NCBI GenBank assembly: GCA_030584085.1
Contig: CP129490.1
Coordinates: 1,893,511 to 1,957,510, forward strand
DNA length: 64,000 nucleotides
Direction: 5' to 3'
Origin: Melioribacteraceae bacterium
Lineage (GTDB): Bacteria > Bacteroidota > Ignavibacteria > Ignavibacteriales > Melioribacteraceae
Shown here: in pieces, positions 1-64,000 of the stretch
How positions within the stretch are numbered: the stretch's first letter is position 1
Layout of the letters: each line of letters begins with the position of its first letter
Notes under the pieces: model-generated
Seen by the model: only the letters and a program-made list of their open reading frames with translations
What the model was told of the DNA's origin: nothing
Databases searched by the model: none
Position numbers and translations under genes: made by a program

Positions 1-93
1 TTACAACCACATTTTTGTTTTCTAATTTCATTTTAACACTCAATAATTTTTTATACTTTTCAATTTAACAAAATTAACAATAGAAGATTACTC

Positions 94-609
94 ATGCTAA
101 ACAATATTAGATGGAAGTCTCTGTTATACATTGTATTAGTTTCTCTCTTTCTGGGTTTTACTTATAATTATCTTTCTCCAAATGGTATTCCTTTAGTAAA
201 AGAAGTTATAGAATTTGGAGTTTATGATGAAAATGAGATAACTATAAATAATACAGGCGGTCTCGATTTTACAAACATCAAACTGATAGATTTGGAGAAC
301 GCATTTAAGCTATATAACAAAGGTATAAAATTTGTCGATGTTCGTGATCAGTGGGATTATTCCGATGGTCATGTATTAGGTTCAATTAATCTACCGGAAG
401 TTGAATTCTCTCCACAACATAATTCGCTTTCTTTGTTATCGAAAGATGAATCATTAATTCTTTATTGCTCCAGCGATGACTGCGGATTAAGCAAAAAAGT
501 AGCCGTTGAACTTTTAAAACTCGGATATAAATCATTGTTTGTGTTTGAAGAAGGTTGGGAGACTTGGCGTGACGCCGGTTACCCCGTTGAATTTGGAGGT
601 GAATTTTAA
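94..609 (+). CDS. Membrane-anchored rhodanese-domain protein
   Basis: Predicted sulfurtransferase or redox-relay protein of 171 residues. An N-terminal hydrophobic segment (about residues 9-27) should anchor it in the inner membrane with the rest outside. The C-terminal half is a rhodanese fold, seen in the VDVRDQWDYSDGHVLGSINLP stretch and the loop LYCSSDDCG carrying the expected catalytic cysteine near residue 125. The loop departs from the classical CxxxxR pattern (CSSDDCG, then LSKK), so the substrate is open. The stop codon overlaps the start of the next gene (TAATG), a MauE/DoxX-like membrane protein, so the two probably act together in periplasmic thiol or sulfur chemistry (inference). 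Family call is firm, specific role unknown. Confidence 0.85.
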   Translation: MLNNIRWKSLLYIVLVSLFLGFTYNYLSPNGIPLVKEVIEFGVYDENEITINNTGGLDFTNIKLIDLENAFKLYNKGIKFVDVRDQWDYSDGHVLGSINLPEVEFSPQHNSLSLLSKDESLILYCSSDDCGLSKKVAVELLKLGYKSLFVFEEGWETWRDAGYPVEFGGEF

Positions 610-1058
610 TGAAACATTTAACAAATAAATACATTCTGTGGACTGCTAAATTTTTTATAGGGTACATCTTCATTCTTGCGGGAATTGAAAAAATTGCCGA
701 TCCATCCGGATTCTCCGAATCTATTGAAAACTATCAATTATTACCTAACATATTTATAAACTTTTTTGCGATCGCTTTACCATGGATAGAGGTCGTGTGC
801 GGGATCTTACTTATATTTAATAAACATGTAAAAGAGAATTCTTTTATCTTTATCTCCTTGATGTCAGCCTTTACTATCATGATCTTCATCGCAGTTCTCA
901 GAGGTTTGGATATAGATTGCGGATGCTTTGGAACTAATAATTCTCAAAATGTGGGAATAGTAAAAATTATTGAAAATCTGGGACTGATAATTTTAGGATT
1001 GTATGTTTTTGTTTATCATGAAAAAATTAATAAATCAATACCTCTTGAAAAAGTGTAA
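609..1058 (+). CDS. MauE/DoxX-like redox-associated membrane protein
   Basis: A 149-residue integral membrane protein with four predicted helices (roughly residues 10-30, 48-68, 78-97 and 118-137). The AGIEKIADPSGF stretch after helix 1 is typical of the DoxX/MauE family. The motif DIDCGCFG after helix 3 is the cysteine pair seen in MauE-type proteins, which are thought to pass electrons to or from periplasmic thiol proteins. It overlaps the rhodanese gene by one base and the following glycosyltransferase gene by one base (TAATG at both joints). Family assignment is good; the electron partner is not identifiable here. Confidence 0.8.
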   Translation: MKHLTNKYILWTAKFFIGYIFILAGIEKIADPSGFSESIENYQLLPNIFINFFAIALPWIEVVCGILLIFNKHVKENSFIFISLMSAFTIMIFIAVLRGLDIDCGCFGTNNSQNVGIVKIIENLGLIILGLYVFVYHEKINKSIPLEKV

Positions 1059-2089
1059 TGAAAATTGATAATTCCTCTATAAAAAAAATACTCCTTATTA
1101 AATTCAGAGGAATCGGGGATGTAATTCTTTCTACTGTCGTTTTAGAAAATCTTAAGAGAAACTTTCCAAATGCTTCGATTGATTATTTAACTGAAAAACC
1201 GAGTGATCAACTTTTAAACTTACTTGATGAGATAAGCAATGTTCATCTTTTTACTGACAAGAGTTTATCCGGAAGATTTAAGCTCATCCGTAAAATTCGA
1301 AAAGAAAAGTATGATTTGATTTTTGATTTTTATGCGAATCCATTCACTGCACAAATAACATTTTTAAGCGGAGCAAAATATCGAGCCGGTTTTCCCTATC
1401 GTGGAAGAAAATATGCATACAATTTATTTGGACCCGAAGAACGCGGGAAATTTCACGCTGCTGATTTACATTTAGAATTTCTGAAGAAAATTGGTTTATC
1501 TGTTACCCCAAGCAATCTAAAATCAGATCTTGACGATGAATCAATTTCATTTGCTCGACAGTTTTTTGAAAATACATTTTCACAAAAAGATTTTGTAATT
1601 GGAATCTCCCCAAGCGGAGGATGGAATTCAAAAAAATGTGATCCAATTAAATTTGCCGAAATTGCAGATGCTTCTGCACAAAAATATAGCGCTAAGATTC
1701 TAATTGTCTGGGGACCGAGTGATGAAAACGACACTGAAGAAATTATTCGATTTATGAAATCAAATGCAATAAAAGCCCCGGTTACTAATATCAAACAAAT
1801 GGCTTCTTTAATCTCTCAATGTAAAATATTGATTGCTAATGACAGCGGTCCGATGCACATTTCTACTGCAATTGGAACGCCCACATTAAGTTTGCACGGT
1901 CCCACTGATCCAAATCTTCAAGGTCCTTATGGCAGTAAACATGAATGGATAAATAAAAGTGATTTACATTGTATTATTTGCAACAAACTTGAGTGTCCTT
2001 ACAACCATGAATGTTTTTTAGAATTAGATGTTGACGATGTTTTATCAAAAGTTGATAAGCTGATTGAAAAAAACAATATTGCTTTATGA
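1058..2089 (+). CDS. Glycosyltransferase family 9 (heptosyltransferase-like) 1
   Basis: Cytoplasmic GT-B glycosyltransferase of the ADP-heptose:LPS heptosyltransferase family (GT9), 343 residues. The N-terminal ILLIKFRGIGDVILSTVVLENL is the usual GT9 start. The C-terminal half has the donor-site signature NDSGPMHISTAIGTP followed by HGPTDP. A cysteine cluster near the end (CIICNKLECPYNHEC) recurs in many GT9 proteins. It is the first of three consecutive GT9 genes, overlapping the next by four bases (ATGA), so the set probably adds successive sugars to lipid A core or another surface glycan. Donor and acceptor cannot be read from sequence. Confidence 0.88.
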   Translation: MKIDNSSIKKILLIKFRGIGDVILSTVVLENLKRNFPNASIDYLTEKPSDQLLNLLDEISNVHLFTDKSLSGRFKLIRKIRKEKYDLIFDFYANPFTAQITFLSGAKYRAGFPYRGRKYAYNLFGPEERGKFHAADLHLEFLKKIGLSVTPSNLKSDLDDESISFARQFFENTFSQKDFVIGISPSGGWNSKKCDPIKFAEIADASAQKYSAKILIVWGPSDENDTEEIIRFMKSNAIKAPVTNIKQMASLISQCKILIANDSGPMHISTAIGTPTLSLHGPTDPNLQGPYGSKHEWINKSDLHCIICNKLECPYNHECFLELDVDDVLSKVDKLIEKNNIAL

Positions 2090-3159
2090 AAGAAATCGAA
2101 ATATACCTGCGCAAGTTATTATTATCGCTTTATTTATTCTTTAGGAAAAACGAAAAGAAAAATACAGAGCTTATAATTTCTAGTAAAGATAAAATCTTAT
2201 TGATAAGATTAAATCGCATTGGTGATGCATTAGTTACGACGCATTTAATTAAGAACATTAAAGAGCATACCGGTTGTGAAATTCATGTTCTTGCCGATAG
2301 AAAGAATCATTTCATCTTTGAGAATGATGCGAATGTGGATAGAACATTAGTTTTCCCGAAAAAGTTAAAAGAAATAAAAATTCTACAAGAAGAAATTAAT
2401 AATTCAGAATACCAAGCGTTGTTTGATTTACATGACGACGTTTCAACTTCTGTTTCGTTCTTTATTGGTTTGCTGAATGTAAAAAACAAAGTTGGATATA
2501 ATAAAAAATCAAAAAAAATATTTACTCATCTTGTTCCTTATCTTGATCCTACTAAACATCACATAATGGAACGTTATCTACAATTTTTGAATTTTTTAAA
2601 TATTCCATTTGACCAAAATAAAATTAAAGTAAACTATCAACCGACCACTGAAGCTTTACAGTATGCAGATGAATTAATAAACAATCTTTTTGAAGAAAAG
2701 AAATTCTTGGTAGGTATTAATATTTCAGCCGGAAGCGAAGCACGTTTTTGGGGAATTGAAAGATATAAGAAATTGATTTCGTATTTTTCGCAGTACGATA
2801 TAAATATTATATTGTTTTCTTCTCCCTCTGAAATTGAGAAGGCAAAACAAATTATAGAAAATGAAAAACTAATATCTGCAGAACCAACTTTTGAAAAAAT
2901 GACAGCAGTGTTAAAACAAATTGATTTTTTATTTTCACCCGATACTTCTCTCGTTCATATTGCATCCAGTTATAATTTGCCTGTGTTTGGTATTTACATT
3001 AATTATAATACGGATCATGTAGTTTGGTATCCGTATAATACCGAGCACGAATTAATAATAACGGAAAAACCGAATTTCAATGAACTCGAGTTTGATACAG
3101 TAATTAACAAATTAAAAATATTTTTTGAGTGTATTTATTATGACAAAAGAAATTCCTAA
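2086..3159 (+). CDS. Glycosyltransferase family 9 (heptosyltransferase-like) 2
   Basis: Second GT9 protein, 357 residues. The conserved KILLIRLNRIGDALVTTHLIKNI begins only near residue 34, after a basic, hydrophobic N-terminal stretch (LRKLLLSLYLFFRK) that could hold the protein against the membrane. The donor-site region is SPDTSLVHIASSYNLPVFGIY, a looser version of the DSGPxHIA signature, and the HGPTDP segment of gene 1 is missing. It is therefore a divergent member, either with a different sugar specificity or possibly weakly active. The start overlaps gene 1 (ATGA) and the end overlaps gene 3 by 20 bases. Confidence 0.85.
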   Translation: MKEIEIYLRKLLLSLYLFFRKNEKKNTELIISSKDKILLIRLNRIGDALVTTHLIKNIKEHTGCEIHVLADRKNHFIFENDANVDRTLVFPKKLKEIKILQEEINNSEYQALFDLHDDVSTSVSFFIGLLNVKNKVGYNKKSKKIFTHLVPYLDPTKHHIMERYLQFLNFLNIPFDQNKIKVNYQPTTEALQYADELINNLFEEKKFLVGINISAGSEARFWGIERYKKLISYFSQYDINIILFSSPSEIEKAKQIIENEKLISAEPTFEKMTAVLKQIDFLFSPDTSLVHIASSYNLPVFGIYINYNTDHVVWYPYNTEHELIITEKPNFNELEFDTVINKLKIFFECIYYDKRNS

Positions 3160-4267
3160 TTGTAAACGATTTACCGGTTATAAACCTTGTTATCCCGATC
3201 ATAACTGTTGGACAGATGGTTGCAAGGATAATATTTCTTTCGGCACAAAAATTCTTATAATTAATTTAGATGCAATGGGTGATGTTTTAATGACAACAGC
3301 TCAGCTAGCAACCTTGAAGAAAGTTTATCCGGAATCGACAATTATGTGGGTGACATTAAAAGTTGCTCATAAGTTATTGGAGAACAATCCCTTGATCGAT
3401 AAAGTATATGCTTATGATGCTGAATCAATTTCTATACTAAGTTCAATGAAATTTGATCTGGTAATGAATGTTGATAAATCCCAGCGCTCGGGTTCATTAG
3501 CTATGCAAGTCGATGCTGAGAAACGATTAGGTTTCGGAATAAATGAAAGAGGTCAAATTATTCCTTTAAACAAAGGTGCCGAATATAATTATTTATTAGG
3601 GATGGATGATCATTTAAAGTTCAAAGTCAATCAAAGAACTGGGCAAGATTATTTATCTGAAACTTTTGAAATCCCATATGAAAGAAACGATTATGTTTTT
3701 GAATTTTCTAATTCAGAAAAGGAATACATACAAGAATACAAAAATGAAATTGGTATTACAGAAAAAGATGAAATTATTGGTTTTAATACCGGTTGTTCTA
3801 ACTTGTACCCAAACAAAAAGATGACTATTGAACAACACCAAGTCCTCATCGAAAGATTCTTAAATACAAATAGATTTAAAGTTATGCTGCTCGGGGGACC
3901 GGAAGATACCGAACGAAATAATATTATTGCCGAACCTTTTGGAGATAGAATTATCAATTCTCCCACGACAAATGGAGTTCGAAAAGGTGCTTGTTATGAA
4001 AGTATTCCTCAAGTTATAATAACCGGTGATTCCTTCGGAATGCATTTGGCTATTGCTTTAAAGAAATATGTTATTGCTTGGTTCGGTTTGTCCTGCTGGA
4101 CAGAAATCGATTTATACGATCGAGGAGTTAAACTTATACCTGAAGGATTATTCTGTGCTCCCTGCTGGAAGAAAGTTTGCCCTTATGAATTAGAATGTAT
4201 TCAGATGATTGATCTTGATAAGATATTTAATGAAACAGTGAAATACTTTGACAACGTAAAAAAATAA
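3140..4267 (+). CDS. Glycosyltransferase family 9-like 3, Cys-rich ends
   Basis: Third GT9-family protein, about 375 residues. I take the ATG at 3140; a longer frame from TTG at 3125 adds only five residues. Before the GT9 start (ILIINLDAMGDVLMTTAQLATLKK) it has a short cysteine-rich leader (CKRFTGYKPCYPDHNCWTDGC), and the C-terminal part carries CAPCWKKVCPYELEC. Together these could bind a metal or form disulfides (inference). The donor-site region reads ITGDSFGMHLAIALKKYVIAW, with GDSFGMHLA replacing DSGPMHIA. One base separates it from the methyltransferase gene. GT9 fold is clear; substrate unknown. Confidence 0.83.
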   Translation: MTKEIPNCKRFTGYKPCYPDHNCWTDGCKDNISFGTKILIINLDAMGDVLMTTAQLATLKKVYPESTIMWVTLKVAHKLLENNPLIDKVYAYDAESISILSSMKFDLVMNVDKSQRSGSLAMQVDAEKRLGFGINERGQIIPLNKGAEYNYLLGMDDHLKFKVNQRTGQDYLSETFEIPYERNDYVFEFSNSEKEYIQEYKNEIGITEKDEIIGFNTGCSNLYPNKKMTIEQHQVLIERFLNTNRFKVMLLGGPEDTERNNIIAEPFGDRIINSPTTNGVRKGACYESIPQVIITGDSFGMHLAIALKKYVIAWFGLSCWTEIDLYDRGVKLIPEGLFCAPCWKKVCPYELECIQMIDLDKIFNETVKYFDNVKK

Positions 4268-4268
4268 A

Positions 4269-5159
4269 ATGTCTGAAAGAAAATCGGTACTTGAATTTTA
4301 TAAATCAAAGAATCGTCCTTTGATTCTTGATGGTGCAATTGGAAGTAATCTTCAGAATATTTTATCCGATAAAAATAATTCAATGTGGTCAAGTTCTTTA
4401 AATATTTCCGACCCCGCTAAAGTTATCGAACTTCATTCAAAATATATTAATGCCGGCGCTAATATAATAACAACAAATACATTTAGAACAAATCCGACTG
4501 CATATCATGTCGAACAAATTACTATAAGTAATGCAGAATTAGTCAAGAAATCTGTTAGACTTGCGATTCAATCACGAGGCGAAAATAATATTTTAATTGC
4601 CGGTTCAAATGCACCAGCCGAAGATTGTTATCAAATAGAGAGAACAATTTCTCACAATGAATTATACTTCAATCATTTGCATCATATTGAATATTTATGG
4701 CGAGCCGGTGTTGATTTTATCTTGAACGAAACATTTAGTCATTTCGATGAAATAAAAATTGTTTGCGAACTGTGTGACCAACAGAATATTCCATTTATTA
4801 TTAGTCTGTATCTAACCGATGATCTGCACATATTAAGCGGTGAATTACTTTACGATGTTATAGAATATATCAATCAATTTAGTCCGATTGCTATTGGTAT
4901 AAATTGCATTTCGCCGGCGACTTTTCATAAAATAGAATTTGTTAAATTTCATGCTATAAAATGGGGATTTTATTTGAACTGTGGTTCCGGAAAAGTAACT
5001 GATGAGATTATTGAATGCGGTATTCCTCCGAAAGAATATTCAACTTTCATACGAAATTATTTACAGTATAAACCTCTCTTTATAGGTTCATGTTGCGGAT
5101 CAAGTCCGACTCATACAGCAGCAATTAAGGAAACATTTGATGAAGTATATCGAAATTAA
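4269..5159 (+). CDS. Homocysteine S-methyltransferase-family protein
   Basis: A 296-residue zinc-dependent (beta/alpha)8-barrel protein of the Hcy-binding family (MmuM, N-terminal MetH domain, BHMT). Landmarks are LILDGAIGSNLQ at the start of the barrel, NIITTNTFRTNP, and the three zinc-binding cysteines in GINCISP and GSCCGSSPTH. It probably moves a methyl group from a donor such as S-methylmethionine or a betaine to homocysteine, or does a related thiol methylation. There is no cobalamin or folate domain, so it is not full MetH. It sits between the GT9 genes and ispE in one overlapping operon with no obvious pathway link. Confidence 0.82.
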   Translation: MSERKSVLEFYKSKNRPLILDGAIGSNLQNILSDKNNSMWSSSLNISDPAKVIELHSKYINAGANIITTNTFRTNPTAYHVEQITISNAELVKKSVRLAIQSRGENNILIAGSNAPAEDCYQIERTISHNELYFNHLHHIEYLWRAGVDFILNETFSHFDEIKIVCELCDQQNIPFIISLYLTDDLHILSGELLYDVIEYINQFSPIAIGINCISPATFHKIEFVKFHAIKWGFYLNCGSGKVTDEIIECGIPPKEYSTFIRNYLQYKPLFIGSCCGSSPTHTAAIKETFDEVYRN

Positions 5160-5994
5160 AGCACCGGCGAAGATCAATATTGGATTGAATGTTGTTAAAA
5201 AACGAGACGATGGTTTTCATGATCTCGAAACATTCTTTTATCCAATTTATGATTTACATGATACGGTTTCTTTTGAACTTGCTGATCATTTCGATTTCGA
5301 ATGCGATAACGATGAGTTAAATTCGGAAAACAATAATATAGTTTTGAAAGCTCATCAATCAGTTGAAAATTATGTTGGCAAAAAGTTATTAGTAAAAATT
5401 AAATTAAAAAAGAATATCCCAACCGGTGCCGGTTTAGGCGGCGGCAGCAGTGATGCCGCGGCAACATTAATATCATTAAATGAACTATTCAATTTGAAAA
5501 TCTCCTATAATAGTTTGATAAAAATCGCATTAGAGCTGGGATCTGATGTTCCTTTTTTTATTAAAGCAAAAGCGGCGATTGGTAGATCAAGAGGCGAGAA
5601 ATTGACTATTGTTGATTTTGAACTTCCCTACAATATTGTAATTGTAAATCCTGGTATTCACATTTCAACGAAAGAAGCATTTAAAAATATTTATCCTAAA
5701 AGTGCTAACATTGACTATAGCAAAGTTTTCCATAATCATGCTTCTTTTCTTAAGAATATGAAAAATGTAAAAAATGATTTTGAAGAATACGTATTTACAA
5801 GTTATCCTTCGATAAAAGAAATTAAGGAGAAATTGTTAGAACAAGGTGCGATTTTTTCATTAATGAGCGGAAGTGGTTCGAGTGTGTATGGATTATTTAA
5901 AGAGGAAATTAACATGGCTCAATTAACAAATGTTTTTCCTTCCAATTATTTCGTTTGTGTTTCACGTATGCAAGATAGCTACTTTGGATATTAG
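5140..5994 (+). CDS. ispE: 4-diphosphocytidyl-2-C-methyl-D-erythritol kinase
   Basis: IspE, the GHMP kinase that phosphorylates CDP-methylerythritol in the MEP isoprenoid pathway; 284 residues, usual length. Visible are KAPAKINIGLNVVKKRDDGFHDLET, the ATP-binding loop PTGAGLGGGSSDAAATL, the ELGSDVPFF motif and the C-terminal LMSGSGSSVYGLF. I place the start at ATG 5140, which overlaps the preceding gene by 20 bases; a TTG one codon upstream is less likely. Its TAG stop interlocks with the TAA stop of the convergent histidine kinase gene at 5991-5994, with no visible terminator between them. Confidence 0.95.
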   Translation: MKYIEIKAPAKINIGLNVVKKRDDGFHDLETFFYPIYDLHDTVSFELADHFDFECDNDELNSENNNIVLKAHQSVENYVGKKLLVKIKLKKNIPTGAGLGGGSSDAAATLISLNELFNLKISYNSLIKIALELGSDVPFFIKAKAAIGRSRGEKLTIVDFELPYNIVIVNPGIHISTKEAFKNIYPKSANIDYSKVFHNHASFLKNMKNVKNDFEEYVFTSYPSIKEIKEKLLEQGAIFSLMSGSGSSVYGLFKEEINMAQLTNVFPSNYFVCVSRMQDSYFGY

Positions 5995-7415
5995 ATTTCT
6001 TTTGTAGAATTCATTTCCTCGGTTGAATCTTGACTCTCAGATTCAAATGGCAATTTAAGAATTACTGTAGTTCCGGGATTGGTATCATCTCCTATATTTG
6101 AAGGACTCTTAAAGTTGATTTCCCCTTTGTGTAATTCAATTACTTCCTTAACTAAAGCGAGCCCAAGTCCACTTCCTTCCGTATCGGTTCTCTTAACATT
6201 TGTGGCACGATAAAACTCATGCATAATATTTTGTATTTCATTTTTGGGTATGCCAATTCCAGTATCCGATATTTCAAAAAATAGATTATTCTCATCATCT
6301 CTTAATTCGATAAGAACTTTTCCATCCGTAGGAGTATACTTGAATGCATTGCAAAGTAGATTAGAGATCGCCAATTCAAATAGTATTTTATCTGCCGATA
6401 ACAACCTTTTATTATTTCTGAGATCATTTACTTTTAGATTAATATTTTTATTACGTATATCAGTACAGCGTTTATCTATTACTCCATCCAATATATTCAT
6501 TACATCAATGCTCTCAGTTGGTCTTAGATTGAGCAATCGCAAACGCGAAATAAACAGAACATTGTTGACAAGATTCAAACCATCCGCACTTCTAATTTTT
6601 ATTCGTTCAATTTTTTCTTTTAGTTGGGCTGGTAATGGAACGATATACTCTTGTAAGATTAAGTCCGCTATTGATTGAATGGCCGAAATCGGGGATTTAA
6701 TTTCATGAACAACACCAATAATATATTTTTGTTTTTTTTCTTCAACTTGCTGAATTTTTTCAAGTGATGTTTTTAACTGCTGTTCTCTCCTATAGAGTTG
6801 ATGAGAGATTTTATTGGCTAAATATACGCTCATCAAGATCATTGTTGAATAAATAATTAATGTGAGAAGCACGTAATTCAGCCCATGATTGTATTCCTTC
6901 TCAAATAGACCAATTAAGTAATGAACATGAAGTATATCAAAATACTGAAGGAAACACATTGCAGCGTAAGAGAGTAAATAAATTGACATCACCGTAAATA
7001 TAACATGACCAGGTAGAATTAAACTTCCTATGATTGTATGAAAAATTGCAAAAATGTGAAAATGTGAATCAATCCCGCCTGTGTAATAGATCAAAACCAA
7101 TAGAATTGAAAGATCTAGAACAATTTGCAGTAAGGATAAGTGAAGTGGATTAAATTTTCCGGGAACACATTTAATTCTTTTACGAACTGATTGGATAATT
7201 AAGTTGTAAGTAAAAATGTATAATGTAATTAAAAGAAATACTAAGATTTGTCGAGTAGAAAATTTTAGATTAAGTAACCATTCGCCAGCTAATACAAAAA
7301 GTAACAACGCACCAACAAAAATATAACGTATCTTAATGAACCAAAGATTTCTTATTCTTATTGCATTCCAAAATTCTTCATAATGATGTGCCCATTTTGG
7401 AACTAATACTATCAT
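5991..7415 (-). CDS. Membrane sensor histidine kinase
   Basis: A 474-residue sensor kinase. The N-terminal half is a bundle of about six transmembrane helices (residues ~30-205) with almost no periplasmic loop, resembling membrane-embedded sensors rather than ligand-binding ones. A short coiled linker follows, then the phosphoacceptor helix VVHEIKSPISAI (His near 238) and an intact HATPase domain: N box SNLLCNAFKYTP, DTGIGIP and GSGLGLALV. No HAMP, PAS or receiver domain and no adjacent response regulator, so it is an orphan. It could act on one of the orphan receivers in the hydrogenase operon just upstream on the same strand (inference). Confidence 0.88.
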   Translation of the reverse strand: MIVLVPKWAHHYEEFWNAIRIRNLWFIKIRYIFVGALLLFVLAGEWLLNLKFSTRQILVFLLITLYIFTYNLIIQSVRKRIKCVPGKFNPLHLSLLQIVLDLSILLVLIYYTGGIDSHFHIFAIFHTIIGSLILPGHVIFTVMSIYLLSYAAMCFLQYFDILHVHYLIGLFEKEYNHGLNYVLLTLIIYSTMILMSVYLANKISHQLYRREQQLKTSLEKIQQVEEKKQKYIIGVVHEIKSPISAIQSIADLILQEYIVPLPAQLKEKIERIKIRSADGLNLVNNVLFISRLRLLNLRPTESIDVMNILDGVIDKRCTDIRNKNINLKVNDLRNNKRLLSADKILFELAISNLLCNAFKYTPTDGKVLIELRDDENNLFFEISDTGIGIPKNEIQNIMHEFYRATNVKRTDTEGSGLGLALVKEVIELHKGEINFKSPSNIGDDTNPGTTVILKLPFESESQDSTEEMNSTKEI

Positions 7416-7530
7416 AATTTTATCTCAAATGTGATTATTGTTTCATCAAAGCATTAAACACAAAAGCTCAATTAAATATATTGATATCCGGTTTTAATGT
7501 AAATAGAAATTGGAACAGGGATATTAAGTA

Positions 7531-7560
7531 AAAAAATAAGGAGGAGTTTCCCCCTCCTTA
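7531..7560 (-). terminator. Rho-independent terminator of the hydrogenase operon
   Basis: Inverted repeat TAAGGAGG (7537-7544) and CCTCCTTA (7553-7560). On the minus strand the hairpin is followed by a run of T residues (7531-7537). It lies four bases past the stop of the last hydrogenase gene, as expected for the end of the ten-gene operon. Confidence 0.85.
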
Positions 7561-7564
7561 TGAA

Positions 7565-9481
7565 TTATGCAATATACTTCCCTCTTGGTGTATAATGAGT
7601 GTGAAGGAGTTTATGAGACTTATGTCCACAAGGTCCATCAGTCAAGAATTCTGAATAAATATCGATGACATGTTTATTTTCGTGTGATTTTCTAAGAGGC
7701 AGCGATGCATCTTCATTGTAGATTGCTTCTGCTCTTTTTTCACGTATCTCTTTTGATGTTGGAATAGGTTGACCACCACCACCTATACAACCTCCAGGAC
7801 AAGCCATAAACTCAATAAAATGACATTCTGATAACTTACCTCCGGCTTTTATATCTTCCATAACCTTTTTAGCATTTGCTGTACCATGCGCAACCGCAAC
7901 TTTAAGAGTTGCTCCTTTTAGCCAATCCCAATTAGGTACAAGATGTTTTAGAATTTCCGGAACCGGACCAACTTTAGTAATAGGAAGTTCTGCGTAACGA
8001 ACACCTTCAAAACCACGAACCGGAATTACATTCATATTATCAAAAACATTCTCAACTTTTTCACCCATCACAAGTTCAATTATTGTTCTAATTGCAGCTT
8101 CCATAACACCACCGGTAGCACCGAATATAAGTCCCGCACCTGAAGCATCACCAAATGGATTGTCAAAATGTGTTTTGTCCATTTCAGGTAAATAGATACC
8201 GGATTCTTTAATCATTTGTGCTAGTTCTCTTGTTGTTAAACCATAATCGACATCTTTATAACCGGAATCAACCATTTCAGGTCTATTGCATTCATATTTC
8301 TTTGCAGCACATGGCATTAATGCTACGCTAACAATGTTAGCAGGATCAATTCCTTCTTTTTCGGCATACCAAGTTTTGATAAGCGCACCAAACATTTGCT
8401 GTGGTGATTTAGCGGAGCTAACATGCGGTAAATAATCCGGATAAAAATGTTCAATGTACTTTACCCAACCCGGTGAACATGAAGTAAATTGAGGAAGTGC
8501 AATTTGTTTATCACCTTCAACCAGAGCTTTGTATAGACGGATAATTAACTCTGTTCCCTCTTCCAAAATTGTTAGATCGGCAGTAAAGTTTGTATCAAAA
8601 ACTTTATTGAAACCAATTCTTCTCAAAGCAGTATTCATCTGACCCGTGAGTGAATGACCAGCACCTAAACCGAATTCTTCACCGATTGCAGCGCGTGGCG
8701 ATGGAGCAGTTTGAATCACAACATGTTTTGTAGGATCTTCAATTGCCTTCCAAATTTCGTCTGATGGATCATTTGCGTTTAGAGCACCGGTCGGACATCG
8801 GTTAATACACTGCCCGCAATTGATACAAACAACATCCGCAAGGGGTTTTTCCATGAACGTAGAAATTTGAGTGTCATGCCCACGATAAATAGATTCTAGA
8901 ACCCCGACTTCTTGTAAATCGATACATGTCCTTACGCAGCGTTTGCAAAGAATACATTTATTCATATCCCTTACTACCGAGAATGAAGAATTATCTTTTT
9001 CATACTTCGGTTTATCAATATGACCGAATGTGAAATGATCTACTCCATATTCTTTGGCGAGTGATTGAAGTTCACAATTATTGTTACGAACACAAGAATA
9101 ACATTCTCCATAATGTTCACTAAGCAACAAATCAATGACATGTCTTCTTGCTTTTCTTACACTTTGGCTTGATGTATGAATCTTAATTGGTTGAGTAATT
9201 GGGTAGGCACAAGAAGCTTGAAGCGTTCTCATACCTTCAACTTCAACCAGACATACACGACATACTCCTGCAACACATAAATCATCATGATGACAGAGAG
9301 TAGGAATATGAATTTTATTATTTCTGCACGCATCGAGTATTGATGTTCCAAAAGGCACCGAATATTTATTGCCATTTATTTCAACACTTATCATTGCTCC
9401 TATTCCTTCTGAGGATTCTGCCTTTTTAACAGTATGACCTTTCTGACTTTCGGGAGCTCTAGTTTTTCCATTTTCTTTCAT
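7565..9481 (-). CDS. hydA: [FeFe]-hydrogenase catalytic subunit HydA1 (TSCSPGW variant)
   Basis: Catalytic subunit of a group-A multimeric [FeFe]-hydrogenase, 638 residues. Domains in order: a 29-residue hydrophilic extension; plant-type [2Fe-2S] domain (CHHDDLCVAGVCRVC); His-Cys3 [4Fe-4S] segment (HYGECYSCVRNNNC); two [4Fe-4S] clusters (CILCKRCVRTC and CINCGQCINRC); H-cluster domain with L1 TSCSPGW (~residue 335), L2 MPCAAKKYE (~385) and L3 EFMACPGGCIGGGGQP (~562); C-terminal GHKSHKLLHTHY. The second cysteine of L1, a ligand of the H-cluster cubane in well-studied enzymes, is serine. Its start overlaps the hydB1 stop by one base (TAATG), with GGGAGG upstream. It should form a trimer with the two genes before it. 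Maturases HydE, HydF and HydG are not in the window. Confidence 0.93.
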   Translation of the reverse strand: MKENGKTRAPESQKGHTVKKAESSEGIGAMISVEINGNKYSVPFGTSILDACRNNKIHIPTLCHHDDLCVAGVCRVCLVEVEGMRTLQASCAYPITQPIKIHTSSQSVRKARRHVIDLLLSEHYGECYSCVRNNNCELQSLAKEYGVDHFTFGHIDKPKYEKDNSSFSVVRDMNKCILCKRCVRTCIDLQEVGVLESIYRGHDTQISTFMEKPLADVVCINCGQCINRCPTGALNANDPSDEIWKAIEDPTKHVVIQTAPSPRAAIGEEFGLGAGHSLTGQMNTALRRIGFNKVFDTNFTADLTILEEGTELIIRLYKALVEGDKQIALPQFTSCSPGWVKYIEHFYPDYLPHVSSAKSPQQMFGALIKTWYAEKEGIDPANIVSVALMPCAAKKYECNRPEMVDSGYKDVDYGLTTRELAQMIKESGIYLPEMDKTHFDNPFGDASGAGLIFGATGGVMEAAIRTIIELVMGEKVENVFDNMNVIPVRGFEGVRYAELPITKVGPVPEILKHLVPNWDWLKGATLKVAVAHGTANAKKVMEDIKAGGKLSECHFIEFMACPGGCIGGGGQPIPTSKEIREKRAEAIYNEDASLPLRKSHENKHVIDIYSEFLTDGPCGHKSHKLLHTHYTPRGKYIA

Positions 9482-10680
9482 TAGTGTTTTCCTCCCTTTC
9501 CGTTATTGAAGATTTCCTCTTTGAAATTCTCAAGAATCGAGATAAATGAATTTGGAGATGACTGACCGAGTCCGCATTTCGATGCAATCTTCATCGTCTC
9601 TCCCAGCTCTTTTAATTTGTTTATATAACCGAATGTATATTCGCCTCTTTCGATCATTTCAACACCTTCCAACAATTTAGTATTACCTACTCGGCATGGA
9701 GTGCATTGACCGCACGATTCTTCAACAAAGAATTCCATGAAGTTTTTTAACACATGAAGCATGTCACGATTCTCATTAAAGATCATTATCGATCCACCGG
9801 TTCCTAAATCTTCGTAACCAAGTTTTCTATCGAACTGAGATTTGGGAATACAAACACCCGAAGCACCGCCGACTTGCACAGCTTTTGTGTTTTCTGCTTG
9901 AACAATATTTAGCAACTCAGTAACTGTTGTTCCCCATGGTAACTCATAGACACCGGGTTTTTTACAATCACCTGATACTGAAAACAATTTTGATCCGGTT
10001 GATTTATCAGTTCCTTGAGTTCTATACCATTCTCCACCTTTAACAACAATATGTGCCACTGAAGCAAATGTTTCAACATTATTTACAGTTGTTGGCTTAC
10101 CATTTAATCCTGTATTTACCGGGAATGGAGGTCTGTTACGTGCTTCACCACGATGACCTTCTAATGATTCAATTAATGCAGTTTCTTCTCCGCATACATA
10201 AGCTCCCGAACCAAGTCGAATAATAATATCGAAGTCAAATCCTTGCTTCCCAAGAATATTTTTACCTAACAAATTATCTTTTCTCATCTCTTCAAGATAA
10301 TCTTCTAAGGATTTTAACATATACTCATATTCACCGCGTAGATAAACTATTCCTTCTTTAGCTCCAATTGTATAACCGCCAACTACCATTCCATCGAATA
10401 CCAGTTCGGGATATTCAAGTAGAAGAACTCTATCTTTGAAAGTTCCCGGTTCACCTTCATCCGCATTGCAAATAACATATTTTTTATCAGCTTTTGCCGC
10501 TGCAGTAAGCATCCATTTTGTTGAAGTTGGAAATCCAGCACCGCCTCTGCCGCGAAGTTTAGATTCTTTTAGTTCGAAGAGGATATCTTCCCTACCAATG
10601 GAAACAGCTTTTTTGATCGCATCTCCACGTTGATATTCCGAAAAGATAACTGCCCCTTCTCTTTTCATTTTATTTTCCAT
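9481..10680 (-). CDS. hydB: NuoF-like NAD(H):FMN subunit HydB1 (short form)
   Basis: FMN- and NAD-binding subunit, homologous to NuoF of complex I and to HydB/HndC; 399 residues. Visible are RGRGGAGFPTSTKW (FMN-binding loop), CNADEGEPGTFKDR, GAYVCGEETALIESLEG and the [4Fe-4S] motif ESCGQCTPCRVG near residue 330. Unlike HydB2 in the same operon it lacks both the N-terminal thioredoxin-like [2Fe-2S] domain and the C-terminal 2x[4Fe-4S] ferredoxin. Electrons therefore have fewer routes, which may favour simple NADH-linked rather than bifurcating hydrogenase activity (inference). SD GAGGAG precedes the ATG. Confidence 0.92.
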   Translation of the reverse strand: MENKMKREGAVIFSEYQRGDAIKKAVSIGREDILFELKESKLRGRGGAGFPTSTKWMLTAAAKADKKYVICNADEGEPGTFKDRVLLLEYPELVFDGMVVGGYTIGAKEGIVYLRGEYEYMLKSLEDYLEEMRKDNLLGKNILGKQGFDFDIIIRLGSGAYVCGEETALIESLEGHRGEARNRPPFPVNTGLNGKPTTVNNVETFASVAHIVVKGGEWYRTQGTDKSTGSKLFSVSGDCKKPGVYELPWGTTVTELLNIVQAENTKAVQVGGASGVCIPKSQFDRKLGYEDLGTGGSIMIFNENRDMLHVLKNFMEFFVEESCGQCTPCRVGNTKLLEGVEMIERGEYTFGYINKLKELGETMKIASKCGLGQSSPNSFISILENFKEEIFNNGKGGKH

Positions 10681-10688
10681 TTTCTCCT

Positions 10689-11162
10689 CTACTCTATTTT
10701 ACTTAAGATTTCGACAGCTTTTTCCGGAGTTAAATGGGAATAAACTTGATCATTAACCAACATAGCCGGACCTTGATCACACATTCCTAGGCAGTTAGCA
10801 TACTCCAGAGTAATTTTTTTGTCTTTTGTTGTCTCGCCAAATTTGATTCCAAGCTCTCGTTGAATTGCATCGGCAACTGATTTCTTGCCTAGTATATCAC
10901 ATGTAATAGTTTGGCATAGTCTTACAACATTTCTTCCCTTTGGCTGATGAGTTAAGAAAGAATAGAAAGTTATTACGCCGAACACTTCAACGGGATGGAT
11001 ATCTAATACTCTCGCGATTTCTTGTTGAGCAAAATCCGAGATATACTTATGTTTTTTTTCTACAGCTTGTAGAATCGGAAGGAGCGAGGATCTTTCTTTA
11101 CCGTAAAGATCAACAAGCTTTTCAATTTCTTCCGATAAGGAATTTTTTTCCATTACCAGCAT
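10689..11162 (-). CDS. hydC: NuoE-like [2Fe-2S] subunit HydC1
   Basis: Thioredoxin-fold [2Fe-2S] subunit (NuoE/HydC/HndA family), 157 residues. The four cluster cysteines are in CQTITCDILG and YANCLGMCDQGPAM. The N-terminal helical part (LLPILQAVEKKHKYI) is typical. It completes hydrogenase set 1 with the next two genes, eight bases apart or overlapping. The ATG at 11162 is chosen because AAGGAG lies seven bases upstream; an in-frame ATG three codons later is possible. Confidence 0.92.
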   Translation of the reverse strand: MLVMEKNSLSEEIEKLVDLYGKERSSLLPILQAVEKKHKYISDFAQQEIARVLDIHPVEVFGVITFYSFLTHQPKGRNVVRLCQTITCDILGKKSVADAIQRELGIKFGETTKDKKITLEYANCLGMCDQGPAMLVNDQVYSHLTPEKAVEILSKIE

Positions 11163-11173
11163 CTTGCCGCTCC

Positions 11174-11545
11174 TTATACTTTGTTTAATAAATTAGTTAC
11201 TTTTTCAATTAACTCTTCCGGTGAAATCGGTTTTTCAACAAAATCATCAACCGGTACTAAATCGCCTGCGCCGAAATCATAACCTGTAGTTTTAGAAACC
11301 GAAGTGTACATAAGAATTGGTGTTGTAATTTTTTCTTTACGGAATTTTTGGGCTAAGAAAAATCCATCATCAGGTTCATCCATCATTACATCAAGTATTA
11401 TCAGTGAAGGATTCTTTTCCTTCACAATTTTGTAACCGTCATCCGGATTATTTGCGGTTACCACATCATATCCATGTGATTTTAGAACTAGTTTACTGGC
11501 TTCAACGATATCCGGATCATCGTCAATTATTGCAATTAAAGCCAT
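11174..11545 (-). CDS. Stand-alone response-regulator receiver 1
   Basis: A single receiver (REC) domain of 123 residues with nothing attached. Acidic pocket IIDDDPD, phosphoacceptor LIILDVMMDEPDDGF (Asp near residue 52), and the conserved Thr/Ser and Lys (MYTSVS and VEKPIS) are present, so it should be phosphorylatable. It has no DNA-binding or enzymatic output. It is flanked by the REC-PAS-kinase gene and hydC1, with SD GGAG before its ATG. Likely a phosphotransfer or protein-binding output of the hydrogen-sensing kinases (inference). Confidence 0.9.
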   Translation of the reverse strand: MALIAIIDDDPDIVEASKLVLKSHGYDVVTANNPDDGYKIVKEKNPSLIILDVMMDEPDDGFFLAQKFRKEKITTPILMYTSVSKTTGYDFGAGDLVPVDDFVEKPISPEELIEKVTNLLNKV

Positions 11546-11562
11546 GGTTATCTCCGTTTTGT

Positions 11563-13047
11563 TTAGTTGTTTTTATTTATGGGTAAATAAATAGTAAACG
11601 TTGTTCCTCTTTCGTATTCGCTTTCAAATTCAATTTTACCGTGATAAGAGTCCACAATTTGTTTAACGATTGTTAAGCCCAAACCTGTCCCGCTGATTCC
11701 GCGTGTATGTTCGTTTTTAGCTCTATAAAACTCTTGGAACATATTAGCTTTTTCTTCTTCTCTTAGTCCAATCCCGGTATCGCTAATTCTTGTTATCAAA
11801 TAATTTCCATTTGCATGAGTATCAATTTTAATAGTTCCGTTTTCCTTATTGTACTTAACAGCGTTGCTAATGATATTAGTAAATATGCGTGTTATCTCAC
11901 CATGATCAGCTTTAAGATTTGGGAGATTATCTTCTATATTAATTACAATACTTAGATTGCGTTTATTCGCTTCAATTTCCAGAAGCTGAACAGTTGATCG
12001 CAATATTTCATCAATATTAAGTGATTCAATTTCTCTTTGCTTTGTTTTTAATTCCAATCGCGAAATATCAAGTAAGTCGTTTACCAAATCCAACAAACTT
12101 TTGAGCCGAACTACAGAACGAGATATGAAATCATCTTTTTGTTCTTCACTTACGTTTAGATTTTTATCAAGAATTATTTTTAGGAATCCCAGAACTGCCG
12201 CAACCGGTGTTTTAAGTTCATGTGCAACCATCGAAACGAATTGATTTTTTATTTGTTCGACTTTTTTAATATTTGTTATATTCCGAATAACAAGAACAAC
12301 TCCGGCAAGTGATTCATCAGGATTTGAAACCGGAGAAGTAATTGCTTCAATAAATAATTCGTTCGGCAGTATCTCAATCTGTGTAGTGTATGATTTATGA
12401 ATTACTTCGTCATTAGATAGATATTTATTTACAAGCTCATTAACTTTTTGAGGAAGCTTATTTAAAATCATTTTACCGATTTTTACATCCTCTATATTCA
12501 AGTATTTCAGTGCAGCATTATTAGAATAAACAACTTCCCCTAGTCTGTTTATAACTAAAACACCATCTGTAATTGCTTGAATAATTGTATTAAGTCTGCT
12601 CCTTTCATTAGCAATCTCAAGTAAACTTCTTTCTCTTTCTTTCTTTAATTCTTCGGATTCAAGAATTAATAATCTTTGTGTAAATCCTTTTTTAAGATTA
12701 TAAAGTAATTCGTCTGGTGTGAATGGTTTTGGTATATATCCGTATGCACCTAATCGAGTTGATTCAATTGCTGTGTCATAACTTGCGTAAGCAGTTGCAA
12801 TAAAACATATTGTATTAGGTTTGGCTTTCTTTATTTCTGCTAGAACTTCAATGCCATCCATATCAGGCATTTTTAAATCAATTAATGCAATATCAAAATC
12901 ATTTTCTACACATAGCTTAACTCCAGTAGTGCCATTTTCAGCTGTGGACACTTCATACCCTTCCGATTCGAGCAATCGTTGAGTACCGATTCGTAATCCC
13001 TTTTCGTCGTCAATAATTAATACTTTTGGAGTGTATCCGTTTTGCAT
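11563..13047 (-). CDS. REC-PAS-histidine kinase (hybrid signalling protein)
   Basis: A 494-residue soluble kinase. An N-terminal receiver (VLIIDDEKGLR, phosphoacceptor DIALIDLKMPDMDG, then PKPFTPDEL; residues ~8-125) is joined by a coiled helix to a PAS domain (ITDGVLVINRLGEVVYSNNAALKYLNI). Then come the HisKA helix VAHELKTPVAAV (~270) and a HATPase domain with SNAVKYN, DTGIGL and GTGLGLTIV. The receiver-first order means it can take a phosphoryl signal as well as sense a ligand or redox state through PAS. It lies between two stand-alone receivers inside the hydrogenase operon. Confidence 0.9.
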   Translation of the reverse strand: MQNGYTPKVLIIDDEKGLRIGTQRLLESEGYEVSTAENGTTGVKLCVENDFDIALIDLKMPDMDGIEVLAEIKKAKPNTICFIATAYASYDTAIESTRLGAYGYIPKPFTPDELLYNLKKGFTQRLLILESEELKKERERSLLEIANERSRLNTIIQAITDGVLVINRLGEVVYSNNAALKYLNIEDVKIGKMILNKLPQKVNELVNKYLSNDEVIHKSYTTQIEILPNELFIEAITSPVSNPDESLAGVVLVIRNITNIKKVEQIKNQFVSMVAHELKTPVAAVLGFLKIILDKNLNVSEEQKDDFISRSVVRLKSLLDLVNDLLDISRLELKTKQREIESLNIDEILRSTVQLLEIEANKRNLSIVINIEDNLPNLKADHGEITRIFTNIISNAVKYNKENGTIKIDTHANGNYLITRISDTGIGLREEEKANMFQEFYRAKNEHTRGISGTGLGLTIVKQIVDSYHGKIEFESEYERGTTFTIYLPINKNN

Positions 13048-13057
13048 GCTAATAGAT

Positions 13058-13465
13058 TCAATTGTCTAAGAAATTTTCAAATTTCATTATAAGCTCATCA
13101 AGAACAACTGGTTTATTTAAAATACCATCGCATTTTATCCATTCTTTTTCCTCGTCTGTTTCTACCGAGAATTTAAAACCGGTATCATAGGTTGCCGACG
13201 TAAGTATGAATACCGGTATCTTCTTACCGTGTTCTGTTTTTTTAATTTTATGACAAAGTATAAAACCTGAATCATGTTCTTCCATTATTAGATCGATTAT
13301 CGCAGCACAAGGTTTTACTTTATTAAATAGTTCCAAACCTTCCTTACCTGATTCGGCTGTTACAACTTCAAATCCTTTGGATTCCAGTAATACTCTATTT
13401 TGTTCAAGCAAATCGATATCATCATCGACTAACAATACTGTTTTTATTTTTTCTGCAATTGACAT
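13058..13465 (-). CDS. Stand-alone response-regulator receiver 2
   Basis: A 135-residue receiver-only protein: acidic residues VLLVDDDIDL, phosphoacceptor AAIIDLIMEEHDSGF, conserved LTSATYD and LNKPVV. Between beta 4 and the lysine it has an extended acidic loop (FSVETDEEKEWIKCDG), also hinted at in receiver 1 (DFGAGDLVPVDD), so the two form a subfamily. A strong SD (AGGAG) precedes the ATG, 11 bases after the hydrogenase-like sensor kinase gene. No output domain. Confidence 0.88.
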   Translation of the reverse strand: MSIAEKIKTVLLVDDDIDLLEQNRVLLESKGFEVVTAESGKEGLELFNKVKPCAAIIDLIMEEHDSGFILCHKIKKTEHGKKIPVFILTSATYDTGFKFSVETDEEKEWIKCDGILNKPVVLDELIMKFENFLDN

Positions 13466-13475
13466 TTTGATTCTC

Positions 13476-15467
13476 CTAATTCATCATAATACGCTTTTCT
13501 GATTTTTCAAGCGGAAGTTTAATTGTAAAAATACTGCCGTGAGATTGATTACTTTTAACAGCAATATCACCTCTGTGCATTTTGATTATACCATAAGTTA
13601 TCGCTAAACCAAGACCGGTACCCTTTCCCATTTTTTTGGTTGTAAAGAATGGAGTAAAAAGTTTCTTCATATTTTCTTCAGGAATTCCACAGCCAGTATC
13701 GATTATTTCGGTAATTATTATTGTGTCATCGTTGCGAAGATTTATTGTAAGATTTTTTATTTCGGATTCTTCAAGTGCTTCACATCCATTTGTAATAACA
13801 TTCAGAAAAACTTGTTTAATTTGATCCGGATCAGCACTAATAATTTCATCAGTACAATTGTTATTTATGTTGAGAATCACATCCTTAAAAGATGGATTAA
13901 TTTTTATTGATCGAACAATTTCATCAATTATTTTAGGAAGGTTCACTGATGTAATTTTAAGTTTACCGTGTCTTGCAAAATTCAATAAATTGGATACAAT
14001 ATTCTTACATCTGTTTGCTTCGTCAATAATCATCGTGTAGTCATCAGGATTTGTCACATTACACTTTTTCGATTCAACTTCTCTTTTAAGCATAGCGGCA
14101 TAGAGAATAATTGTGCCTAGCGGATTATTAATTTCATGAGCTACTCCGGCTGCTAATTGGCCAATTGAAGCTAGTTTTTCTGCACTTTGTAATTGCTCTT
14201 GTGTTTGTTTGAGATCTGTATAAGCATTCTCAAGTTTTTCAATTAGATATGGAAGACACATATCTTCTTCCGCTAAATCTTTAGCAATGGCTATAGCATA
14301 TTCGCGACAAGAAGGATAACCACATGCTCCGCAGTTCAATTCATCTTTCTTCTCGATTTTATTTGTTCGTGATAATATCTCTTTAATTTTTTCTTCCGAA
14401 GGCATTGGTCGTCTTTGTGATTTAGGATGGAAGTTTCTTGTAAAATCTATGTGACGACTATTATAGATATCACATTTCCAAACCCGCTTATCGATATTTT
14501 GTAAGTTCTTATCAATAAATTCAACGACTTTTTCTCGTCTTGAGTAATAGTTCAGATCAGTATCAATCGCCGGTCCGTTTATGCAGCCTTCACAAAAAAG
14601 TATATCAACAAATTTTGATTTGATTTTATTTTCTGAAATGTCCTTGATTATTGACACCACTTTTTCTTTTCCGTCAACAACTATTACATTTCTAGCAAGC
14701 ACATCCGAAGATATTTCGGCTGTTTTTAGTAATCCACCGGTTAGAGGAAATGATTTGCCGAAGTTAGCATACGGTGGATCGAAATCTTGATCTTCCATTA
14801 AAGTAAGATCAATTTTTAGTTCATCGAAAATCTCTTTCAATTCGGTAAAGGTCAGGACAGCATCAATTTCATTTTCAACTTCAGGATCAATATATTCACT
14901 TTTTTTTGCGACACAAGGGCCAACAAAAACAACTTTGCAATGATTACCTTCAGTTTCTTTAAGGTATCTTCCCATCGCAATCATTGGAGAAACGATCTTT
15001 GCTAAATGTGGAACAAGATCAACAAAATATTTTTCGATATAATTATTTACTGCGGGACAAGGGGAACTTATTATAGTCTTTCCATTTACCTTTTCAAATT
15101 CTTCCTTGTATAATTTTGCAACAAGATCAGCACCAAAGGCAGTCTCACAAACTTTTTCAAAACCAATTTTCTTTAATGCAGCAGGAATCTTTGAATATGC
15201 TTCCGGAAATGAGGCAGCAATTGAAGGCGCAAATATTGCAATGGTTTTGTGGGATGGAATAAGATCGAATAATACTCTTTCTTTATCACTTAATATTTTT
15301 TTTGCTTTTTGAGAGCAAACTTTTACACAATGTCCGCAGCTTATACATCTTTCGGCAATAACAACGGCTTGACCATTCTCCACACGAATAGCGGTCGCAG
15401 GACATTCACGTACGCATGAATAGCATCTTTTACATCTCTGCCCTATTGTTGAAACAATTCCAACCAT
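13476..15467 (-). CDS. Hydrogenase-like sensor histidine kinase (HydS-type)
   Basis: Fusion of a sensory-type [FeFe]-hydrogenase with a histidine kinase, about 663 residues. Order: two [4Fe-4S] motifs ([12 protein letters not shown] and [11 protein letters not shown]); Fe-hydrogenase large-subunit core with altered motifs L1 SSPCPAV (~135), L2 GPCVAKKSE (~184) and L3 FCEGCINGP (~292); a 4Fe-4S 'FeS' domain ([10 protein letters not shown] then C, ~376-400); coiled linker; His[13 protein letters not shown] (~441); HATPase with NGCEAL, DTGCGIP and GTGLGLAI. L1 lacks the proton-relay cysteine of catalytic enzymes and L3 spaces its cysteines CxxC, both fitting a sensor. The ATG at 15467 is used; TTG at 15479 would overlap hydA2. 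It probably senses H2 or redox state for the operon. Confidence 0.9.
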
Positions 15468-15475
15468 AATATTGG

Positions 15476-17209
15476 TCAACTTTTTTTAAGTAACTTTTTC
15501 CTATCCATATAAGATGTATGTAAAATCTCATGAGCTTTATGTCCGTTAGGTTCAACTAAAAATTCATCATAAAGTTTTTTAACCGATTCATTCTCATGTG
15601 ATTTTCTAGATTTTGCATTAGCATCTATTTGATATAAAACTTGAACTCGTTTGCGAATTTTTTCCGGTCTTTGATGGATAGGTTGTCCACCACCATTTAT
15701 ACATCCACCCGGGCAAGCCATTACTTCAATAAAATGATACTTAGATGTTCCGGCTTCAATTTCATCGAGTATTGGCGCAACATTTCCAATCCCATTTACA
15801 ACTGCAACATTAATTGTAGTTTGATCATTTATTTTGATTGATGATTCTTTTACACCTTCAGTTCCTCGTAAATCCTCCAATTCCATTTTATCTAAATTAT
15901 TTCCTGTTAACTTATAGTAAGCTGTCCTAACAGCAGCTTCCATTACACCACCGGAAGTACCAAATATAGCGGCAGCACCGGTTGATTCGCCAAGCGGATT
16001 ATCAAATTCATCTTCTGGTAAATCTTCAAAATCAATTCCAGCCATTTTGAATATTCGAACCAATTCTCTTGTAGTTAAAACTGCATCAACATCTTGTAGG
16101 TGTTCTTCTGTCAGCTCCGGTCGTTCAGCTTCAAATTTTTTAACGGTACAAGGCATGATGGATACAACAAAAATATCTTTTGGATCAATACCCATTTTCT
16201 TAGCATAGTATGTTTTTAGAACTGCGCCTTCCATTTCGTGCGGAGATTTACAAGTTGAAATATGAGGAAGAAGATTTGGTCTGTTTTGTTCAACATATTT
16301 AACCCAACCTGGGCAGCAGCTAGTAAACATAGGGAGAGTTTTACCGTTTTGAACTCTATTTATGAATTCTGAGGCTTCTTCGATTATTGTCAAATCCGCT
16401 GCAAAATTAGTATCAAAGACTTTTTTAAATCCAAGTCTGCGTAAACCGGTTACAAGTTGTCCGGTTACATTTTTGCCCATCGGAAGATTGTATTCTTCAC
16501 CCAAACTAGCTCTCACTGCTGGAGCTATTTGAACAATTGGGTACTTGTGTTTATTATTTGTGGCTGCCGCAACAACTTTAACATGACTTTTCTCGCGGAG
16601 TGCCGCAGTTGGGCATGCTAAAATACATTGTCCACAAAGAATACAATCACTTATGTTCAATCCTTTGTTAAACGGGGTTGTAACATTACTGCTAAATCCA
16701 CGGTTAGTAAAATCAATTGCACCGACTTTTTGAATTTCATTACATACACGAACACATCTGCCGCAGAGAATACATTTAGCCGGATCACGTTCCATTGAAG
16801 CACTGGAAATATCAATTGCATGGTCTTTATGCTCGCCAACAAATCTATGTTCCCGAATTGCATAAGTCTCCGAAAGATCTTGCAGTTCGCAATTTTTATT
16901 TCTAACACATACTAAACAATCTTGCGGGTGATTTTCAATAAGAAGCTCAACAATAGTTTTACGAGCAATTCTAACACGAGCAGAATTTGTATGAACATTC
17001 ATTCCTTCCGAAACGGGATACGCACAACTCGGAGTCAACCCGCGCATTCCGTCAACTTCAACAACGCATAACCTACATGCGCCGGTTGGGAATAAATCTT
17101 TCATATGGCACAAAGTCGGGACATTGATTCCAACTGATTTAGCCGCATCTAGAATGGTCATTCCCTCTTCTGCTTTTACTTTAATATTATTAATGGTCAA
17201 TTCAACCAT
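15476..17209 (-). CDS. hydA: [FeFe]-hydrogenase catalytic subunit HydA2
   Basis: Second group-A catalytic subunit, 577 residues from the ATG at 17209 (AGGA eight bases upstream; a TTG six codons earlier is possible). Same domain order as HydA1: [2Fe-2S] (CHMKDLFPTGACRLC), His-Cys3 (NHPQDCLVCVRNKNC), two [4Fe-4S] clusters (CILCGRCVRVC and CILCGQCILAC), and H domain with canonical L1 TSCCPGW (~298), L2 MPCTVKKFE (~353) and L3 EVMACPGGCINGGGQP (~498). All H-cluster ligands are present, so it should be fully competent. It follows hydC2-hydB2 and forms a HydABC trimer of the NAD/ferredoxin-linked type. Confidence 0.95.
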   Translation of the reverse strand: MVELTINNIKVKAEEGMTILDAAKSVGINVPTLCHMKDLFPTGACRLCVVEVDGMRGLTPSCAYPVSEGMNVHTNSARVRIARKTIVELLIENHPQDCLVCVRNKNCELQDLSETYAIREHRFVGEHKDHAIDISSASMERDPAKCILCGRCVRVCNEIQKVGAIDFTNRGFSSNVTTPFNKGLNISDCILCGQCILACPTAALREKSHVKVVAAATNNKHKYPIVQIAPAVRASLGEEYNLPMGKNVTGQLVTGLRRLGFKKVFDTNFAADLTIIEEASEFINRVQNGKTLPMFTSCCPGWVKYVEQNRPNLLPHISTCKSPHEMEGAVLKTYYAKKMGIDPKDIFVVSIMPCTVKKFEAERPELTEEHLQDVDAVLTTRELVRIFKMAGIDFEDLPEDEFDNPLGESTGAAAIFGTSGGVMEAAVRTAYYKLTGNNLDKMELEDLRGTEGVKESSIKINDQTTINVAVVNGIGNVAPILDEIEAGTSKYHFIEVMACPGGCINGGGQPIHQRPEKIRKRVQVLYQIDANAKSRKSHENESVKKLYDEFLVEPNGHKAHEILHTSYMDRKKLLKKS

Positions 17210-17229
17210 GATATTTTCCTTCGACAATT

Positions 17230-19209
17230 TTAATTGACAATAATTGCTTCAAAACGACATGTTTCAACACACATACCGCATTTAATACATTTTGATTCAA
17301 TGATGTGATAAGGATGTTTCTTCTCACCAATAATTGCATCACTCGGACATTTTCTTGCACACAATCCACATCCGTTACATATTTCTGTATTAACAGTGTA
17401 AACCAACAATTCTTTACAAACTCCCGAAGTACATTTTCTTTCATATAGATGTTCTTCATATTCATCTTTGAAATAACGTAAACCGGATAAAACCGGATTT
17501 GGTGCACTTTGACCTAAACCGCATAATGATGTGTCTTTTATAACATCTGCTAATCTTTGTAAATGAATAATTCCTTTAAATCTTTGTAATTGTGCAAGTT
17601 TATTTCCGTTACCATTGTATGCAACTGGAATTCGTTCGATTATTTCCAACATTCTTTTTGTTCCTTCTCTGCAAGGAACACATTTACCGCATGATTCATT
17701 TTGGATGAATGTTAAGAAATATTTAGCAACGTCAACCATACATGTATCTTCATCCATAACAACAAAACCGCCTGAACCCATCATTGCACCAACCATCTTC
17801 AACGACTCATAATCAACAGATGTATCCATAACTTCATCCGGTAAGCATCCGCCTGAAGGTCCTCCAATTTGAACGGCTTTAAATCTTTTTCCATCCGGTA
17901 TTCCACCACCGATATCAAAAACAACTTCTCGGAGAGTTGTTCCCATTGGGACTTCAACTAATCCACTTACTTCAATTTTACCACTTAGAGCAAATACTTT
18001 AGTTCCTTTAGATGATTCGGTTCCAATTGAAGAGAACCAAGCTGCACCTTTAGAAATAATTGCCGAAACATTTGCGAAAGTTTCCACGTTATTAATAATG
18101 GTTGGTTTACCCCAGAGTCCGGAATCTGAGGGATAAGGAGGTCTCGGTCTCGGCATTCCTCTCTTACCTTCAATTGAAGCAATCAATGCTGTCTCTTCAC
18201 CACAGACAAACGCGCCCGCACCTTTTTTAATTTTGATTTCTAAATCGAATCCGGAATTCAGTATGTTCTTTCCGAGTAAACCATATTCTTTACATTTATC
18301 TATAGTATTTTGTAAACGTTTAATTGCAAGTGGGTACTCAGCACGACAATAGATATAAGCATAACTTGCACCTATTGCGTAAGCGCCGATTATCATTCCT
18401 TCTATTAGTCTATAAGGATCGCTTTCCAAAATTGAACGATCCATAAAAGCGCCCGGATCACCTTCATCAGCATTGCAGATTAAATACTTTTGATCAGCTT
18501 TATTATTAAATGCCATCTCCCATTTTTTACCAGTTGGGAATCCCCCACCGCCTCTTCCTCTTAGTCCACTTTCTAAAATTTCCTTTACAACTTCTTTGGG
18601 TGACATTAATCTAAGCGCTTTATCTAATCCTTTAAATCCGCCTCTTGAGATAAATTCGTCAATAGAATCTGGATTTATTATTCCACAGTTCTCTAGAACG
18701 ATTCTTTTTTGTTTTCTGAAGAAAGTGATATCATTAATTCTTCTTACACCACTTTTACCCTCGCCATGTGTCCCTAATAATTTTTCCTTGTGGATGTCCT
18801 GTTCTACGATTGCTGTTTGAATTAATTCAGGGACATCTTTTGGAGTTACCTCGCAATAACAAATTCTTTCTTCATCCGGCAATTTTATATCTACAAGAAC
18901 TTCCTTTGCACAATAGCCTATACAACCCGTTGGAACAATAATAGCTTTCAAGTTTTTCTTTGTCAGCTCCTCTTCAATGGCTAGCTTTACCTTATCGGCA
19001 CCTGAAGCTAATCCGCAAGTTCCCATTCCAATGAAAATAATCGGCAAATCATGAATTTCGTATCTTAATCTCCGGTTATAATCCAAAATAATATCTTTTT
19101 GAGATGGGCTTAACGATTCGTCCGTACAATGCGTTATAAATTCATTAATTGGTCTTTCAGGCGAGTGATAACCATTATTAAATTGTATTTCAAGAAAAGA
19201 TTTCATCAT
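17230..19209 (-). CDS. hydB: NuoF-like NAD(H):FMN subunit HydB2 (long form)
   Basis: Full-length HydB/HndC-type subunit, 659 residues. An N-terminal thioredoxin-like domain (~35-125; GMGTCGLASGA, TGCIGYCAKE) is followed by the NuoF core with RGRGGGGFPTGKKW, CNADEGDPGAFMDR, GAFVCGEETALIASIEG and ESCGKCVPCREG (~545). A C-terminal 2x[4Fe-4S] ferredoxin ends it (CNGCGLCARKCP and CIKCGMCVETC). This architecture is that of electron-bifurcating hydrogenase B subunits such as the Thermotoga type (family knowledge); bifurcation here is inferred. The start overlaps the hydC2 stop (ATGA). Confidence 0.94.
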   Translation of the reverse strand: MMKSFLEIQFNNGYHSPERPINEFITHCTDESLSPSQKDIILDYNRRLRYEIHDLPIIFIGMGTCGLASGADKVKLAIEEELTKKNLKAIIVPTGCIGYCAKEVLVDIKLPDEERICYCEVTPKDVPELIQTAIVEQDIHKEKLLGTHGEGKSGVRRINDITFFRKQKRIVLENCGIINPDSIDEFISRGGFKGLDKALRLMSPKEVVKEILESGLRGRGGGGFPTGKKWEMAFNNKADQKYLICNADEGDPGAFMDRSILESDPYRLIEGMIIGAYAIGASYAYIYCRAEYPLAIKRLQNTIDKCKEYGLLGKNILNSGFDLEIKIKKGAGAFVCGEETALIASIEGKRGMPRPRPPYPSDSGLWGKPTIINNVETFANVSAIISKGAAWFSSIGTESSKGTKVFALSGKIEVSGLVEVPMGTTLREVVFDIGGGIPDGKRFKAVQIGGPSGGCLPDEVMDTSVDYESLKMVGAMMGSGGFVVMDEDTCMVDVAKYFLTFIQNESCGKCVPCREGTKRMLEIIERIPVAYNGNGNKLAQLQRFKGIIHLQRLADVIKDTSLCGLGQSAPNPVLSGLRYFKDEYEEHLYERKCTSGVCKELLVYTVNTEICNGCGLCARKCPSDAIIGEKKHPYHIIESKCIKCGMCVETCRFEAIIVN

Positions 19210-19694
19210 GCACTCACAGTCTCTTTTTTCATATTATCTTGTTTAGCTGCGTTTTTATATTTATTTAAAATTTTGGATATTTCTTTTACCGCAATTCTAC
19301 CATAATATTCTTCATTAACATTAATTACAGGTGCAATACTACAAGCTCCAATACAAGCCACAGTTTCTAAAGTGAATAATTTATCGCGTGTAGTTCCACC
19401 TGCGGTAATTCCCAGTTCAGTTTCTAAGGCTGTTAAAATATTTGCTGAGTTTTTAACATGACAAGCTGTACCTCTGCAGACACGAATAACATTTTTACCG
19501 AGCGGAGTCAAACGAAATTGATTATAAAAAGTAGCCACTCCATAAACTCCGCTCAGTGGCATACCCACAAAATCGGAAACATCTTGTAATGCTGATTCAG
19601 GCAGATAGCCATAAACTTCTTGTACTTCTTGAAGTAGTGCTATTAAATTACTTCTATCTTTTTTAGGGAAATGTTCAAATATTTGCTTGTGCAT
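19206..19694 (-). CDS. hydC: NuoE-like [2Fe-2S] subunit HydC2
   Basis: First gene of the hydrogenase operon, 162 residues. Thioredoxin-fold [2Fe-2S] subunit with cluster cysteines in CRGTACHVKN and VACIGACSIAPV; the middle segment GVYGVATFYNQF is typical of NuoE. It is the partner of HydB2 and HydA2. The ATG at 19694 lies about 20 bases after the expected start of a transcript from the sigma-54-like element at 19726-19741. AGG nine bases upstream is a weak ribosome site. Confidence 0.93.
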   Translation of the reverse strand: MHKQIFEHFPKKDRSNLIALLQEVQEVYGYLPESALQDVSDFVGMPLSGVYGVATFYNQFRLTPLGKNVIRVCRGTACHVKNSANILTALETELGITAGGTTRDKLFTLETVACIGACSIAPVINVNEEYYGRIAVKEISKILNKYKNAAKQDNMKKETVSA

Positions 19695-19725
19695 CTCGGT
19701 ACCTGTGTTGATTTTCTATTATTTT

Positions 19726-19741
19726 GACAAGAAATGTGCCA
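19726..19741 (-). promoter_or_regulatory. Sigma-54-like promoter of the hydrogenase operon
   Basis: Minus-strand TGGCAC-ATTTC-TTGTC matches the -24/-12 pattern TGGCAC-N5-TTGCW except that GC at -12 is GT. The predicted transcript start is about 20 bases before the hydC2 ATG. Two further elements of the same form occupy the same relative position upstream of the exopolysaccharide genes. None of the response regulators in the operon has a sigma-54-activating AAA domain, so an activator would be encoded elsewhere. Confidence 0.5.
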
Positions 19742-19814
19742 TTTCGGATTCAAAATGAGATAGTTTATATAGAGATATTTTTCGCAATATATTCTTTCAT
19801 TCTCGATCATTTTC

Positions 19815-19832
19815 ATTCCTAGATTTAGGAAT
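19815..19832. promoter_or_regulatory. Perfect palindrome between hydC2 and CDF genes
   Basis: ATTCCTA (19815-19821), four-base spacer GATT, TAGGAAT (19826-19832). It sits almost in the middle of the 261-base divergent intergenic region, about 120 bases from either start codon. A weaker inverted repeat, GAGAA-TTAT-TTCTC, lies at 19837-19850. Candidate operator for a dimeric regulator; which gene it controls is unknown. Confidence 0.4.
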
Positions 19833-19955
19833 ATTAGAGAATTATTTCTCAATTAGTCGAAAATATTTAGATTTGTTCACTAAAAACAAATTATCAAGTT
19901 AATGTTAATTTTGGGTATCTTTACTCCGGATTCAAAAATTATTTAGCTATTTACT

Positions 19956-20957
19956 ATGAATGAGAACGAAAATATCCAATTAAAGAAAAAAGCGGCTCTT
20001 ATATCTTTATTTGTCGGTTTCGGAATGTTCGCTGCAAAAATAACTGCTTATATAATCACCGGTTCAAGTGCAATTTTTTCCGATGCAGCTGAATCGGTTG
20101 TGCATGTCGCTGCTACATCTATGGCTCTATATAGTATTATATTAAGTTCCCGCCCACCGGATAAATCACATCTATACGGACACGGAAATATTGAATACTT
20201 TTCAGCAGGAGTTGAAGGACTTCTAATTGTGATTGCAGCATTTACAATTATATACACATCCGTTGAAGATATTGTTGTTGGAGCAAGACCAGAACAACTT
20301 TCAATAGGTACAATTATAATTGCAGTTGCCGGAGTAATAAATCTTTACTTAGGTTTTTACTTGATACGTAAGGGTAAAGAAACTCATTCTTTAGCTTTAG
20401 TTGCGGATGGCAAACACGTGTTGACGGATTCATATACGAGCATAGGTGTAATTATAGGTTTAACATTAGTACTAATTACGGATTTTTATCTTCTCGATCC
20501 TCTATTTGCTATTGGGGTTGCTATTAACATTTTAGTTACGGGTTCTAGATTAGTGCGAGAATCGATAGGAGGTTTAATGAATGAAACTGATCCCGAGACT
20601 TTAGAAAAAATAGTTAGTAATATCTCACAAATGCGAAACACATATTGGATTGACATACATCATTTAAGATTTTGGAAATCGGCTGAAAAAGTATTTATAG
20701 ATTTTCATCTTACCATTCCATACTACTTTGAAATAAAAACTTCACATCACGAAGAAGAAACTATAGTAGATAATTTGAATAATATTTTTCCCGAAGCTCA
20801 GGTCAGAATACATTTTGACTATTGTTACCCGGAATTATGCAAGTATTGTACTTATGAACCTTGTGCGAAGAGACAACAAGAAAATATGATAGATATGGAA
20901 TGGACGACGGAAAAACTCATCGGTGATCCAATAGAAGCAAAATCTCATGATACTTAG
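19956..20957 (+). CDS. Cation diffusion facilitator (CDF) metal exporter
   Basis: A 333-residue CDF-family divalent metal/proton antiporter of the inner membrane with about six helices in the first 200 residues. Helix 2 carries FSDAAESVVH and helix 5 carries ADGKHVLTDSYTS, the HxxxD metal site of CDF proteins. KSHLYGHGNIEYFSAG is the conserved loop before helix 3. A cytoplasmic ferredoxin-like C-terminal domain follows (~205-290). The tail adds a cysteine cluster (CYPELCKYCTYEPCAKR), unusual for the family and a likely extra metal site. Substrate not predictable (Zn, Fe, Co or Mn). It is transcribed divergently from the hydrogenase operon. Confidence 0.88.
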   Translation: MNENENIQLKKKAALISLFVGFGMFAAKITAYIITGSSAIFSDAAESVVHVAATSMALYSIILSSRPPDKSHLYGHGNIEYFSAGVEGLLIVIAAFTIIYTSVEDIVVGARPEQLSIGTIIIAVAGVINLYLGFYLIRKGKETHSLALVADGKHVLTDSYTSIGVIIGLTLVLITDFYLLDPLFAIGVAINILVTGSRLVRESIGGLMNETDPETLEKIVSNISQMRNTYWIDIHHLRFWKSAEKVFIDFHLTIPYYFEIKTSHHEEETIVDNLNNIFPEAQVRIHFDYCYPELCKYCTYEPCAKRQQENMIDMEWTTEKLIGDPIEAKSHDT

Positions 20958-20960
20958 TAG

Positions 20961-21458
20961 CTAAAATAAACCTAATTGCATCTCAGCATCAGAAAAAGTT
21001 AATTCATGTTTAAGAAGCCATTCTTTTCTGCTAATACCCCCAGAATAACCAGTCAATTTTCCGTCCGAACCAATCACACGGTGGCACGGTATTAAAATGG
21101 GAATAGGATTATGTCCGTTAGCATTTCCTACTGCACGTACTGCTCCGGGATCACCCAAATTATCTGCAATTTCTTGATAAGATCTTGTTTCTCCAAATGG
21201 AATTTTTAATACCTCTTTCCATACTTCTTTTTGAAAATCGGTTCCTTCCGGTTTTAATTTTAAGTCAAATTGCTTTCTTTTTCCTTTAAAATACTCATTA
21301 ATTTGAGCTATAGTTTTGTTTAGATAATATAATTTATTCTCTTTAATTATAACATGTTCTTCAAGATAATTAATCTTAATAATAGCATCATTATTTTCAA
21401 CAATCTCTAAATATCCAACAGGTGAGTTTAGTATTGCCCTATTCATTTGATTCACCAT
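20961..21458 (-). CDS. ogt: Methylated-DNA-protein-cysteine methyltransferase
   Basis: Suicide repair protein that removes alkyl groups from O6-alkylguanine; 165 residues, the single-function Ogt/MGMT form without an Ada N-terminal domain. The active site is IPCHRVIG (cysteine near residue 128). GDPGAVRAVGNANGHNP is the DNA-binding helix region with the arginine finger, and GKLTGYSGGISRKEWLL follows. It overlaps the YjbQ gene; the start is ATG 21458, or ATG 21446 four codons later. The location next to lexA fits a DNA-damage group. Confidence 0.94.
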   Translation of the reverse strand: MVNQMNRAILNSPVGYLEIVENNDAIIKINYLEEHVIIKENKLYYLNKTIAQINEYFKGKRKQFDLKLKPEGTDFQKEVWKEVLKIPFGETRSYQEIADNLGDPGAVRAVGNANGHNPIPILIPCHRVIGSDGKLTGYSGGISRKEWLLKHELTFSDAEMQLGLF

Positions 21459-21867
21459 TAATTGTTATTATTAATCTTCGTGCTCCGCCATTATTTCTAT
21501 GTTCGCAAAGATAGACACCTTGCCACGTTCCCATATTTAAACTTCCATTTTTGATTGGTATTGTCAAAGATGCTCCTAAAATTGATGATTTAATATGAGC
21601 CGGCATATCATCTGCTCCTTCAAATGTATGTTGGTAATATGGAGCATTTTCCGGTACAATATTATTAAAATGTTTTTCCATATCACTCCTTACATCGGAC
21701 GAAGCATTTTCATTTAATGTTAACGATGCAGAAGTATGTTGAATAAAAATATGCAATAGACCTACTTTTACTTTATGTATTTCTTCACAGTTTTTTAGAA
21801 TTTCATCAGTTATTAAATGAAATCCTCTTCTTCTTGGTTTCAACCCAAATTCTTTTTGGATCCACAT
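21439..21867 (-). CDS. YjbQ/UPF0047 family protein
   Basis: A 142-residue YjbQ-family protein. Family signatures are IQHTSASLTLNENASSDVRSDME, YYQHTFEGADDMPAHIKSSILG and MGTWQGVYLCEHRN. E. coli YjbQ has been reported to have a weak thiamine-phosphate synthase activity, but the true role is unsettled. I use ATG 21867 because GGGG lies five bases upstream; a GTG at 21882 would extend it by five residues. It lies between lexA and ogt on the minus strand, 16 bases from lexA. Confidence 0.88.
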   Translation of the reverse strand: MWIQKEFGLKPRRRGFHLITDEILKNCEEIHKVKVGLLHIFIQHTSASLTLNENASSDVRSDMEKHFNNIVPENAPYYQHTFEGADDMPAHIKSSILGASLTIPIKNGSLNMGTWQGVYLCEHRNNGGARRLIITINGESNE

Positions 21868-21883
21868 AATTCCCCACTCCACT

Positions 21884-22507
21884 CTAAATTACTTTTTTAT
21901 GAATCACTCTATAAATACCGATCACAACACCAACAATTCTAAAATTATGGTGCTTTATATCCACAACAATCGCATCATAATCCGGATTCTCAGAATGTAA
22001 TTCGAAAGAGTTAGCTTTTTTAAAAAATCTTTTCACTACTGCGGAATCATCTAAAACAATAATGGATAAATCGCCATTTTTTGGCTGCAAACTTGGATCA
22101 ACAATCACTATATCACCATTAAAAATGTATGCATCCTTTAGACTATCCCCTTTTACTTTAACAAGGAACGATTCTTTCGGAATACGAGCAATAGTAGGTA
22201 ATTGAATCGTATCGATTGAATCCGGATAAACAACCAGTGGGTTACCTGCTGCCGCTTCACCAATCACCGGCCTCGGAATAAAAAACTTTTCATCAAGAGT
22301 GAGTTCTATACCCCTAGATATTTTGGGATTCCTTTTAAGATAGCCTTTCCTTTCAATAGCCTTCAAATGCTGTTGAACCGTCGCTCTATTTTTATATTTA
22401 AAATGATTTGCTATTTCTGCTAATGTTGGTGGCATACCAAAATTAGATTTATTATCGATAATAAAATCTAATATCTGTTTCTGAATTTTAGTTAGTCCGG
22501 CTTTCAC
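21884..22507 (-). CDS. lexA: LexA-type SOS repressor
   Basis: A 207-residue LexA-like protein. The N-terminal winged helix (MPPTLAEIANHFKYKNRATVQQHLKAIERKGYL) resembles the LexA DNA-binding domain. The autocleavage Ala-Gly site is in GEAAAGNP (~residue 84). The serine-lysine dyad is in VKGDSLKDAYIFNGD (Ser ~125) and DSAVVKRFF (Lys ~162). The GTG at 22507 lies two bases from a perfect 24-base palindrome, so it probably represses itself by covering its own start. No SD is visible, so initiation may be on a very short leader. Confidence 0.9.
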   Translation of the reverse strand: MKAGLTKIQKQILDFIIDNKSNFGMPPTLAEIANHFKYKNRATVQQHLKAIERKGYLKRNPKISRGIELTLDEKFFIPRPVIGEAAAGNPLVVYPDSIDTIQLPTIARIPKESFLVKVKGDSLKDAYIFNGDIVIVDPSLQPKNGDLSIIVLDDSAVVKRFFKKANSFELHSENPDYDAIVVDIKHHNFRIVGVVIGIYRVIHKKVI

Positions 22508-22508
22508 T

Positions 22509-22560
22509 TATACCATACATTTGTATGGTATAACTTAGTGAGTAATATTTTTATTGTCAA
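22509..22560 (-). promoter_or_regulatory. lexA promoter and probable LexA operator
   Basis: On the minus strand TTGACA (22555-22560), 17 bases, then a weak -10 TAAGTT (22532-22537). Immediately downstream is the perfect inverted repeat TATACCATAC-N4-GTATGGTATA (22509-22532), which ends two bases before the GTG start. The location over the transcript start is what a self-repressing LexA would need. The core differs from both E. coli CTGT-N8-ACAG and Bacillus GAAC-N4-GTTC boxes. Confidence 0.65.
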
Positions 22561-22561
22561 A

Positions 22562-22592
22562 CAAAAAAAAAGCGACTTAAGAGAAGTCGCTT
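22562..22592 (-). terminator. Terminator after the multi-PAS kinase gene
   Basis: Stem AAGCGACTT (22570-22578) and AAGTCGCTT (22584-22592) with loop AAGAG, followed on the minus strand by eight T residues (22562-22569). It separates the exopolysaccharide/kinase transcript from the lexA promoter. Confidence 0.88.
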
Positions 22593-22618
22593 CAAATTCT
22601 TTTATATACTAATATTAA

Positions 22619-25600
22619 TCAGAGAATTTTTTCCAAAACATCAACTAATTTATCTTTTAAGATAGGTTTGGAAATAAAGTCGCTAAATCCAGCAGCAATA
22701 AATTTATCTCGATCTCCCGGCAGAACGTATGCTGTTACTGCAATTATAGGTTTATTATGATAGCCGGGTAATTTTTGAATAATTCTTAGTGCATCCAAAC
22801 CGTTATATTCACCTTCGAGATTAATGTCCATGACAATAAAATCAAACTCTTTACTCTTTATTTTAGGAAGTGCTTCCTCAAAACTCTTGGCAAATTCGAT
22901 TTCTTCTAATTCTTTCATTTGCACTTTGAATAGAATCTGAGAATCAATCTGGTCTTCTACATATAAACATTTTAGAGAGACAAGATTAACCTCTTTTCTA
23001 TCACGACTTTGCTGAATTACTGGTGCGGATTTTACTTCTTTTTTAATTTCCTTTGGAATTACCGGTGTTTCAAGTTTGGGTTCTTCAGCCGGTGTTGATG
23101 TGACATGGACATTTATATTAACGTCTTTTTGAGCTGTGTCTGCTTCCTTTTTATCTTTTATTGATTGTTTTTCTTCTAATTCTTTAAGTTGTTTCTCTCT
23201 TTCTTTAACGGCAGCAGTAAATTCATCTTCAATTTCAGCAGCTTCTATTTCTAAAATATCCGGGAAAATAATCCCATACTCAATCGGTTTATCATCTTTA
23301 CTAATTACTTCATATCGAGCATTTAGTGCGATAATTAATTTTCTAAAGAGTTTTGTTGTTATTCGTGAAAAACCATGGCTTTTACGAATTGAGTCTTCAT
23401 CCTTTGTGAAAATATCTGTTAATCCGTTTAATAAATGTGGTGTAATACCGTCGCGTTTATCTTTTATACTAACTATCGACTGATCATTACCATAGGTGTA
23501 AGCCGAAAGATAAATTTTGTTTTCCTTACTTATTTGCATCGCATATTTTAAAAACTGAGTGATTAAAATTACGAAATGATGTTTGTCCGTCGTCAGTTTT
23601 AAAGAAGATGAAATTTTTCCATAAGTAAGTTCCAGACTATTGGTCTTCGCTGTTCTTTCAGTTGTGGATTGTATTTCTTCCAATAGATCGACAAAGACAA
23701 TCTCTTCGGGTTTGAATTGAATTTTATTATCCTCAAGTGCCGAATACTCAGCTGCCGTGTCCATAGTTTGCAGTAATAACTTTTGATTCTCTTTTATAAT
23801 ATCAATTGCTTCAACTTGTTCGGAACTTGGATTTGTTAGCCCGTCATTAATTTCCTGGACAAAACCGAGAATTACATTGATCGGAGTTAAAATTTCATGA
23901 AACACATTGGATAAAAACGATGGGTCAACTCCTTTACTACTTGAAATAGTAGATTGTTCATTTACAATTTTTACTTGTTGCTGTTTTATTCTACCAATAA
24001 GTACAATAGACTCGAGTTCCCCATTATACTCATGAATAGGTGTTGCAGTAAAGGATACTTCAACTAATTCAGAAGATGAATTCTTAATTTCTGTTTTAAT
24101 TTTCTTTGTTTCTTTAGATGTTGAGTGAATAATATTCTTGTTAAAATCAGCTCTCTCATCATCTTTTAACAAAGACAGAAATGGTTTCTTGTCAAGATCG
24201 TGCTTTGTATAGCCAAGTGTTCTTATTACAGATTCATTTGCGTATGTAATAAAACCATCACTATCAGAGATAAAAATAAGATCACTGCTATTTTCAAATG
24301 CAGATTTGAATAGTTTTATTTTTTTGTTCTGCTTAATGTCTTCAGTAACATCTCTGACAATATTTATGTGTGCACTTTTACCTTTAAATTCTAATTGTGA
24401 TTTGCTGATCTCGACAAATATCGAAGTTCCGTCTTTCTTTTTATGCCGCCACGGACCAGTGAAATCGTTAGATTGCGATTTCTTGTTGGTGGATTCCAAT
24501 AAGGTTTGGATATCTTCCGGTGAATAGAGATCGGTTAGATCCATATTTAGTAGTTCATCTTTTGAATAACCGTACAACTTCACAACCGCATCATTTACTT
24601 CAAGAAATTTTAAATTTTCTATATCATATATAAACATTGGCTGTGGACTGATTTTCATTATTGCGTCGTACATTTTTAATATCCCCGCAGTTTTTGGATC
24701 TAAATTGTTTTGGTCATTAAAAAGCAAAAGAATTTTTGGTTCCTTTTCTCTTTCATTTTGCAACCGCAATACATTTAATTCAATGCTTTCAGAAAATTTC
24801 AGAACTATTTTATTGTTTTGGGATTTTAGAAAATTCGTAAGTTCTTGTCTAATATTATCGTCTTCAAATAAATCAGAAATATTTTGATTTGTAATATCTT
24901 GCGACGAATGGAAGAATGTCCGGACTTTTTCATCGTAAGAAATTATTCTTCCTCTACTGTCCGTTACTAAATACTTTAGACCAAGATCTTTTACTAGATC
25001 AAAACTGAGTTTATTCGAAGTGTCTACCGAAGATGATTTTGTTTTAACTCTTTGTGAAATACCTACGATTGCTACAACATTATTATCTATATCAAGTATC
25101 GGGAACTCTAAAACTTCATACGGTTGATCTCCGTAAGGTGATACAGAAGAAGTTGCTTCAATTATTACAGAATTAGTAGTTTCATTAATATAAGAATCAA
25201 TTGTAGAGTATAATTTATTTTGGAAATGAGGAAGAACATCCTTTTCAAAGCGTCCTTCTAATTGCTTAGATTTTACTCCTAGTACATTAGCAAATTTTTG
25301 ATTAACAAGAATATATCTTCTTGAATTATCTTTAATCCAAAAAAATCCCTCAAGCATATCAATTTGTTTTTGGATTTTCGCTTTCCCGATAAAAGTAAAA
25401 GGGAATGCCGACTTTACAGATTTAATAATTTCAAACAAATCTTCATCGTGTACAATTTTATCGATCTCTTCAGTAACAATTGTAAAACGCTGCAGTTCTT
25501 TTTTTCCTTTACCGCCGATTATCAACCTAACTGTAGTTATAAATGTTTTTTGTACATTATCAGTAAAAGGAGTCACTGCAACTTCAAATTCCTCATTGTT

Positions 25601-25852
25601 CTCCCCTTTCTGTACTAGCACATTTTCTTTAACACTTTTATCATAGTTCTTAGCTTCATAAAGTAATCTTTCTAATACAGTAGTAAATTCTTTATCGAGC
25701 ACTTCAAAAATACTTGTGTTGAATGTTACATCCGGTAGGAATTTTTTACCTTTTTGATTGAAATCAACAATTCGTCCGTCATCATCTAAAATAAATGTTG
25801 GAAAAGGAATTAAGTTTTCTAAAATCGACAATATGTTTTTATCAACAGTCAT
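22619..25852 (-). CDS. Multi-PAS hybrid histidine kinase with degenerate ATPase
   Basis: A 1077-residue soluble signalling protein. I count about five PAS domains between residues 5 and 625 (for example FPTFILDDDGRIVDFNQKG, LVTDSRGRIISYDEKV, LIFISDSDGFITYANESV). The HisKA-like helix NVFHEILTPINVILGF (~650) follows, then an ATPase region in which the N box reads LITQFLKYAMQI and the DxGxG box SIKDKRDGI; no GxGLGL box is visible. A charged linker (~890-950) leads to a C-terminal receiver (CLYVEDQIDS, FIVMDINLEGEYNG, AVTAY, SKPI). Autophosphorylation may be lost. Its start overlaps the FnIII lipoprotein stop (TAATG), and it ends the exopolysaccharide unit, so it may control that system. Confidence 0.85.
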   Translation of the reverse strand: MTVDKNILSILENLIPFPTFILDDDGRIVDFNQKGKKFLPDVTFNTSIFEVLDKEFTTVLERLLYEAKNYDKSVKENVLVQKGENNEEFEVAVTPFTDNVQKTFITTVRLIIGGKGKKELQRFTIVTEEIDKIVHDEDLFEIIKSVKSAFPFTFIGKAKIQKQIDMLEGFFWIKDNSRRYILVNQKFANVLGVKSKQLEGRFEKDVLPHFQNKLYSTIDSYINETTNSVIIEATSSVSPYGDQPYEVLEFPILDIDNNVVAIVGISQRVKTKSSSVDTSNKLSFDLVKDLGLKYLVTDSRGRIISYDEKVRTFFHSSQDITNQNISDLFEDDNIRQELTNFLKSQNNKIVLKFSESIELNVLRLQNEREKEPKILLLFNDQNNLDPKTAGILKMYDAIMKISPQPMFIYDIENLKFLEVNDAVVKLYGYSKDELLNMDLTDLYSPEDIQTLLESTNKKSQSNDFTGPWRHKKKDGTSIFVEISKSQLEFKGKSAHINIVRDVTEDIKQNKKIKLFKSAFENSSDLIFISDSDGFITYANESVIRTLGYTKHDLDKKPFLSLLKDDERADFNKNIIHSTSKETKKIKTEIKNSSSELVEVSFTATPIHEYNGELESIVLIGRIKQQQVKIVNEQSTISSSKGVDPSFLSNVFHEILTPINVILGFVQEINDGLTNPSSEQVEAIDIIKENQKLLLQTMDTAAEYSALEDNKIQFKPEEIVFVDLLEEIQSTTERTAKTNSLELTYGKISSSLKLTTDKHHFVILITQFLKYAMQISKENKIYLSAYTYGNDQSIVSIKDKRDGITPHLLNGLTDIFTKDEDSIRKSHGFSRITTKLFRKLIIALNARYEVISKDDKPIEYGIIFPDILEIEAAEIEDEFTAAVKEREKQLKELEEKQSIKDKKEADTAQKDVNINVHVTSTPAEEPKLETPVIPKEIKKEVKSAPVIQQSRDRKEVNLVSLKCLYVEDQIDSQILFKVQMKELEEIEFAKSFEEALPKIKSKEFDFIVMDINLEGEYNGLDALRIIQKLPGYHNKPIIAVTAYVLPGDRDKFIAAGFSDFISKPILKDKLVDVLEKIL

Positions 25853-27696
25853 TAGTTAAAAGGAGTTGTTATTGTTACTTCATTTGAGTAATTAGAGTAT
25901 TGTTGAGTGTTAAGTAAAGCTCTTACACGAAACACATATTGAGTGTTTGGATCCAAATTACGATCAGTATATGATATTGTAGCTCCGGAATTTACCGCAC
26001 CACCGATTGTTCCAACAACACTAAATTCACTTTCAGAAGGCCAGGACAATCGTTTCCTTTCAATAAAGTAAACAAACTCATTTTCAAAAATGTCTTGCCA
26101 TAATAAAACTGCAGTATTCGGAGTTATAGCATTTGAAGGAATTGTTAGGACAATTGTTCCCGTATTTCCTCTTGTACTAACTTCATTTGAGAAATCTGAG
26201 TTAAGATTTCCCTTAAATGCTCTGACTTTAAAAAAGTATTCGTTAGAATTTGCATCAGGAACTGATATTGTTGTTCCATATATTCCAGTTCCTGATTTAG
26301 CTGCAAAATTTGCATATGAAGTATATGTTCCGGAACTACCGACTTTAATAAAAACAGTAAAACCATCCTCATCATTTGAATTATCTGTCCATACTAGAGA
26401 AAACTGGTTGCTACTTCCCAGCACTTCATAAATCTGTAATGTTGTAGGTTTTGATGGCGGCAAAAGTGGAATATATACATCGTCAATATTGCTGTACGGA
26501 GTATAAAATCCTTGAACTGTTCTATGACGAGCTCTATAATAATAAGTGGTCTCTGTATTATAAGTGGAATCTTTAAATATATTTATATCCGCAGTTGTAT
26601 TGCCTATTTGAACAAAGTTGCCGGTATTTCCCTCACGTCTTTCTACATAAGTTCCAATTTCTTGATCTGTATTGTCAGTCCAGCGAACAATTACTTTCCT
26701 TTCTTCAGAATCAAACTCTGCAATTAGATTAGTGGGAGCCGGTACATCCGCCGATGCTGTTGTTGCTGAAGCAACATTTGACCAAGCACTTTGAGATGTG
26801 CTTGTAAAAGATGCTATTCTATATGAGTATGTTGTACTAGCAAGTAAACTCTTATCAGTATATTCTCTTACTGAAGGGGCAACCACTGCTATTTGCTCAT
26901 AATTTCCAGTCGTTGGATTTGTCCGCTGAATTTTAAATCCGAGTATGTTTACTTCATCGCTTTCCCAAGTAAGTAATATTTGATTTGCGCCTAAAGCTAC
27001 AGCTTGTAAATTAAACGCTTCTCCGCCTTTTGAGCTTATTTCATTACTAAAAGGAGATTCACCATATTTATTGATTGCTCTTACTTTATAATAATAAACT
27101 AGAAGCTCTGATAATCCATTATCATTAAAACTGATTGTATTTTGCGGCAAGGTTTTATATAAATTATATTCTTCGGTAGTACCAACTCTTCTCCAAAGTT
27201 CGTAATTATCTTCGGTTTTTGAATTATCATCCCAAGATAGATTACCCGAACCTGTTGATATTTTTGTAAAAATTAAATTGGTTGGCGCCGGAGGTGCTTC
27301 CAATGTTAGAACAACAGGTAATCCTTTTTGAACTTCACTGGTAGCATAAGTGCCTTCAACATTTCGGACATTCACAAAATAATCGATTTTAGTACCGAGT
27401 AAAGTTGAATCTACATTTAAATAGATATCAGTATTAGATCCTTGATCAGCTTCATAGACTTCAACAAACCTTCCATTTACACTTTCAATAATTACCTCAA
27501 ACTGGTCCAAACCTTGACCACCTGTATAATCCGATGCTTCATACACTATTAAATTATAACCAATTTGCACAGTGTCTCCTGAAGTTGGGCTGATTATTCG
27601 AATTGTCGGTCTGGTTGATGTTGAGTCAGTTACGTTTTCTACACAAGAAAACAGTATAAAAACTGAAAGTACGAGTAAGAATTTAACTTTCATCAT
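25852..27696 (-). CDS. Lipoprotein with tandem fibronectin type III domains
   Basis: A 614-residue exported lipoprotein. The signal peptide ends in the lipobox LFSC at about residue 18. An Ig-like domain follows (TRPTIRIISPTSGDTVQIG), then about five FnIII repeats, each with a xxLxWxDNSxxExxYxxxR core (SGNLSWDDNSKTEDNYELWRR; VIVRWTDNTDQEIGTYVERR; FSLVWTDNSNDEDGFTVFIK; AVLLWQDIFENEFVYFIERK). No catalytic domain or T9SS tail. Such proteins act as carbohydrate- or protein-binding spacers on the cell surface. It lies 85 bases after the NodB-like gene and overlaps the multi-PAS kinase gene. Confidence 0.82.
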   Translation of the reverse strand: MMKVKFLLVLSVFILFSCVENVTDSTSTRPTIRIISPTSGDTVQIGYNLIVYEASDYTGGQGLDQFEVIIESVNGRFVEVYEADQGSNTDIYLNVDSTLLGTKIDYFVNVRNVEGTYATSEVQKGLPVVLTLEAPPAPTNLIFTKISTGSGNLSWDDNSKTEDNYELWRRVGTTEEYNLYKTLPQNTISFNDNGLSELLVYYYKVRAINKYGESPFSNEISSKGGEAFNLQAVALGANQILLTWESDEVNILGFKIQRTNPTTGNYEQIAVVAPSVREYTDKSLLASTTYSYRIASFTSTSQSAWSNVASATTASADVPAPTNLIAEFDSEERKVIVRWTDNTDQEIGTYVERREGNTGNFVQIGNTTADINIFKDSTYNTETTYYYRARHRTVQGFYTPYSNIDDVYIPLLPPSKPTTLQIYEVLGSSNQFSLVWTDNSNDEDGFTVFIKVGSSGTYTSYANFAAKSGTGIYGTTISVPDANSNEYFFKVRAFKGNLNSDFSNEVSTRGNTGTIVLTIPSNAITPNTAVLLWQDIFENEFVYFIERKRLSWPSESEFSVVGTIGGAVNSGATISYTDRNLDPNTQYVFRVRALLNTQQYSNYSNEVTITTPFN

Positions 27697-27781
27697 GAGT
27701 ATAAATACCGGTTAATTTTTTATTCCGGTAATTTAGTGAATATTTAGCTAATCGATAAATAAATCCCAAATTCTTTATCAT

Positions 27782-29689
27782 TTACAATGGAAGTTCATTT
27801 TCGAAATCAATCAAGAAAATACGAGTTTCATTTGGCTTTAAGTTTTTCACATACATGTATATCGCATTTGCACCCTGATCAAATTCATATTCCGGGATAT
27901 CGGTATTTATTATTTCCGATGAGATGCTGACATTTCTTACAGGTTTATTAATATTTACTTCGGCAACAAATTCTTCTACTATATTATCGGAAGGATTTGT
28001 TACTTCTACACTAATTCTTCTTTTACTTCTCCATTCGTATCTAACTTCTATGTTTCCTCTTCTTTTCCACCATGTTAAGATATCATCAACCGAAGCCAAC
28101 CAAATATTATTGTCTTTAGCATATTTTATAACATCATTCATTACATCAACATATTGTGGTTGCAACTGATATTCAGTGTGAATTTTTAATACGTAAAGTC
28201 CGCCTTCAAACAACAGTCTATTAATATCTTCTTCATAAGTATAGCGCTGAAAATCTTTATTAGTTAGCCCATATTCTTCAATAACCTCATAATCATCACG
28301 TGCAGTTTTTGTTATGATGAGAATAGGTTTTTCATTTCGAAAAACTATCTTTGGAACAGATCTGTCCGTCAAAGAATCGGTTACTAGGTAATCATAGCCG
28401 TATCTTGACATCCCAAGAATAGTATTATCGTCATAATAACCATACTGTGGCATTAATCCTTTTACTGTGGAACCGCTAATAGATTCCAAAGTATCTTTGG
28501 CTATTCCCATATTTGCGAATTGAAGTTCTCTATCATACAGTGCGTTTATTGTGTCAAATGGTGATTCTAAGAAACCTACATCAACTATAGGTCCGATATC
28601 TACCTTGCCCGAAAGCGATTTGATTAATGACGGATAATTTATTGCTGTTTGCGGATGCACAAATACCGATGCGGGAAGTTTATATTTGTTAACAATCGGT
28701 AAAATATTATTTATGTTAGAGGGTTGTTCATTAATTATTGGAACTAATATCATAGCTGCATCATAAGTTGCCGGCCAGTCTTTAATATAAGCCGTAGGTC
28801 TATATGTCAGCCAACTCATGCTATTGTTAAACAATTTTTCGAAATAGATATAATCTTCTTGCTCACCCAGCACTGAATTGAGTTCAAAACCAAACCAAAC
28901 AAATCTACCTTTGCCGTAAGTACCATAAGCAATACCAGCACTTTTTTTAATTTCTTCCATAACAAGACCAGCTTCACGGGTATAGTCATACCAGAAACTA
29001 ACTTGTGTTGTTCGTGGTTCTAAAACTTCCGCATAAATAGGTCTATCCCAAGTTGCAATTTTTAAGGAATACCCTGTTGGGATGCCTGCTGTTAATGGTA
29101 AGTTACCTCTCAGAGTATGTACCTTTCGTTCAAAATCACGTGGATGAATTTCTTTATAAAAATTCATCCCAAAAGTTTCAGTAAAAAATTCCCAACCTCG
29201 CCATTTAGCTTCATCTGAATATGTAGCGATTCCGCTAGTTACAAATATACTTCCACCGTTTTCTAGATATTTTTTTAATTGAATCAGTTGCTTGTCGCTC
29301 ATAGATTTGGCTGCGGGTAAAATGATAACCGGATATTCAAAGTGTTCGCCAAGTTCAATAATTTGATCGCTAATCAGATCGTAATTCATACGTGATGCTT
29401 TTATAAATGTTTCCCAAGTGTCGATGTTATCACTTATCCACGTACTCCCTTCGGGAAGCATATTTTCTGTATAGTTTGAATATAGAATTGCAACTTTCTT
29501 TTGTTTATCCCAAGTAAGAACATTTAAGTTCTCCCTTGAAGGAAGAATTTCAGATAACTCATAATTACCATACACATTTTTTACGACAAGCATAAATATT
29601 AGTATTGCTGCAGCAAGCAATACTAAGCCGCTTAAAAATATTATCAGGTAATTAACCCGAAGACCCTTTGGTTCTCTGGTTATCGCCAC
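27782..29689 (-). CDS. Membrane protein with GATase-like and degenerate NodB-fold domains
   Basis: A 635-residue protein with one N-terminal transmembrane helix (~15-37) and a large extracytoplasmic part. Residues ~65-290 look like a class-I glutaminase/ThuA-type Rossmann domain (VAILYSNYT, PVIILPAAKSMSDKQLIQLKKYLENGGSIFVTSG). Residues ~310-540 follow the polysaccharide-deacetylase fold (LPASVFVHPQTAINYPSLIKS), but the TFDDG motif is replaced by MILVPIINE and the metal histidines are not evident. It probably binds rather than deacetylates glycan (inference). A C-terminal Ig-like domain ends it. It overlaps the small membrane protein gene by ten bases, next to the synthase. Confidence 0.68.
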   Translation of the reverse strand: MAITREPKGLRVNYLIIFLSGLVLLAAAILIFMLVVKNVYGNYELSEILPSRENLNVLTWDKQKKVAILYSNYTENMLPEGSTWISDNIDTWETFIKASRMNYDLISDQIIELGEHFEYPVIILPAAKSMSDKQLIQLKKYLENGGSIFVTSGIATYSDEAKWRGWEFFTETFGMNFYKEIHPRDFERKVHTLRGNLPLTAGIPTGYSLKIATWDRPIYAEVLEPRTTQVSFWYDYTREAGLVMEEIKKSAGIAYGTYGKGRFVWFGFELNSVLGEQEDYIYFEKLFNNSMSWLTYRPTAYIKDWPATYDAAMILVPIINEQPSNINNILPIVNKYKLPASVFVHPQTAINYPSLIKSLSGKVDIGPIVDVGFLESPFDTINALYDRELQFANMGIAKDTLESISGSTVKGLMPQYGYYDDNTILGMSRYGYDYLVTDSLTDRSVPKIVFRNEKPILIITKTARDDYEVIEEYGLTNKDFQRYTYEEDINRLLFEGGLYVLKIHTEYQLQPQYVDVMNDVIKYAKDNNIWLASVDDILTWWKRRGNIEVRYEWRSKRRISVEVTNPSDNIVEEFVAEVNINKPVRNVSISSEIINTDIPEYEFDQGANAIYMYVKNLKPNETRIFLIDFENELPL

Positions 29690-30165
29690 TTAAGTTGATC
29701 CTCTTTTTTCTTCTTTTCACGTTCGGTTGTCGGTTCTACATAACCATCTTTTGTATAGCGCATGAACTTTTTACGTTCTGAAGTTGAATAGCGGTCTTCA
29801 GAAGCAGACGTATATCTGCTACTAGAAGGCGATTGTGGCGGTGATGAAACATAAGTAGGTCTCATTTCCGGACCACCTTGGGCTCGTTGCGGTTCGTAGG
29901 CCGGCATTCTTTGATATTCTCCGGTCCTTTCTCTTGTAGGATAAGGTTCCTCGAATGTTCTTCTAATACCGGTGCCGGTGTGTTGCTCGGCAATCACAGG
30001 AGTCGGAGCAACTAACTCTGCCGGTATGCTTGAAGGTTGAGGAGCTTGAGCTGTTTTGCCTTTACGTTCTCGAATTTTGTAAAGTATGTAAGCCCCCACC
30101 GCAAGGATAAATGTAGATATTGTTGCAACAAGAACTATTAAGGATAGTATAGGAATTAATTCCAT
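29680..30165 (-). CDS. Small single-pass membrane protein, Pro-rich tail
   Basis: No recognised family. 161 residues: one N-terminal transmembrane helix (ILSLIVLVATISTFILAVGAYILY, ~6-29), a basic stop-transfer (KIRERKGK), then a disordered cytoplasmic tail rich in Pro, Ser, Arg and Glu with several Arg-Thr-Phe/Tyr-rich stretches. It sits between the GT2 synthase and the NodB-like gene, where PNAG-type loci often carry a small membrane accessory protein such as PgaD. The sequence is not PgaD-like, which has two helices. Possibly a scaffold for the synthase (inference). An SD-like GGGAG lies upstream. Confidence 0.7.
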   Translation of the reverse strand: MELIPILSLIVLVATISTFILAVGAYILYKIRERKGKTAQAPQPSSIPAELVAPTPVIAEQHTGTGIRRTFEEPYPTRERTGEYQRMPAYEPQRAQGGPEMRPTYVSSPPQSPSSSRYTSASEDRYSTSERKKFMRYTKDGYVEPTTEREKKKKEDQLKWR

Positions 30166-30184
30166 AGTGCACTCCCATTATAAA

Positions 30185-31624
30185 TTAAACTTTTTTATAT
30201 CTAACACCGCTATCCGGTTTATTGATAGACTTTGTTGTTGACCCGACTCCGGAACGTTCTAATTTTCCCCAAGTCATACTGATACCTAAAAACTCTTCAA
30301 CTGTAGCCATCGCTTTTGTGATGTCGATAAGCAAAATAAAAATCAACCGATACACAATTGAGTAAGGTACAAGTCTAAATTCTTCTCTTTCAGCAGCAAT
30401 ACAATAAATTGCGGCCATCATATCCAACAACATAATACCGACCCACCAGAAAAAGACTAAACTTGACATACCGTAGAATGCAGCAATAATAAAAAACAGA
30501 TTAGCAAAAATATTCATCGCAGGCCAAACTAAGGCTTCATAAAACATTGACCAAAGTATAAGAGTATTGTTAAAATTAACTGTTGGGTTATATATATGTT
30601 TTCTATGCTTTCTTATAGCTTGTAAAATTCCTCTTGTCCAACGATATCTTTGTTTTAAGAGTTGATGTAATTTTGATGGAGCTTCCGTATAAGCTATTGC
30701 ATTAGGTTCATAACTTATCTTCCAACCTTTTTCTAATATTTTAAGAGTAATGTCAGCATCTTCCGCAAAAGTATCACTTGAATAATAACCGGCATCCCTG
30801 AGTGCACTTTTTCTAAATATTCCGATTGGACCCGGGATAATATTGACCATTCTTAAAAAGCCCTGCGCACTTCTTGGCATATTAAGACCTTCAACATACT
30901 CAAGTGCCTGAAGATCAGTTAAAACTTTTTTACGATTTTCAACTTTTACGTTTCCAGCAACAGCTCCGACATTGGGATCTACAAAATGTCTAACACCCAT
31001 CTTTAATGTATTAGATGATAGTTGAGAATCACCATCCATGCACAATACAAACTCAGCTTCAGAGTATTGAATACCTGCATTAAGCGCTTTTGATTTACCA
31101 CCATTCGGTTTGTTGATTAATGAAACTTTTACAAGTGCCGATCTTCCCTGTTGATAACCAACTACTTCTTCTGCTACCGCGGCCGTGTTGTCAGTTGAAC
31201 CATCATTAACCACAATTATTTCATAGTTTGGATAATCAATATCAAGCAATGACTCGATTGAACTTCTTAAAATCTTTCCTTCATTATATACGGGGACAAT
31301 GATGGAAACAAATGGATAATAGCCTTCCTTGTCTTCAACCGAATATTTAGTGATATAAAGGTAAGCCATTACTAATATCGAAAAGTACCTAAAGAGTAAA
31401 ACGAATAGAAAAATTACGAGTGCAACGATGGAAGAATATACAAATAAACCACTCCAAGACAGAACTGTAAGCGGAAGTGTTACTAAAATTACAATTAATA
31501 AAAAGAGTGAAACCAATCCTGATATAATGATTGCTCTTAATTTATCTCTGCCCTCATTTCGTTTTGGTTCTTTACGCTCTCTATTATCAAGAGCTATTTT
31601 ATATTTTTGAAGTCGATTTTGCAT
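30185..31624 (-). CDS. Processive family 2 glycosyltransferase (PgaC/IcaA-like synthase)
   Basis: A 479-residue membrane beta-glycan synthase. Two N-terminal helices (~30-80) precede a GT2 domain with FVSIIVPVYNEG, VVNDGSTDNT (first Asp), NKPNGGKSKALNAG, CMDGDSQL (DxD), FAEDADITLKILEKG (catalytic Asp) and the processivity motif QRYRWTRG. Three or four C-terminal helices follow. This pattern is shared by poly-N-acetylglucosamine, hyaluronan and cellulose synthases; EDAD and QRYRW favour the PgaC/IcaA branch (inference). It should extend a glycan from UDP-sugar and export it. A sigma-54-like and a sigma-70-like promoter lie upstream. Confidence 0.88.
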   Translation of the reverse strand: MQNRLQKYKIALDNRERKEPKRNEGRDKLRAIIISGLVSLFLLIVILVTLPLTVLSWSGLFVYSSIVALVIFLFVLLFRYFSILVMAYLYITKYSVEDKEGYYPFVSIIVPVYNEGKILRSSIESLLDIDYPNYEIIVVNDGSTDNTAAVAEEVVGYQQGRSALVKVSLINKPNGGKSKALNAGIQYSEAEFVLCMDGDSQLSSNTLKMGVRHFVDPNVGAVAGNVKVENRKKVLTDLQALEYVEGLNMPRSAQGFLRMVNIIPGPIGIFRKSALRDAGYYSSDTFAEDADITLKILEKGWKISYEPNAIAYTEAPSKLHQLLKQRYRWTRGILQAIRKHRKHIYNPTVNFNNTLILWSMFYEALVWPAMNIFANLFFIIAAFYGMSSLVFFWWVGIMLLDMMAAIYCIAAEREEFRLVPYSIVYRLIFILLIDITKAMATVEEFLGISMTWGKLERSGVGSTTKSINKPDSGVRYKKV

Positions 31625-31657
31625 ATTTGAAATCTATATTGATAACAAATTTAAGAA

Positions 31658-31672
31658 ACAAACTGAATGCCA
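31658..31672 (-). promoter_or_regulatory. Sigma-54-like promoter before the GT2 synthase
   Basis: Minus strand TGGCAT-TCAGT-TTGT: GG-N10-GT spacing, with the predicted transcript start about 23 bases before the synthase ATG. Same form and placement as the elements at 19726-19741 and 36094-36108. Confidence 0.45.
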
Positions 31673-31778
31673 ATAAAAGTCTTCTAATTAAGCTAAATTC
31701 ACAATTATTTATAAGATATCTTGTTCCAATTGAGAACATAAGCGGAATCATGCCTCAATTTTATACACAATTTATGTG

Positions 31779-31807
31779 AATATAACTCTTAAATTAAATC
31801 ATTGCAA
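31779..31807 (-). promoter_or_regulatory. Sigma-70-like promoter before the GT2 synthase
   Basis: Minus strand TTGCAA (31802-31807), 17 bases, TATATT (31779-31784). It would give a leader of about 150 bases before the synthase start at 31624. Together with the sigma-54-like element it suggests that the synthase half of the locus has its own transcription, separate from the TPR gene ending at 31885. Confidence 0.5.
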
Positions 31808-31884
31808 CTAAATAACTTACAAAAGAATCATTAAAGTAACACATAAGACGAACGTTGCTTTATCCAAATCAGACAGTAATTTGA

Positions 31885-34791
31885 CTAATAGATTGACCAG
31901 AGCGCGCTTATTGACGCAGAAGCGGATGTATATCCGGATTGTTCTCTAAATGAATTGCTTACAAATCCGGTTGCCATTAGACGAAATGTGTCAGAAATAT
32001 TGTAATAAATTCGTCCGGATAATTCCCTAACTACGTAATCACTTTGTGGAATATAGCCAAGTTTACCGGCAACCATTATTTCCCATAATTCGTTTTTAAG
32101 AATCATCCATTCAGCGAATACACTATGTTGATTAAAATCTTGGGGACTATAATAGACTGGAACTGTATACTTGAAATCTGAGAATAAATATTCATAACCT
32201 ATCAAAAGATTCGGATAAAATTTTCTTCCAATTCTACCAATAAAATTATTCCCCAAATTTTCAGGAATAATTGTTAGTCCATTTGTTAGAATTGCACTAC
32301 CCTCTTTCGTTCTAATTAATTGATAAGTAAGATCAAGCTTGATATTAGTTTCAAATTCATAATATCCTTTTAAGTTGGCAAGTTCACCGGTTAACCGTGT
32401 AAATACTAAACCAGGAGAATATAAAATGGTTGAGGCATCAGTACGAGTATATGATAAATCAACACCGTAACTATATCCTTCCTTATGTTTATAATCATAT
32501 TTAACACCAGCTTCGACAATCGGGGTACGCACAATGCCCGGTGAATACATTTCACCATAGCTAAAACGGAATAGCAAATCATCGATTGGTCTAATAAATA
32601 AATTTCCTTTAAAGGCAGTATAGTTAAACCCACCAAAATCATTTTCTAATCTTCCTCGCATCCAAGTAACACCACCACTTAAATATGGGAGGAAACTAGT
32701 TTCTAAATTTCCGCCGAAGTAATTGTAATGAAAATCTAGATCGTCAATAAAAACGTAAGCTACAGGTTGCACAACCATATACGTTAAGAGATAACTTCCT
32801 AGATATCTTATACCTTGAGTAAAAAAGCTTTCGTCTTCGGGTCGAATTGGCAGCCACCCTATTCTTTCTTCAACTAATTCGGGTTGTCCTAAATTATTAT
32901 CAAGCATATTATTGTAAACGGTTCTGGCGCTATCAAACATCTCCAATTTTGAATAAGTATCACCAAGATAAAGTTGAATTTCCGTATCATACGGATCCTC
33001 TTGAGTCAAGCGTTCAAACTCGGGCAACGCTCTAGAGGCATCATCACTCCAATACATTACCTTTGCACGAAGCTTGTCCATCTCCAGGTCATAAGATTCC
33101 GCTAATGCTTCATCGTACATATTTATCGCATCATAATATCTTTCAGCACCTACATAAACATCTGCTAGTTCATATTTTAAGTCAGTTGTAGGGGTGACTT
33201 CACTAAAGTATTCTTCATAATAAGGAATGGCATCATTATAATAACCATTCATAGCTAGTGTTCTACCTTCATTCAATCTTTCGAAACGTCTATTTTCTTC
33301 TTCTCGAATAAAATGTAATTCAAGCATTGAATTTAATTGTTGGGCATCAGGATTATCCGGAGCTAATGACATCGCGCGTTGATTGTATATTTGGGCAGTC
33401 TCAAATTCTTGCTGTTGAAAATTCAATGTACCGAGTGTAATAATAGCGTTTATGTTACTTGGTTGAAATTGCAATACCTTTTCAAGTCTTTCTTCGGCAG
33501 CATCCAAATCAGAGTCATCCCAAACAGGAATTTGTCCGGCCAATAGTAAATAATCCGGGTTATTCGGATTATTCTCTAAGGCTATTAAAATTTGCTCATA
33601 AGCTTCAGGAAGTTTGCGTTGATATGAATATACTTTTGCAAGCCTGAATCGAAGTTCATCATCATTTGGGATTAATTCTAAATACTCATTTAATAATTCT
33701 TCCACAGGTTCGTAATCTTCCATGTTCGAATAATAATCAACCATTTGAATGAGTGCTTCTCTATCCGTTGGATCTTCCTTTAGAATACCAAGGGCAGTAT
33801 CAATTTTTGCGGTATAATACTCTTCTCTTGTTGTTGTTATTCGTTCTCTCAAAGATTCAAAAGTTGATGTACCTTCATGGTTTGGGGCTAAATAAAGTAA
33901 TTGCTGATAAGCTTCTTCATATCGTTTTTCTTGCATTAAATAATCAATTAATGCGTAACGAGCTCCATCATCGTTAGGATTATTTCTTAGAACCCTGTAA
34001 TATCTATCAATAGGATATTCCTCTCTTTCGAAAGAACGCGGAGATTCTCTTGTTAAATATCCTTGTCGTAATGCTAAATCTAATCCGTCTTCAGCTTCTT
34101 TAAAGAACGGTTTAAAACTTAGTGCAGTTCTGAATGCTCGTTCAGCATTTTGAAAGTTTCCCAACCACATTGTAAAATAACCATAACGACTCCAGAGGCG
34201 CCAATCATCGGGATGTCTTTGTACCCATTCGGCTAATTTTATTTCTCCTTTGCGAATCGAACCAGTATGTGATAATATTTCTGTGTATCGTATGATTTCA
34301 TCAGGAGATGCATTATTATCGCGCTCCAAATACCTGTCATACCATAATTCGGCTATTGCCCATTCTTCCAACCATCGATATGATTTACCAACTTCTAAGT
34401 AGTTAAATGGATTGATGGGATCAATTGCAATTTCTCTTTGATAACCATCGATTCTTTGATATAAAATTTGGTGCCATGTATTTAAAACTCTTTCCAGATT
34501 ATTTCTGTATTCTTGATTTGTTGCATCCAGCCTTGTTGCTCTCCTTAAATCAAGGACAGAAAGTTGATATTCTTCGCGTTGTTCATAACAAAGACCGCGT
34601 AAATTATAACCTTCTCCCTCACGAGCATTTTGTGCGATAAATTTATTTAACTGATCAATAGCCTCGCCATAACGTCCGGCTTGCATGTGCTGTAGTGCAC
34701 GTCGTTTCATGGATTCCGAGGTATTTTGAGCAAACGATGTTGTAAAAAGGAGGAGTGTGAGAATAATGAATATTTTAGAACAGGTGTTCAT
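31885..34791 (-). CDS. TPR protein with C-terminal outer-membrane beta-barrel (PgaA-like)
   Basis: A 968-residue exported protein. Signal peptide (~1-21, ending TTSFAQ). More than ten TPR-type helical repeats run to about residue 640 (for example ALQHMQAGRYGEAIDQLNKFI and LAKVYSYQRKLPEAYEQILIALENNP). The last ~290 residues are beta-rich with alternating aromatic and polar residues and end in LWSIY, as expected of an outer-membrane barrel. This TPR-plus-barrel plan is that of PgaA-like exopolysaccharide porins, and the neighbouring PgaC-like synthase supports it. It starts on the stop of the ATPase gene (TAATG). Confidence 0.8.
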   Translation of the reverse strand: MNTCSKIFIILTLLLFTTSFAQNTSESMKRRALQHMQAGRYGEAIDQLNKFIAQNAREGEGYNLRGLCYEQREEYQLSVLDLRRATRLDATNQEYRNNLERVLNTWHQILYQRIDGYQREIAIDPINPFNYLEVGKSYRWLEEWAIAELWYDRYLERDNNASPDEIIRYTEILSHTGSIRKGEIKLAEWVQRHPDDWRLWSRYGYFTMWLGNFQNAERAFRTALSFKPFFKEAEDGLDLALRQGYLTRESPRSFEREEYPIDRYYRVLRNNPNDDGARYALIDYLMQEKRYEEAYQQLLYLAPNHEGTSTFESLRERITTTREEYYTAKIDTALGILKEDPTDREALIQMVDYYSNMEDYEPVEELLNEYLELIPNDDELRFRLAKVYSYQRKLPEAYEQILIALENNPNNPDYLLLAGQIPVWDDSDLDAAEERLEKVLQFQPSNINAIITLGTLNFQQQEFETAQIYNQRAMSLAPDNPDAQQLNSMLELHFIREEENRRFERLNEGRTLAMNGYYNDAIPYYEEYFSEVTPTTDLKYELADVYVGAERYYDAINMYDEALAESYDLEMDKLRAKVMYWSDDASRALPEFERLTQEDPYDTEIQLYLGDTYSKLEMFDSARTVYNNMLDNNLGQPELVEERIGWLPIRPEDESFFTQGIRYLGSYLLTYMVVQPVAYVFIDDLDFHYNYFGGNLETSFLPYLSGGVTWMRGRLENDFGGFNYTAFKGNLFIRPIDDLLFRFSYGEMYSPGIVRTPIVEAGVKYDYKHKEGYSYGVDLSYTRTDASTILYSPGLVFTRLTGELANLKGYYEFETNIKLDLTYQLIRTKEGSAILTNGLTIIPENLGNNFIGRIGRKFYPNLLIGYEYLFSDFKYTVPVYYSPQDFNQHSVFAEWMILKNELWEIMVAGKLGYIPQSDYVVRELSGRIYYNISDTFRLMATGFVSNSFREQSGYTSASASISALWSIY

Positions 34792-36065
34792 TATTCATTG
34801 AATTTTGTGAGCGGAGTATATGGGTTCCCCATATTTCTATCTGCTTCAATAGCATGTTTTATCAAACTCTCTGCGTTATCTATTGTTTCATCAACTTCTA
34901 TTGAGAAAATAGAAATATATTCTTGTATTGCATTCAAGTAATCAAAATCTGTGCTCGGTAAATTACTTTGAACATTTTGAATAAGCGAAATCACATTCTT
35001 TGAACTACTTTTTACCAATAAAACTAGTACCTTATTATCAAAAGCACAAATTTTATCTTTCTTGTCACTAGATAGACGAATTGCATTTTGCAATTGATTC
35101 AATGTTAATAAGCCCTTACTAATTGCCGTAGGATCTAGCTTGAATGAGACAATATTAAAAGTTTGACCGGTACTTTTGTAAAGTGCAATTTGGTTATTAA
35201 GAATCAACTGAAAATCATTATAGGTATAGACATTAGTATAACCGCCTGCATCAGAAGAATGATGCCCATTTCCATTTGATTTTTTTATTGATGAAAATTT
35301 CGAGTATTCATCGTTTACAGTTCTTTCGGTTACTACTTTTGTTTCTTCGCGTCTCTTGTAATCAGTTGTTACCCCTTTGTAGGGTTCAATTTTATATTCC
35401 GATGAAAATTGACCTTCTGTATGACCGACATTCGGGCTAATTATAACTTGCCCGCCATGAAAACGATCTTCTAACTTTTTGCCAGACTTTCGCAAATAGA
35501 TTAATCCTGTAACAAACTGTGCAAGCGAATCTACTATCTCCTCTGCTTTTTCGGTTGCAGGTTCACCTATAATAAATAAGCTGCTAACATCTCTCTCTTC
35601 AATATGTTCAAGCGTTTTTAAAAATGAATCTTTCATCATTTCTAAATTTCGGAAACCTATAAAGGGAGTTAATTCATCAAATATAATTCTCTGTGGATTA
35701 TATTGATTAACAACCGTGATAATGTCATTCATATATTCAACTAAATAATCGTCCGGATTAGGAGTATCATAAACTTCATTTGGAGGGGCAACTCGGACTA
35801 CAATTATGAGATTTTGGTTCATGTATGACTGAATATCAAAATTTAATGAAGCTGCTTGAATCATTAAATCTTTCGGACGCATAGTGGTAAAATAAAGGCA
35901 AACTTCCTGCGACTTAGCTGCTTCTAATGCAAACTGCAAACCAAGTAATGTTCTGCCTGATTTTCTTGGTCCAATAAGCATATAACTACCGCCGCGGTAT
36001 ATCCCACCCCACTTTTTATCTAAAAAGTTAAAACCAGATGATATTAATCGGATACTAGAACTCAT
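34791..36065 (-). CDS. KaiC/RadA-like ATPase fused to a degenerate GGDEF-like domain
   Basis: First gene of the exopolysaccharide locus, 424 residues from ATG 36065 (AGAGG five bases upstream; a TTG at 36083 is the longer alternative). Residues ~5-235 are a RecA-fold ATPase (GFNFLDKKWGGIYRGGSYMLIGP) with Walker A GPRKSGRT, where arginine replaces the invariant lysine, and Walker B RIIFDE. After a disordered linker, residues ~285-415 (FNIVSFKLDP, ALxNAIRLSSDKKDKICAFDNKVLVLLV) resemble the cyclase fold of GGDEF domains without GGDEF. It may be a nucleotide- or c-di-GMP-responsive regulator of synthesis (inference). Domain 1 is firm, domain 2 tentative. Confidence 0.72.
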   Translation of the reverse strand: MSSSIRLISSGFNFLDKKWGGIYRGGSYMLIGPRKSGRTLLGLQFALEAAKSQEVCLYFTTMRPKDLMIQAASLNFDIQSYMNQNLIIVVRVAPPNEVYDTPNPDDYLVEYMNDIITVVNQYNPQRIIFDELTPFIGFRNLEMMKDSFLKTLEHIEERDVSSLFIIGEPATEKAEEIVDSLAQFVTGLIYLRKSGKKLEDRFHGGQVIISPNVGHTEGQFSSEYKIEPYKGVTTDYKRREETKVVTERTVNDEYSKFSSIKKSNGNGHHSSDAGGYTNVYTYNDFQLILNNQIALYKSTGQTFNIVSFKLDPTAISKGLLTLNQLQNAIRLSSDKKDKICAFDNKVLVLLVKSSSKNVISLIQNVQSNLPSTDFDYLNAIQEYISIFSIEVDETIDNAESLIKHAIEADRNMGNPYTPLTKFNE

Positions 36066-36093
36066 ATTAACCTCTTTTTTCAAGAGTTGTTAC

Positions 36094-36108
36094 GCAATCA
36101 ATATGCCA
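36094..36108 (-). promoter_or_regulatory. Sigma-54-like promoter of the exopolysaccharide locus
   Basis: Minus strand TGGCAT-ATTGA-TTGC, the best of the three sigma-54-like elements in the window, with intact GG-N10-GC. The predicted start of transcription lies about 20 bases before the ATPase ATG at 36065. Confidence 0.6.
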
Positions 36109-36207
36109 CAAAATGTGTGTTTATGCTAATTTTTGGCAATATTTTTATCCGTAAAAATCCAATTATGAGATTGTATAACGAGAATGATTCAATTTAAGAC
36201 AAAATGT

Positions 36208-37854
36208 CTATCTCGATGAAAAAAAGCCAAAAACAAATAAAGCTGTTGCGTTAGAAGAAATCGTCGGCTCATTAGAGATATAATCCATCCTATCATCGAA
36301 ATAAACCATATCTTCTGTTTGAAATTTAACAAATCTATCAGGTCTTTCAAATTCAATTTTTCGTTCTTCTAATATTGATTTTGGAATTGGCCCTGCAGCT
36401 ACTGCTCCGGGTATTTTACCACCATTAAAATGAGCCACCTGATGATGAAAATACTTTGTGTGAATTTCACCAAAATCTGAGACGAATGATACCCCCCAGG
36501 GATTTCTTCCTAAAATATAATCTCTTTGTTTTGAAGCCATAATTGAATATGACTTGTCACCGGTTAATTTTTCATAAAAAATATTTTGTAAAACTACACC
36601 AAGAATTGCATGATTAGTTCCCCAAGAAACATCAACTCCCCGCTCAAAAACATTTTCTTTGCTGAATTCATGAAAATGCTCAAGATTATTTTTTAGGAAT
36701 TCAACATGCGTCTTATCAAAAGATGATAGCCTATAATGAGCCAGAGCATTTATATCGCCCCAACTCCACCAATAATCAGATTTTGCTAAATCTGCATAAG
36801 TTCTTGCTTCATCTAACAATTGTTGCCGATTCGTAGATAAATAGAGTTCAACAGCGCCTAATGCCATTTTACCTTCAAAAGACTTATCAATATAAACACC
36901 AGTACCCGCACCTGAAATGTTTGGAACATTATTTCTTAATGAATAATAATTTTCGGCAAGTGTTAAACATTTTTCTGCAAAAGAATTATACCTGAGTGTT
37001 TCCTGCCAGATTCTACTTGCTAATGAAAGAGTTGCGACATAAATACCAATTAAATTTTTACCTATACCAACAAAAGCCGGACGATCGAATTGTAATGGAT
37101 CATCTTCAGGCATTCTCCATCCAACTGTCTGATCATCTTCATCTTGAACTTGTGTTATAAATTTTGAATTGTAAGATGCTCTTATTAACCAATCAAGTCC
37201 AATTTTTGCTTCCTCTAGAATATCTGGTATATTGTTACGATTATTATCAAACCCAAATTTCACCGGATCAAAATCATAGGCAAAGAGAAGCATGTAGGTT
37301 GTAAATGCGGTCGTATTTAGAAATTTTGTATAATCACCTGCATCGTGCCATCCACCAGTTACATCAATGGAAGTTTTCTTATTAACACCATTTTCAATAA
37401 GACTTGTGGCATCTGCAATGTGACAAATTTCATGTCCTACTGGTGAAGTGTAACCACACCTTTGTACTTTATAAAACGAAAGTACAGCATCGGTAATTGA
37501 ATTATACAACCGGTGATCTATCGAAAATTTTGGTGATCTAAAATCCGCAATTTGGATATAATATTTTCCGATACTGGATAGTAAAGTAAAATCTATTTCG
37601 TATATATATCTAAAATTTCCATACTCCCCTATTGACTGCTTTATAATACCACGATCCGAAATTTTACCATTCTGATTTTTAACAACAAACTCTCTTCCTT
37701 GAAGTTCATTATCGGAGAGAATGATTGCAGTCTTTATATCGTTAGGTAAATATCCTAATTGATTTAGACGGAAATATACTTGAGCCGATACTATGTTTAT
37801 TATTAATAAAAAAAAGACGAGGCCAAGCCTCGCTTTCGTGATAAAGTTTTTCAT
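36208..37854 (-). CDS. Secreted glycoside hydrolase family 9 enzyme
   Basis: A 548-residue secreted glycanase. Signal peptide (~1-25, ending VSAQ), an N-terminal CelD-type Ig-like domain (~26-110; RLNQLGYLPNDIKTAII), then the (alpha/alpha)6-barrel of GH9. The catalytic aspartates are in DVTGGWHDAGDYTKF (~165-180), the mid-domain motif is GRNPWGVSFVSDFG, and the probable acid glutamate is in NEPTISSNATA near the end. GH9 enzymes are mostly endo- or exo-beta-1,4-glucanases or beta-glucosaminidases; the exact substrate is open. No T9SS tail or carbohydrate-binding module. Its place beside the exopolysaccharide genes could also mean a role in trimming that polymer. Confidence 0.9.
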   Translation of the reverse strand: MKNFITKARLGLVFFLLIINIVSAQVYFRLNQLGYLPNDIKTAIILSDNELQGREFVVKNQNGKISDRGIIKQSIGEYGNFRYIYEIDFTLLSSIGKYYIQIADFRSPKFSIDHRLYNSITDAVLSFYKVQRCGYTSPVGHEICHIADATSLIENGVNKKTSIDVTGGWHDAGDYTKFLNTTAFTTYMLLFAYDFDPVKFGFDNNRNNIPDILEEAKIGLDWLIRASYNSKFITQVQDEDDQTVGWRMPEDDPLQFDRPAFVGIGKNLIGIYVATLSLASRIWQETLRYNSFAEKCLTLAENYYSLRNNVPNISGAGTGVYIDKSFEGKMALGAVELYLSTNRQQLLDEARTYADLAKSDYWWSWGDINALAHYRLSSFDKTHVEFLKNNLEHFHEFSKENVFERGVDVSWGTNHAILGVVLQNIFYEKLTGDKSYSIMASKQRDYILGRNPWGVSFVSDFGEIHTKYFHHQVAHFNGGKIPGAVAAGPIPKSILEERKIEFERPDRFVKFQTEDMVYFDDRMDYISNEPTISSNATALFVFGFFSSR

Positions 37855-37887
37855 AATGTTATTATAAACCGAGTACTGAAAAAAGTT

Positions 37888-38520
37888 CTACTTTTGAATT
37901 GTATCTTCAGGATATGTAGTTCCGAAAACATGATCCCACGCCGGTTGACTTACGCCAAATCCTTTATCAGAATGTTTGTAATGGTGTAACATATGGTGGT
38001 TCTTAATAGCCAACCAGAATTTACTTTTCATATTAAAGTGATGAATAGCATAATGCGTAGTATCGTAAAAAATATAACCGACTATAAAACCTGCAAAAAA
38101 TGGTGCGACCAAATAAGGGCCAAAAATATAATAGAATAAGATATAGAATAAAGTCGCAAGTGGAATTGAAACAGCCGGAGGCATTACTAATCTTCTTGAA
38201 TCTTTTGGATAATCATGATGAACACCGTGAAACATAAAATGTATCTTTTTACCGAATTTACTTTTTGCGTTAAAGTGAAAAATAAATCTATGCAAAGTGT
38301 ACTCTGTAAATGTCCAAATAAATAAACCTATTATAAAATATAACAGTATTGTGCCTAACGAGATGTTGAAAGTAAAAATTCCCCTATAAAGAAAGAATAG
38401 AACAACAGGTGTAAACAACCACAAAGGTACAGTCCAATGCACTCTAGATAAAGCTTCCAAAAAATCATTTTCAAACATTCTGACTGTTTCATCTTTGTTC
38501 GAAACATAATTTTTTGCCAT
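37888..38520 (-). CDS. Fatty acid hydroxylase/sterol desaturase family protein
   Basis: A 210-residue integral membrane di-iron oxygenase with about four helices and the expected histidine boxes: HRFIFHF, HGVHHDYPKDSRR, HYAIHHF and HHMLHHYKH. The HHDYP-DxRR form is that of fatty acid 2-hydroxylases, so it may hydroxylate the acyl chains of sphingolipids or lipid A-type lipids. The reaction needs O2, which would point to at least occasional oxygen exposure. Separated from the GH9 gene by 33 bases on the same strand. Confidence 0.87.
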   Translation of the reverse strand: MAKNYVSNKDETVRMFENDFLEALSRVHWTVPLWLFTPVVLFFLYRGIFTFNISLGTILLYFIIGLFIWTFTEYTLHRFIFHFNAKSKFGKKIHFMFHGVHHDYPKDSRRLVMPPAVSIPLATLFYILFYYIFGPYLVAPFFAGFIVGYIFYDTTHYAIHHFNMKSKFWLAIKNHHMLHHYKHSDKGFGVSQPAWDHVFGTTYPEDTIQK

Positions 38521-38599
38521 AGTAAAATCCTCTGTTTGTTTTAATTATTCAGCGAATATAAATAAAAAGAGATTGAGTGTAAATAAGTATAGGTAGTAT

Positions 38600-38634
38600 A
38601 AAAAGATTAGGGAGTTCCATATGAACTCCCCTAA
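38600..38634 (-). terminator. Terminator after the M16 peptidase pair
   Basis: Stem GGGAGTTC (38610-38617) and GAACTCCC (38623-38630), loop CATAT, followed on the minus strand by TAATCTTTTTAT. It lies 18 bases after the stop of the second M16 gene. Confidence 0.8.
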
Positions 38635-38652
38635 CCGGATGAAAAGATTCTA

Positions 38653-40152
38653 TTACAAGAACAAATCCTCAAGCTGGATTATTTTTACATTTTCTTCTTT
38701 GATTGGCAATTGATAATTGATTATTTGCACATCTTCATCCAATACACTTTGAGGTTTTGGTGAAGAATATTCTATAGGCGAGGACGTATTATTCACTAGT
38801 GCATTTTTAAATTCATCTGCATTGTTCGTAATAATAGCGATCTGAATATTATCGTATTGTAGATATTTCTTAACCGCATTATTGACATCTTCAAGAGTCA
38901 TTTCATCCATCATTTTTCTGAATTTTTCTAAATGACTACCTTCAATTCCATAAAATTTATCATCAAGAGCATAACCCAATCTTTCGCTTGTGGTTGGAGC
39001 GTAATGAAGAACATATTTTTTGAGGAAATTTCTGGTTAGCTCAAACTCTGATTGAGTTAATCCTTCATCAACAAGTAACTTTAACTCACGTAAAGCTGCA
39101 CGCAAAGAGAAATGTTTAGTTTCATTAGGAACAGGTCGAATCCAAATTTCGAAAATTTGTTGTCGTCTGGAAACATTTGTCGGAGGCATTTGTCTAGATC
39201 CGCCATTCGGGAAATTTTCTATATAACTATAATCGCCATAATTCAATCCCCTAGCTTCACGAATAACTTGGTATAAATGTGAACTTGAATTCCTATGTTC
39301 GCCAAACCAAGAATTAGCAATCGCCAATGCATACCAATCTTTTGACCCGCGTAAAATCTGAATTGGGAAACCCATTGAAATTGCAGTTGCCGGAGCATTT
39401 TTTTCTACAATTGCAACTTGGTGTCCTTCAATAGGAGTAAAGTTTGGTTTAGCAATTTCTGCAGGTTTGTTTTCCGAAAGTTTACTCAAGTCTTCGAGCA
39501 GTTTATCAACTAAAGATTCTTCATAGCCACCCGCAACTCCCAAAACGAAATTGCTTCGAGTATAATATTGATTGTAAAATGATTTGACATCTTCAAGAGT
39601 TATACTTTCTAAAGCAGATATTGTACCGGGAGAGATATGTCCGTATGGTGTTCCTTCAAAAATTTCATTGTACAATACAGCTTTACCAAGTTCCTCATCG
39701 CTCGAATATTTCAAATTTGTTTTCAAGTAATTGAGTGTCTCATCTTTAAGTCTATTGAAATCCGTTTCTTCAAATGCCGGGTTTAAGAATCCATCAACGA
39801 ATAATGGATAATACTCATCAATATTATCGACATGTGTTCGTCCTGAATATATTGTCATTTCCGTTGATGAATTACAATTATACCCTGACGCTAACGGAAA
39901 TAGTTTTTCTAAAATATCTTCGTATGAATTATTTATTGTGGCCCCGTCTGACAGCATTGCTGCAGTCAATGAAGCTAATCCTTCCTTACCTTCAGGATCG
40001 TTTTGTGAACCTACTTTAAACCATATTTTAATAGAAACAGTAGGGTCATTTTTAACTGGCATTAGAATAATATTATCTTCAGATTTATTTGAGCATGCTG
40101 TTAACATAATTAAAGCCGTTAATAGAATTATAAAATTAAATTTCATTTTCAT
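38653..40152 (-). CDS. M16-family lipoprotein, non-catalytic partner
   Basis: A 499-residue exported lipoprotein (lipobox LTAC, ~residue 20) with the M16 peptidase fold. In the position of the zinc motif HxxEH it has GLASLTAAMLSDG, so it should be inactive. In M16 systems such subunits pair with an active partner to close the peptide chamber, and the active partner is encoded immediately upstream (TAATG overlap). C-terminal M16 features are retained (YHEEGLTQSEF-like region, LxxVTxxDVxxAxKKYL pattern around DVNNAVKKYL). Probably degrades imported or periplasmic peptides as a heterodimer (inference). Confidence 0.85.
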   Translation of the reverse strand: MKMKFNFIILLTALIMLTACSNKSEDNIILMPVKNDPTVSIKIWFKVGSQNDPEGKEGLASLTAAMLSDGATINNSYEDILEKLFPLASGYNCNSSTEMTIYSGRTHVDNIDEYYPLFVDGFLNPAFEETDFNRLKDETLNYLKTNLKYSSDEELGKAVLYNEIFEGTPYGHISPGTISALESITLEDVKSFYNQYYTRSNFVLGVAGGYEESLVDKLLEDLSKLSENKPAEIAKPNFTPIEGHQVAIVEKNAPATAISMGFPIQILRGSKDWYALAIANSWFGEHRNSSSHLYQVIREARGLNYGDYSYIENFPNGGSRQMPPTNVSRRQQIFEIWIRPVPNETKHFSLRAALRELKLLVDEGLTQSEFELTRNFLKKYVLHYAPTTSERLGYALDDKFYGIEGSHLEKFRKMMDEMTLEDVNNAVKKYLQYDNIQIAIITNNADEFKNALVNNTSSPIEYSSPKPQSVLDEDVQIINYQLPIKEENVKIIQLEDLFL

Positions 40153-41486
40153 TATTGTACCCCCTCAACTTTTACTACATTTCTTCTATTTTCTTGAAAA
40201 TAATAATTCGCAGCTGTTCTTATATCTTCAGGTGTGATCTGCATTAAATTATTAAAAAGATCATCAATTACATCGACAGTTGTAGTATAGGAAAGAAATG
40301 ACGGTAAAACAGATGCAACATTATCAGGAGTATCGAGGGCCATTAAGAATTGATACTTTGTTCGCTTTTTAAGATCGTTTAATTTTTTCTCATCTACTAA
40401 TTCTGTTTTAAACTTTTCCAGAGTTATATAAACTTCATCTCGAACGTAGTCAACATCATCTTGATTTTTTATCATAGAGTAAATAAATAATAATCCGGGA
40501 TCGCGTGAAAAATTAAATCCGGCGGAAATAAACTGCACTTTTTGTTCTGTAAGAACTAACTTTTTATATATATCGCTCGTCGAACCAAAAGCTAGATCAT
40601 CAAGTAAATAAGTTGCGAGTAGATTTTTGTTATTTACATCAAATCCGTCTCCTTTATATCCAATCATAAGTAAAGGTAAGGTTTTACCATCAAATTTTAC
40701 TAAAGCTTGGCGTTCAGTTTTCTGTGGAGGTTCCGGAGTTATTTGTGGTTCAACATAACCGGGTTTCCAATTCCCATAATACTTTTTAACTAAGTCCAAC
40801 GTTGCCACTGGGTTGATATCACCAACGATTAAAAGTATCACATTATCGGGTCTGTAATATCTATCAAAAAAGGTTAGACTATATTCGTATTGTTCGGGCA
40901 TTTGCTTAATATCTCTTTCGAATCCAATAGTAGTATGTTTATATGTATGCTTATCAAATGCCATATCATACATTTTTTCGAAACCTACCGACCACGGACT
41001 TGTAATGCTTTTCCGGTATTCACCATAAACTGCTCCGGCTTCTGTTTGGAAATCATCTTTTGAATAATTAAGATATTGGAAACGATCTGATTCAAGATTC
41101 ATTACCATTTCCAAGTCTTCGCTCGCAAAGTTGAGATGATAAACTGTTCTATCATTTGTTGTGTAGGCATTTGCATCAGCTCCAATACTAGTTACCAAAC
41201 TATCATAAACCGGTCCCGGGAAATTTTCAGTTCCACGAAACATCATATGTTCAAAAAAATGTGCAAAGCCAGATTTACCAGGTTCCCATTCATCCCGGCT
41301 TCCTGTTCTTACTACACTATAGTAGGAAACAAGTCCAGGACTTTCCATCGGGATAATTATCGTCGTGAGACCATTATCAAGTACATGACGATGAACCTCA
41401 TAAGGAAATATTTTTTCTTGTGCATTCATGCTTAAAGCTATGAAAATTATTAGAATAAATAAGGAAAGTAATGACGTAATCCGCAT
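40152..41486 (-). CDS. M16-family zinc peptidase, catalytic subunit
   Basis: A 444-residue exported M16 peptidase. A hydrophobic signal peptide ends near SMNAQ (~residue 23). The inverted zinc motif HFFEHMMFRGT (~residues 78-88) is intact, with the downstream glutamate region ASEDLEMVMNLESDRF; the substrate-binding RYYRPDNVILLIVGDI follows. The single-half size (about 440 residues) needs a second half-molecule, provided by the inactive lipoprotein encoded next. It is divergent from the glutaredoxin-groES pair across a 136-base gap. Confidence 0.92.
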   Translation of the reverse strand: MRITSLLSLFILIIFIALSMNAQEKIFPYEVHRHVLDNGLTTIIIPMESPGLVSYYSVVRTGSRDEWEPGKSGFAHFFEHMMFRGTENFPGPVYDSLVTSIGADANAYTTNDRTVYHLNFASEDLEMVMNLESDRFQYLNYSKDDFQTEAGAVYGEYRKSITSPWSVGFEKMYDMAFDKHTYKHTTIGFERDIKQMPEQYEYSLTFFDRYYRPDNVILLIVGDINPVATLDLVKKYYGNWKPGYVEPQITPEPPQKTERQALVKFDGKTLPLLMIGYKGDGFDVNNKNLLATYLLDDLAFGSTSDIYKKLVLTEQKVQFISAGFNFSRDPGLLFIYSMIKNQDDVDYVRDEVYITLEKFKTELVDEKKLNDLKKRTKYQFLMALDTPDNVASVLPSFLSYTTTVDVIDDLFNNLMQITPEDIRTAANYYFQENRRNVVKVEGVQ

Positions 41487-41622
41487 TCCCCCTCCGATGC
41501 TTATTAAGAAAATTGTTTGTTAAAAGACTAAGCAAGATACAAGTTTTATGATTTTTCTGCTAATTTTTATGAATCTATTCTACACATATTTGCATCTTAC
41601 CCAAGAAAAAATGTGAGAGAAA

Positions 41623-41862
41623 ATGAATCAACCAAAAGTTATTTTATTCAGCACACCGACTTGCAGTTTTTGTAATACCGCTAAGCGGTATTTCAGAGAA
41701 AATAAAATTCGTTTTACAGACGTCGATGTTTCCAAGGACCAAAAAGCTGCATTAGATATGCAGAGAAAAACCGGACAAACCGGTGTACCGGTTATATTAA
41801 TTAATAACAGACCAATAGTGGGTTTTGACAAAAATAAAATTGATAAATTATTAAATCTATAA
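41623..41862 (+). CDS. Glutaredoxin-like protein
   Basis: A 79-residue thioredoxin-fold redox protein with active site TPTCSFCNTAKRYF and the conserved cis-proline segment TGVPVILINNRPIVGFD. The CxxC spacing and size fit the NrdH/glutaredoxin-3 group, which reduces ribonucleotide reductase or other disulfide enzymes. GAGAG precedes the ATG. It is 13 bases upstream of groES and probably cotranscribed with it, suggesting stress-related expression (inference). Confidence 0.9.
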   Translation: MNQPKVILFSTPTCSFCNTAKRYFRENKIRFTDVDVSKDQKAALDMQRKTGQTGVPVILINNRPIVGFDKNKIDKLLNL

Positions 41863-41875
41863 AGGAGAATAAGTA

Positions 41876-42145
41876 ATGAAAGTAAAACCAATGGATGACC
41901 GCGTTCTAATTGAACCAATGCAGCAAGAATCTAAAACAGCAAGCGGTATAATCATTCCCGATTCAGCCAAAGAGAAACCGATAATGGGTACTGTTGTTGC
42001 TGTCGGAACCGATGAAGATCTGCAAGAGAAAATCAAAGTCGGTGATAAAGTACTTTATGCAAAATATGGCGGAGAAGAAATAACTGTCGAGGGAAAAGAT
42101 TATAAGATAATTCAAAGAGCTGATATTTTAGCAGTAGTAGAATAA
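41876..42145 (+). CDS. groES: Co-chaperonin GroES (Cpn10)
   Basis: An 89-residue GroES: KPMDDRVLIEPMQQESKTASGIIIPDSAKEKP (with the mobile loop), GTVVAVGT, IKVGDKVLYAKYGGEEITVEGKDYKIIQRADILAV. Slightly short but complete. SD AAGGAG lies seven bases before the ATG. No groEL follows; a terminator stands ten bases downstream. Either groEL is elsewhere in the genome or this is an extra co-chaperonin. No CIRCE element is visible upstream. Confidence 0.95.
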   Translation: MKVKPMDDRVLIEPMQQESKTASGIIIPDSAKEKPIMGTVVAVGTDEDLQEKIKVGDKVLYAKYGGEEITVEGKDYKIIQRADILAVVE

Positions 42146-42153
42146 GTGTTTGT

Positions 42154-42183
42154 AAAGCGACGATCCTTCGTCGCTTTTTTTTA
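42154..42183 (+). terminator. Terminator after groES
   Basis: Stem AAAGCGACGA (42154-42163) and TCGTCGCTTT (42168-42177) with loop TCCT, running into a T tract to 42182. Confidence 0.92.
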
Positions 42184-42243
42184 TCTCCCTTATTTAGAAA
42201 TTTCCGAATATACAACATAAGCGAGCAATGATACTTGCTATAC

Positions 42244-42273
42244 AAAAAAAGGCTGCTATATTGAGCAGCCTTT
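42244..42273 (-). terminator. Bidirectional terminator after microprotein 1
   Basis: Stem AAAGGCTGCT (42248-42257) and AGCAGCCTTT (42264-42273). T-rich runs lie on both sides, so it can end the minus-strand transcript of the secreted-protein/microprotein unit and back up the groES terminator. Confidence 0.88.
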
Positions 42274-42300
42274 TTATTTATTTATCGATTACAATTATTT

Positions 42301-42390
42301 CTAAAAGAATGCTGATTGACAGGCAATTAATGAAAGTGTAATCACCACTGCCCAAGCAAACATGTAAACTGTAAGTGCAAGCTTTTTCAT
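42301..42390 (-). CDS. 29-residue lipopeptide-like microprotein 1
   Basis: Short ORF (ATG at 42390, TAG at 42301). The peptide begins MKKLALT, has a hydrophobic core and ends LSLIACQSAFF. An AGGA ribosome site lies eight bases upstream. LIAC fits a lipobox; cleavage there would leave the six-residue lipopeptide CQSAFF. Otherwise it is a one-helix membrane peptide. It has a paralog at 46306-46395 with 24 of 29 residues identical; at 11 of the identical residues the codons differ synonymously, which indicates selection on the peptide. The last six codons plus stop are identical. Both copies lie between a giant T9SS cargo gene and a terminator. Family not recognised; function unknown. Confidence 0.72.
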   Translation of the reverse strand: MKKLALTVYMFAWAVVITLSLIACQSAFF

Positions 42391-42437
42391 TTTAGGTTCC
42401 TCTCTCTTCTTTCAAAATTTTTATTCTTAGTTAGTTT

Positions 42438-42457
42438 GTGCGGCTCTCAGGCCGCAC
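42438..42457 (-). other. Conserved RNA hairpin between cargo gene 1 and microprotein 1
   Basis: Minus strand GTGCGGCCTGAGAGCCGCAC forms a 7-bp stem with loop CTGAGA. The equivalent hairpin at 46440-46459 has outer pair C-G instead of G-C, a G-U wobble replacing the innermost C-G, and loop CTGAGT. No T tract follows, so it is not a standard terminator; it may stabilise the 3' end of the cargo mRNA or be a processing site. Confidence 0.6.
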
Positions 42458-42484
42458 TTAAATTTTTACAAAAAATAAATAGTA

Positions 42485-45400
42485 TTACTTTAGAAGAATC
42501 ATCTTCTTGGCTTGCATATATTCTCCTGCACTTATCCTGTATATATACGTTCCGCTCGATACCTTGCTTCCGTAATTGTTATCACCTTTCCATTCTACAC
42601 TGTGTCTGCCTGCTTTTACTTCTTGGCTTAGCAATGTTCTTACTTCTTGTCCCAACATATCATATATCTTTATTGTTACATGATTTGCTTCAGGCAATGA
42701 GTAATTTATCGTTGTCGTTGGATTGAATGGATTAGGATAGTTCTGATCTATATTGTATGTCAACGGTAACTCTTCAGTATCCTCTACGCTAGTTACACTG
42801 CCTATCTTGAAATTACCCGCTGATGAATATTCCGATGTTGATCCGTCTGTCTTACTTCTTACTCTCCAGAAGTATTCTCCATCTGATAATTCAGTTACCT
42901 TTGCTTTTAATTGCTCAAGGTTTTCATACTTCGTTGCATTGCTAAAGTCTGAACTGTTAGATACTTCAACTTCGTACGAGAGGGCTGATTGTGATTGTGC
43001 GGGTAAAAACCAGGATAACGTCGGACTATTTGAACTGATCGTTACTCCTCTGGCTGGTGAGCCTACCATCGGGACTACTGCGTTGGCTCCCGGATCTACT
43101 GTGAACTTCCAAGTACTTGATGGATTTTCCCAGGTTACTCCATTATCATAAGATAACTCTACATACCACCAATATGTAGCTCCCTCAGTTAATGGTGAGT
43201 TAACACTCGCATTTGTTGTAGTTGTTGTCACAGTTTCCACGTTTGCGTTGAATAACTCTGTATTGCTATATGTTACTCTAAAATGTGTAACTCCTAACAA
43301 CGAACCGGTTACATACCAGTAAAATGATGGACTCTTTGTTAAGACTACCGTATTATTTGCAGGATTTGTTTGTACTATACTTGCATTGTTGCCGGCAATT
43401 GTAAAGCTACCCTCTGCGAAATCAGAATATGGACCAGCAGGATGATCATGCGCTGCTACTGCCCAATAATAGGTTTCTCCATATTCTAAGGGGCTGGTAA
43501 AGGTGTAGAAGGTCTCATTCATATCTGCTGTTACATAGATTGAATCATTTGCTAATACTTGTGTCAACCATTCTGCCGGCGTCTTATCTTTCTTTGACCA
43601 AACAACTTTGTAATGGAACCAACCTAACGTTGAACCTTCAAAGTACCAAGAAAGTGTCGGGGTGTTTGTATAAACTGTTGGGTTACCCACAGGCCAGTTG
43701 GCTACCGGATAACTGTTAAGTCCTCCGGTTACACTAAATTCTGCAGTTGATGAATAGACAGTAGGATATCCTGTCTTCGAAGCTTTGATTCTCCAATAGT
43801 AGTACTCTCCCGGTAATAATCCGCTGCCTTGTACATACAAGTCAGTTGTAGGTCCAAATGTAAAATCTATTGTTCCGAAAGTGTTATCTGTGCTAACTTC
43901 AACTTCATAATTCACATCAACATTCATTGCACCTATCCACCAATAAAATGTTGGTGCTGTTGTGTATATCTCTAATCCACCGGTTGGATATGACGGATTA
44001 GCTGCCGTCGGTACTAAACCCGGGGCATCATATGTCGTAAATTCTGCAACTGATGAATAATTGTATTCATTTCCGTAACGTGTTCTTACTTGCCAATAAT
44101 ATGTTGTTGACGGATTTAAATCAGTTCCGATATATACATATGTATTTGTTCCGGCGTAAACTTCAGTTACTCCGTTTACTAAAGAATCTCCGACTACTGT
44201 ATTATCTGTTGAATACATTACAGTAAAATGAGCTCCCGGCTCCCACTGCATTGTATACCAGTAGAATGTCGGGTCTAAATAATATATCGGTCCGCCTATC
44301 GGCCAACTTGGATATGCTTTTACTGCTCCGCCTTTGGTTGTGAATGAAAAAACTGAAGAATATTTGACAACTCGATCATCGAAATCGAATACATTTGATG
44401 CGCTGCCATCATCATAGTATGCACAAACTCTCCAATAAAATTTTGAACCACCGTCTAACGAGTTAACTGCTCGGTATAAATCGTTGATATTATCAAACCA
44501 TAGAACTGGATTTGCTCCTTGTGCAGCAGTAATTTCAAAACTTGCCCATTGTACATAATCTGGTGCAAGTGGTTGCTCAATTATTTGCAAGAAGAACTTA
44601 AGTGAACCTTGAGCTTGGTTAATACTCCATGTAAAAGTTGCAGGATCATATAAATAAAGTTCTATATTATCGCCTGGATTCCACAAGCTAATATTAATAT
44701 TTGCTACAGTTGTAAAATACCAAGGTTGTGAGGCATAATCATTACCACCTACTTCAGCAATTACCCTCCAATAATACTTTGTATTATTATTGAGAGGAAT
44801 TTCAGGATGGAAATAACCATTAAATTTATAGTTATCAATTCCAGCCCCTACGCTATGTTCTAAAACGAGATCACCTACAAAATCCGTAGAAGTAGCAATT
44901 TGAATTCTATAACCGGTAGCAACACCATCATCCACCCATTCAAGAGTTGGTTTAATAGATACTCCGGTAATTGAATTTACAGGAGAAACTAGTTCAGGAA
45001 CTACATCAAATGTCCAAGGTCCATTTGATGACGAAACTGGAGTATTGTCTAAAGGTGTATTGCTATCATCAATAGTCACATCCCATGTATAAGTACCATA
45101 ATTAAGATTTGCACCAAAAGTATAAGGACTTGTTTCAGGTGAATTCTGAGCAAAACCATTATTTCCTGTAACATCTAAAGTATATGTTACATTCGATACA
45201 GGTGAAGCAGTACTCCATGTTAATGTCGGAGTTCTGTCTGAAGAACTGAATCCATCAGCCGGCGTGTCCAATGTGAGATCTGGAAAACCGGTTTTGAATT
45301 GAGCATCTACTGAAGTTTCTTGTTGTGCCGGATCGGAATCATCATCGGTCACAACTTCCCACCAATAATTTGTATTGAAATCTAACTGACCGCCGGGAAC

Positions 45401-45955
45401 CGGATCACCACTATTCAGAACTCCACTCCAGACGAGTGATGTTAATAATGCATCATCATAGATATTCACTGTGTATGTGTAAGGAATTGTTCCACCTGTA
45501 GCCGGATCCCAGGTTAATGTTGGTGTCAATGTCTGGTCAGCTAATCCATCTGGAGCTAAATTTGAAGCTGCAGTCAGCTGATCAATCGTTGAGAACAAAT
45601 ATTCGCCGTAAATTGCATCAGTTTGATATTGTAAATAAGTTGTATATCCATAACCGTCTATTTGAACTGCCCATGAGTAGTCTGAGCTATAATTCAAGTT
45701 ACCAGCGAACGGGACTGAATTTCCATTTAGATTATCATAAACGAAATCAAGCGTTTGGATTAAAGATGGAGTTCCGCTCGGATCTTCTATAATCAATATG
45801 TCATAAGGAGTTCCGTCGGCAAGTGTTGGGTCTAATCCGGCTGGTATCTCAATTGTACCACTTATTTGATTATTGAGTCCTGTTGGTGATTGACCAACTA
45901 TTAAGCTAGTAAAGACAAGCAAACTAGCTAATAAGGTTAGTAGTTTTAGTTTCAT
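42485..45955 (-). CDS. Giant T9SS-secreted protein 1, tandem FnIII/Ig-like repeats
   Basis: A 1156-residue exported surface protein. Signal peptide ~1-21 (MKLKLLTLLASLLVF, ending IVGQ). Residues ~25-1055 are about ten Ig/FnIII-like beta-sandwiches, each with a recurring pattern: TPTLTW or SPSFYWY at the start and YYWRVRxxxxxxxxSSxxxFxT at the end. The C-terminal ~90 residues are a T9SS type-A sorting domain: YNIDQNYPNPFNPTTTINYSL, IYDMLGQEVRTLL, GTYIYRI, ending KKMILLK. It should be exported by T9SS and anchored or released at the surface. No enzymatic domain seen. SD GAGGG sits in the loop of a small hairpin. Confidence 0.88.
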   Translation of the reverse strand: MKLKLLTLLASLLVFTSLIVGQSPTGLNNQISGTIEIPAGLDPTLADGTPYDILIIEDPSGTPSLIQTLDFVYDNLNGNSVPFAGNLNYSSDYSWAVQIDGYGYTTYLQYQTDAIYGEYLFSTIDQLTAASNLAPDGLADQTLTPTLTWDPATGGTIPYTYTVNIYDDALLTSLVWSGVLNSGDPVPGGQLDFNTNYWWEVVTDDDSDPAQQETSVDAQFKTGFPDLTLDTPADGFSSSDRTPTLTWSTASPVSNVTYTLDVTGNNGFAQNSPETSPYTFGANLNYGTYTWDVTIDDSNTPLDNTPVSSSNGPWTFDVVPELVSPVNSITGVSIKPTLEWVDDGVATGYRIQIATSTDFVGDLVLEHSVGAGIDNYKFNGYFHPEIPLNNNTKYYWRVIAEVGGNDYASQPWYFTTVANINISLWNPGDNIELYLYDPATFTWSINQAQGSLKFFLQIIEQPLAPDYVQWASFEITAAQGANPVLWFDNINDLYRAVNSLDGGSKFYWRVCAYYDDGSASNVFDFDDRVVKYSSVFSFTTKGGAVKAYPSWPIGGPIYYLDPTFYWYTMQWEPGAHFTVMYSTDNTVVGDSLVNGVTEVYAGTNTYVYIGTDLNPSTTYYWQVRTRYGNEYNYSSVAEFTTYDAPGLVPTAANPSYPTGGLEIYTTAPTFYWWIGAMNVDVNYEVEVSTDNTFGTIDFTFGPTTDLYVQGSGLLPGEYYYWRIKASKTGYPTVYSSTAEFSVTGGLNSYPVANWPVGNPTVYTNTPTLSWYFEGSTLGWFHYKVVWSKKDKTPAEWLTQVLANDSIYVTADMNETFYTFTSPLEYGETYYWAVAAHDHPAGPYSDFAEGSFTIAGNNASIVQTNPANNTVVLTKSPSFYWYVTGSLLGVTHFRVTYSNTELFNANVETVTTTTTNASVNSPLTEGATYWWYVELSYDNGVTWENPSSTWKFTVDPGANAVVPMVGSPARGVTISSNSPTLSWFLPAQSQSALSYEVEVSNSSDFSNATKYENLEQLKAKVTELSDGEYFWRVRSKTDGSTSEYSSAGNFKIGSVTSVEDTEELPLTYNIDQNYPNPFNPTTTINYSLPEANHVTIKIYDMLGQEVRTLLSQEVKAGRHSVEWKGDNNYGSKVSSGTYIYRISAGEYMQAKKMILLK

Positions 45956-46092
45956 ATAAGCACCCTCATGCTTTGTGAATAAAATAAACTTTGGCTGGGT
46001 TTAATTTTATTTTAATCAATCTACTTTCCCTCAAAAGTAGATTTAAGTTCGTTTTCAATAAAAGAGGTAAAACTTTTTTGGCTGGTAATTTC
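45956..46092 (-). other. Structured leader of cargo gene 1
   Basis: Part of a 350-base gap between cargo gene 1 and microprotein 2. The minus-strand leader, about 130 bases, has two hairpins with the same hexaloop TGAGGG: CTACTTT/AAAGTAG (46021-46040) and AAGCA/TGCTT (45958-45973). The loop of the second is the ribosome-binding site. CCAGCCA occurs twice, at 45992-45998 and at 46079-46085 near the predicted transcript start. Leader 2 (50488-50660) shares these elements with different stem sequences. Confidence 0.6.
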
Positions 46093-46121
46093 AATATATC
46101 ATGTATTTTTTAATCTGTCAA
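46093..46121 (-). promoter_or_regulatory. Sigma-70-like promoter of cargo gene 1
   Basis: Minus strand TTGACA (46116-46121), exactly 17 bases, TATATT (46093-46098). The transcript would begin about 46086, placing a CCAGCCA element at its very 5' end. Confidence 0.75.
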
Positions 46122-46248
46122 GTAAAAACTTCGAGTATTTGTCTTTTTTCCAGATATACTAAAATGCAGCCATTTTAACTAGTCAAATAATGCGAAAATA
46201 GTTAAAGACATGCAACACCAGAAATTAAAAATAAGACATTATGTGATA

Positions 46249-46282
46249 TAAAACAAAGCCCGCCATTTTGAATTGACGGGCT
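46249..46282 (-). terminator. Terminator after microprotein 2
   Basis: On the minus strand AGCCCGTCA (46282-46274) pairs with TGGCGGGCT (46265-46257) with one mismatch, followed by TTTGTTTT. It ends the second cargo/microprotein unit, about 130 bases before the promoter of the first. Confidence 0.78.
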
Positions 46283-46305
46283 ATTATTCACAAAGCATTC
46301 AGGTG

Positions 46306-46395
46306 CTAAAAGAATGCTGATTGACAAGCGATGAGTGAGAGGGTGATCACCATCGCAAGAAAAAACATATATAAGGTTAATGCCAGCTTTCTCAT
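46306..46395 (-). CDS. 29-residue lipopeptide-like microprotein 2
   Basis: Short ORF (ATG at 46395, TAG at 46306), paralog of 42301-42390. It begins MRKLALT, carries the core YMFFLAMVITLSLIAC and ends QSAFF. The substitutions are all compatible with a signal peptide or membrane helix: K2R, V8L, A12F, W13L and V15M. AGGAAG lies about seven bases before the ATG. The LIAC lipobox-like site and the terminal QSAFF are unchanged. It follows cargo gene 2 after the same kind of hairpin and precedes a terminator, matching the organisation of unit 1. Function unknown; candidates are a lipopeptide signal, a small T9SS accessory or an envelope peptide. Confidence 0.72.
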   Translation of the reverse strand: MRKLALTLYMFFLAMVITLSLIACQSAFF

Positions 46396-46439
46396 TTTTC
46401 GTCTTCCTATATTTTCGTTAGTAATTTTTTAGTTAAATT

Positions 46440-46459
46440 CTGCGGCACTCAGACCGCAG
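46440..46459 (-). other. Conserved RNA hairpin between cargo gene 2 and microprotein 2
   Basis: Minus strand CTGCGGTCTGAGTGCCGCAG: 6-bp stem extended by a possible T-G wobble, loop CTGAGT. Counterpart of the hairpin at 42438-42457 with a compensatory swap of the outermost pair. No T tract follows it. Confidence 0.6.
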
Positions 46460-46482
46460 TTAAATCGGACTAAATGAATTGC

Positions 46483-49400
46483 TTACTTTAATAGGACCAT
46501 TTTCTTTGCTTGCATAAATTCACCGGCAACAATTTGATAAATGTATGTACCGCTAGATATTTTTTGTCCGTAGTTATTATCTCCTATCCAATTAATCGAA
46601 TGCACACCGGCTTTCATATCTTGGCTTAATAGAGTTTTCACTTCTTGACCGAGTGTGTTATATATTTTTACTGTTACATAAGTAGCTTTAGGTAAAGAGT
46701 ATGAAATTGTCGTAGCCGGGTTAAACGGATTCGGATAATTTTGATCAAGTGAATATGTAACCGGAACAATATCTTCTTCGACTGAGGTAACGCTATTATC
46801 GGTACTGAATTTTCCCGTGGTTGAATAATTAGAATATTCTCCATCCGCAGATTTTGTTCTAACTCTCCAGAAGTATTCAGAATTTTCTGAAAGATTATTT
46901 ACTTGCTGATATTTTTGTGATGACTCAAATACTTCGCTATTTTGAAAATGGCCTGAGGTTGAGAACTCAATTTCATACGTAACATCTTCATTTCCTTGAA
47001 TAGGATTGATCCAAGATAGTGTGACATTAGCTTGATTTAAAGTCACGTTATGAGGGCCACCAACTATTGGCTGTGCAATTGTTGAGCCATTATCGATCGT
47101 AAATGTTTCTATGGTTGACCAAGTACTATAAACCGATCCACCATAATATGCTCTAACTTTCCAGCTGTAAGTTGCACCGGCTGAAAGATTATTTACTGTA
47201 AAGAATGTCTTATCTGTTGTTACATAAACCCATGATGATAAGCCGCCATTATCAGAATAAGCCAGCTGATAACTTACGATTCCAAGAGTTGAACCCGTAA
47301 AATACCATCTAAAGGTTGGTGAGTCAGTATAAATTGTTTCACCACCGATAGGCATGGTTAATTCAACATTACCCGAACCTGGTCCACCTGCTAATACAAA
47401 TGATTCGGTAGATGAGAAAGTAGATAAATTATTGCTTGCATCTTTTGCAGCTACAGCCCAGTAATATTGTTCCCCATAACTTAAGTCAGCAGTAACTTTC
47501 CACAAAGTCGTATAAATATTGTTGATTACAAACTGACCATCAGTTGCATCCGGTGTACCAAGATTTGTAGTTCCCCACGAACCCGTTAAATCACTTGTTG
47601 AATATTTAACTACGTAACCGGTTATTCCTAATGATGAACCATCTAAATACCAAGAAAAAGTCGGTCTATTAGTATAAACAGTTTCTTCACCAATTGGGAA
47701 ATTAAGGACTGGTGTTGAACTTGTGACACCTCCGGCTATCTTAAATGTACCATAATCTGACCAATCACTATAAGAAATACCATTAAATGAACGGACTCTC
47801 CACTTGTATGTTTCGCCTGGCGTAAGCCCGGTTATTTTCTTATAAATTGATTGGCTGGTTAAAGTGTTTTCATTACCTTGAGGGCCGAATTGGATTTCGA
47901 AAGTAAGACCAAAAGAACTTCCTTCCAGATACCAATAAAATGTCGGTGAAACCGTATAGATTTCTAAATCATCTGTTGGATAAGAAGGAGTTGGAACCAG
48001 CAACGTACCGCTGCCATTTGTAATGAAGCTTTCAGCATCAGAATATTCCCCAAAAGTGCCATTATATTCTGAACGGACTTGCCAATAATATTGAGTACCA
48101 GGTAAAAGTGTCGGTAATTTTAAATAAAGGTTACTAGTTAGTGGTAATGTAATCCCACCAATTAATCTTCCGTTTCCATCAAGATCACCGGTAGTTGAAG
48201 CGACATAAGTGACTTCATATTTAACACCTGGTGCATATTGATCTAAATACCAATAAAGTGTAGGAGTGTTTGTATAAGCCAATGCTTCCCCAATTGGCCA
48301 AGAAGGTGTCGCAACTACAGTTGTTCCACCAGAAGTTGTAAATGAAGTTACATCTGAAAAGGAAATTACTTGATTACTGCTATTTAATACCACAACTCTC
48401 CAATAATACTTGCTGCCACCGCAAAGTGAAAATGTGCGATATGTGTTAGTTGTTATTTCCGTAAGTGTTGTTGTAGACCAATCCAATGCATCTGGTTGCG
48501 TAGCTTTTTTTACGATCTGTGGTTTGAATTTCATACTACCGATTGCCTGTCCAATTGACCAAGTAAACATTGTAGAATTAGTATAGATAACACTACCTTC
48601 AGCAGGATGACCAATAGATACATTTACTTCAGGTGCAGTATTAAACTCCCATGCTTTTGAGTGCTTCCAGACTCCATCTATTCTTGCAGCAACTTTCCAA
48701 TAATATTTATTACCGTTGACTAATGGGAAAGTATCTTCAAGTTCACTCATTACTTTAGTAATATTATTACCTTGGTTTACATAATAAATTACGTTTGGAT
48801 TAGTAGAAGGACTTGAAAAATCATTGGTAGTTGATACAAACAATGCATAACTGTTTGTGTTAGCCGCTTCAGGCCAAGTGAAAGTTGGTTCAATTGAAAC
48901 ACCAGTTAATCCATTTAGGGGAGTTGTAAATCCTGTCCAATTTGTAAAAGTGTCATCAATCCACCATGGAGAATAATTCACATTATCTGTAATAACTGCA
49001 CCTTCGCCAAGTTGATTTGATGAATGTGTTGGACCTCTTTGGTCATCCCAATAATTATTTCTTGCATCAATAGTATTGGATGTAAGATTATTTATTCCCC
49101 ACTTAGTTAAAAATTTACAATTATGAATCGCTATATCTGAACCGCCGTCAATTCTTATTGCATAATAGCTAGGGTTATAATTGAATGTAAACCCAGTAAT
49201 AGTAACATTACTTGCATTTATAACTATTGCAGGTGAACTATAATTAATTACTGCACCGTCTTTACCAATTACAGTAATGCCATCGTTACTTATGCTGATC
49301 GCATTGTGAGTTCCACCTTCTACAACAATTACATCACCTTCTGAAGCTTCATTAATTGCCACTTGTAATGAAGGATAGTTTACACCAGTAGTTTCATTCG

Positions 49401-50487
49401 AAATTCCAGTTGGGAATGAAATACTTAATCCCCAAAGTGCTTCGCCTGTAATCTCATTATTTTCTCCGGATGTCAAATAATTTTCCCATCCACCAGTAGA
49501 AAGTTGAACTGAGGTTATGAAATTTGCAGCGCCTTCAATTTGAGTTAGGTAATTCGCTCTATCAATTTCATTAAGTGCTAAAATCGCATAAGCTGTTTCT
49601 TGTAAAGCTTCATTAGCGTCATCAGGAATTACATAGTCACTATTCCAAGCAAAGCCACCATAATTAATTTGATAGCTGACTAAGATATCTGCCAAATCGT
49701 TTATACTACTTGCTGCTGCATGTTCACCAGCGGTTGGATCATAATCTTCCCCCACAAAAGCGAGACCGTACAATGCACCAGCAAGACCAATTACATCATA
49801 ATATGCATTCCCATCGAGTTCGTCAATTTCAGCTTTTACACCATCAATCCATTCGATAGTGCTAGCACCGCACATTGCGGCACCAACTAACCCGAGCCCA
49901 ATATCCCAAGCTGCCATGTTAGCTTGACCACCACTTCTATATGTTCTGATATAATTAACATAGTCTTCAGTATTATAGAAGTTACCATCTCTTTCGTAGC
50001 TGCCATTAACAAGCTTATCATAAAAATTTGCTTTGACGTAATCTGTATATGTACTTACTCCAAAGATTCTATCCAATTCATCTGCTAGATATCCATCGCT
50101 TGGAGAGAAAACTGTTTTTGTTAACAATAAATCACCAGTTTTTTGCAGTGCATCGAGGAATGTTTGCTCACCTGTTTGTTGATATGCTTGTGCAAGACCC
50201 ATTCCAATTGGACCAATCGTATTAGTCGGATTATTGCCTTCAAGAGGCCAACCCCAAGTACCATCGGAATTTTGCATTTCGACAAGTCGATTACCTCCAG
50301 TAATGAAGACCTCATTAATCGACTGAATAATTTCCATATAGCTAACAACTTTGTTCGTGTTTGTTGTAGAGTTATAGGATTCATTCGATCCGTCAAACGG
50401 CACTACAGGAGTTGTTTGAGCATTAAGCCCAACAAGACTTAAGAAAAAGAGTAGTAAAAACATACGTAGTAGTAGTTTGAGTTTCAT
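46483..50487 (-). CDS. Giant T9SS-secreted protein 2: toroid, beta-helix and FnIII repeats
   Basis: A 1334-residue exported surface protein. Signal peptide ~1-23 (ending GLNAQ). Residues ~40-365 form an alpha-alpha toroid like prenyltransferase/terpene-cyclase or pectate-lyase-type barrels, with repeats of the GGF/GGW type (NSDGTWGWPL, YGGFAWNSDY, STGGWENYL). Residues ~375-500 are a right-handed parallel beta-helix (GDVIVVEGGTHNAISIS, VTITGFTFNYN, DARNNYWDDQRGP). Several Ig/FnIII-like repeats follow (~510-1235, as in protein 1), then a T9SS type-A sorting domain (YSLDQNYPNPFNPATTISYSL to KKMVLLK). Carbohydrate binding or cleavage is possible but no active site is assigned. Confidence 0.85.
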   Translation of the reverse strand: MKLKLLLRMFLLLFFLSLVGLNAQTTPVVPFDGSNESYNSTTNTNKVVSYMEIIQSINEVFITGGNRLVEMQNSDGTWGWPLEGNNPTNTIGPIGMGLAQAYQQTGEQTFLDALQKTGDLLLTKTVFSPSDGYLADELDRIFGVSTYTDYVKANFYDKLVNGSYERDGNFYNTEDYVNYIRTYRSGGQANMAAWDIGLGLVGAAMCGASTIEWIDGVKAEIDELDGNAYYDVIGLAGALYGLAFVGEDYDPTAGEHAAASSINDLADILVSYQINYGGFAWNSDYVIPDDANEALQETAYAILALNEIDRANYLTQIEGAANFITSVQLSTGGWENYLTSGENNEITGEALWGLSISFPTGISNETTGVNYPSLQVAINEASEGDVIVVEGGTHNAISISNDGITVIGKDGAVINYSSPAIVINASNVTITGFTFNYNPSYYAIRIDGGSDIAIHNCKFLTKWGINNLTSNTIDARNNYWDDQRGPTHSSNQLGEGAVITDNVNYSPWWIDDTFTNWTGFTTPLNGLTGVSIEPTFTWPEAANTNSYALFVSTTNDFSSPSTNPNVIYYVNQGNNITKVMSELEDTFPLVNGNKYYWKVAARIDGVWKHSKAWEFNTAPEVNVSIGHPAEGSVIYTNSTMFTWSIGQAIGSMKFKPQIVKKATQPDALDWSTTTLTEITTNTYRTFSLCGGSKYYWRVVVLNSSNQVISFSDVTSFTTSGGTTVVATPSWPIGEALAYTNTPTLYWYLDQYAPGVKYEVTYVASTTGDLDGNGRLIGGITLPLTSNLYLKLPTLLPGTQYYWQVRSEYNGTFGEYSDAESFITNGSGTLLVPTPSYPTDDLEIYTVSPTFYWYLEGSSFGLTFEIQFGPQGNENTLTSQSIYKKITGLTPGETYKWRVRSFNGISYSDWSDYGTFKIAGGVTSSTPVLNFPIGEETVYTNRPTFSWYLDGSSLGITGYVVKYSTSDLTGSWGTTNLGTPDATDGQFVINNIYTTLWKVTADLSYGEQYYWAVAAKDASNNLSTFSSTESFVLAGGPGSGNVELTMPIGGETIYTDSPTFRWYFTGSTLGIVSYQLAYSDNGGLSSWVYVTTDKTFFTVNNLSAGATYSWKVRAYYGGSVYSTWSTIETFTIDNGSTIAQPIVGGPHNVTLNQANVTLSWINPIQGNEDVTYEIEFSTSGHFQNSEVFESSQKYQQVNNLSENSEYFWRVRTKSADGEYSNYSTTGKFSTDNSVTSVEEDIVPVTYSLDQNYPNPFNPATTISYSLPKATYVTVKIYNTLGQEVKTLLSQDMKAGVHSINWIGDNNYGQKISSGTYIYQIVAGEFMQAKKMVLLK

Positions 50488-50660
50488 AAAAGCACCCTTT
50501 ATGTTTAGTTAAAAAATAGTGGCTGGATTTTTTAACTTAGTACTGTTGCTTCCCTCAAAGCAATTACATCCTTGCGACTATGCGTGTTGGCTGGTTCTCT
50601 CGTTACTTCAGAACAAAACATATTTTGGCTGGTTGTTACTTGCTTTGGCTGATTCGATTT
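50488..50660 (-). other. Structured leader of cargo gene 2
   Basis: First part of a 409-base gap. On the minus strand a hairpin TTGCTT-TGAGGG-AAGCAA (50546-50563) has the same hexaloop as leader 1 but an unrelated stem. CCAGCCA occurs at 50520-50526, 50588-50594 and 50626-50632, with a variant at 50646-50652. GGGTGCTT just before the ATG matches leader 1. A possible -10 TAAAAT stands immediately upstream of the outermost CAGCCA, but no good -35 is seen. Confidence 0.55.
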
Positions 50661-50896
50661 TACTTTTTTAAAGAAGTTTAAGTTTACTGAGAAATACTAA
50701 TAGAACATATGAGTTTTAAAGAATAAAATCAAGTCTATCAAAAGATAATGCATCTTATTTTTGATATATTTATTTAATGAGAATAAGATTCTTATTTAAT
50801 ATTTGCTTTCTTATATTGAATTTATGCTAGTAATGTCACATATTGACCACAATTTTTATTTCATCATTTACTCATTAAAATAGTTGAGAAGAAATT
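50661..50896. other. Intergenic region upstream of the NSS transporter
   Basis: AT-rich, no ORF worth calling. It contains an inverted repeat AATAAGA-T-TCTTATT at 50782-50796, which could be an operator for the transporter gene or chance in AT-rich DNA. TTGACC at about 50843 may be a -35 element, but the matching -10 is poor. GAGAAG precedes the transporter ATG. Confidence 0.35.
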
Positions 50897-52282
50897 ATGT
50901 CCACACCTTCACCTTCCCGCGAACAATGGGGTTCAAAACTTGGATTCATATTAGCAGCTGCCGGTTCAGCAATCGGTTTAGGAAACATTTGGAAATTCCC
51001 TTACGTTGTTGGTGAAAACGGTGGTTCCGCATTTATAATTATTTACCTTCTTTGCACTGCCGTAATCGGTCTGCCGGTATTAGTCGGTGAAATATTAATC
51101 GGCCGCACAACACAACGAAATCCAGTTGGTGCATTCCGTGCGTTAAGTGGTTCAAAGTTCTGGGCCGGTGTTGGCGGAATGGGCGTGATCGCAGGTTTTC
51201 TCATTTTATCATTTTATGCTGTTATCGCAGGCTGGTCAGTTGGATATATTTATCAATCAATTTCCGGTGATTTTTTTCAGTATGCTGATCCAACAAAAGC
51301 AGCAGAACATTTTGTTGATCTAACACAAAACGTTACATGGATAATGAGTTATTTTGCTTTTTTTATGGTCATAACAATGTTGGTTGTTATTTCAGGTGTT
51401 CAAAAAGGTATTGAACGAGGAAGTAAAATAATGATGCCGTTGCTTTTCATTTTACTCATATTTGTCATGATACGTGGAATTACTCTTGAAGGAGCTGAAG
51501 CAGGTATAAATTTTTTACTTGATCCCGATTGGTCTGAAGTAAACGGACAGACTTTTTTAATCGCACTCGGACAAGCTTTCTTTACTTTAAGTATGGGAAT
51601 GGGTGCAATGCTCACCTATGGTAGTTACATGTCAAAAAAAGATAGCGTTCCATCCTCTGCATTTCAGATCGTAATTCTTGATACTTCGATTGCATTAATT
51701 GCTGGCATCGCAATTTTCACCTCAGTATTTGCGGTTGGTTTAGATGCAAATGCCGGACCAGGTTTAATCTTCCATACATTGCCTGTCGTTTTTACAAAGA
51801 TGCCAGGAGGAGAATTTTTTGGTCCAATTTTTTTCATACTATTGACTATAGCAGCCTTGACTTCAGCCATGTCTTTACTTGAAGTTATAACTGCATATTT
51901 TGTTGATGAAAAAAAATGGAGCCGGAAAAAAGCTGTAATTGTTTTTGGCGGTGTTACATTTTTACTTGGGATTCCATCTGCCCTATCGTTCAATATACTT
52001 TCTGATTTTTCAGTGTTTGGTTTGAACTTTTTTGATTTAGTTGATTATATAACTTCCAATATAATGCTTCCTTTAGGCGGATTTTTAATCGCAGTGTTTA
52101 TCGCTTACGTTTGGAAATTTGATAAAGCACTTGTTGAATTAAAAAATGGTGCGGAAAATTTATTTAATAAATATCCATTACTGATTACATTGTGGCAGAT
52201 ATTTGTCAAATATTTTGCGCCTGTACTTATTTTCTTAGTCCTATTACATTCAATGGGAATATTAGAAGCACTTGGTATGTAG
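50897..52282 (+). CDS. Neurotransmitter:sodium symporter (NSS/SNF) family transporter
   Basis: A 461-residue Na+-coupled transporter with about 11-12 helices, LeuT fold. Helix 1 has the family signature GSAIGLGNIWKFPYVVGENGGSAF, which forms the Na+ and amino-acid site. TLSMGMGAMLTYGSYMSKK lies in the helix 6 region and AALTSAMSLLEVITAYFVDE in helix 8. Bacterial members take up amino acids such as tryptophan, leucine, tyrosine or alanine; the substrate here is not predictable. Followed 33 bases later by a second Na+ symporter, so the pair may serve amino-acid uptake in a peptide-using organism. Confidence 0.93.
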   Translation: MSTPSPSREQWGSKLGFILAAAGSAIGLGNIWKFPYVVGENGGSAFIIIYLLCTAVIGLPVLVGEILIGRTTQRNPVGAFRALSGSKFWAGVGGMGVIAGFLILSFYAVIAGWSVGYIYQSISGDFFQYADPTKAAEHFVDLTQNVTWIMSYFAFFMVITMLVVISGVQKGIERGSKIMMPLLFILLIFVMIRGITLEGAEAGINFLLDPDWSEVNGQTFLIALGQAFFTLSMGMGAMLTYGSYMSKKDSVPSSAFQIVILDTSIALIAGIAIFTSVFAVGLDANAGPGLIFHTLPVVFTKMPGGEFFGPIFFILLTIAALTSAMSLLEVITAYFVDEKKWSRKKAVIVFGGVTFLLGIPSALSFNILSDFSVFGLNFFDLVDYITSNIMLPLGGFLIAVFIAYVWKFDKALVELKNGAENLFNKYPLLITLWQIFVKYFAPVLIFLVLLHSMGILEALGM

Positions 52283-52315
52283 TTAATCTATTTCCTAAAA
52301 TAAATAAAGAGGATA

Positions 52316-53953
52316 ATGAAAAAATCATTAGCTGCTCTCGTAACCTATTCAATAATATTTGTTATTCTTATTTTATGGGGTGTTTCTTTCTTTGAAACAG
52401 TCTGGGTTTTTCCCGGAAATTTTGAATCAATAGGTAATTTCCCTTCCAAAGATATTCCAATCGGCTCAATTCCTTTCATGGTTATTGCTTTACTCGGTAC
52501 CGGTATTTTTGTTTCGATCAAATTAGGGTTTCCGCAACTAAGATATATTTGGCATGGGATAAAAGTTACAGCCGGAATTTATGATGACCCAAATGATCAG
52601 GGAGACTTAAATCACTTCCGTGCTTTAACTACTGCATTATCTGCTACAGTTGGTATTGGAAATATTGCCGGCGTTGCAACCGCACTATATTACGGTGGTC
52701 CAGGTGCAATTTTTTGGATGTGGGTAACTGCTTTCTTCGGAACTACATTGAAATTTTCGGAGTGTACACTAGCTCTCCATTATAGAAGTTTCGATAGCAC
52801 AGGTAAAACTCAAGGCGGTCCGATGTACACTATCGAGAGAGGTTTAGGACCTAATTGGAGATGGCTCGCTGTTGCATTTGCCAGTTTTGCAATTATTTGT
52901 TCATTCGCAACCGGTAATGCTATTCAATCATTTACAGCTTCAGATCAAATCTATTCTGAAGTGATACAAATTGTAGGTTCACAACATTTTCTTACATCAA
53001 AGTTTGCTGTCTTTGAAGGATTCCAGCTTTCAATTCAACAAATTATAAATGGTTTTCTTTTAGTAAGTGTTGTCGGCGCTGTTATTATTGGTGGTATTAA
53101 TAGAATCGGTAAAGTTACCGGTTTATTAGCACCAATTATGGCCGCAGTTTATGTTGTTGCTTCTTTGCTTATATTATTTGCAAACTTCGATTCTCTCGGT
53201 CAAAGTATTATGTTAATTTTTGAAATGGCTTTCAATCCACCTGCTCAAGTTGCAGGTGTTGCCGGGGGTATGTTTTTATTTATTCTAAATACCATGATGT
53301 GGGGAATTAAACGAGGATTGTATTCAAATGAAGCCGGACAAGGATCAGCACCAATTGCACACTCAACCGCAAAAACAAAGTATCCGGTAAGAGAAGGTTC
53401 TGTTGCACTTCTCGAACCATTTATTGATACCATTCTTATTTGTTCACTAACCGGACTAGTGATTCTTTCAACTGGTTCTTGGCATCACACAGAGTTTTAT
53501 GTGAAGTTTATAGATCCAAATTTTACCGGTGAAATGATGAACAGCAGTATTTTGACTTCATACGCATTTAAAGTTGGATTAAGTTGGTTATTTGCCTACG
53601 GTGATAAGATTGTAACGATATCAGTTTTGTTATTTGCAATCTCTACAGCAATAAGTTGGTCTTATTATGGCGATAGAGCGTCGGATTATTTATTCGGTGA
53701 AAAATCAATTAAAATTTACAAATGGGTATTTCTCCTTTTTGTATTTATTGGTGCTATCGCTGAACTTGAAGCTGTTTGGGGATTTGGTGATGCGGCACTT
53801 GGTTTTATGACTTTCCCAAATTTAATTTCAATTATTCTTCTTTCTGGTTTTTTGAAAAAAACTACTAAAGAATATTTTTCTTACAAACACCTTACTTATA
53901 AAGAGTATGTAGCTAAAGGTGAAACCTCAGCGAAACATGAATTAGAACCATAG
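52316..53953 (+). CDS. Alanine/glycine:cation symporter (AGCS family)
   Basis: A 545-residue sodium:alanine/glycine symporter. Family features are FRALTTALSATVGIGNIAGVATALYYGGPGAIFWMW, GGPMYTIERGLG, NEAGQGSAPIAHSTAKTKYPVREG and AISWSYYGDRASDYLFG. About eleven helices are expected. It starts 33 bases after the NSS gene with GAGG upstream, and ends at a terminator, so the two transporters form one operon for uptake of small neutral amino acids. Confidence 0.94.
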   Translation: MKKSLAALVTYSIIFVILILWGVSFFETVWVFPGNFESIGNFPSKDIPIGSIPFMVIALLGTGIFVSIKLGFPQLRYIWHGIKVTAGIYDDPNDQGDLNHFRALTTALSATVGIGNIAGVATALYYGGPGAIFWMWVTAFFGTTLKFSECTLALHYRSFDSTGKTQGGPMYTIERGLGPNWRWLAVAFASFAIICSFATGNAIQSFTASDQIYSEVIQIVGSQHFLTSKFAVFEGFQLSIQQIINGFLLVSVVGAVIIGGINRIGKVTGLLAPIMAAVYVVASLLILFANFDSLGQSIMLIFEMAFNPPAQVAGVAGGMFLFILNTMMWGIKRGLYSNEAGQGSAPIAHSTAKTKYPVREGSVALLEPFIDTILICSLTGLVILSTGSWHHTEFYVKFIDPNFTGEMMNSSILTSYAFKVGLSWLFAYGDKIVTISVLLFAISTAISWSYYGDRASDYLFGEKSIKIYKWVFLLFVFIGAIAELEAVWGFGDAALGFMTFPNLISIILLSGFLKKTTKEYFSYKHLTYKEYVAKGETSAKHELEP

Positions 53954-53963
53954 CCTTTTCTAA

Positions 53964-54013
53964 CCTTCGAGATTGAAGAAATATATTTCATTTCAGTCTC
54001 GAAGGTTTCATAT
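53964..54013 (+). terminator. Terminator after the AGCS symporter
   Basis: Long stem CCTTCGAGA-TTGAA (53964-53977) with TTCAGTCTCGAAGG (53992-54005), one G-T pair, followed by TTTCATATTTTT. Confidence 0.8.
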
Positions 54014-54086
54014 TTTTATAATCTTTTATTTGTAACATTCCATTAATATATTTGCGAAGCAAAAATTAGAACTTTACGGAGATAGA

Positions 54087-55292
54087 ATGGCAAACATCAA
54101 CAAGATTAAGGGTAGGATTGGAATTTTAACCGGTGGTGGCGACGTACCCGGATTGAACCCCGCAATTCGTGCTGTAACTATACGCGCTAACAGAGAAGGT
54201 TATGAAGTTATCGGTATTCGCCGTGGTTGGGGCGGTATGATTGAAATGCAACGCGACGATCAGTACGATAATAGCAGAAACTATATTAAACTGACTGAGG
54301 AATTAGTTAACAAAGTTGGCAGAACCGGAGGAACTTTTCTTCATTCTTCAAGAACACGAGCTTCACATGTACCTAAAGTAAATGTCCCCACACATTTAAA
54401 AGACAAGTACACAAATGAAATTAATGATTTGACCGATGAAGTAATTAAGAATATCGATTATCTCGGACTCGATTACCTGATACCAATCGGCGGTGATGAT
54501 ACTTTAAGCTATGGTGTTCATCTTCATAATCAAGGAATGAAAGTCATTGCAATTCCTAAAACAATGGATAACGATGTGCCAGGTACAGACTATTGTATCG
54601 GGTTTAGTACTTGTGTGACTAGAACAATTGAATTAACGCATATGTTAAGAACATCTGCCGGTTCTCATGAAAGATTTTTAGTTATTGAAGTTTTCGGAAG
54701 ATATGCTGGTTTTACTGCCTTGCTTCCTACAATGGCCGGAGCAGCAAACCGTTGCATTATACCGGAGCATAAGTTTAATGTTGAGCAGTTGACAGAACTA
54801 ATGACTTACGACAGACAAAAAAATCCAAGCAATTACTCTGTTTGTTTAGTTTCAGAAGGCGCAATGTTTGACGGACAAAGTGATATGGTTTTTGAAAACA
54901 GTGAAATGGATATGTTCGGTCACAAAAAACTTGGCGGTATCGGCGACATGGTTTCAAGTAAAATGAAGGAACTTTCACCGAAGTTTAATAACGGACAACG
55001 TGTAAATGTAATCAATCAACGACTTGGTTATATTGTCAGATGCGGTGATCCAGATGCTATTGATTCTATTGTACCAATGGCGTTCGGGAACTTAGCTCTC
55101 GATTTAATACTTGAAAATACTTCCGGAAGATTAGTAACTCTTAAAAACGGACGATATGATAACGAACATCTTGAAGTTGTGACAAGTTTCAAGAAAAAAG
55201 TTGACGTAGATAAATATTACAATACCGAAAGACTTAGACCATTCTACAAGAGTTTTGAATCAAAACCGTTATTTATTATGGCAAGTGATTAA
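54087..55292 (+). CDS. pfkA: 6-phosphofructokinase, probably pyrophosphate-dependent
   Basis: A 401-residue PfkA-superfamily enzyme (fructose-6-phosphate to fructose-1,6-bisphosphate). Visible are GILTGGGDVPGLNPAIRAV, the phosphodonor site IPIGGDDTLSYG, the catalytic segment PKTMDNDVPGTD and EVFGRYAGFTALL. The residues that distinguish donors are Asp in GGDD (Gly in ATP enzymes) and Lys in PKTMDND (Gly in E. coli PFK). The Asp/Lys pair is the pyrophosphate-dependent pattern, so the step is probably reversible and ATP-sparing (family knowledge). Length exceeds the ~320-residue E. coli form and fits the longer group. Own promoter region and terminator, single-gene unit. Confidence 0.88.
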   Translation: MANINKIKGRIGILTGGGDVPGLNPAIRAVTIRANREGYEVIGIRRGWGGMIEMQRDDQYDNSRNYIKLTEELVNKVGRTGGTFLHSSRTRASHVPKVNVPTHLKDKYTNEINDLTDEVIKNIDYLGLDYLIPIGGDDTLSYGVHLHNQGMKVIAIPKTMDNDVPGTDYCIGFSTCVTRTIELTHMLRTSAGSHERFLVIEVFGRYAGFTALLPTMAGAANRCIIPEHKFNVEQLTELMTYDRQKNPSNYSVCLVSEGAMFDGQSDMVFENSEMDMFGHKKLGGIGDMVSSKMKELSPKFNNGQRVNVINQRLGYIVRCGDPDAIDSIVPMAFGNLALDLILENTSGRLVTLKNGRYDNEHLEVVTSFKKKVDVDKYYNTERLRPFYKSFESKPLFIMASD

Positions 55293-55296
55293 AATT

Positions 55297-55333
55297 AAAA
55301 GCCCGACTTCTTGAAGAAGTCGGGCTTTTTTTT
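55297..55333. terminator. Bidirectional terminator between pfk and the helicase gene
   Basis: Stem AAAAGCCCGACTTC (55297-55310) and GAAGTCGGGCTTTT (55316-55329), loop TTGAA, with a T run to 55333 on the plus strand and A residues on the other side. It serves convergent pfk and uvrD/pcrA. Confidence 0.92.
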
Positions 55334-57521
55334 AGGCTAATTTTAGATTGGCAAATTTAATTAGAAGTGTTTTAACGCCGTGTTCTTCAAAATCGATTGT
55401 AATCTTTTGCGAATCACCGGTTCCCGAAATCGATTGAATTTTACCTTCACCAAAAACTTCGTGCTGAACTCTGCTTCCGACTCTAACTGATCTTCTCTCT
55501 TGACTATATTCATCATCATAACTTTCTTGATAAAATTCATCGTAGTCGGTTGCTTTTTTTCTTCTACCGGATTTTCTTCCCGTACCGCCATTTAATTCGG
55601 CATAAGTAGCCGGATCAATTTCATCCAAAAACCTCGATCTACTTTGGTAAGCAACTTCACCAAATCTGTATCTCGATCTAGCATAAGTGATAAAGACTTT
55701 TTTCTCGGCTCTAGTTAACGCGACATAAAATAATCTTCTCTCCTCTTCATCGTTTGCATCCATATCAAATTTAGAATTGAGTGGGAATAAATCTTCCTCG
55801 CAGCCAGTAACAAAAACGATCGGGAATTCTAAACCTTTGGATGAATGAATCGTCATTAGAGTAACACTATTTTGAGATTCATCCATTTGATCCACACCGG
55901 CAATCAACGAAACCTCTTCAAGAAAATTATCGAGCGTAGCATCTTTATTCTCCTCTTGATACTCTTGAATTGCTCTCAATAATTCTTGAACGTTTTCATA
56001 TCGTTGTCTAGAATCTTGTGAGTTCTCTTCTTTGTAAATTCTTAGAATTCCTAATTCATCAATTAATGCTGAACTTAATTCCGCGATCGAGAGTTGGTCT
56101 TTCAATTCAATGTATTTGTCCAAAAGTTGTTTGAATTGCTTAACATTTTTTTGAATTCTTTCTTTTACAGCAATAACTTCGAAAACCCTTGACATCGTAG
56201 TGAAAAGACTTAGATCCAACTTACGCGCAAATTCAATCATCTTCGAAATTGACGTATTTCCAATTCCTCTTTGAGGAAAGTTCATTATTCTTAACAAACT
56301 TTCTTCATCCTCCTGGTTAGCTAAAATTCTTAAGTATGCGATAATATCTTTAATTTCTTTACGACGGTAAAATTCAACACCACCGACAATTTTGTATGGA
56401 ATTTTATCTCTTCTTAATGCTTCTTCCAACGCTCTTGATTGTGAGTTAACACGATAAAGAATTGCAATATCATTTAATGAAATTTTCTTTTGTGAAACTT
56501 CCTTCTTAATTCGTTTACTTATTTGAAAAGCTTCATCTTTTTCATCGGCACATTTTAGAATTGTGAGCTGTTCGCCATCGTTATTTTCCGTCCAAAGTGT
56601 TTTCTTGATTTGATTCTTATTGTTTTTGATAACAGAATCTGCTGCCTGTAAAATTACTTTTGTTGATCTATAATTTTGTTCAAGTCGAAATACTTCGGCT
56701 TTATCAAAGTCGCGTTCAAAATCTAACATGTTGCCTATATGTGCACCGCGCCATCCATAAATACTTTGAGCATCATCACCAACAACGCAAACTTTTGTCC
56801 TTGGTGTATAAAAGAATTTAATTATTTCGTACTGAGCTTTGTTAGTATCTTGAAATTCATCGACCAAGATATATTTGAATTGTTTTCTATAATTCTGTAA
56901 AACTCTCTGATTGCTATTAAATAATTCAATCGGTTTGAGCAATAGATCGTCAAAATCCATTGCGTTATTTACTTTTAATCTTCTGTTATATTCTCTATAA
57001 ACTTTTGCAATTTGTCTTTCTTTTGGGGTTTGGGCAAAATCCTTTTCATATTCATCCGGATTAATCATTTGATTTTTCAAATTGCTAATGCGGTGATGAA
57101 TATTATTCGCACTTAATCCTTCGATATCAATTTCCAACTCTTGCATAAGGTTACCTACAAGAGAAACCGAGTCTTCTTTATCGTATATTGAGAAATTGTG
57201 ATTATAATTTAATTTATCTGCTTCCATTCTAAGAATTCTAGCAAGTATAGAATGGAAAGTGCCCATCCATATTTTTTCTGCTCTTTTACCAACTAACTGA
57301 GTAATTCTTTCTTTCATTTCATTAGCGGCTTTATTTGTAAATGTAAGCGCTAAAATGTTCTCAGGTTCAAATCCATCAGCGAGAATGTATGCAATTTTAT
57401 GAGTTAATACCTTAGTTTTTCCTGATCCTGCACCGGCTACAATCATATGGGGTTTGGAATTGAATTCTACCGCTCCGGCTTGGGCTGGATTAAGTGTTTC
57501 TAAAATCTTTGATTTCGACAT
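55332..57521 (-). CDS. pcrA: UvrD/PcrA-type DNA helicase
   Basis: A 729-residue SF1A 3'-5' helicase for nucleotide-excision and replication repair. Motifs: I AGAGSGKTKVL (~34), Ia LALTFTNKAANEMKER, II LVDEFQDTNKAQYEI, III VVGDDAQSIYGWRGA, IV RLEQNYRST, V VTLMTIHSSKGLEFPIVF, VI RRLFYVALTRAEKKVF. The C-terminal ~60 residues (RVGSRVQHEVFGEGKIQSISG) form the Tudor-like tail of PcrA/UvrD that binds RNA polymerase. No LexA-box like that of lexA is seen upstream. Confidence 0.95.
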   Translation of the reverse strand: MSKSKILETLNPAQAGAVEFNSKPHMIVAGAGSGKTKVLTHKIAYILADGFEPENILALTFTNKAANEMKERITQLVGKRAEKIWMGTFHSILARILRMEADKLNYNHNFSIYDKEDSVSLVGNLMQELEIDIEGLSANNIHHRISNLKNQMINPDEYEKDFAQTPKERQIAKVYREYNRRLKVNNAMDFDDLLLKPIELFNSNQRVLQNYRKQFKYILVDEFQDTNKAQYEIIKFFYTPRTKVCVVGDDAQSIYGWRGAHIGNMLDFERDFDKAEVFRLEQNYRSTKVILQAADSVIKNNKNQIKKTLWTENNDGEQLTILKCADEKDEAFQISKRIKKEVSQKKISLNDIAILYRVNSQSRALEEALRRDKIPYKIVGGVEFYRRKEIKDIIAYLRILANQEDEESLLRIMNFPQRGIGNTSISKMIEFARKLDLSLFTTMSRVFEVIAVKERIQKNVKQFKQLLDKYIELKDQLSIAELSSALIDELGILRIYKEENSQDSRQRYENVQELLRAIQEYQEENKDATLDNFLEEVSLIAGVDQMDESQNSVTLMTIHSSKGLEFPIVFVTGCEEDLFPLNSKFDMDANDEEERRLFYVALTRAEKKVFITYARSRYRFGEVAYQSRSRFLDEIDPATYAELNGGTGRKSGRRKKATDYDEFYQESYDDEYSQERRSVRVGSRVQHEVFGEGKIQSISGTGDSQKITIDFEEHGVKTLLIKFANLKLA

Positions 57522-57610
57522 GTAAATCCCGATTTTTTGAAAATTTAGTTTGCAAATATACGCAATACTTAATAATTAAACAAAAAATCCGGCTTACTAA
57601 ATTCTAAAGC

Positions 57611-57638
57611 AAAAAACCGGGCGATAAACCCGGTTTTT
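57611..57638 (-). terminator. Terminator after the M29 aminopeptidase gene
   Basis: Stem AAAAACCGGG (57612-57621) and CCCGGTTTTT (57629-57638), loop CGATAAA; on the minus strand the hairpin runs into a T tract. It ends the minus-strand run that starts beyond the window. Confidence 0.85.
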
Positions 57639-57669
57639 GATCGTTTTTCTTAAATATTTTTTAAAAAAT

Positions 57670-58629
57670 CTATATAAGGAGTTTACCCTTTTTCATTATA
57701 AGTCTATCATCAAAATAGACATCAGGTTGTTTGATCACTCCATCCAAATGTAAAGGAACATGAACTTTTCCGCCCATGCTTTTATTATCACCGAGCGCAA
57801 TATGTACAGTCCCTAAAACTTTTTCGTCTTCTAGCAACATTCCGCTTAATTTTGCCTTATCATTCGTACCGATTCCAAATTCTGCGATATTCCTTCCTTT
57901 ATCTCCAAATTTTGAAATCATTTTCCATAATTGCTCAGCTTCTCTCCCTCCGGAAATTTCAGTTGCAAGACCTTTTTCAACTTTTATTTTGATTGGAGTT
58001 TTCAACATTCCAACTCCTGCAAAAGAACCGTCAGCAATAAAAACACCCTCAGATTTGCCTTCAATCGGAGCAAGAAAGGCTTCACCGGTTGGAAGATTAC
58101 CGCTTTCCCCTTTTTTATGAAATAAGCCTTTACTTGGAATGACTTTACGATTTGCAACAGGCAGTGTAATATCCGTACCTCTTGCAGTAGTAACACGCAC
58201 AACATTAGTTTTCTCCAAGCGTTTTTTTAGTTTAAGAGTTAAAGCGGCAATTTTTTTATAGTCTGCGTTCAATCCGCGTATCATTACCTCTTTTGTAATT
58301 CCCGGGAATGTTGCAACTCTGACTCCCGAAGCCGAAGCATTTCTCCTAGCGTCTGTATGTGTTAATGACTTTGCGGTTGGACAAAGAACAACATCAAATT
58401 TTTTCATTAGGTCGGCTACATACACCGGTGGTTCTTCACCATTAATTTCGCGTGATTTCATTTCGATAAATAAAGCTTCGTGACCTAAAGATTTCGCATT
58501 TTCATAAAGTGATAATCCGATTTCGCGTTTGAGCTCATCTGTAACTACAAGAATTGTTTCTTTCTTCTTAGCTCCCATACAGTCTCTTATAGCTATTTGG
58601 GAAGCTTTGTCTAATTTTGTTAGTGCCAT
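57670..58629 (-). CDS. M29-like (thermophilic) aminopeptidase
   Basis: A 319-residue metallo-aminopeptidase of the M29/aminopeptidase T family. Candidate metal ligands are Glu in LPTGEAFLAP, Glu in NIAEFGIGTN, His in GTVHIALGDN and His/Asp in PLHLDGVIKQPD near the C-terminus. The N-terminal domain (ILVVTDELKREIGLSLYENAK) is the Rossmann-like part. It is shorter than the ~410-residue Thermus enzyme, as in related 'leucyl aminopeptidase' annotations. Cytoplasmic peptide turnover. It starts nine bases after the outer-membrane protein gene with a strong AAGGAG. Confidence 0.85.
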   Translation of the reverse strand: MALTKLDKASQIAIRDCMGAKKKETILVVTDELKREIGLSLYENAKSLGHEALFIEMKSREINGEEPPVYVADLMKKFDVVLCPTAKSLTHTDARRNASASGVRVATFPGITKEVMIRGLNADYKKIAALTLKLKKRLEKTNVVRVTTARGTDITLPVANRKVIPSKGLFHKKGESGNLPTGEAFLAPIEGKSEGVFIADGSFAGVGMLKTPIKIKVEKGLATEISGGREAEQLWKMISKFGDKGRNIAEFGIGTNDKAKLSGMLLEDEKVLGTVHIALGDNKSMGGKVHVPLHLDGVIKQPDVYFDDRLIMKKGKLLI

Positions 58630-58638
58630 ATAATCTCC

Positions 58639-59376
58639 TTAAAGTGGAAAACCAATATTAAGTTGAACTGCGGCAGCAAATCCACCCTTTTCAATAAAAG
58701 GTGAATTTACCGATGCGATAGGGTAACTAATTCCGTCTGAGTTTTGAACGGAATCAATTTTATAGAAGTGATACATTGCAGAACCTTCAATGCTGATGTA
58801 ACCTTCAATTAAATTAATTATCAAACCTGTGCCCACATAATAACCAATTTCAGTCTCATCGTTTGTGTAAGCCTCGTCGCTGATTTCTTCATCATTTACA
58901 AAAAGTTTTTCTTTGAATTCGATGTTATAAAAAGTTACTCCACCTTCTATCAGTTTAAGATTTAGAAATGAGAAAACCGGAAATCCGAAATCGATACCAA
59001 TTCCCCAATGATTAGTAATTAATTCCAAATCTAATTTCGATGGATCTGTACCTGTGGTAAATTCGAAATTCTTTGTTTCTTTCGAAAATTGAAAAAATCC
59101 TTTTGCAGTGATAAATACTTTATTGAAATCCGCTCTTAGTATATTTGCTCCGGCTCTGAATCCGGTTGCTTTTTCAAAATTAATTGTTCCGGATTGCGGC
59201 GACAAATTATTATGTACTGAATTTAATGATTGATTCAAACCGGATGCTTCATAAGTATGTATACCGTAACCACCGTAAAAACCACTTAAACCGAGGCAAC
59301 CGAATCCGAATGTTTGGGCGTTTAAAGATGAAAACCCGAGTAATAAAAATATTGATATGAATGTATATTTTTTCAT
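58639..59376 (-). CDS. Predicted outer-membrane beta-barrel protein
   Basis: No specific family recognised. 245 residues with a signal peptide (~1-20, ending SLNAQ), then a Gly/Phe/Tyr-rich start (FGFGCLGLSGFYGGYG) and alternating polar and hydrophobic strands, ending in AAVQLNIGFPL. This fits a small eight- to ten-stranded outer-membrane barrel of the OmpA/porin-like type. Transcribed just before the aminopeptidase gene, nine bases apart. Role unknown. Confidence 0.7.
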   Translation of the reverse strand: MKKYTFISIFLLLGFSSLNAQTFGFGCLGLSGFYGGYGIHTYEASGLNQSLNSVHNNLSPQSGTINFEKATGFRAGANILRADFNKVFITAKGFFQFSKETKNFEFTTGTDPSKLDLELITNHWGIGIDFGFPVFSFLNLKLIEGGVTFYNIEFKEKLFVNDEEISDEAYTNDETEIGYYVGTGLIINLIEGYISIEGSAMYHFYKIDSVQNSDGISYPIASVNSPFIEKGGFAAAVQLNIGFPL

Positions 59377-59432
59377 TTATTCCAAAAAAGAGTATTGATG
59401 TCTTAAAGTACAAAAAATAAGCTTAAACCACA

Positions 59433-59756
59433 TCATTTAATGGTGTAAAAACGAATAAACTTTTTGCTTTCCAATTGTGTAAGAAATAGTAAAACTCTCT
59501 GCTCAATTTGTTCGTAATCTGTAAATTTCTCCTGAGCTAACTTAACTAGATCTTCCGATTTATTTTTTCCGTCACAATTCAACCAAATAAAAGACCCTAC
59601 TTCATCAAGTTCTATTCGAGCAATTTTTTCTTTCTTTGGTTTGATGATTTTATCAAACCATGTTTTCTCAAATTTATCATAGATAACAAACACTTTGTCA
59701 TCTTTTATTTCATGACTACATTCCCTAACCGGAATATAATTCAGGATTTCTTTCAT
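59433..59756 (-). CDS. PqqD-like (RRE-fold) protein
   Basis: A 107-residue PqqD-superfamily protein from ATG 59756, which overlaps the stop of the MFS gene (ATGA); a longer frame upstream lies inside that gene and is not believable. Features: a hydrophilic start, then IARIELDEVGSFIWLNCDGKNKSEDLVKLAQEKF, the winged-helix pattern of PqqD and RiPP recognition elements, followed by a helical stretch (IEQRVLLFLTQLESKKFI). No radical-SAM enzyme, precursor peptide or protease is adjacent, so a RiPP role is not shown. The coupling with an MFS transporter may be functional. Confidence 0.72.
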   Translation of the reverse strand: MKEILNYIPVRECSHEIKDDKVFVIYDKFEKTWFDKIIKPKKEKIARIELDEVGSFIWLNCDGKNKSEDLVKLAQEKFTDYEQIEQRVLLFLTQLESKKFIRFYTIK

Positions 59757-61036
59757 TTCGAACCGGAAGGATTTTCTAAACCATGTCCGCCGGGACCCAT
59801 TTCGCTTCTTCGTAACATAAACGAGAAGAATAAACCGAAGAAGCCTAAAACAGAGAATATCCACATTCCGTATTCATAACCTTGTGGATTTTCTACAGAT
59901 GCACCACCATAATCATTAGCCGCACCTATCATCCAATTAAATCCAGCTAAACCGACTTGCTGAATTAATGTCATTAATGAATAGGCAGTTCCTAGTCTAT
60001 TTTCTTTAACAATATATGCAACTGATGGCCACATGACAGCAGGTATCAATGAAAAAGCAATTCCCATCAAAACTATTGGGACATACAATGAAATATCTGT
60101 ATAAACCATCATCAGGTACACTGGCAATAATACGATCGAACCAACCATCATGAAAAGAGAACGCTTTCCGACCTTATCGACAATCAAACCAAAAATTGGG
60201 GTTGCAATCATTGCAGATAATGGAAGAATACTGTTTAAGAATCCGGCAAACTCACGTGATTCGCCATGTGCTTCAATAAAAAATTTAATCGCAAAACTTC
60301 TGAATGGAAAAATTGCAGAGTAAAAAACGATACAAAGACCAACAATGTACCAATAAGATTTCCCGAATTTGAATAAATCACTCCAAACAAATTTTTCGGT
60401 TTCTGCAGCCTCACCAAGTGAATATCTTTTTTCAGCATTTCCTTCTAAAATGAAATATGTAAATCCGGCAACTACGCAGCTTAAACCGATCATTGCGGAT
60501 AAATATAACGGGTCTTGCCAGTTAGTATAAACACCGCTCGCCCAAGATGGAGAATTATCGGCTGCAACTGAACCGAGACGAGCTATAGTTAAATTTATTC
60601 CGAAAGCAAAGCTAAGTTCTTTTCCTTTAAACCATTTTGCAAGTGCAGTTGTGATTGCAACGATCAGTGGTTCCGCACCAAGCCCTAATAAAACTCTACC
60701 GGAAATCATTATGGTTAAATCAGGAGAAAGAGCAGTTATAATTCCGGCGACAGAACAAATTGCACCGAACATTAATGTAGATTTCTTCGTACCGTATTTA
60801 TCAATGATGATTCCACCAATCAACAAAACAACAATCGCGGCTATGCTATAAAATGAATAAAGCTGTCCAATGTTTTCATCGGAATAACCCAGATCGGATT
60901 TAAGAATATCAGCAATCGGTGCAATACTATCATATACATAGTAATTGCCAAACATTGCAATACTAATTACGACAAGAACTAACCATCGATAAAATTTTGG
61001 TGGTTCTTTTCTTGCATTCAAATGTTGATCGGTCAT
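59753..61036 (-). CDS. Major facilitator superfamily transporter
   Basis: A 427-residue MFS protein with 12 predicted helices. Helix 1 region YRWLVLVVISIAMFGNYYVYDSIAPI, conserved loop 2-3 GGIIIDKYGTKKSTLMFG and helix 4-5 GRVLLGLGAEPLIVA; a central cytoplasmic loop (EKRYSLGEAAETEKFVW) and the mirror loop FGLIVDKVGKRSLF follow. The substrate is not predictable; the overall pattern resembles organic-anion or sugar-phosphate type symporters. The gene after it (PqqD-like) overlaps its stop. Confidence 0.88.
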   Translation of the reverse strand: MTDQHLNARKEPPKFYRWLVLVVISIAMFGNYYVYDSIAPIADILKSDLGYSDENIGQLYSFYSIAAIVVLLIGGIIIDKYGTKKSTLMFGAICSVAGIITALSPDLTIMISGRVLLGLGAEPLIVAITTALAKWFKGKELSFAFGINLTIARLGSVAADNSPSWASGVYTNWQDPLYLSAMIGLSCVVAGFTYFILEGNAEKRYSLGEAAETEKFVWSDLFKFGKSYWYIVGLCIVFYSAIFPFRSFAIKFFIEAHGESREFAGFLNSILPLSAMIATPIFGLIVDKVGKRSLFMMVGSIVLLPVYLMMVYTDISLYVPIVLMGIAFSLIPAVMWPSVAYIVKENRLGTAYSLMTLIQQVGLAGFNWMIGAANDYGGASVENPQGYEYGMWIFSVLGFFGLFFSFMLRRSEMGPGGHGLENPSGSK

Positions 61037-61121
61037 AATTTACTCACAAGATTTTATTAGTAGATTTTTGATTCAAAGGATTAATATATTCTATTTTGAT
61101 TAAGTGAACAAATAAAGATTT

Positions 61122-61910
61122 TTAGAATTGCATTTTTCTCATACCGATGTGGCAAATTGCAAAATCATATTTTACAGGATCATTCTCGTCAAATTTTTTA
61201 AGATTATCAGTGATCTCTTCTGCCATTTTCCATGACACATTTTTTTGTTTAGTTAATTTTAATCTAGAACAAATTTTTGCGATGTGAGTATCAACCGGTA
61301 TTACAAGTTTATTTGTGGGTATTTCATACCATAAACCAAAATCAAGTTCATCTTTTCTAACCATCCATCTAAGTAATAAATTTGTCCTTTTGCATGCACT
61401 TCCTTTATATGGATCGGGAAACATGAATATCATTCCCCTACTTGGTTTTTTATGATCAGCCAGAATCTCAATCATATTTCTTGAGAAGAAGTGAATTGTA
61501 TTTTTTAAATGCTGTTCTTCTTGAAAATAGTATAGAAGAAATAACTTTTTTAGTGAACCATAAGTCAAGTAAATTTTATTTAATGTACTAAACAGAGATG
61601 CAATATCTTGGGATGTATAAAACCTATGAACAATATCATTAAATAATTTATAATCTTTTTTCGGATTGTAATTTTGAATGAACTCAGAAGGCTTACGATA
61701 CATGATTGTATGCAGTTTTCCAAGAGTTGTATTGATTTGCTTAACATTTCCATAGGCAAAGACTGAAGATAATAAAGCTGAAATTTCTATATCAAAATAA
61801 TTGTTATATCGATGAAGAAATTCCAATGGATCGGGTGAGATTTTTGTGAAGTCAAAATACTTGTAATGATAATCTAATTTTTGTTTGAGGAGTTTTTCTT
61901 TTTTTGTCAT
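61122..61910 (-). CDS. DUF2400/TIGR02757 family protein
   Basis: A 262-residue conserved protein of unknown function. Family features are the early SPDPLEFLHRYNNYFDIEISALLSSVFAYGNVKQI segment and the C-terminal VIPVDTHIAKICSRLKLTKQKN, which is reminiscent of the helix-hairpin-helix and catalytic-Asp region of HhH-GPD DNA glycosylases (VDTHV). The end DFAICHIGMRK is also typical. A nucleic-acid repair or modification role is possible but not shown. Confidence 0.85.
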   Translation of the reverse strand: MTKKEKLLKQKLDYHYKYFDFTKISPDPLEFLHRYNNYFDIEISALLSSVFAYGNVKQINTTLGKLHTIMYRKPSEFIQNYNPKKDYKLFNDIVHRFYTSQDIASLFSTLNKIYLTYGSLKKLFLLYYFQEEQHLKNTIHFFSRNMIEILADHKKPSRGMIFMFPDPYKGSACKRTNLLLRWMVRKDELDFGLWYEIPTNKLVIPVDTHIAKICSRLKLTKQKNVSWKMAEEITDNLKKFDENDPVKYDFAICHIGMRKMQF

Positions 61911-61979
61911 AGGTTGTACTTGTAAGAAGAAATTTTATGAACATTGAATCAATAGTTTATAAATAACGTAAATCGAATC

Positions 61980-62699
61980 TTACTTAGCCAACCGAATTAA
62001 CTCAATCATTTCTCGAACTGCTTTTTCTAATCCGACAAATACAGAGCGTGCGACAACAGCTTGACCGATACTTACTTCGTCAATATCTTCAATCGCTATG
62101 AATTGTTTCATATTATTGTAATTTAGTCCGTGACCGGCATTTACGCCAAGACCCAATTTTTTCGCATGTTTCGCGGCCATTCTTATTTTTTCGAGTTCAT
62201 CAAACATATCTTCTTCCGAAACAGCGTTTGCATAATTACCAGTGTGAATTTCTATAAAGTCGGTTTCAATTTCGGCGGAGGCGTCTATCTGTGCAATTTC
62301 CGGTTCAATAAAAAGTGAAACCGGAATTTCGGCTTCGTGCATTCTTTCAATTGTTGTCCTAAGATGATCAATATTATCGATTACATTAATTCCACCTTCT
62401 GTTGTGAGTTCTTGCCTCTTTTCAGGAACGATTGTAACTAATTCCGGCTGAACATCTATTGCAATTTTGATTATCTCTTCAACGGCAGCCATTTCAAGAT
62501 CTAATTTTGTAGTCAACATTTCTCGCATCAAACGCAGATCTCTTTCGTTTATATGTCTTCTATCTTCACGCAAGTGTACAACTATTCCATCAACACCATA
62601 TTGTTCTGCCATTAAAGCATACGTAACAGGATCGGGATTGACTTCCATTCTTGCATTTCTTAAAAACGCAACGTGATCGACATTCAGACTAAATAACAT
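61980..62699 (-). CDS. pdxJ: Pyridoxine 5'-phosphate synthase
   Basis: PdxJ, 239 residues, condenses 3-amino-2-oxopropyl phosphate with deoxyxylulose 5-phosphate in DXP-dependent vitamin B6 synthesis. Signatures: FSLNVDHVAFLRNARMEVNP, GIVVHLREDRRHINERDL, ETDFIEIHTGNYANA, GLGVNAGHGLNYNN and EVSIGQAVVARSVFVGL. The DXP substrate links it to the MEP pathway (ispE is also in the window). Complete and standard. Confidence 0.97.
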   Translation of the reverse strand: MLFSLNVDHVAFLRNARMEVNPDPVTYALMAEQYGVDGIVVHLREDRRHINERDLRLMREMLTTKLDLEMAAVEEIIKIAIDVQPELVTIVPEKRQELTTEGGINVIDNIDHLRTTIERMHEAEIPVSLFIEPEIAQIDASAEIETDFIEIHTGNYANAVSEEDMFDELEKIRMAAKHAKKLGLGVNAGHGLNYNNMKQFIAIEDIDEVSIGQAVVARSVFVGLEKAVREMIELIRLAK

Positions 62700-62755
62700 T
62701 CTGCCACCTATGATTTTGAATTAACGAAATAAAAATAGAGAATATTTTATATTTC

Positions 62756-63547
62756 TTAAAATAATCTTGATAATAATTCACTTATACTTTCAGTTTTACC
62801 ACGAATAGTTGAAAAAAGATCGATTCCCAACATGATTGCAAAATGAATAAAGACTCCATATAAAAATGATCTTGTACGTAATGCAACAATTCCTAAAATT
62901 ATTCCTCCGATAATCGAGCTGAAAGTTTCAAGTTCAGGTTTGCCGTTATGTAGGATAACAAACGGAATCATCTGAATAAAGACAGCATAATATCCAAACT
63001 TTTTTTCTAAACCGAACAGCATAAAACCGCGCCAAATAAATTCCCAAGCGAATAAGTAAATCAGCATGCCGATTTCATAAATAAGAAAAATCGTCCAATC
63101 ACTTTTTGCCGTTTGAAGATGTGGATACTTTGCAGCGAATTCTGGCGATGCTGAGACAAGCCAAAGAACCGGGAGCATTACTGCAATTGAAATTAACGTA
63201 ACAATAAAACCAAATTTGTAATCACCAAACTTGATTCCGTAATCGGAGATTTTTTCTTTGAAGATAAAAAGAATGATTAAAGAAGGAAGTAAAAATAAAG
63301 TGACAAAATCACCAATAAACCAGAATAAATATTCGAAGAGTTTAACAAATTGATTGTCGGCGAAATACTGATAATAAAAATTAGCTCTGAAAAATTTTCT
63401 TGAAGTGTAATACCAAGAGATAGTTTGAAGAACCGCAACAGCAAGAAAAATAATCACCACTTTTTTGTCGAGTGATTTGAGTTGATTCCATTGCTCTGCT
63501 ATTTCTTTTTTGAGTGATTGCATATCGCTTTGTGACTCTTTGTGCAC
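62756..63547 (-). CDS. CPBP family intramembrane metalloprotease
   Basis: A 263-residue membrane protein with about seven helices. It belongs to the CPBP (CAAX/Abi, type-II Rce1-like) family, seen from LFAWEFIWRGFMLFGLEKKFG (a variant of the EExxxR motif), the PFVILHNGKPELETFSSIIGGIILG motif with its histidine, and GVFIHFAIMLGIDL. Such proteases process prenylated or other membrane peptides, or act in bacteriocin immunity; role unknown here. It lies 14 bases after the saccharopine/LKR-like gene. Confidence 0.85.
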   Translation of the reverse strand: MHKESQSDMQSLKKEIAEQWNQLKSLDKKVVIIFLAVAVLQTISWYYTSRKFFRANFYYQYFADNQFVKLFEYLFWFIGDFVTLFLLPSLIILFIFKEKISDYGIKFGDYKFGFIVTLISIAVMLPVLWLVSASPEFAAKYPHLQTAKSDWTIFLIYEIGMLIYLFAWEFIWRGFMLFGLEKKFGYYAVFIQMIPFVILHNGKPELETFSSIIGGIILGIVALRTRSFLYGVFIHFAIMLGIDLFSTIRGKTESISELLSRLF

Positions 63548-63561
63548 TTAGTGGTTAATAA

Positions 63562-64000
63562 TTAATTTGCCAAATATTCTTCCAAATACTTAAAGTTTGG
63601 TGTCAACTCACCTTTATAAACAACACATGCATTTTTTAATTCATCGCTTAAATTCAATTGCTCAAAATCCTTTGAATAATCTGCTTCAAATAATTTTGGG
63701 ACTAACGGCATCAATGATTTACTGAACCATTCGGAAGATTCAACCGGAATTTCCGCGGGCAGATTATCAACTGTCATTAGCGCAATTCCGTTTCCGCGAA
63801 ATCCATCTTCAATTGAGTTTGTTTTAGGATCGTAAATGAAAACGGGATTTCCGGAAAGTGTTGCTTTTTCTGTCATTTCTATTGAGCCGTTTATGTCACA
63901 ACTTAAATCTGCAATTGCAATTAAGTTTTTAAGATAATTATTTGCAATAAATTCTTTTGTAACTAATCGTGGATATTTTTCTTCCCAATAAATTGCGTTG
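63562..64000 (-). CDS. Lysine-ketoglutarate reductase/saccharopine dehydrogenase-like protein, 3' part
   Basis: Truncated at the window edge. The frame is open from 64000 downward, giving about 146 residues; an internal ATG at 63876 is not the true start. The segment NAIYWEEKYPRLVTKEFI, then IADLSCDINGSIEMTEKATL and PVFIYDPKTN, matches the C-terminal half of the AlaDH/PNT-fold domain in LKR/saccharopine dehydrogenases, NAD(P)-dependent enzymes of lysine metabolism. The last ~60 residues (MTVDNLPAEIPVESSEWFSKSLMPLVPKL) agree with the same family. Exact reaction and whether an SDH half exists cannot be judged. Confidence 0.8.
   Translation of the reverse strand, partial: NAIYWEEKYPRLVTKEFIANNYLKNLIAIADLSCDINGSIEMTEKATLSGNPVFIYDPKTNSIEDGFRGNGIALMTVDNLPAEIPVESSEWFSKSLMPLVPKLFEADYSKDFEQLNLSDELKNACVVYKGELTPNFKYLEEYLAN

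Follow-up and report, generated by a model that had tools for sequence, protein, structure and literature searches.

Two 29-residue open reading frames on the minus strand of the window, the whole stretch of 64,000 nucleotides of Melioribacteraceae contig CP129490.1 analyzed here, are real and part of a conserved microprotein family. This family is under selection as protein and is encoded directly 3' of a particular subset of genes for type A cargo of the T9SS. A chance origin of the two frames is excluded because the microprotein has been kept across the family. The relevant features, in window coordinates, are as follows:

42246..42275, strand left unassigned (the tool places it on the plus strand): terminator-like hairpin 3' of microprotein 1
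42301..42390, minus strand: microprotein 1, 29 aa, MKKLALTVYMFAWAVVITLSLIACQSAFF
42398..42403, minus strand: candidate ribosome-binding site AGAGGA of microprotein 1, read by eye
42438..42457, minus strand: hairpin in the gap from cargo 1 to microprotein 1, not followed by a T run on this strand
42485..45955, minus strand: cargo gene 1, encoding 1156 aa with Ig_Rha78A_N-type repeats and, at the C-terminus, a T9SS type A sorting domain
42497..42739, minus strand: cargo 1 sorting domain, residues 1073-1153, long-loop subtype
46093..46121, minus strand: promoter-like site ahead of cargo gene 1, 11/12, extended -10
46257..46282, minus strand: terminator-like hairpin 3' of microprotein 2
46306..46395, minus strand: microprotein 2, 29 aa, MRKLALTLYMFFLAMVITLSLIACQSAFF
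46403..46408, minus strand: candidate ribosome-binding site AGGAAG of microprotein 2, read by eye
46440..46459, minus strand: hairpin in the gap from cargo 2 to microprotein 2
46483..50487, minus strand: cargo gene 2, encoding 1334 aa with repeats of the Ig_Rha78A_N and fn3 types and a T9SS type A sorting domain
46495..46737, minus strand: cargo 2 sorting domain, residues 1251-1331, long-loop subtype

Pairwise comparison confirms the original prediction that the two microproteins are identical at 24 of 29 residues and that 11 of these 24 residues are encoded by differing synonymous codons. The protein-level selection that it had read from this pattern is borne out: homologs exist beyond the pair, and non-synonymous drift is low, both between the two microproteins (dS 1.34, dN 0.16; Nei-Gojobori) and between the peptides of two relatives from the same genus (G001 and G002), which differ at six synonymous and no non-synonymous sites.

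Each microprotein starts shortly after the stop codon of its cargo gene (94 nt in pair 1, 87 nt in pair 2), has a purine-rich candidate ribosome-binding site in front of it and is followed, as had been claimed, by a terminator-like hairpin, whose stem at 42246..42275 itself runs, on the minus strand, into a T run at its end. Given the promoter-like site 5' of cargo gene 1, each cargo-peptide pair may form a separate transcription unit, although such sites are weak evidence, numbering 35 in the region against a shuffle mean of 33.2. The hairpin between cargo and microprotein, previously described as conserved, folds in both window gaps (z -2.0 in pair 1, -1.6 in pair 2) but is not constant across the family. 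In a survey of 67 loci, one of them a decayed copy, with a scan that reported 5-bp stems only, stems with at least five G-C pairs were present in 7 of the 29 gaps of at least 50 nt (eight more had four such pairs) and in none of the 38 shorter gaps. The hairpin was thus rejected as a defining component, being found in some long-gap members only. An Rfam scan of positions 41500-51000 gave no family at gathering score.

Members of the family were accepted in 45 of 79 Melioribacteraceae genomes, representing 20 of 35 genera, as well as in two sister-family genomes (G034 and G042); outside these two families, no clear member was found among 391 genomes of the class and 395 of the phylum. They are 28-30 residues long and occur in up to six similar copies per genome. 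There are 69 intact members, 67 of them with readable surroundings, and the cysteine statistics given below are based on 70 members; two copies in G025 with hydrophilic N-terminal extensions are real by position and were excluded from both counts. Several matches were dropped, either as false by sequence and position (L109 in G021, L110 in G036, L021, L131 and L027), as decayed copies (L035, the third copy in G007, L077 in G059 and L193 in G101) or as weak and partial (G064, G068, G075 and G080). When six members were compared with Pfam and NCBIfam, none scored over cut-off, a PHROGs search with six members gave nothing under E 0.16, and a PDB search with the family profile returned no chain at E 1. 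The family clearly illustrates that a gene of some 30 codons can be conserved, and none of these searches matched it to a named protein family. A reading as mobile-element or phage cargo was dropped, no relative having been found in one viral-contig scan or, at E 1, in plasmids. Two members are encoded in genome G010; if this is Melioribacter roseus, as we infer, a cultured host would make the family testable.

The proposed tie to T9SS cargo genes is supported, with 66 of the 67 members with readable surroundings starting 6-129 nt 3' of a T9SS type A cargo gene. The remaining member (G022:C2) precedes such a gene by 117 nt and is the single exception to coupling with the preceding gene. In the window, both cargos match TIGR04183 in their last ~80 residues and pass (E 1.7e-11 for cargo 1, 4.1e-8 for cargo 2), while PF18962 is passed by cargo 1 at 35.9 bits and missed by cargo 2 by 1.6 bits in the protein scan but exceeded by cargo 2 in the genome scan (31 bits). 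The same genome encodes T9SS machinery, including the translocon SprA (SprA_N, 164.5 bits) and the sortase PorU (989 bits). A terminator-like site was detected after 55 of the 67 loci. We rejected the idea that the frame acts on the next gene, as its leader peptide or attenuator, because such a site usually follows and because the coupling is to the preceding gene.

The link is selective. A scan of the window genome gave 124 sorting domains above cut-off, and of 86 frames with a C-terminal sorting domain (CTD) that were examined, only the two cargo genes described here have a peptide behind them. Giants with multiple Ig domains and an unusual, long-loop type of sorting domain make up most of the coupled cargos. 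The long-loop pattern, which was defined after inspection of the data, matched 64 of 67 coupled CTDs (one of them at a decayed peptide, and one of the three misses being long-loop by eye) versus 4 of 86 window-genome CTDs, two of which are the coupled ones. CTDs at member loci were scored with a model built from uncoupled window-genome CTDs only. Conversely, a CTD-only profile built from coupled cargos of other genera placed the two window cargos at the top of the 86 (153.5 and 144.0 bits), with an uncoupled CTD ranking third (142.8 bits); the uncoupled long-loop CTD L210 scores nearly level with coupled ones. Peptide and cargo distances are correlated (Mantel r 0.56, 0 of 2000 permutations, n = 65), with shared ancestry still included in this value. 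Two observations count against the accessory reading favored below: in 3 of the 20 relatives without an accepted peptide (G028, G029 and G016), cargo of the same type is present but no peptide follows it, and a decayed peptide lies behind a CTD cargo in G007, with more decayed copies in G059 and G101.

These data bear on the possibility that the microprotein is a membrane peptide acting on a shared target, such as a protease, a sensor or the T9SS motor, and thereby providing a feedback signal of giant-cargo synthesis instead of acting on the cargo. Transcriptional coupling alone would suffice for such a role, the one member located ahead of its cargo would fit, and so would the lone hydrophobic stretch, part of which is specifically conserved. 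However, contact with the cargo is the simpler explanation for the link to one CTD subtype, and we consider a shared target somewhat unlikely.

The lipobox-like ending noted earlier recurs in most members. A cysteine is found in 67 of 70, a PS00013-type lipobox (Cys at 15-35, Lys/Arg in the first 7 residues) is satisfied by 66 of the 67 Cys-bearing members, and the tail beyond the Cys position always comprises five or six residues. It is quite possible that the product is a very short lipoprotein, which signal peptidase II would cut before Cys24 to yield a lipidated peptide of 6-7 residues acting in the outer membrane or, in a variant, to leave a leader acting in the inner membrane. This form would be compatible with an accessory role, and LspA is found in the window genome. 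Nevertheless, the strict motif [LVI][ASTVI][GAS]C is present in only 24 of 70 members, the cysteine is not invariant, with Ser or Ala at its position in three intact copies behind CTD cargo (G012, G002 and G005), and hydrophilic extensions precede the two G025 copies. Treating the family as lipoproteins by default was an overstatement, as Tyr occupies position -2 in 40 of the 70.

The best conserved block takes in part of the hydrophobic stretch, and the hydrophobic parts of peptides 1 and 2 are identical to that of the G002 peptide at 22 and 20 of 24 residues, respectively. By comparison, the leader of a neighboring lipoprotein is identical at 6 of 20 residues between G000 and G001 (whole protein 78%), and, of 20 leaders picked by a heuristic, the seven with the lowest values show 25-48% identity in proteins that are 61-77% identical overall. 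This contrast is suggestive only, because one cargo signal peptide is 81% identical and the median over the 20 pairs is 61%. A control based on the leader of a single lipoprotein ortholog covered only 2 of 16 genomes and was widened to the neighborhood, where the signal-peptide picker is crude and integral membrane proteins are mixed in. A test for conservation along a helical face gave no signal.

It is very improbable that the family provides a lipoprotein-derived signaling peptide, as originally suggested by a potential pheromone-like CQSAFF product. The short tail is indeed kept within clades. However, the tight coupling to a subset of cargo genes, the conservation inside the hydrophobic stretch, the up to six similar copies per genome and the three intact copies without cysteine all argue against a pheromone. 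Moreover, enterococcal pheromones derive from the part before the lipobox cysteine, not after it.

The reading that fits best, which we adopt tentatively and regard as close to evenly balanced, is that of a dedicated single-pass membrane or lipoprotein accessory that assists giant type A cargo. To judge from its sequence, the peptide would start with a positively charged segment, continue as a single hydrophobic helix and end, after Cys24, in a tail of five or six residues that includes bulky, mostly aromatic ones. It would be inserted in the inner membrane so that the tail faces the periplasm, and would either stay there as a single-pass peptide or be lipidated at Cys24. Made right after the cargo from the same message, it may hold, guard or pass on its clients, giant and mostly Ig-stalk proteins with the long-loop sorting domain, at a periplasmic step of T9SS export or anchoring. 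This is nearest to the second reading of the original prediction, in which the cargo needs a small membrane peptide, but 'needed' is too strong because G028, G029 and G016 have closely similar cargo without a peptide behind it; the accessory would help the cargo without being essential. A disulfide bond to the cargo is unlikely as a general rule, as 15 of the 55 coupled cargo frames >600 aa lack any cysteine; the other 40 have some, and only one of the 55 has a cysteine in its last 90 residues.

A dedicated partner is unexpected because all type A CTDs are reported to be recognized by one common shuttle, PorV (PMC12618676). It is tempting to speculate, although we think it unlikely, that one type A sorting-domain subtype is served by its own membrane micro-partner, with the Cys-plus-aromatic tail making contact via a lipid anchor or a disulfide to T9SS components, and that the common-route picture is incomplete. 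Such a micro-partner would define a new way in which specific cargo is sorted or anchored. Among T9SS signals, type A CTDs are the most common. Our literature searches found no paper on T9SS sorting in this bacterial branch.

Among known systems, colicin lysis lipoproteins are similar in layout, with a small lipoprotein frame following the gene for a large exported protein, but their mature part is much longer. A corresponding release or envelope-loosening peptide that helps the giants exit or reach the surface is improbable. One of six peptides (P0002) reached 11.6 bits and E 0.25 against Lysis_col of Pfam (cut-off 27), with no match for the others, and P0002 and a G011 peptide gave E 0.33 and 0.43 against an Rz-like spanin family; all are sub-threshold, and matches with E above 0.1 are at chance level for hydrophobic 30-mers. 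In addition, the cargo already has an export machine and a sorting domain. LptM (YifL) is a small lipoprotein assisting LptD, its mature form being modeled as residues 20-67 (PMC10567701). LptM resembles the microprotein in being a lipobox protein of very small size, and it assists a single large envelope protein. The LptM model NF047847 of NCBIfam gave 11.2 bits (E 0.31) for one of six peptides, below its cut-off of 27.7 bits. LptM is not known to be encoded behind its client. KdpF/CydX-type small membrane subunits, compared by description only, are likewise single-pass peptides of ~30 residues encoded with a large partner, yet their partners are membrane complexes, whereas those of the microprotein are secreted proteins. 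In its gene arrangement, the proposed partnership may be likened to PorP/SprF-type shuttles, which are often encoded beside T9SS type B cargo (PMC12618676, PMC9143113, PMC12635249). In both cases, the gene lies beside a T9SS cargo gene, often so for the shuttles, and its product serves or, for the microprotein, would serve a cargo subset; however, SprF, as described there, spans the outer membrane and acts on type B CTDs, whereas the 29-residue microprotein accompanies type A cargo and, with one hydrophobic stretch in 28-30 residues, is not an outer-membrane-spanning shuttle. All 67 placed microproteins lie beside type A cargo, mostly of one CTD subtype, and we therefore predict a cargo-specific helper, which suggests that these giant secreted surface proteins, like the cargo of PorP/SprF-type shuttles, have a partner encoded next to them, here a tiny helper of their own.

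The window contains the two predicted microprotein ORFs at the positions listed here, each encoding 29 residues and each situated downstream of a large cargo gene.

41623-41862, plus strand, glutaredoxin-like ORF (by-eye reading of the translation)
41876-42145, plus strand, GroES-like ORF (by-eye reading of the translation)
42301-42390, minus strand, microprotein 1
42485-45955, minus strand, cargo 1 (1156 residues)
46306-46395, minus strand, microprotein 2
46483-50487, minus strand, cargo 2 (1334 residues)

The glutaredoxin-like and GroES-like ORFs point toward the terminator of microprotein 1. As originally counted, the two peptides are identical at 24 positions, and 11 of these 24 shared residues are specified by different codons. 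The pair shows a dS of 1.34 and a dN of 0.16. Microprotein 1 differs from the copy in G001, a genome of the same genus, by 12 synonymous and three non-synonymous changes, and the copies of G001 and G002 differ by six and none, respectively. Over 187 pairs of family members with at least 70% identity, which are not independent of one another, the pooled pS and pN values are 0.62 and 0.12. The substitution patterns of the pair and of the pooled set thus bear out the proposed protein-level selection and indicate that the ORFs are maintained as proteins.

The genome holding the window (G000; 3.74 Mb, one contig) has only these two members; a third match, weak and partial (E 1.27), is taken as chance. 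Homologs were first found in 58 genomes, including the window's own, and a second profile matched 49 of the 79 Melioribacteraceae genomes searched at E 0.1. Of these matches, 41 were clear and three weaker ones (G098, G005, G030) were taken on their position behind a gene for a C-terminal type A sorting domain (CTD); together with G099, whose member was located via its cargo, the peptide was accepted in 45 of the 79 genomes and 20 of the 35 genera. Two genomes of a sister family (G034, G042) also have it, and no clear member was detected beyond both families among up to 20 first-look candidates scored in each of 391 class-level and 395 phylum-level genomes, which were sampled evenly. One genome (G011) carries six cargo-peptide units in tandem.

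The predicted link to T9SS cargo holds for nearly all members with a readable neighbourhood. Since the model for the CTD was built on 28 CTDs that have no peptide behind them in the window's genome, the result is independent of the coupled ones. The neighbourhood was readable for 67 of 69 members, the remaining two lying at contig ends, and in all but one of the 67 the peptide lies 6-129 nt downstream of the end of a type A sorting domain. In the sole exception (G022), the peptide lies 117 nt ahead of a CTD gene of another type, with Sortilin-Vps10 repeats. Further copies behind CTD genes comprise a Cys-less one in G005, a second one in G002 and two in G025, and a terminator-like hairpin follows the peptide in 55 of the 67 loci. 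G002 also has a third unit with a Cys-less peptide (L196), flanked on one side by its two remaining units and on the other by a transporter gene resembling that at 50897-52282 of the window, which has only two units at the matching position.

This coupling is selective. PF18962 has 129 matches in the window's genome, 124 of them above cut-off, and reading as far as 260 nt downstream placed the peptide behind exactly two of 86 distinct CTD ORFs. The T9SS cargo repertoire of this genome is very large; a second PorU-like match, below cut-off, lies at G000:C1 1113561 inside a 1781-residue frame. A combined Ig-plus-CTD profile gave the two coupled cargos 292 and 277 bits, the next among the places listed reaching 162. 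Ig_Rha78A_N exceeded its cut-off in 12 of 15 scanned upstream cargos, the others being L095 (G086), L090 (G042) and L079 (G083); in the alignment, these three and L078 (G083; outside the scan) have no Ig domain ahead of the CTD. The L095 cargo (L095:3-2690), with two cohesin stretches and one resembling a dockerin that falls below cut-off, may possibly be a surface scaffold. A long-loop CTD pattern (W-x-G...G...SG-x-Y), composed after inspection of the data, occurs in 64 of 67 coupled CTDs, including one beside a decayed peptide, versus four of 86 in the window's genome; one of the three coupled CTDs missing it is long-loop by eye. Two of these four belong to the coupled pair, and the other two (L210, near G000:C1 78976, and L128) have no peptide behind them. 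With a profile of the CTD alone, derived from coupled cargos in other genera, the window cargos rank top of the 86 (153.5 and 144.0 bits), closely followed by an uncoupled long-loop CTD (142.8 bits). Peptide and cargo distances are correlated (n=65; Mantel r 0.56, matched in none of 2000 permutations), showing that the two travel together, a correlation also compatible with common descent.

The original prediction also considered a small membrane peptide needed for the cargo. The coupling agrees with this idea, but Ig-plus-CTD cargos without a peptide (G028, G029, G016) and decayed peptides (G007, G059, G101) argue against a strict need. The same search revealed a peptide behind the cargo of G099; the G084 locus was unreadable.

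The alignment, anchored on the cysteine position, comprises 70 intact members of 28-30 residues (the 69 and one from L192 of G005); counted separately are an identical duplicate in G002 and two copies in G025 whose N-termini are longer. The latter (L082), each behind a CTD gene, are extended at the N-terminus by hydrophilic stretches of 44 and about 52 residues. Two of the 69 members start with GTG or TTG. Conservation is highest at Lys3, Ile17, Leu19, Ala20, Leu21, Ala23, Cys24, position 25 (His/Gln) and positions 28 and 29 (bulky, mostly aromatic), and the tail past the cysteine position invariably has five or six residues. The proposed lipobox held up in part: Cys24 is present in 67 of 70 members, and 66 of these 67 satisfy a PS00013-type pattern, but only 24 of 70 satisfy the strict form ([LVI][ASTVI][GAS]C), because 40 of 70 have Tyr at -2. 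In copies from G012, G002 and G005, Ser or Ala replaces the cysteine and the remainder is intact. As a control for the drift of disposable leaders, we used 20 reciprocal-best pairs with signal-like N-termini from the window's genome and G002, whose leaders are 25-96% identical (median 61%; 77% overall). The seven lowest (25-48%) appear mostly cleavable by eye, and one cargo leader reaches 81%. The leader of a neighbouring lipoprotein retains 6 of 20 residues between G000 and G001 (78% overall). Over their first 24 residues, microproteins 1 and 2 match the G002 peptide at 22 and 20 positions, respectively. These comparisons give a hint, no more, that the hydrophobic part is a functional membrane helix and not a leader to be discarded.

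Six members gave nothing above cut-off in Pfam and NCBIfam and nothing below E 0.16 in PHROGs; their sub-threshold matches to Lysis_col (E 0.25), LptM (E 0.31) and an Rz-like spanin (E 0.33 and 0.43) are read as chance among hydrophobic 30-mers. The peptide profile matched no PDB chain, and a literature search for cargo-coupled peptides returned nothing relevant. For Melioribacter roseus, the excerpts of two papers (PMC3534657, PMC5492636) contain no such peptide, one reporting Por sorting domains on carbohydrate enzymes and the other not mentioning them. The microproteins form a real, apparently undescribed and lineage-restricted family that accompanies only part of the type A cargo; they may be accessory proteins, in the form either of a free single-pass peptide or of a lipoprotein.

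Beyond its demonstrated adjacency to cargo, its cargo selectivity and its conservation as a protein, the peptide would most likely be made from the same message as its cargo, insert into the inner membrane with its short tail outside, and aid the cargo at a periplasmic, sorting or anchoring stage. A known parallel is provided by type B cargo, for which genetic linkage to a dedicated PorP/SprF-like shuttle is described as common, whereas PorV is said to recognise all type A CTDs (PMC12618676; PMC9143113). The periplasmic C-terminal tail of SprF reportedly contains a conserved Cys-Xaa-Cys, and SprF forms a disulfide bond with GldK (PMC12635249), making a redox role of Cys24 conceivable by analogy. 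A disulfide between peptide and cargo is unlikely as a rule, because 15 of 55 cargo frames lack cysteine and only one has a cysteine within its last 90 residues. A precedent for a tiny lipoprotein serving a single large envelope protein is LptM, described as able to act in this manner (PMC10567701).
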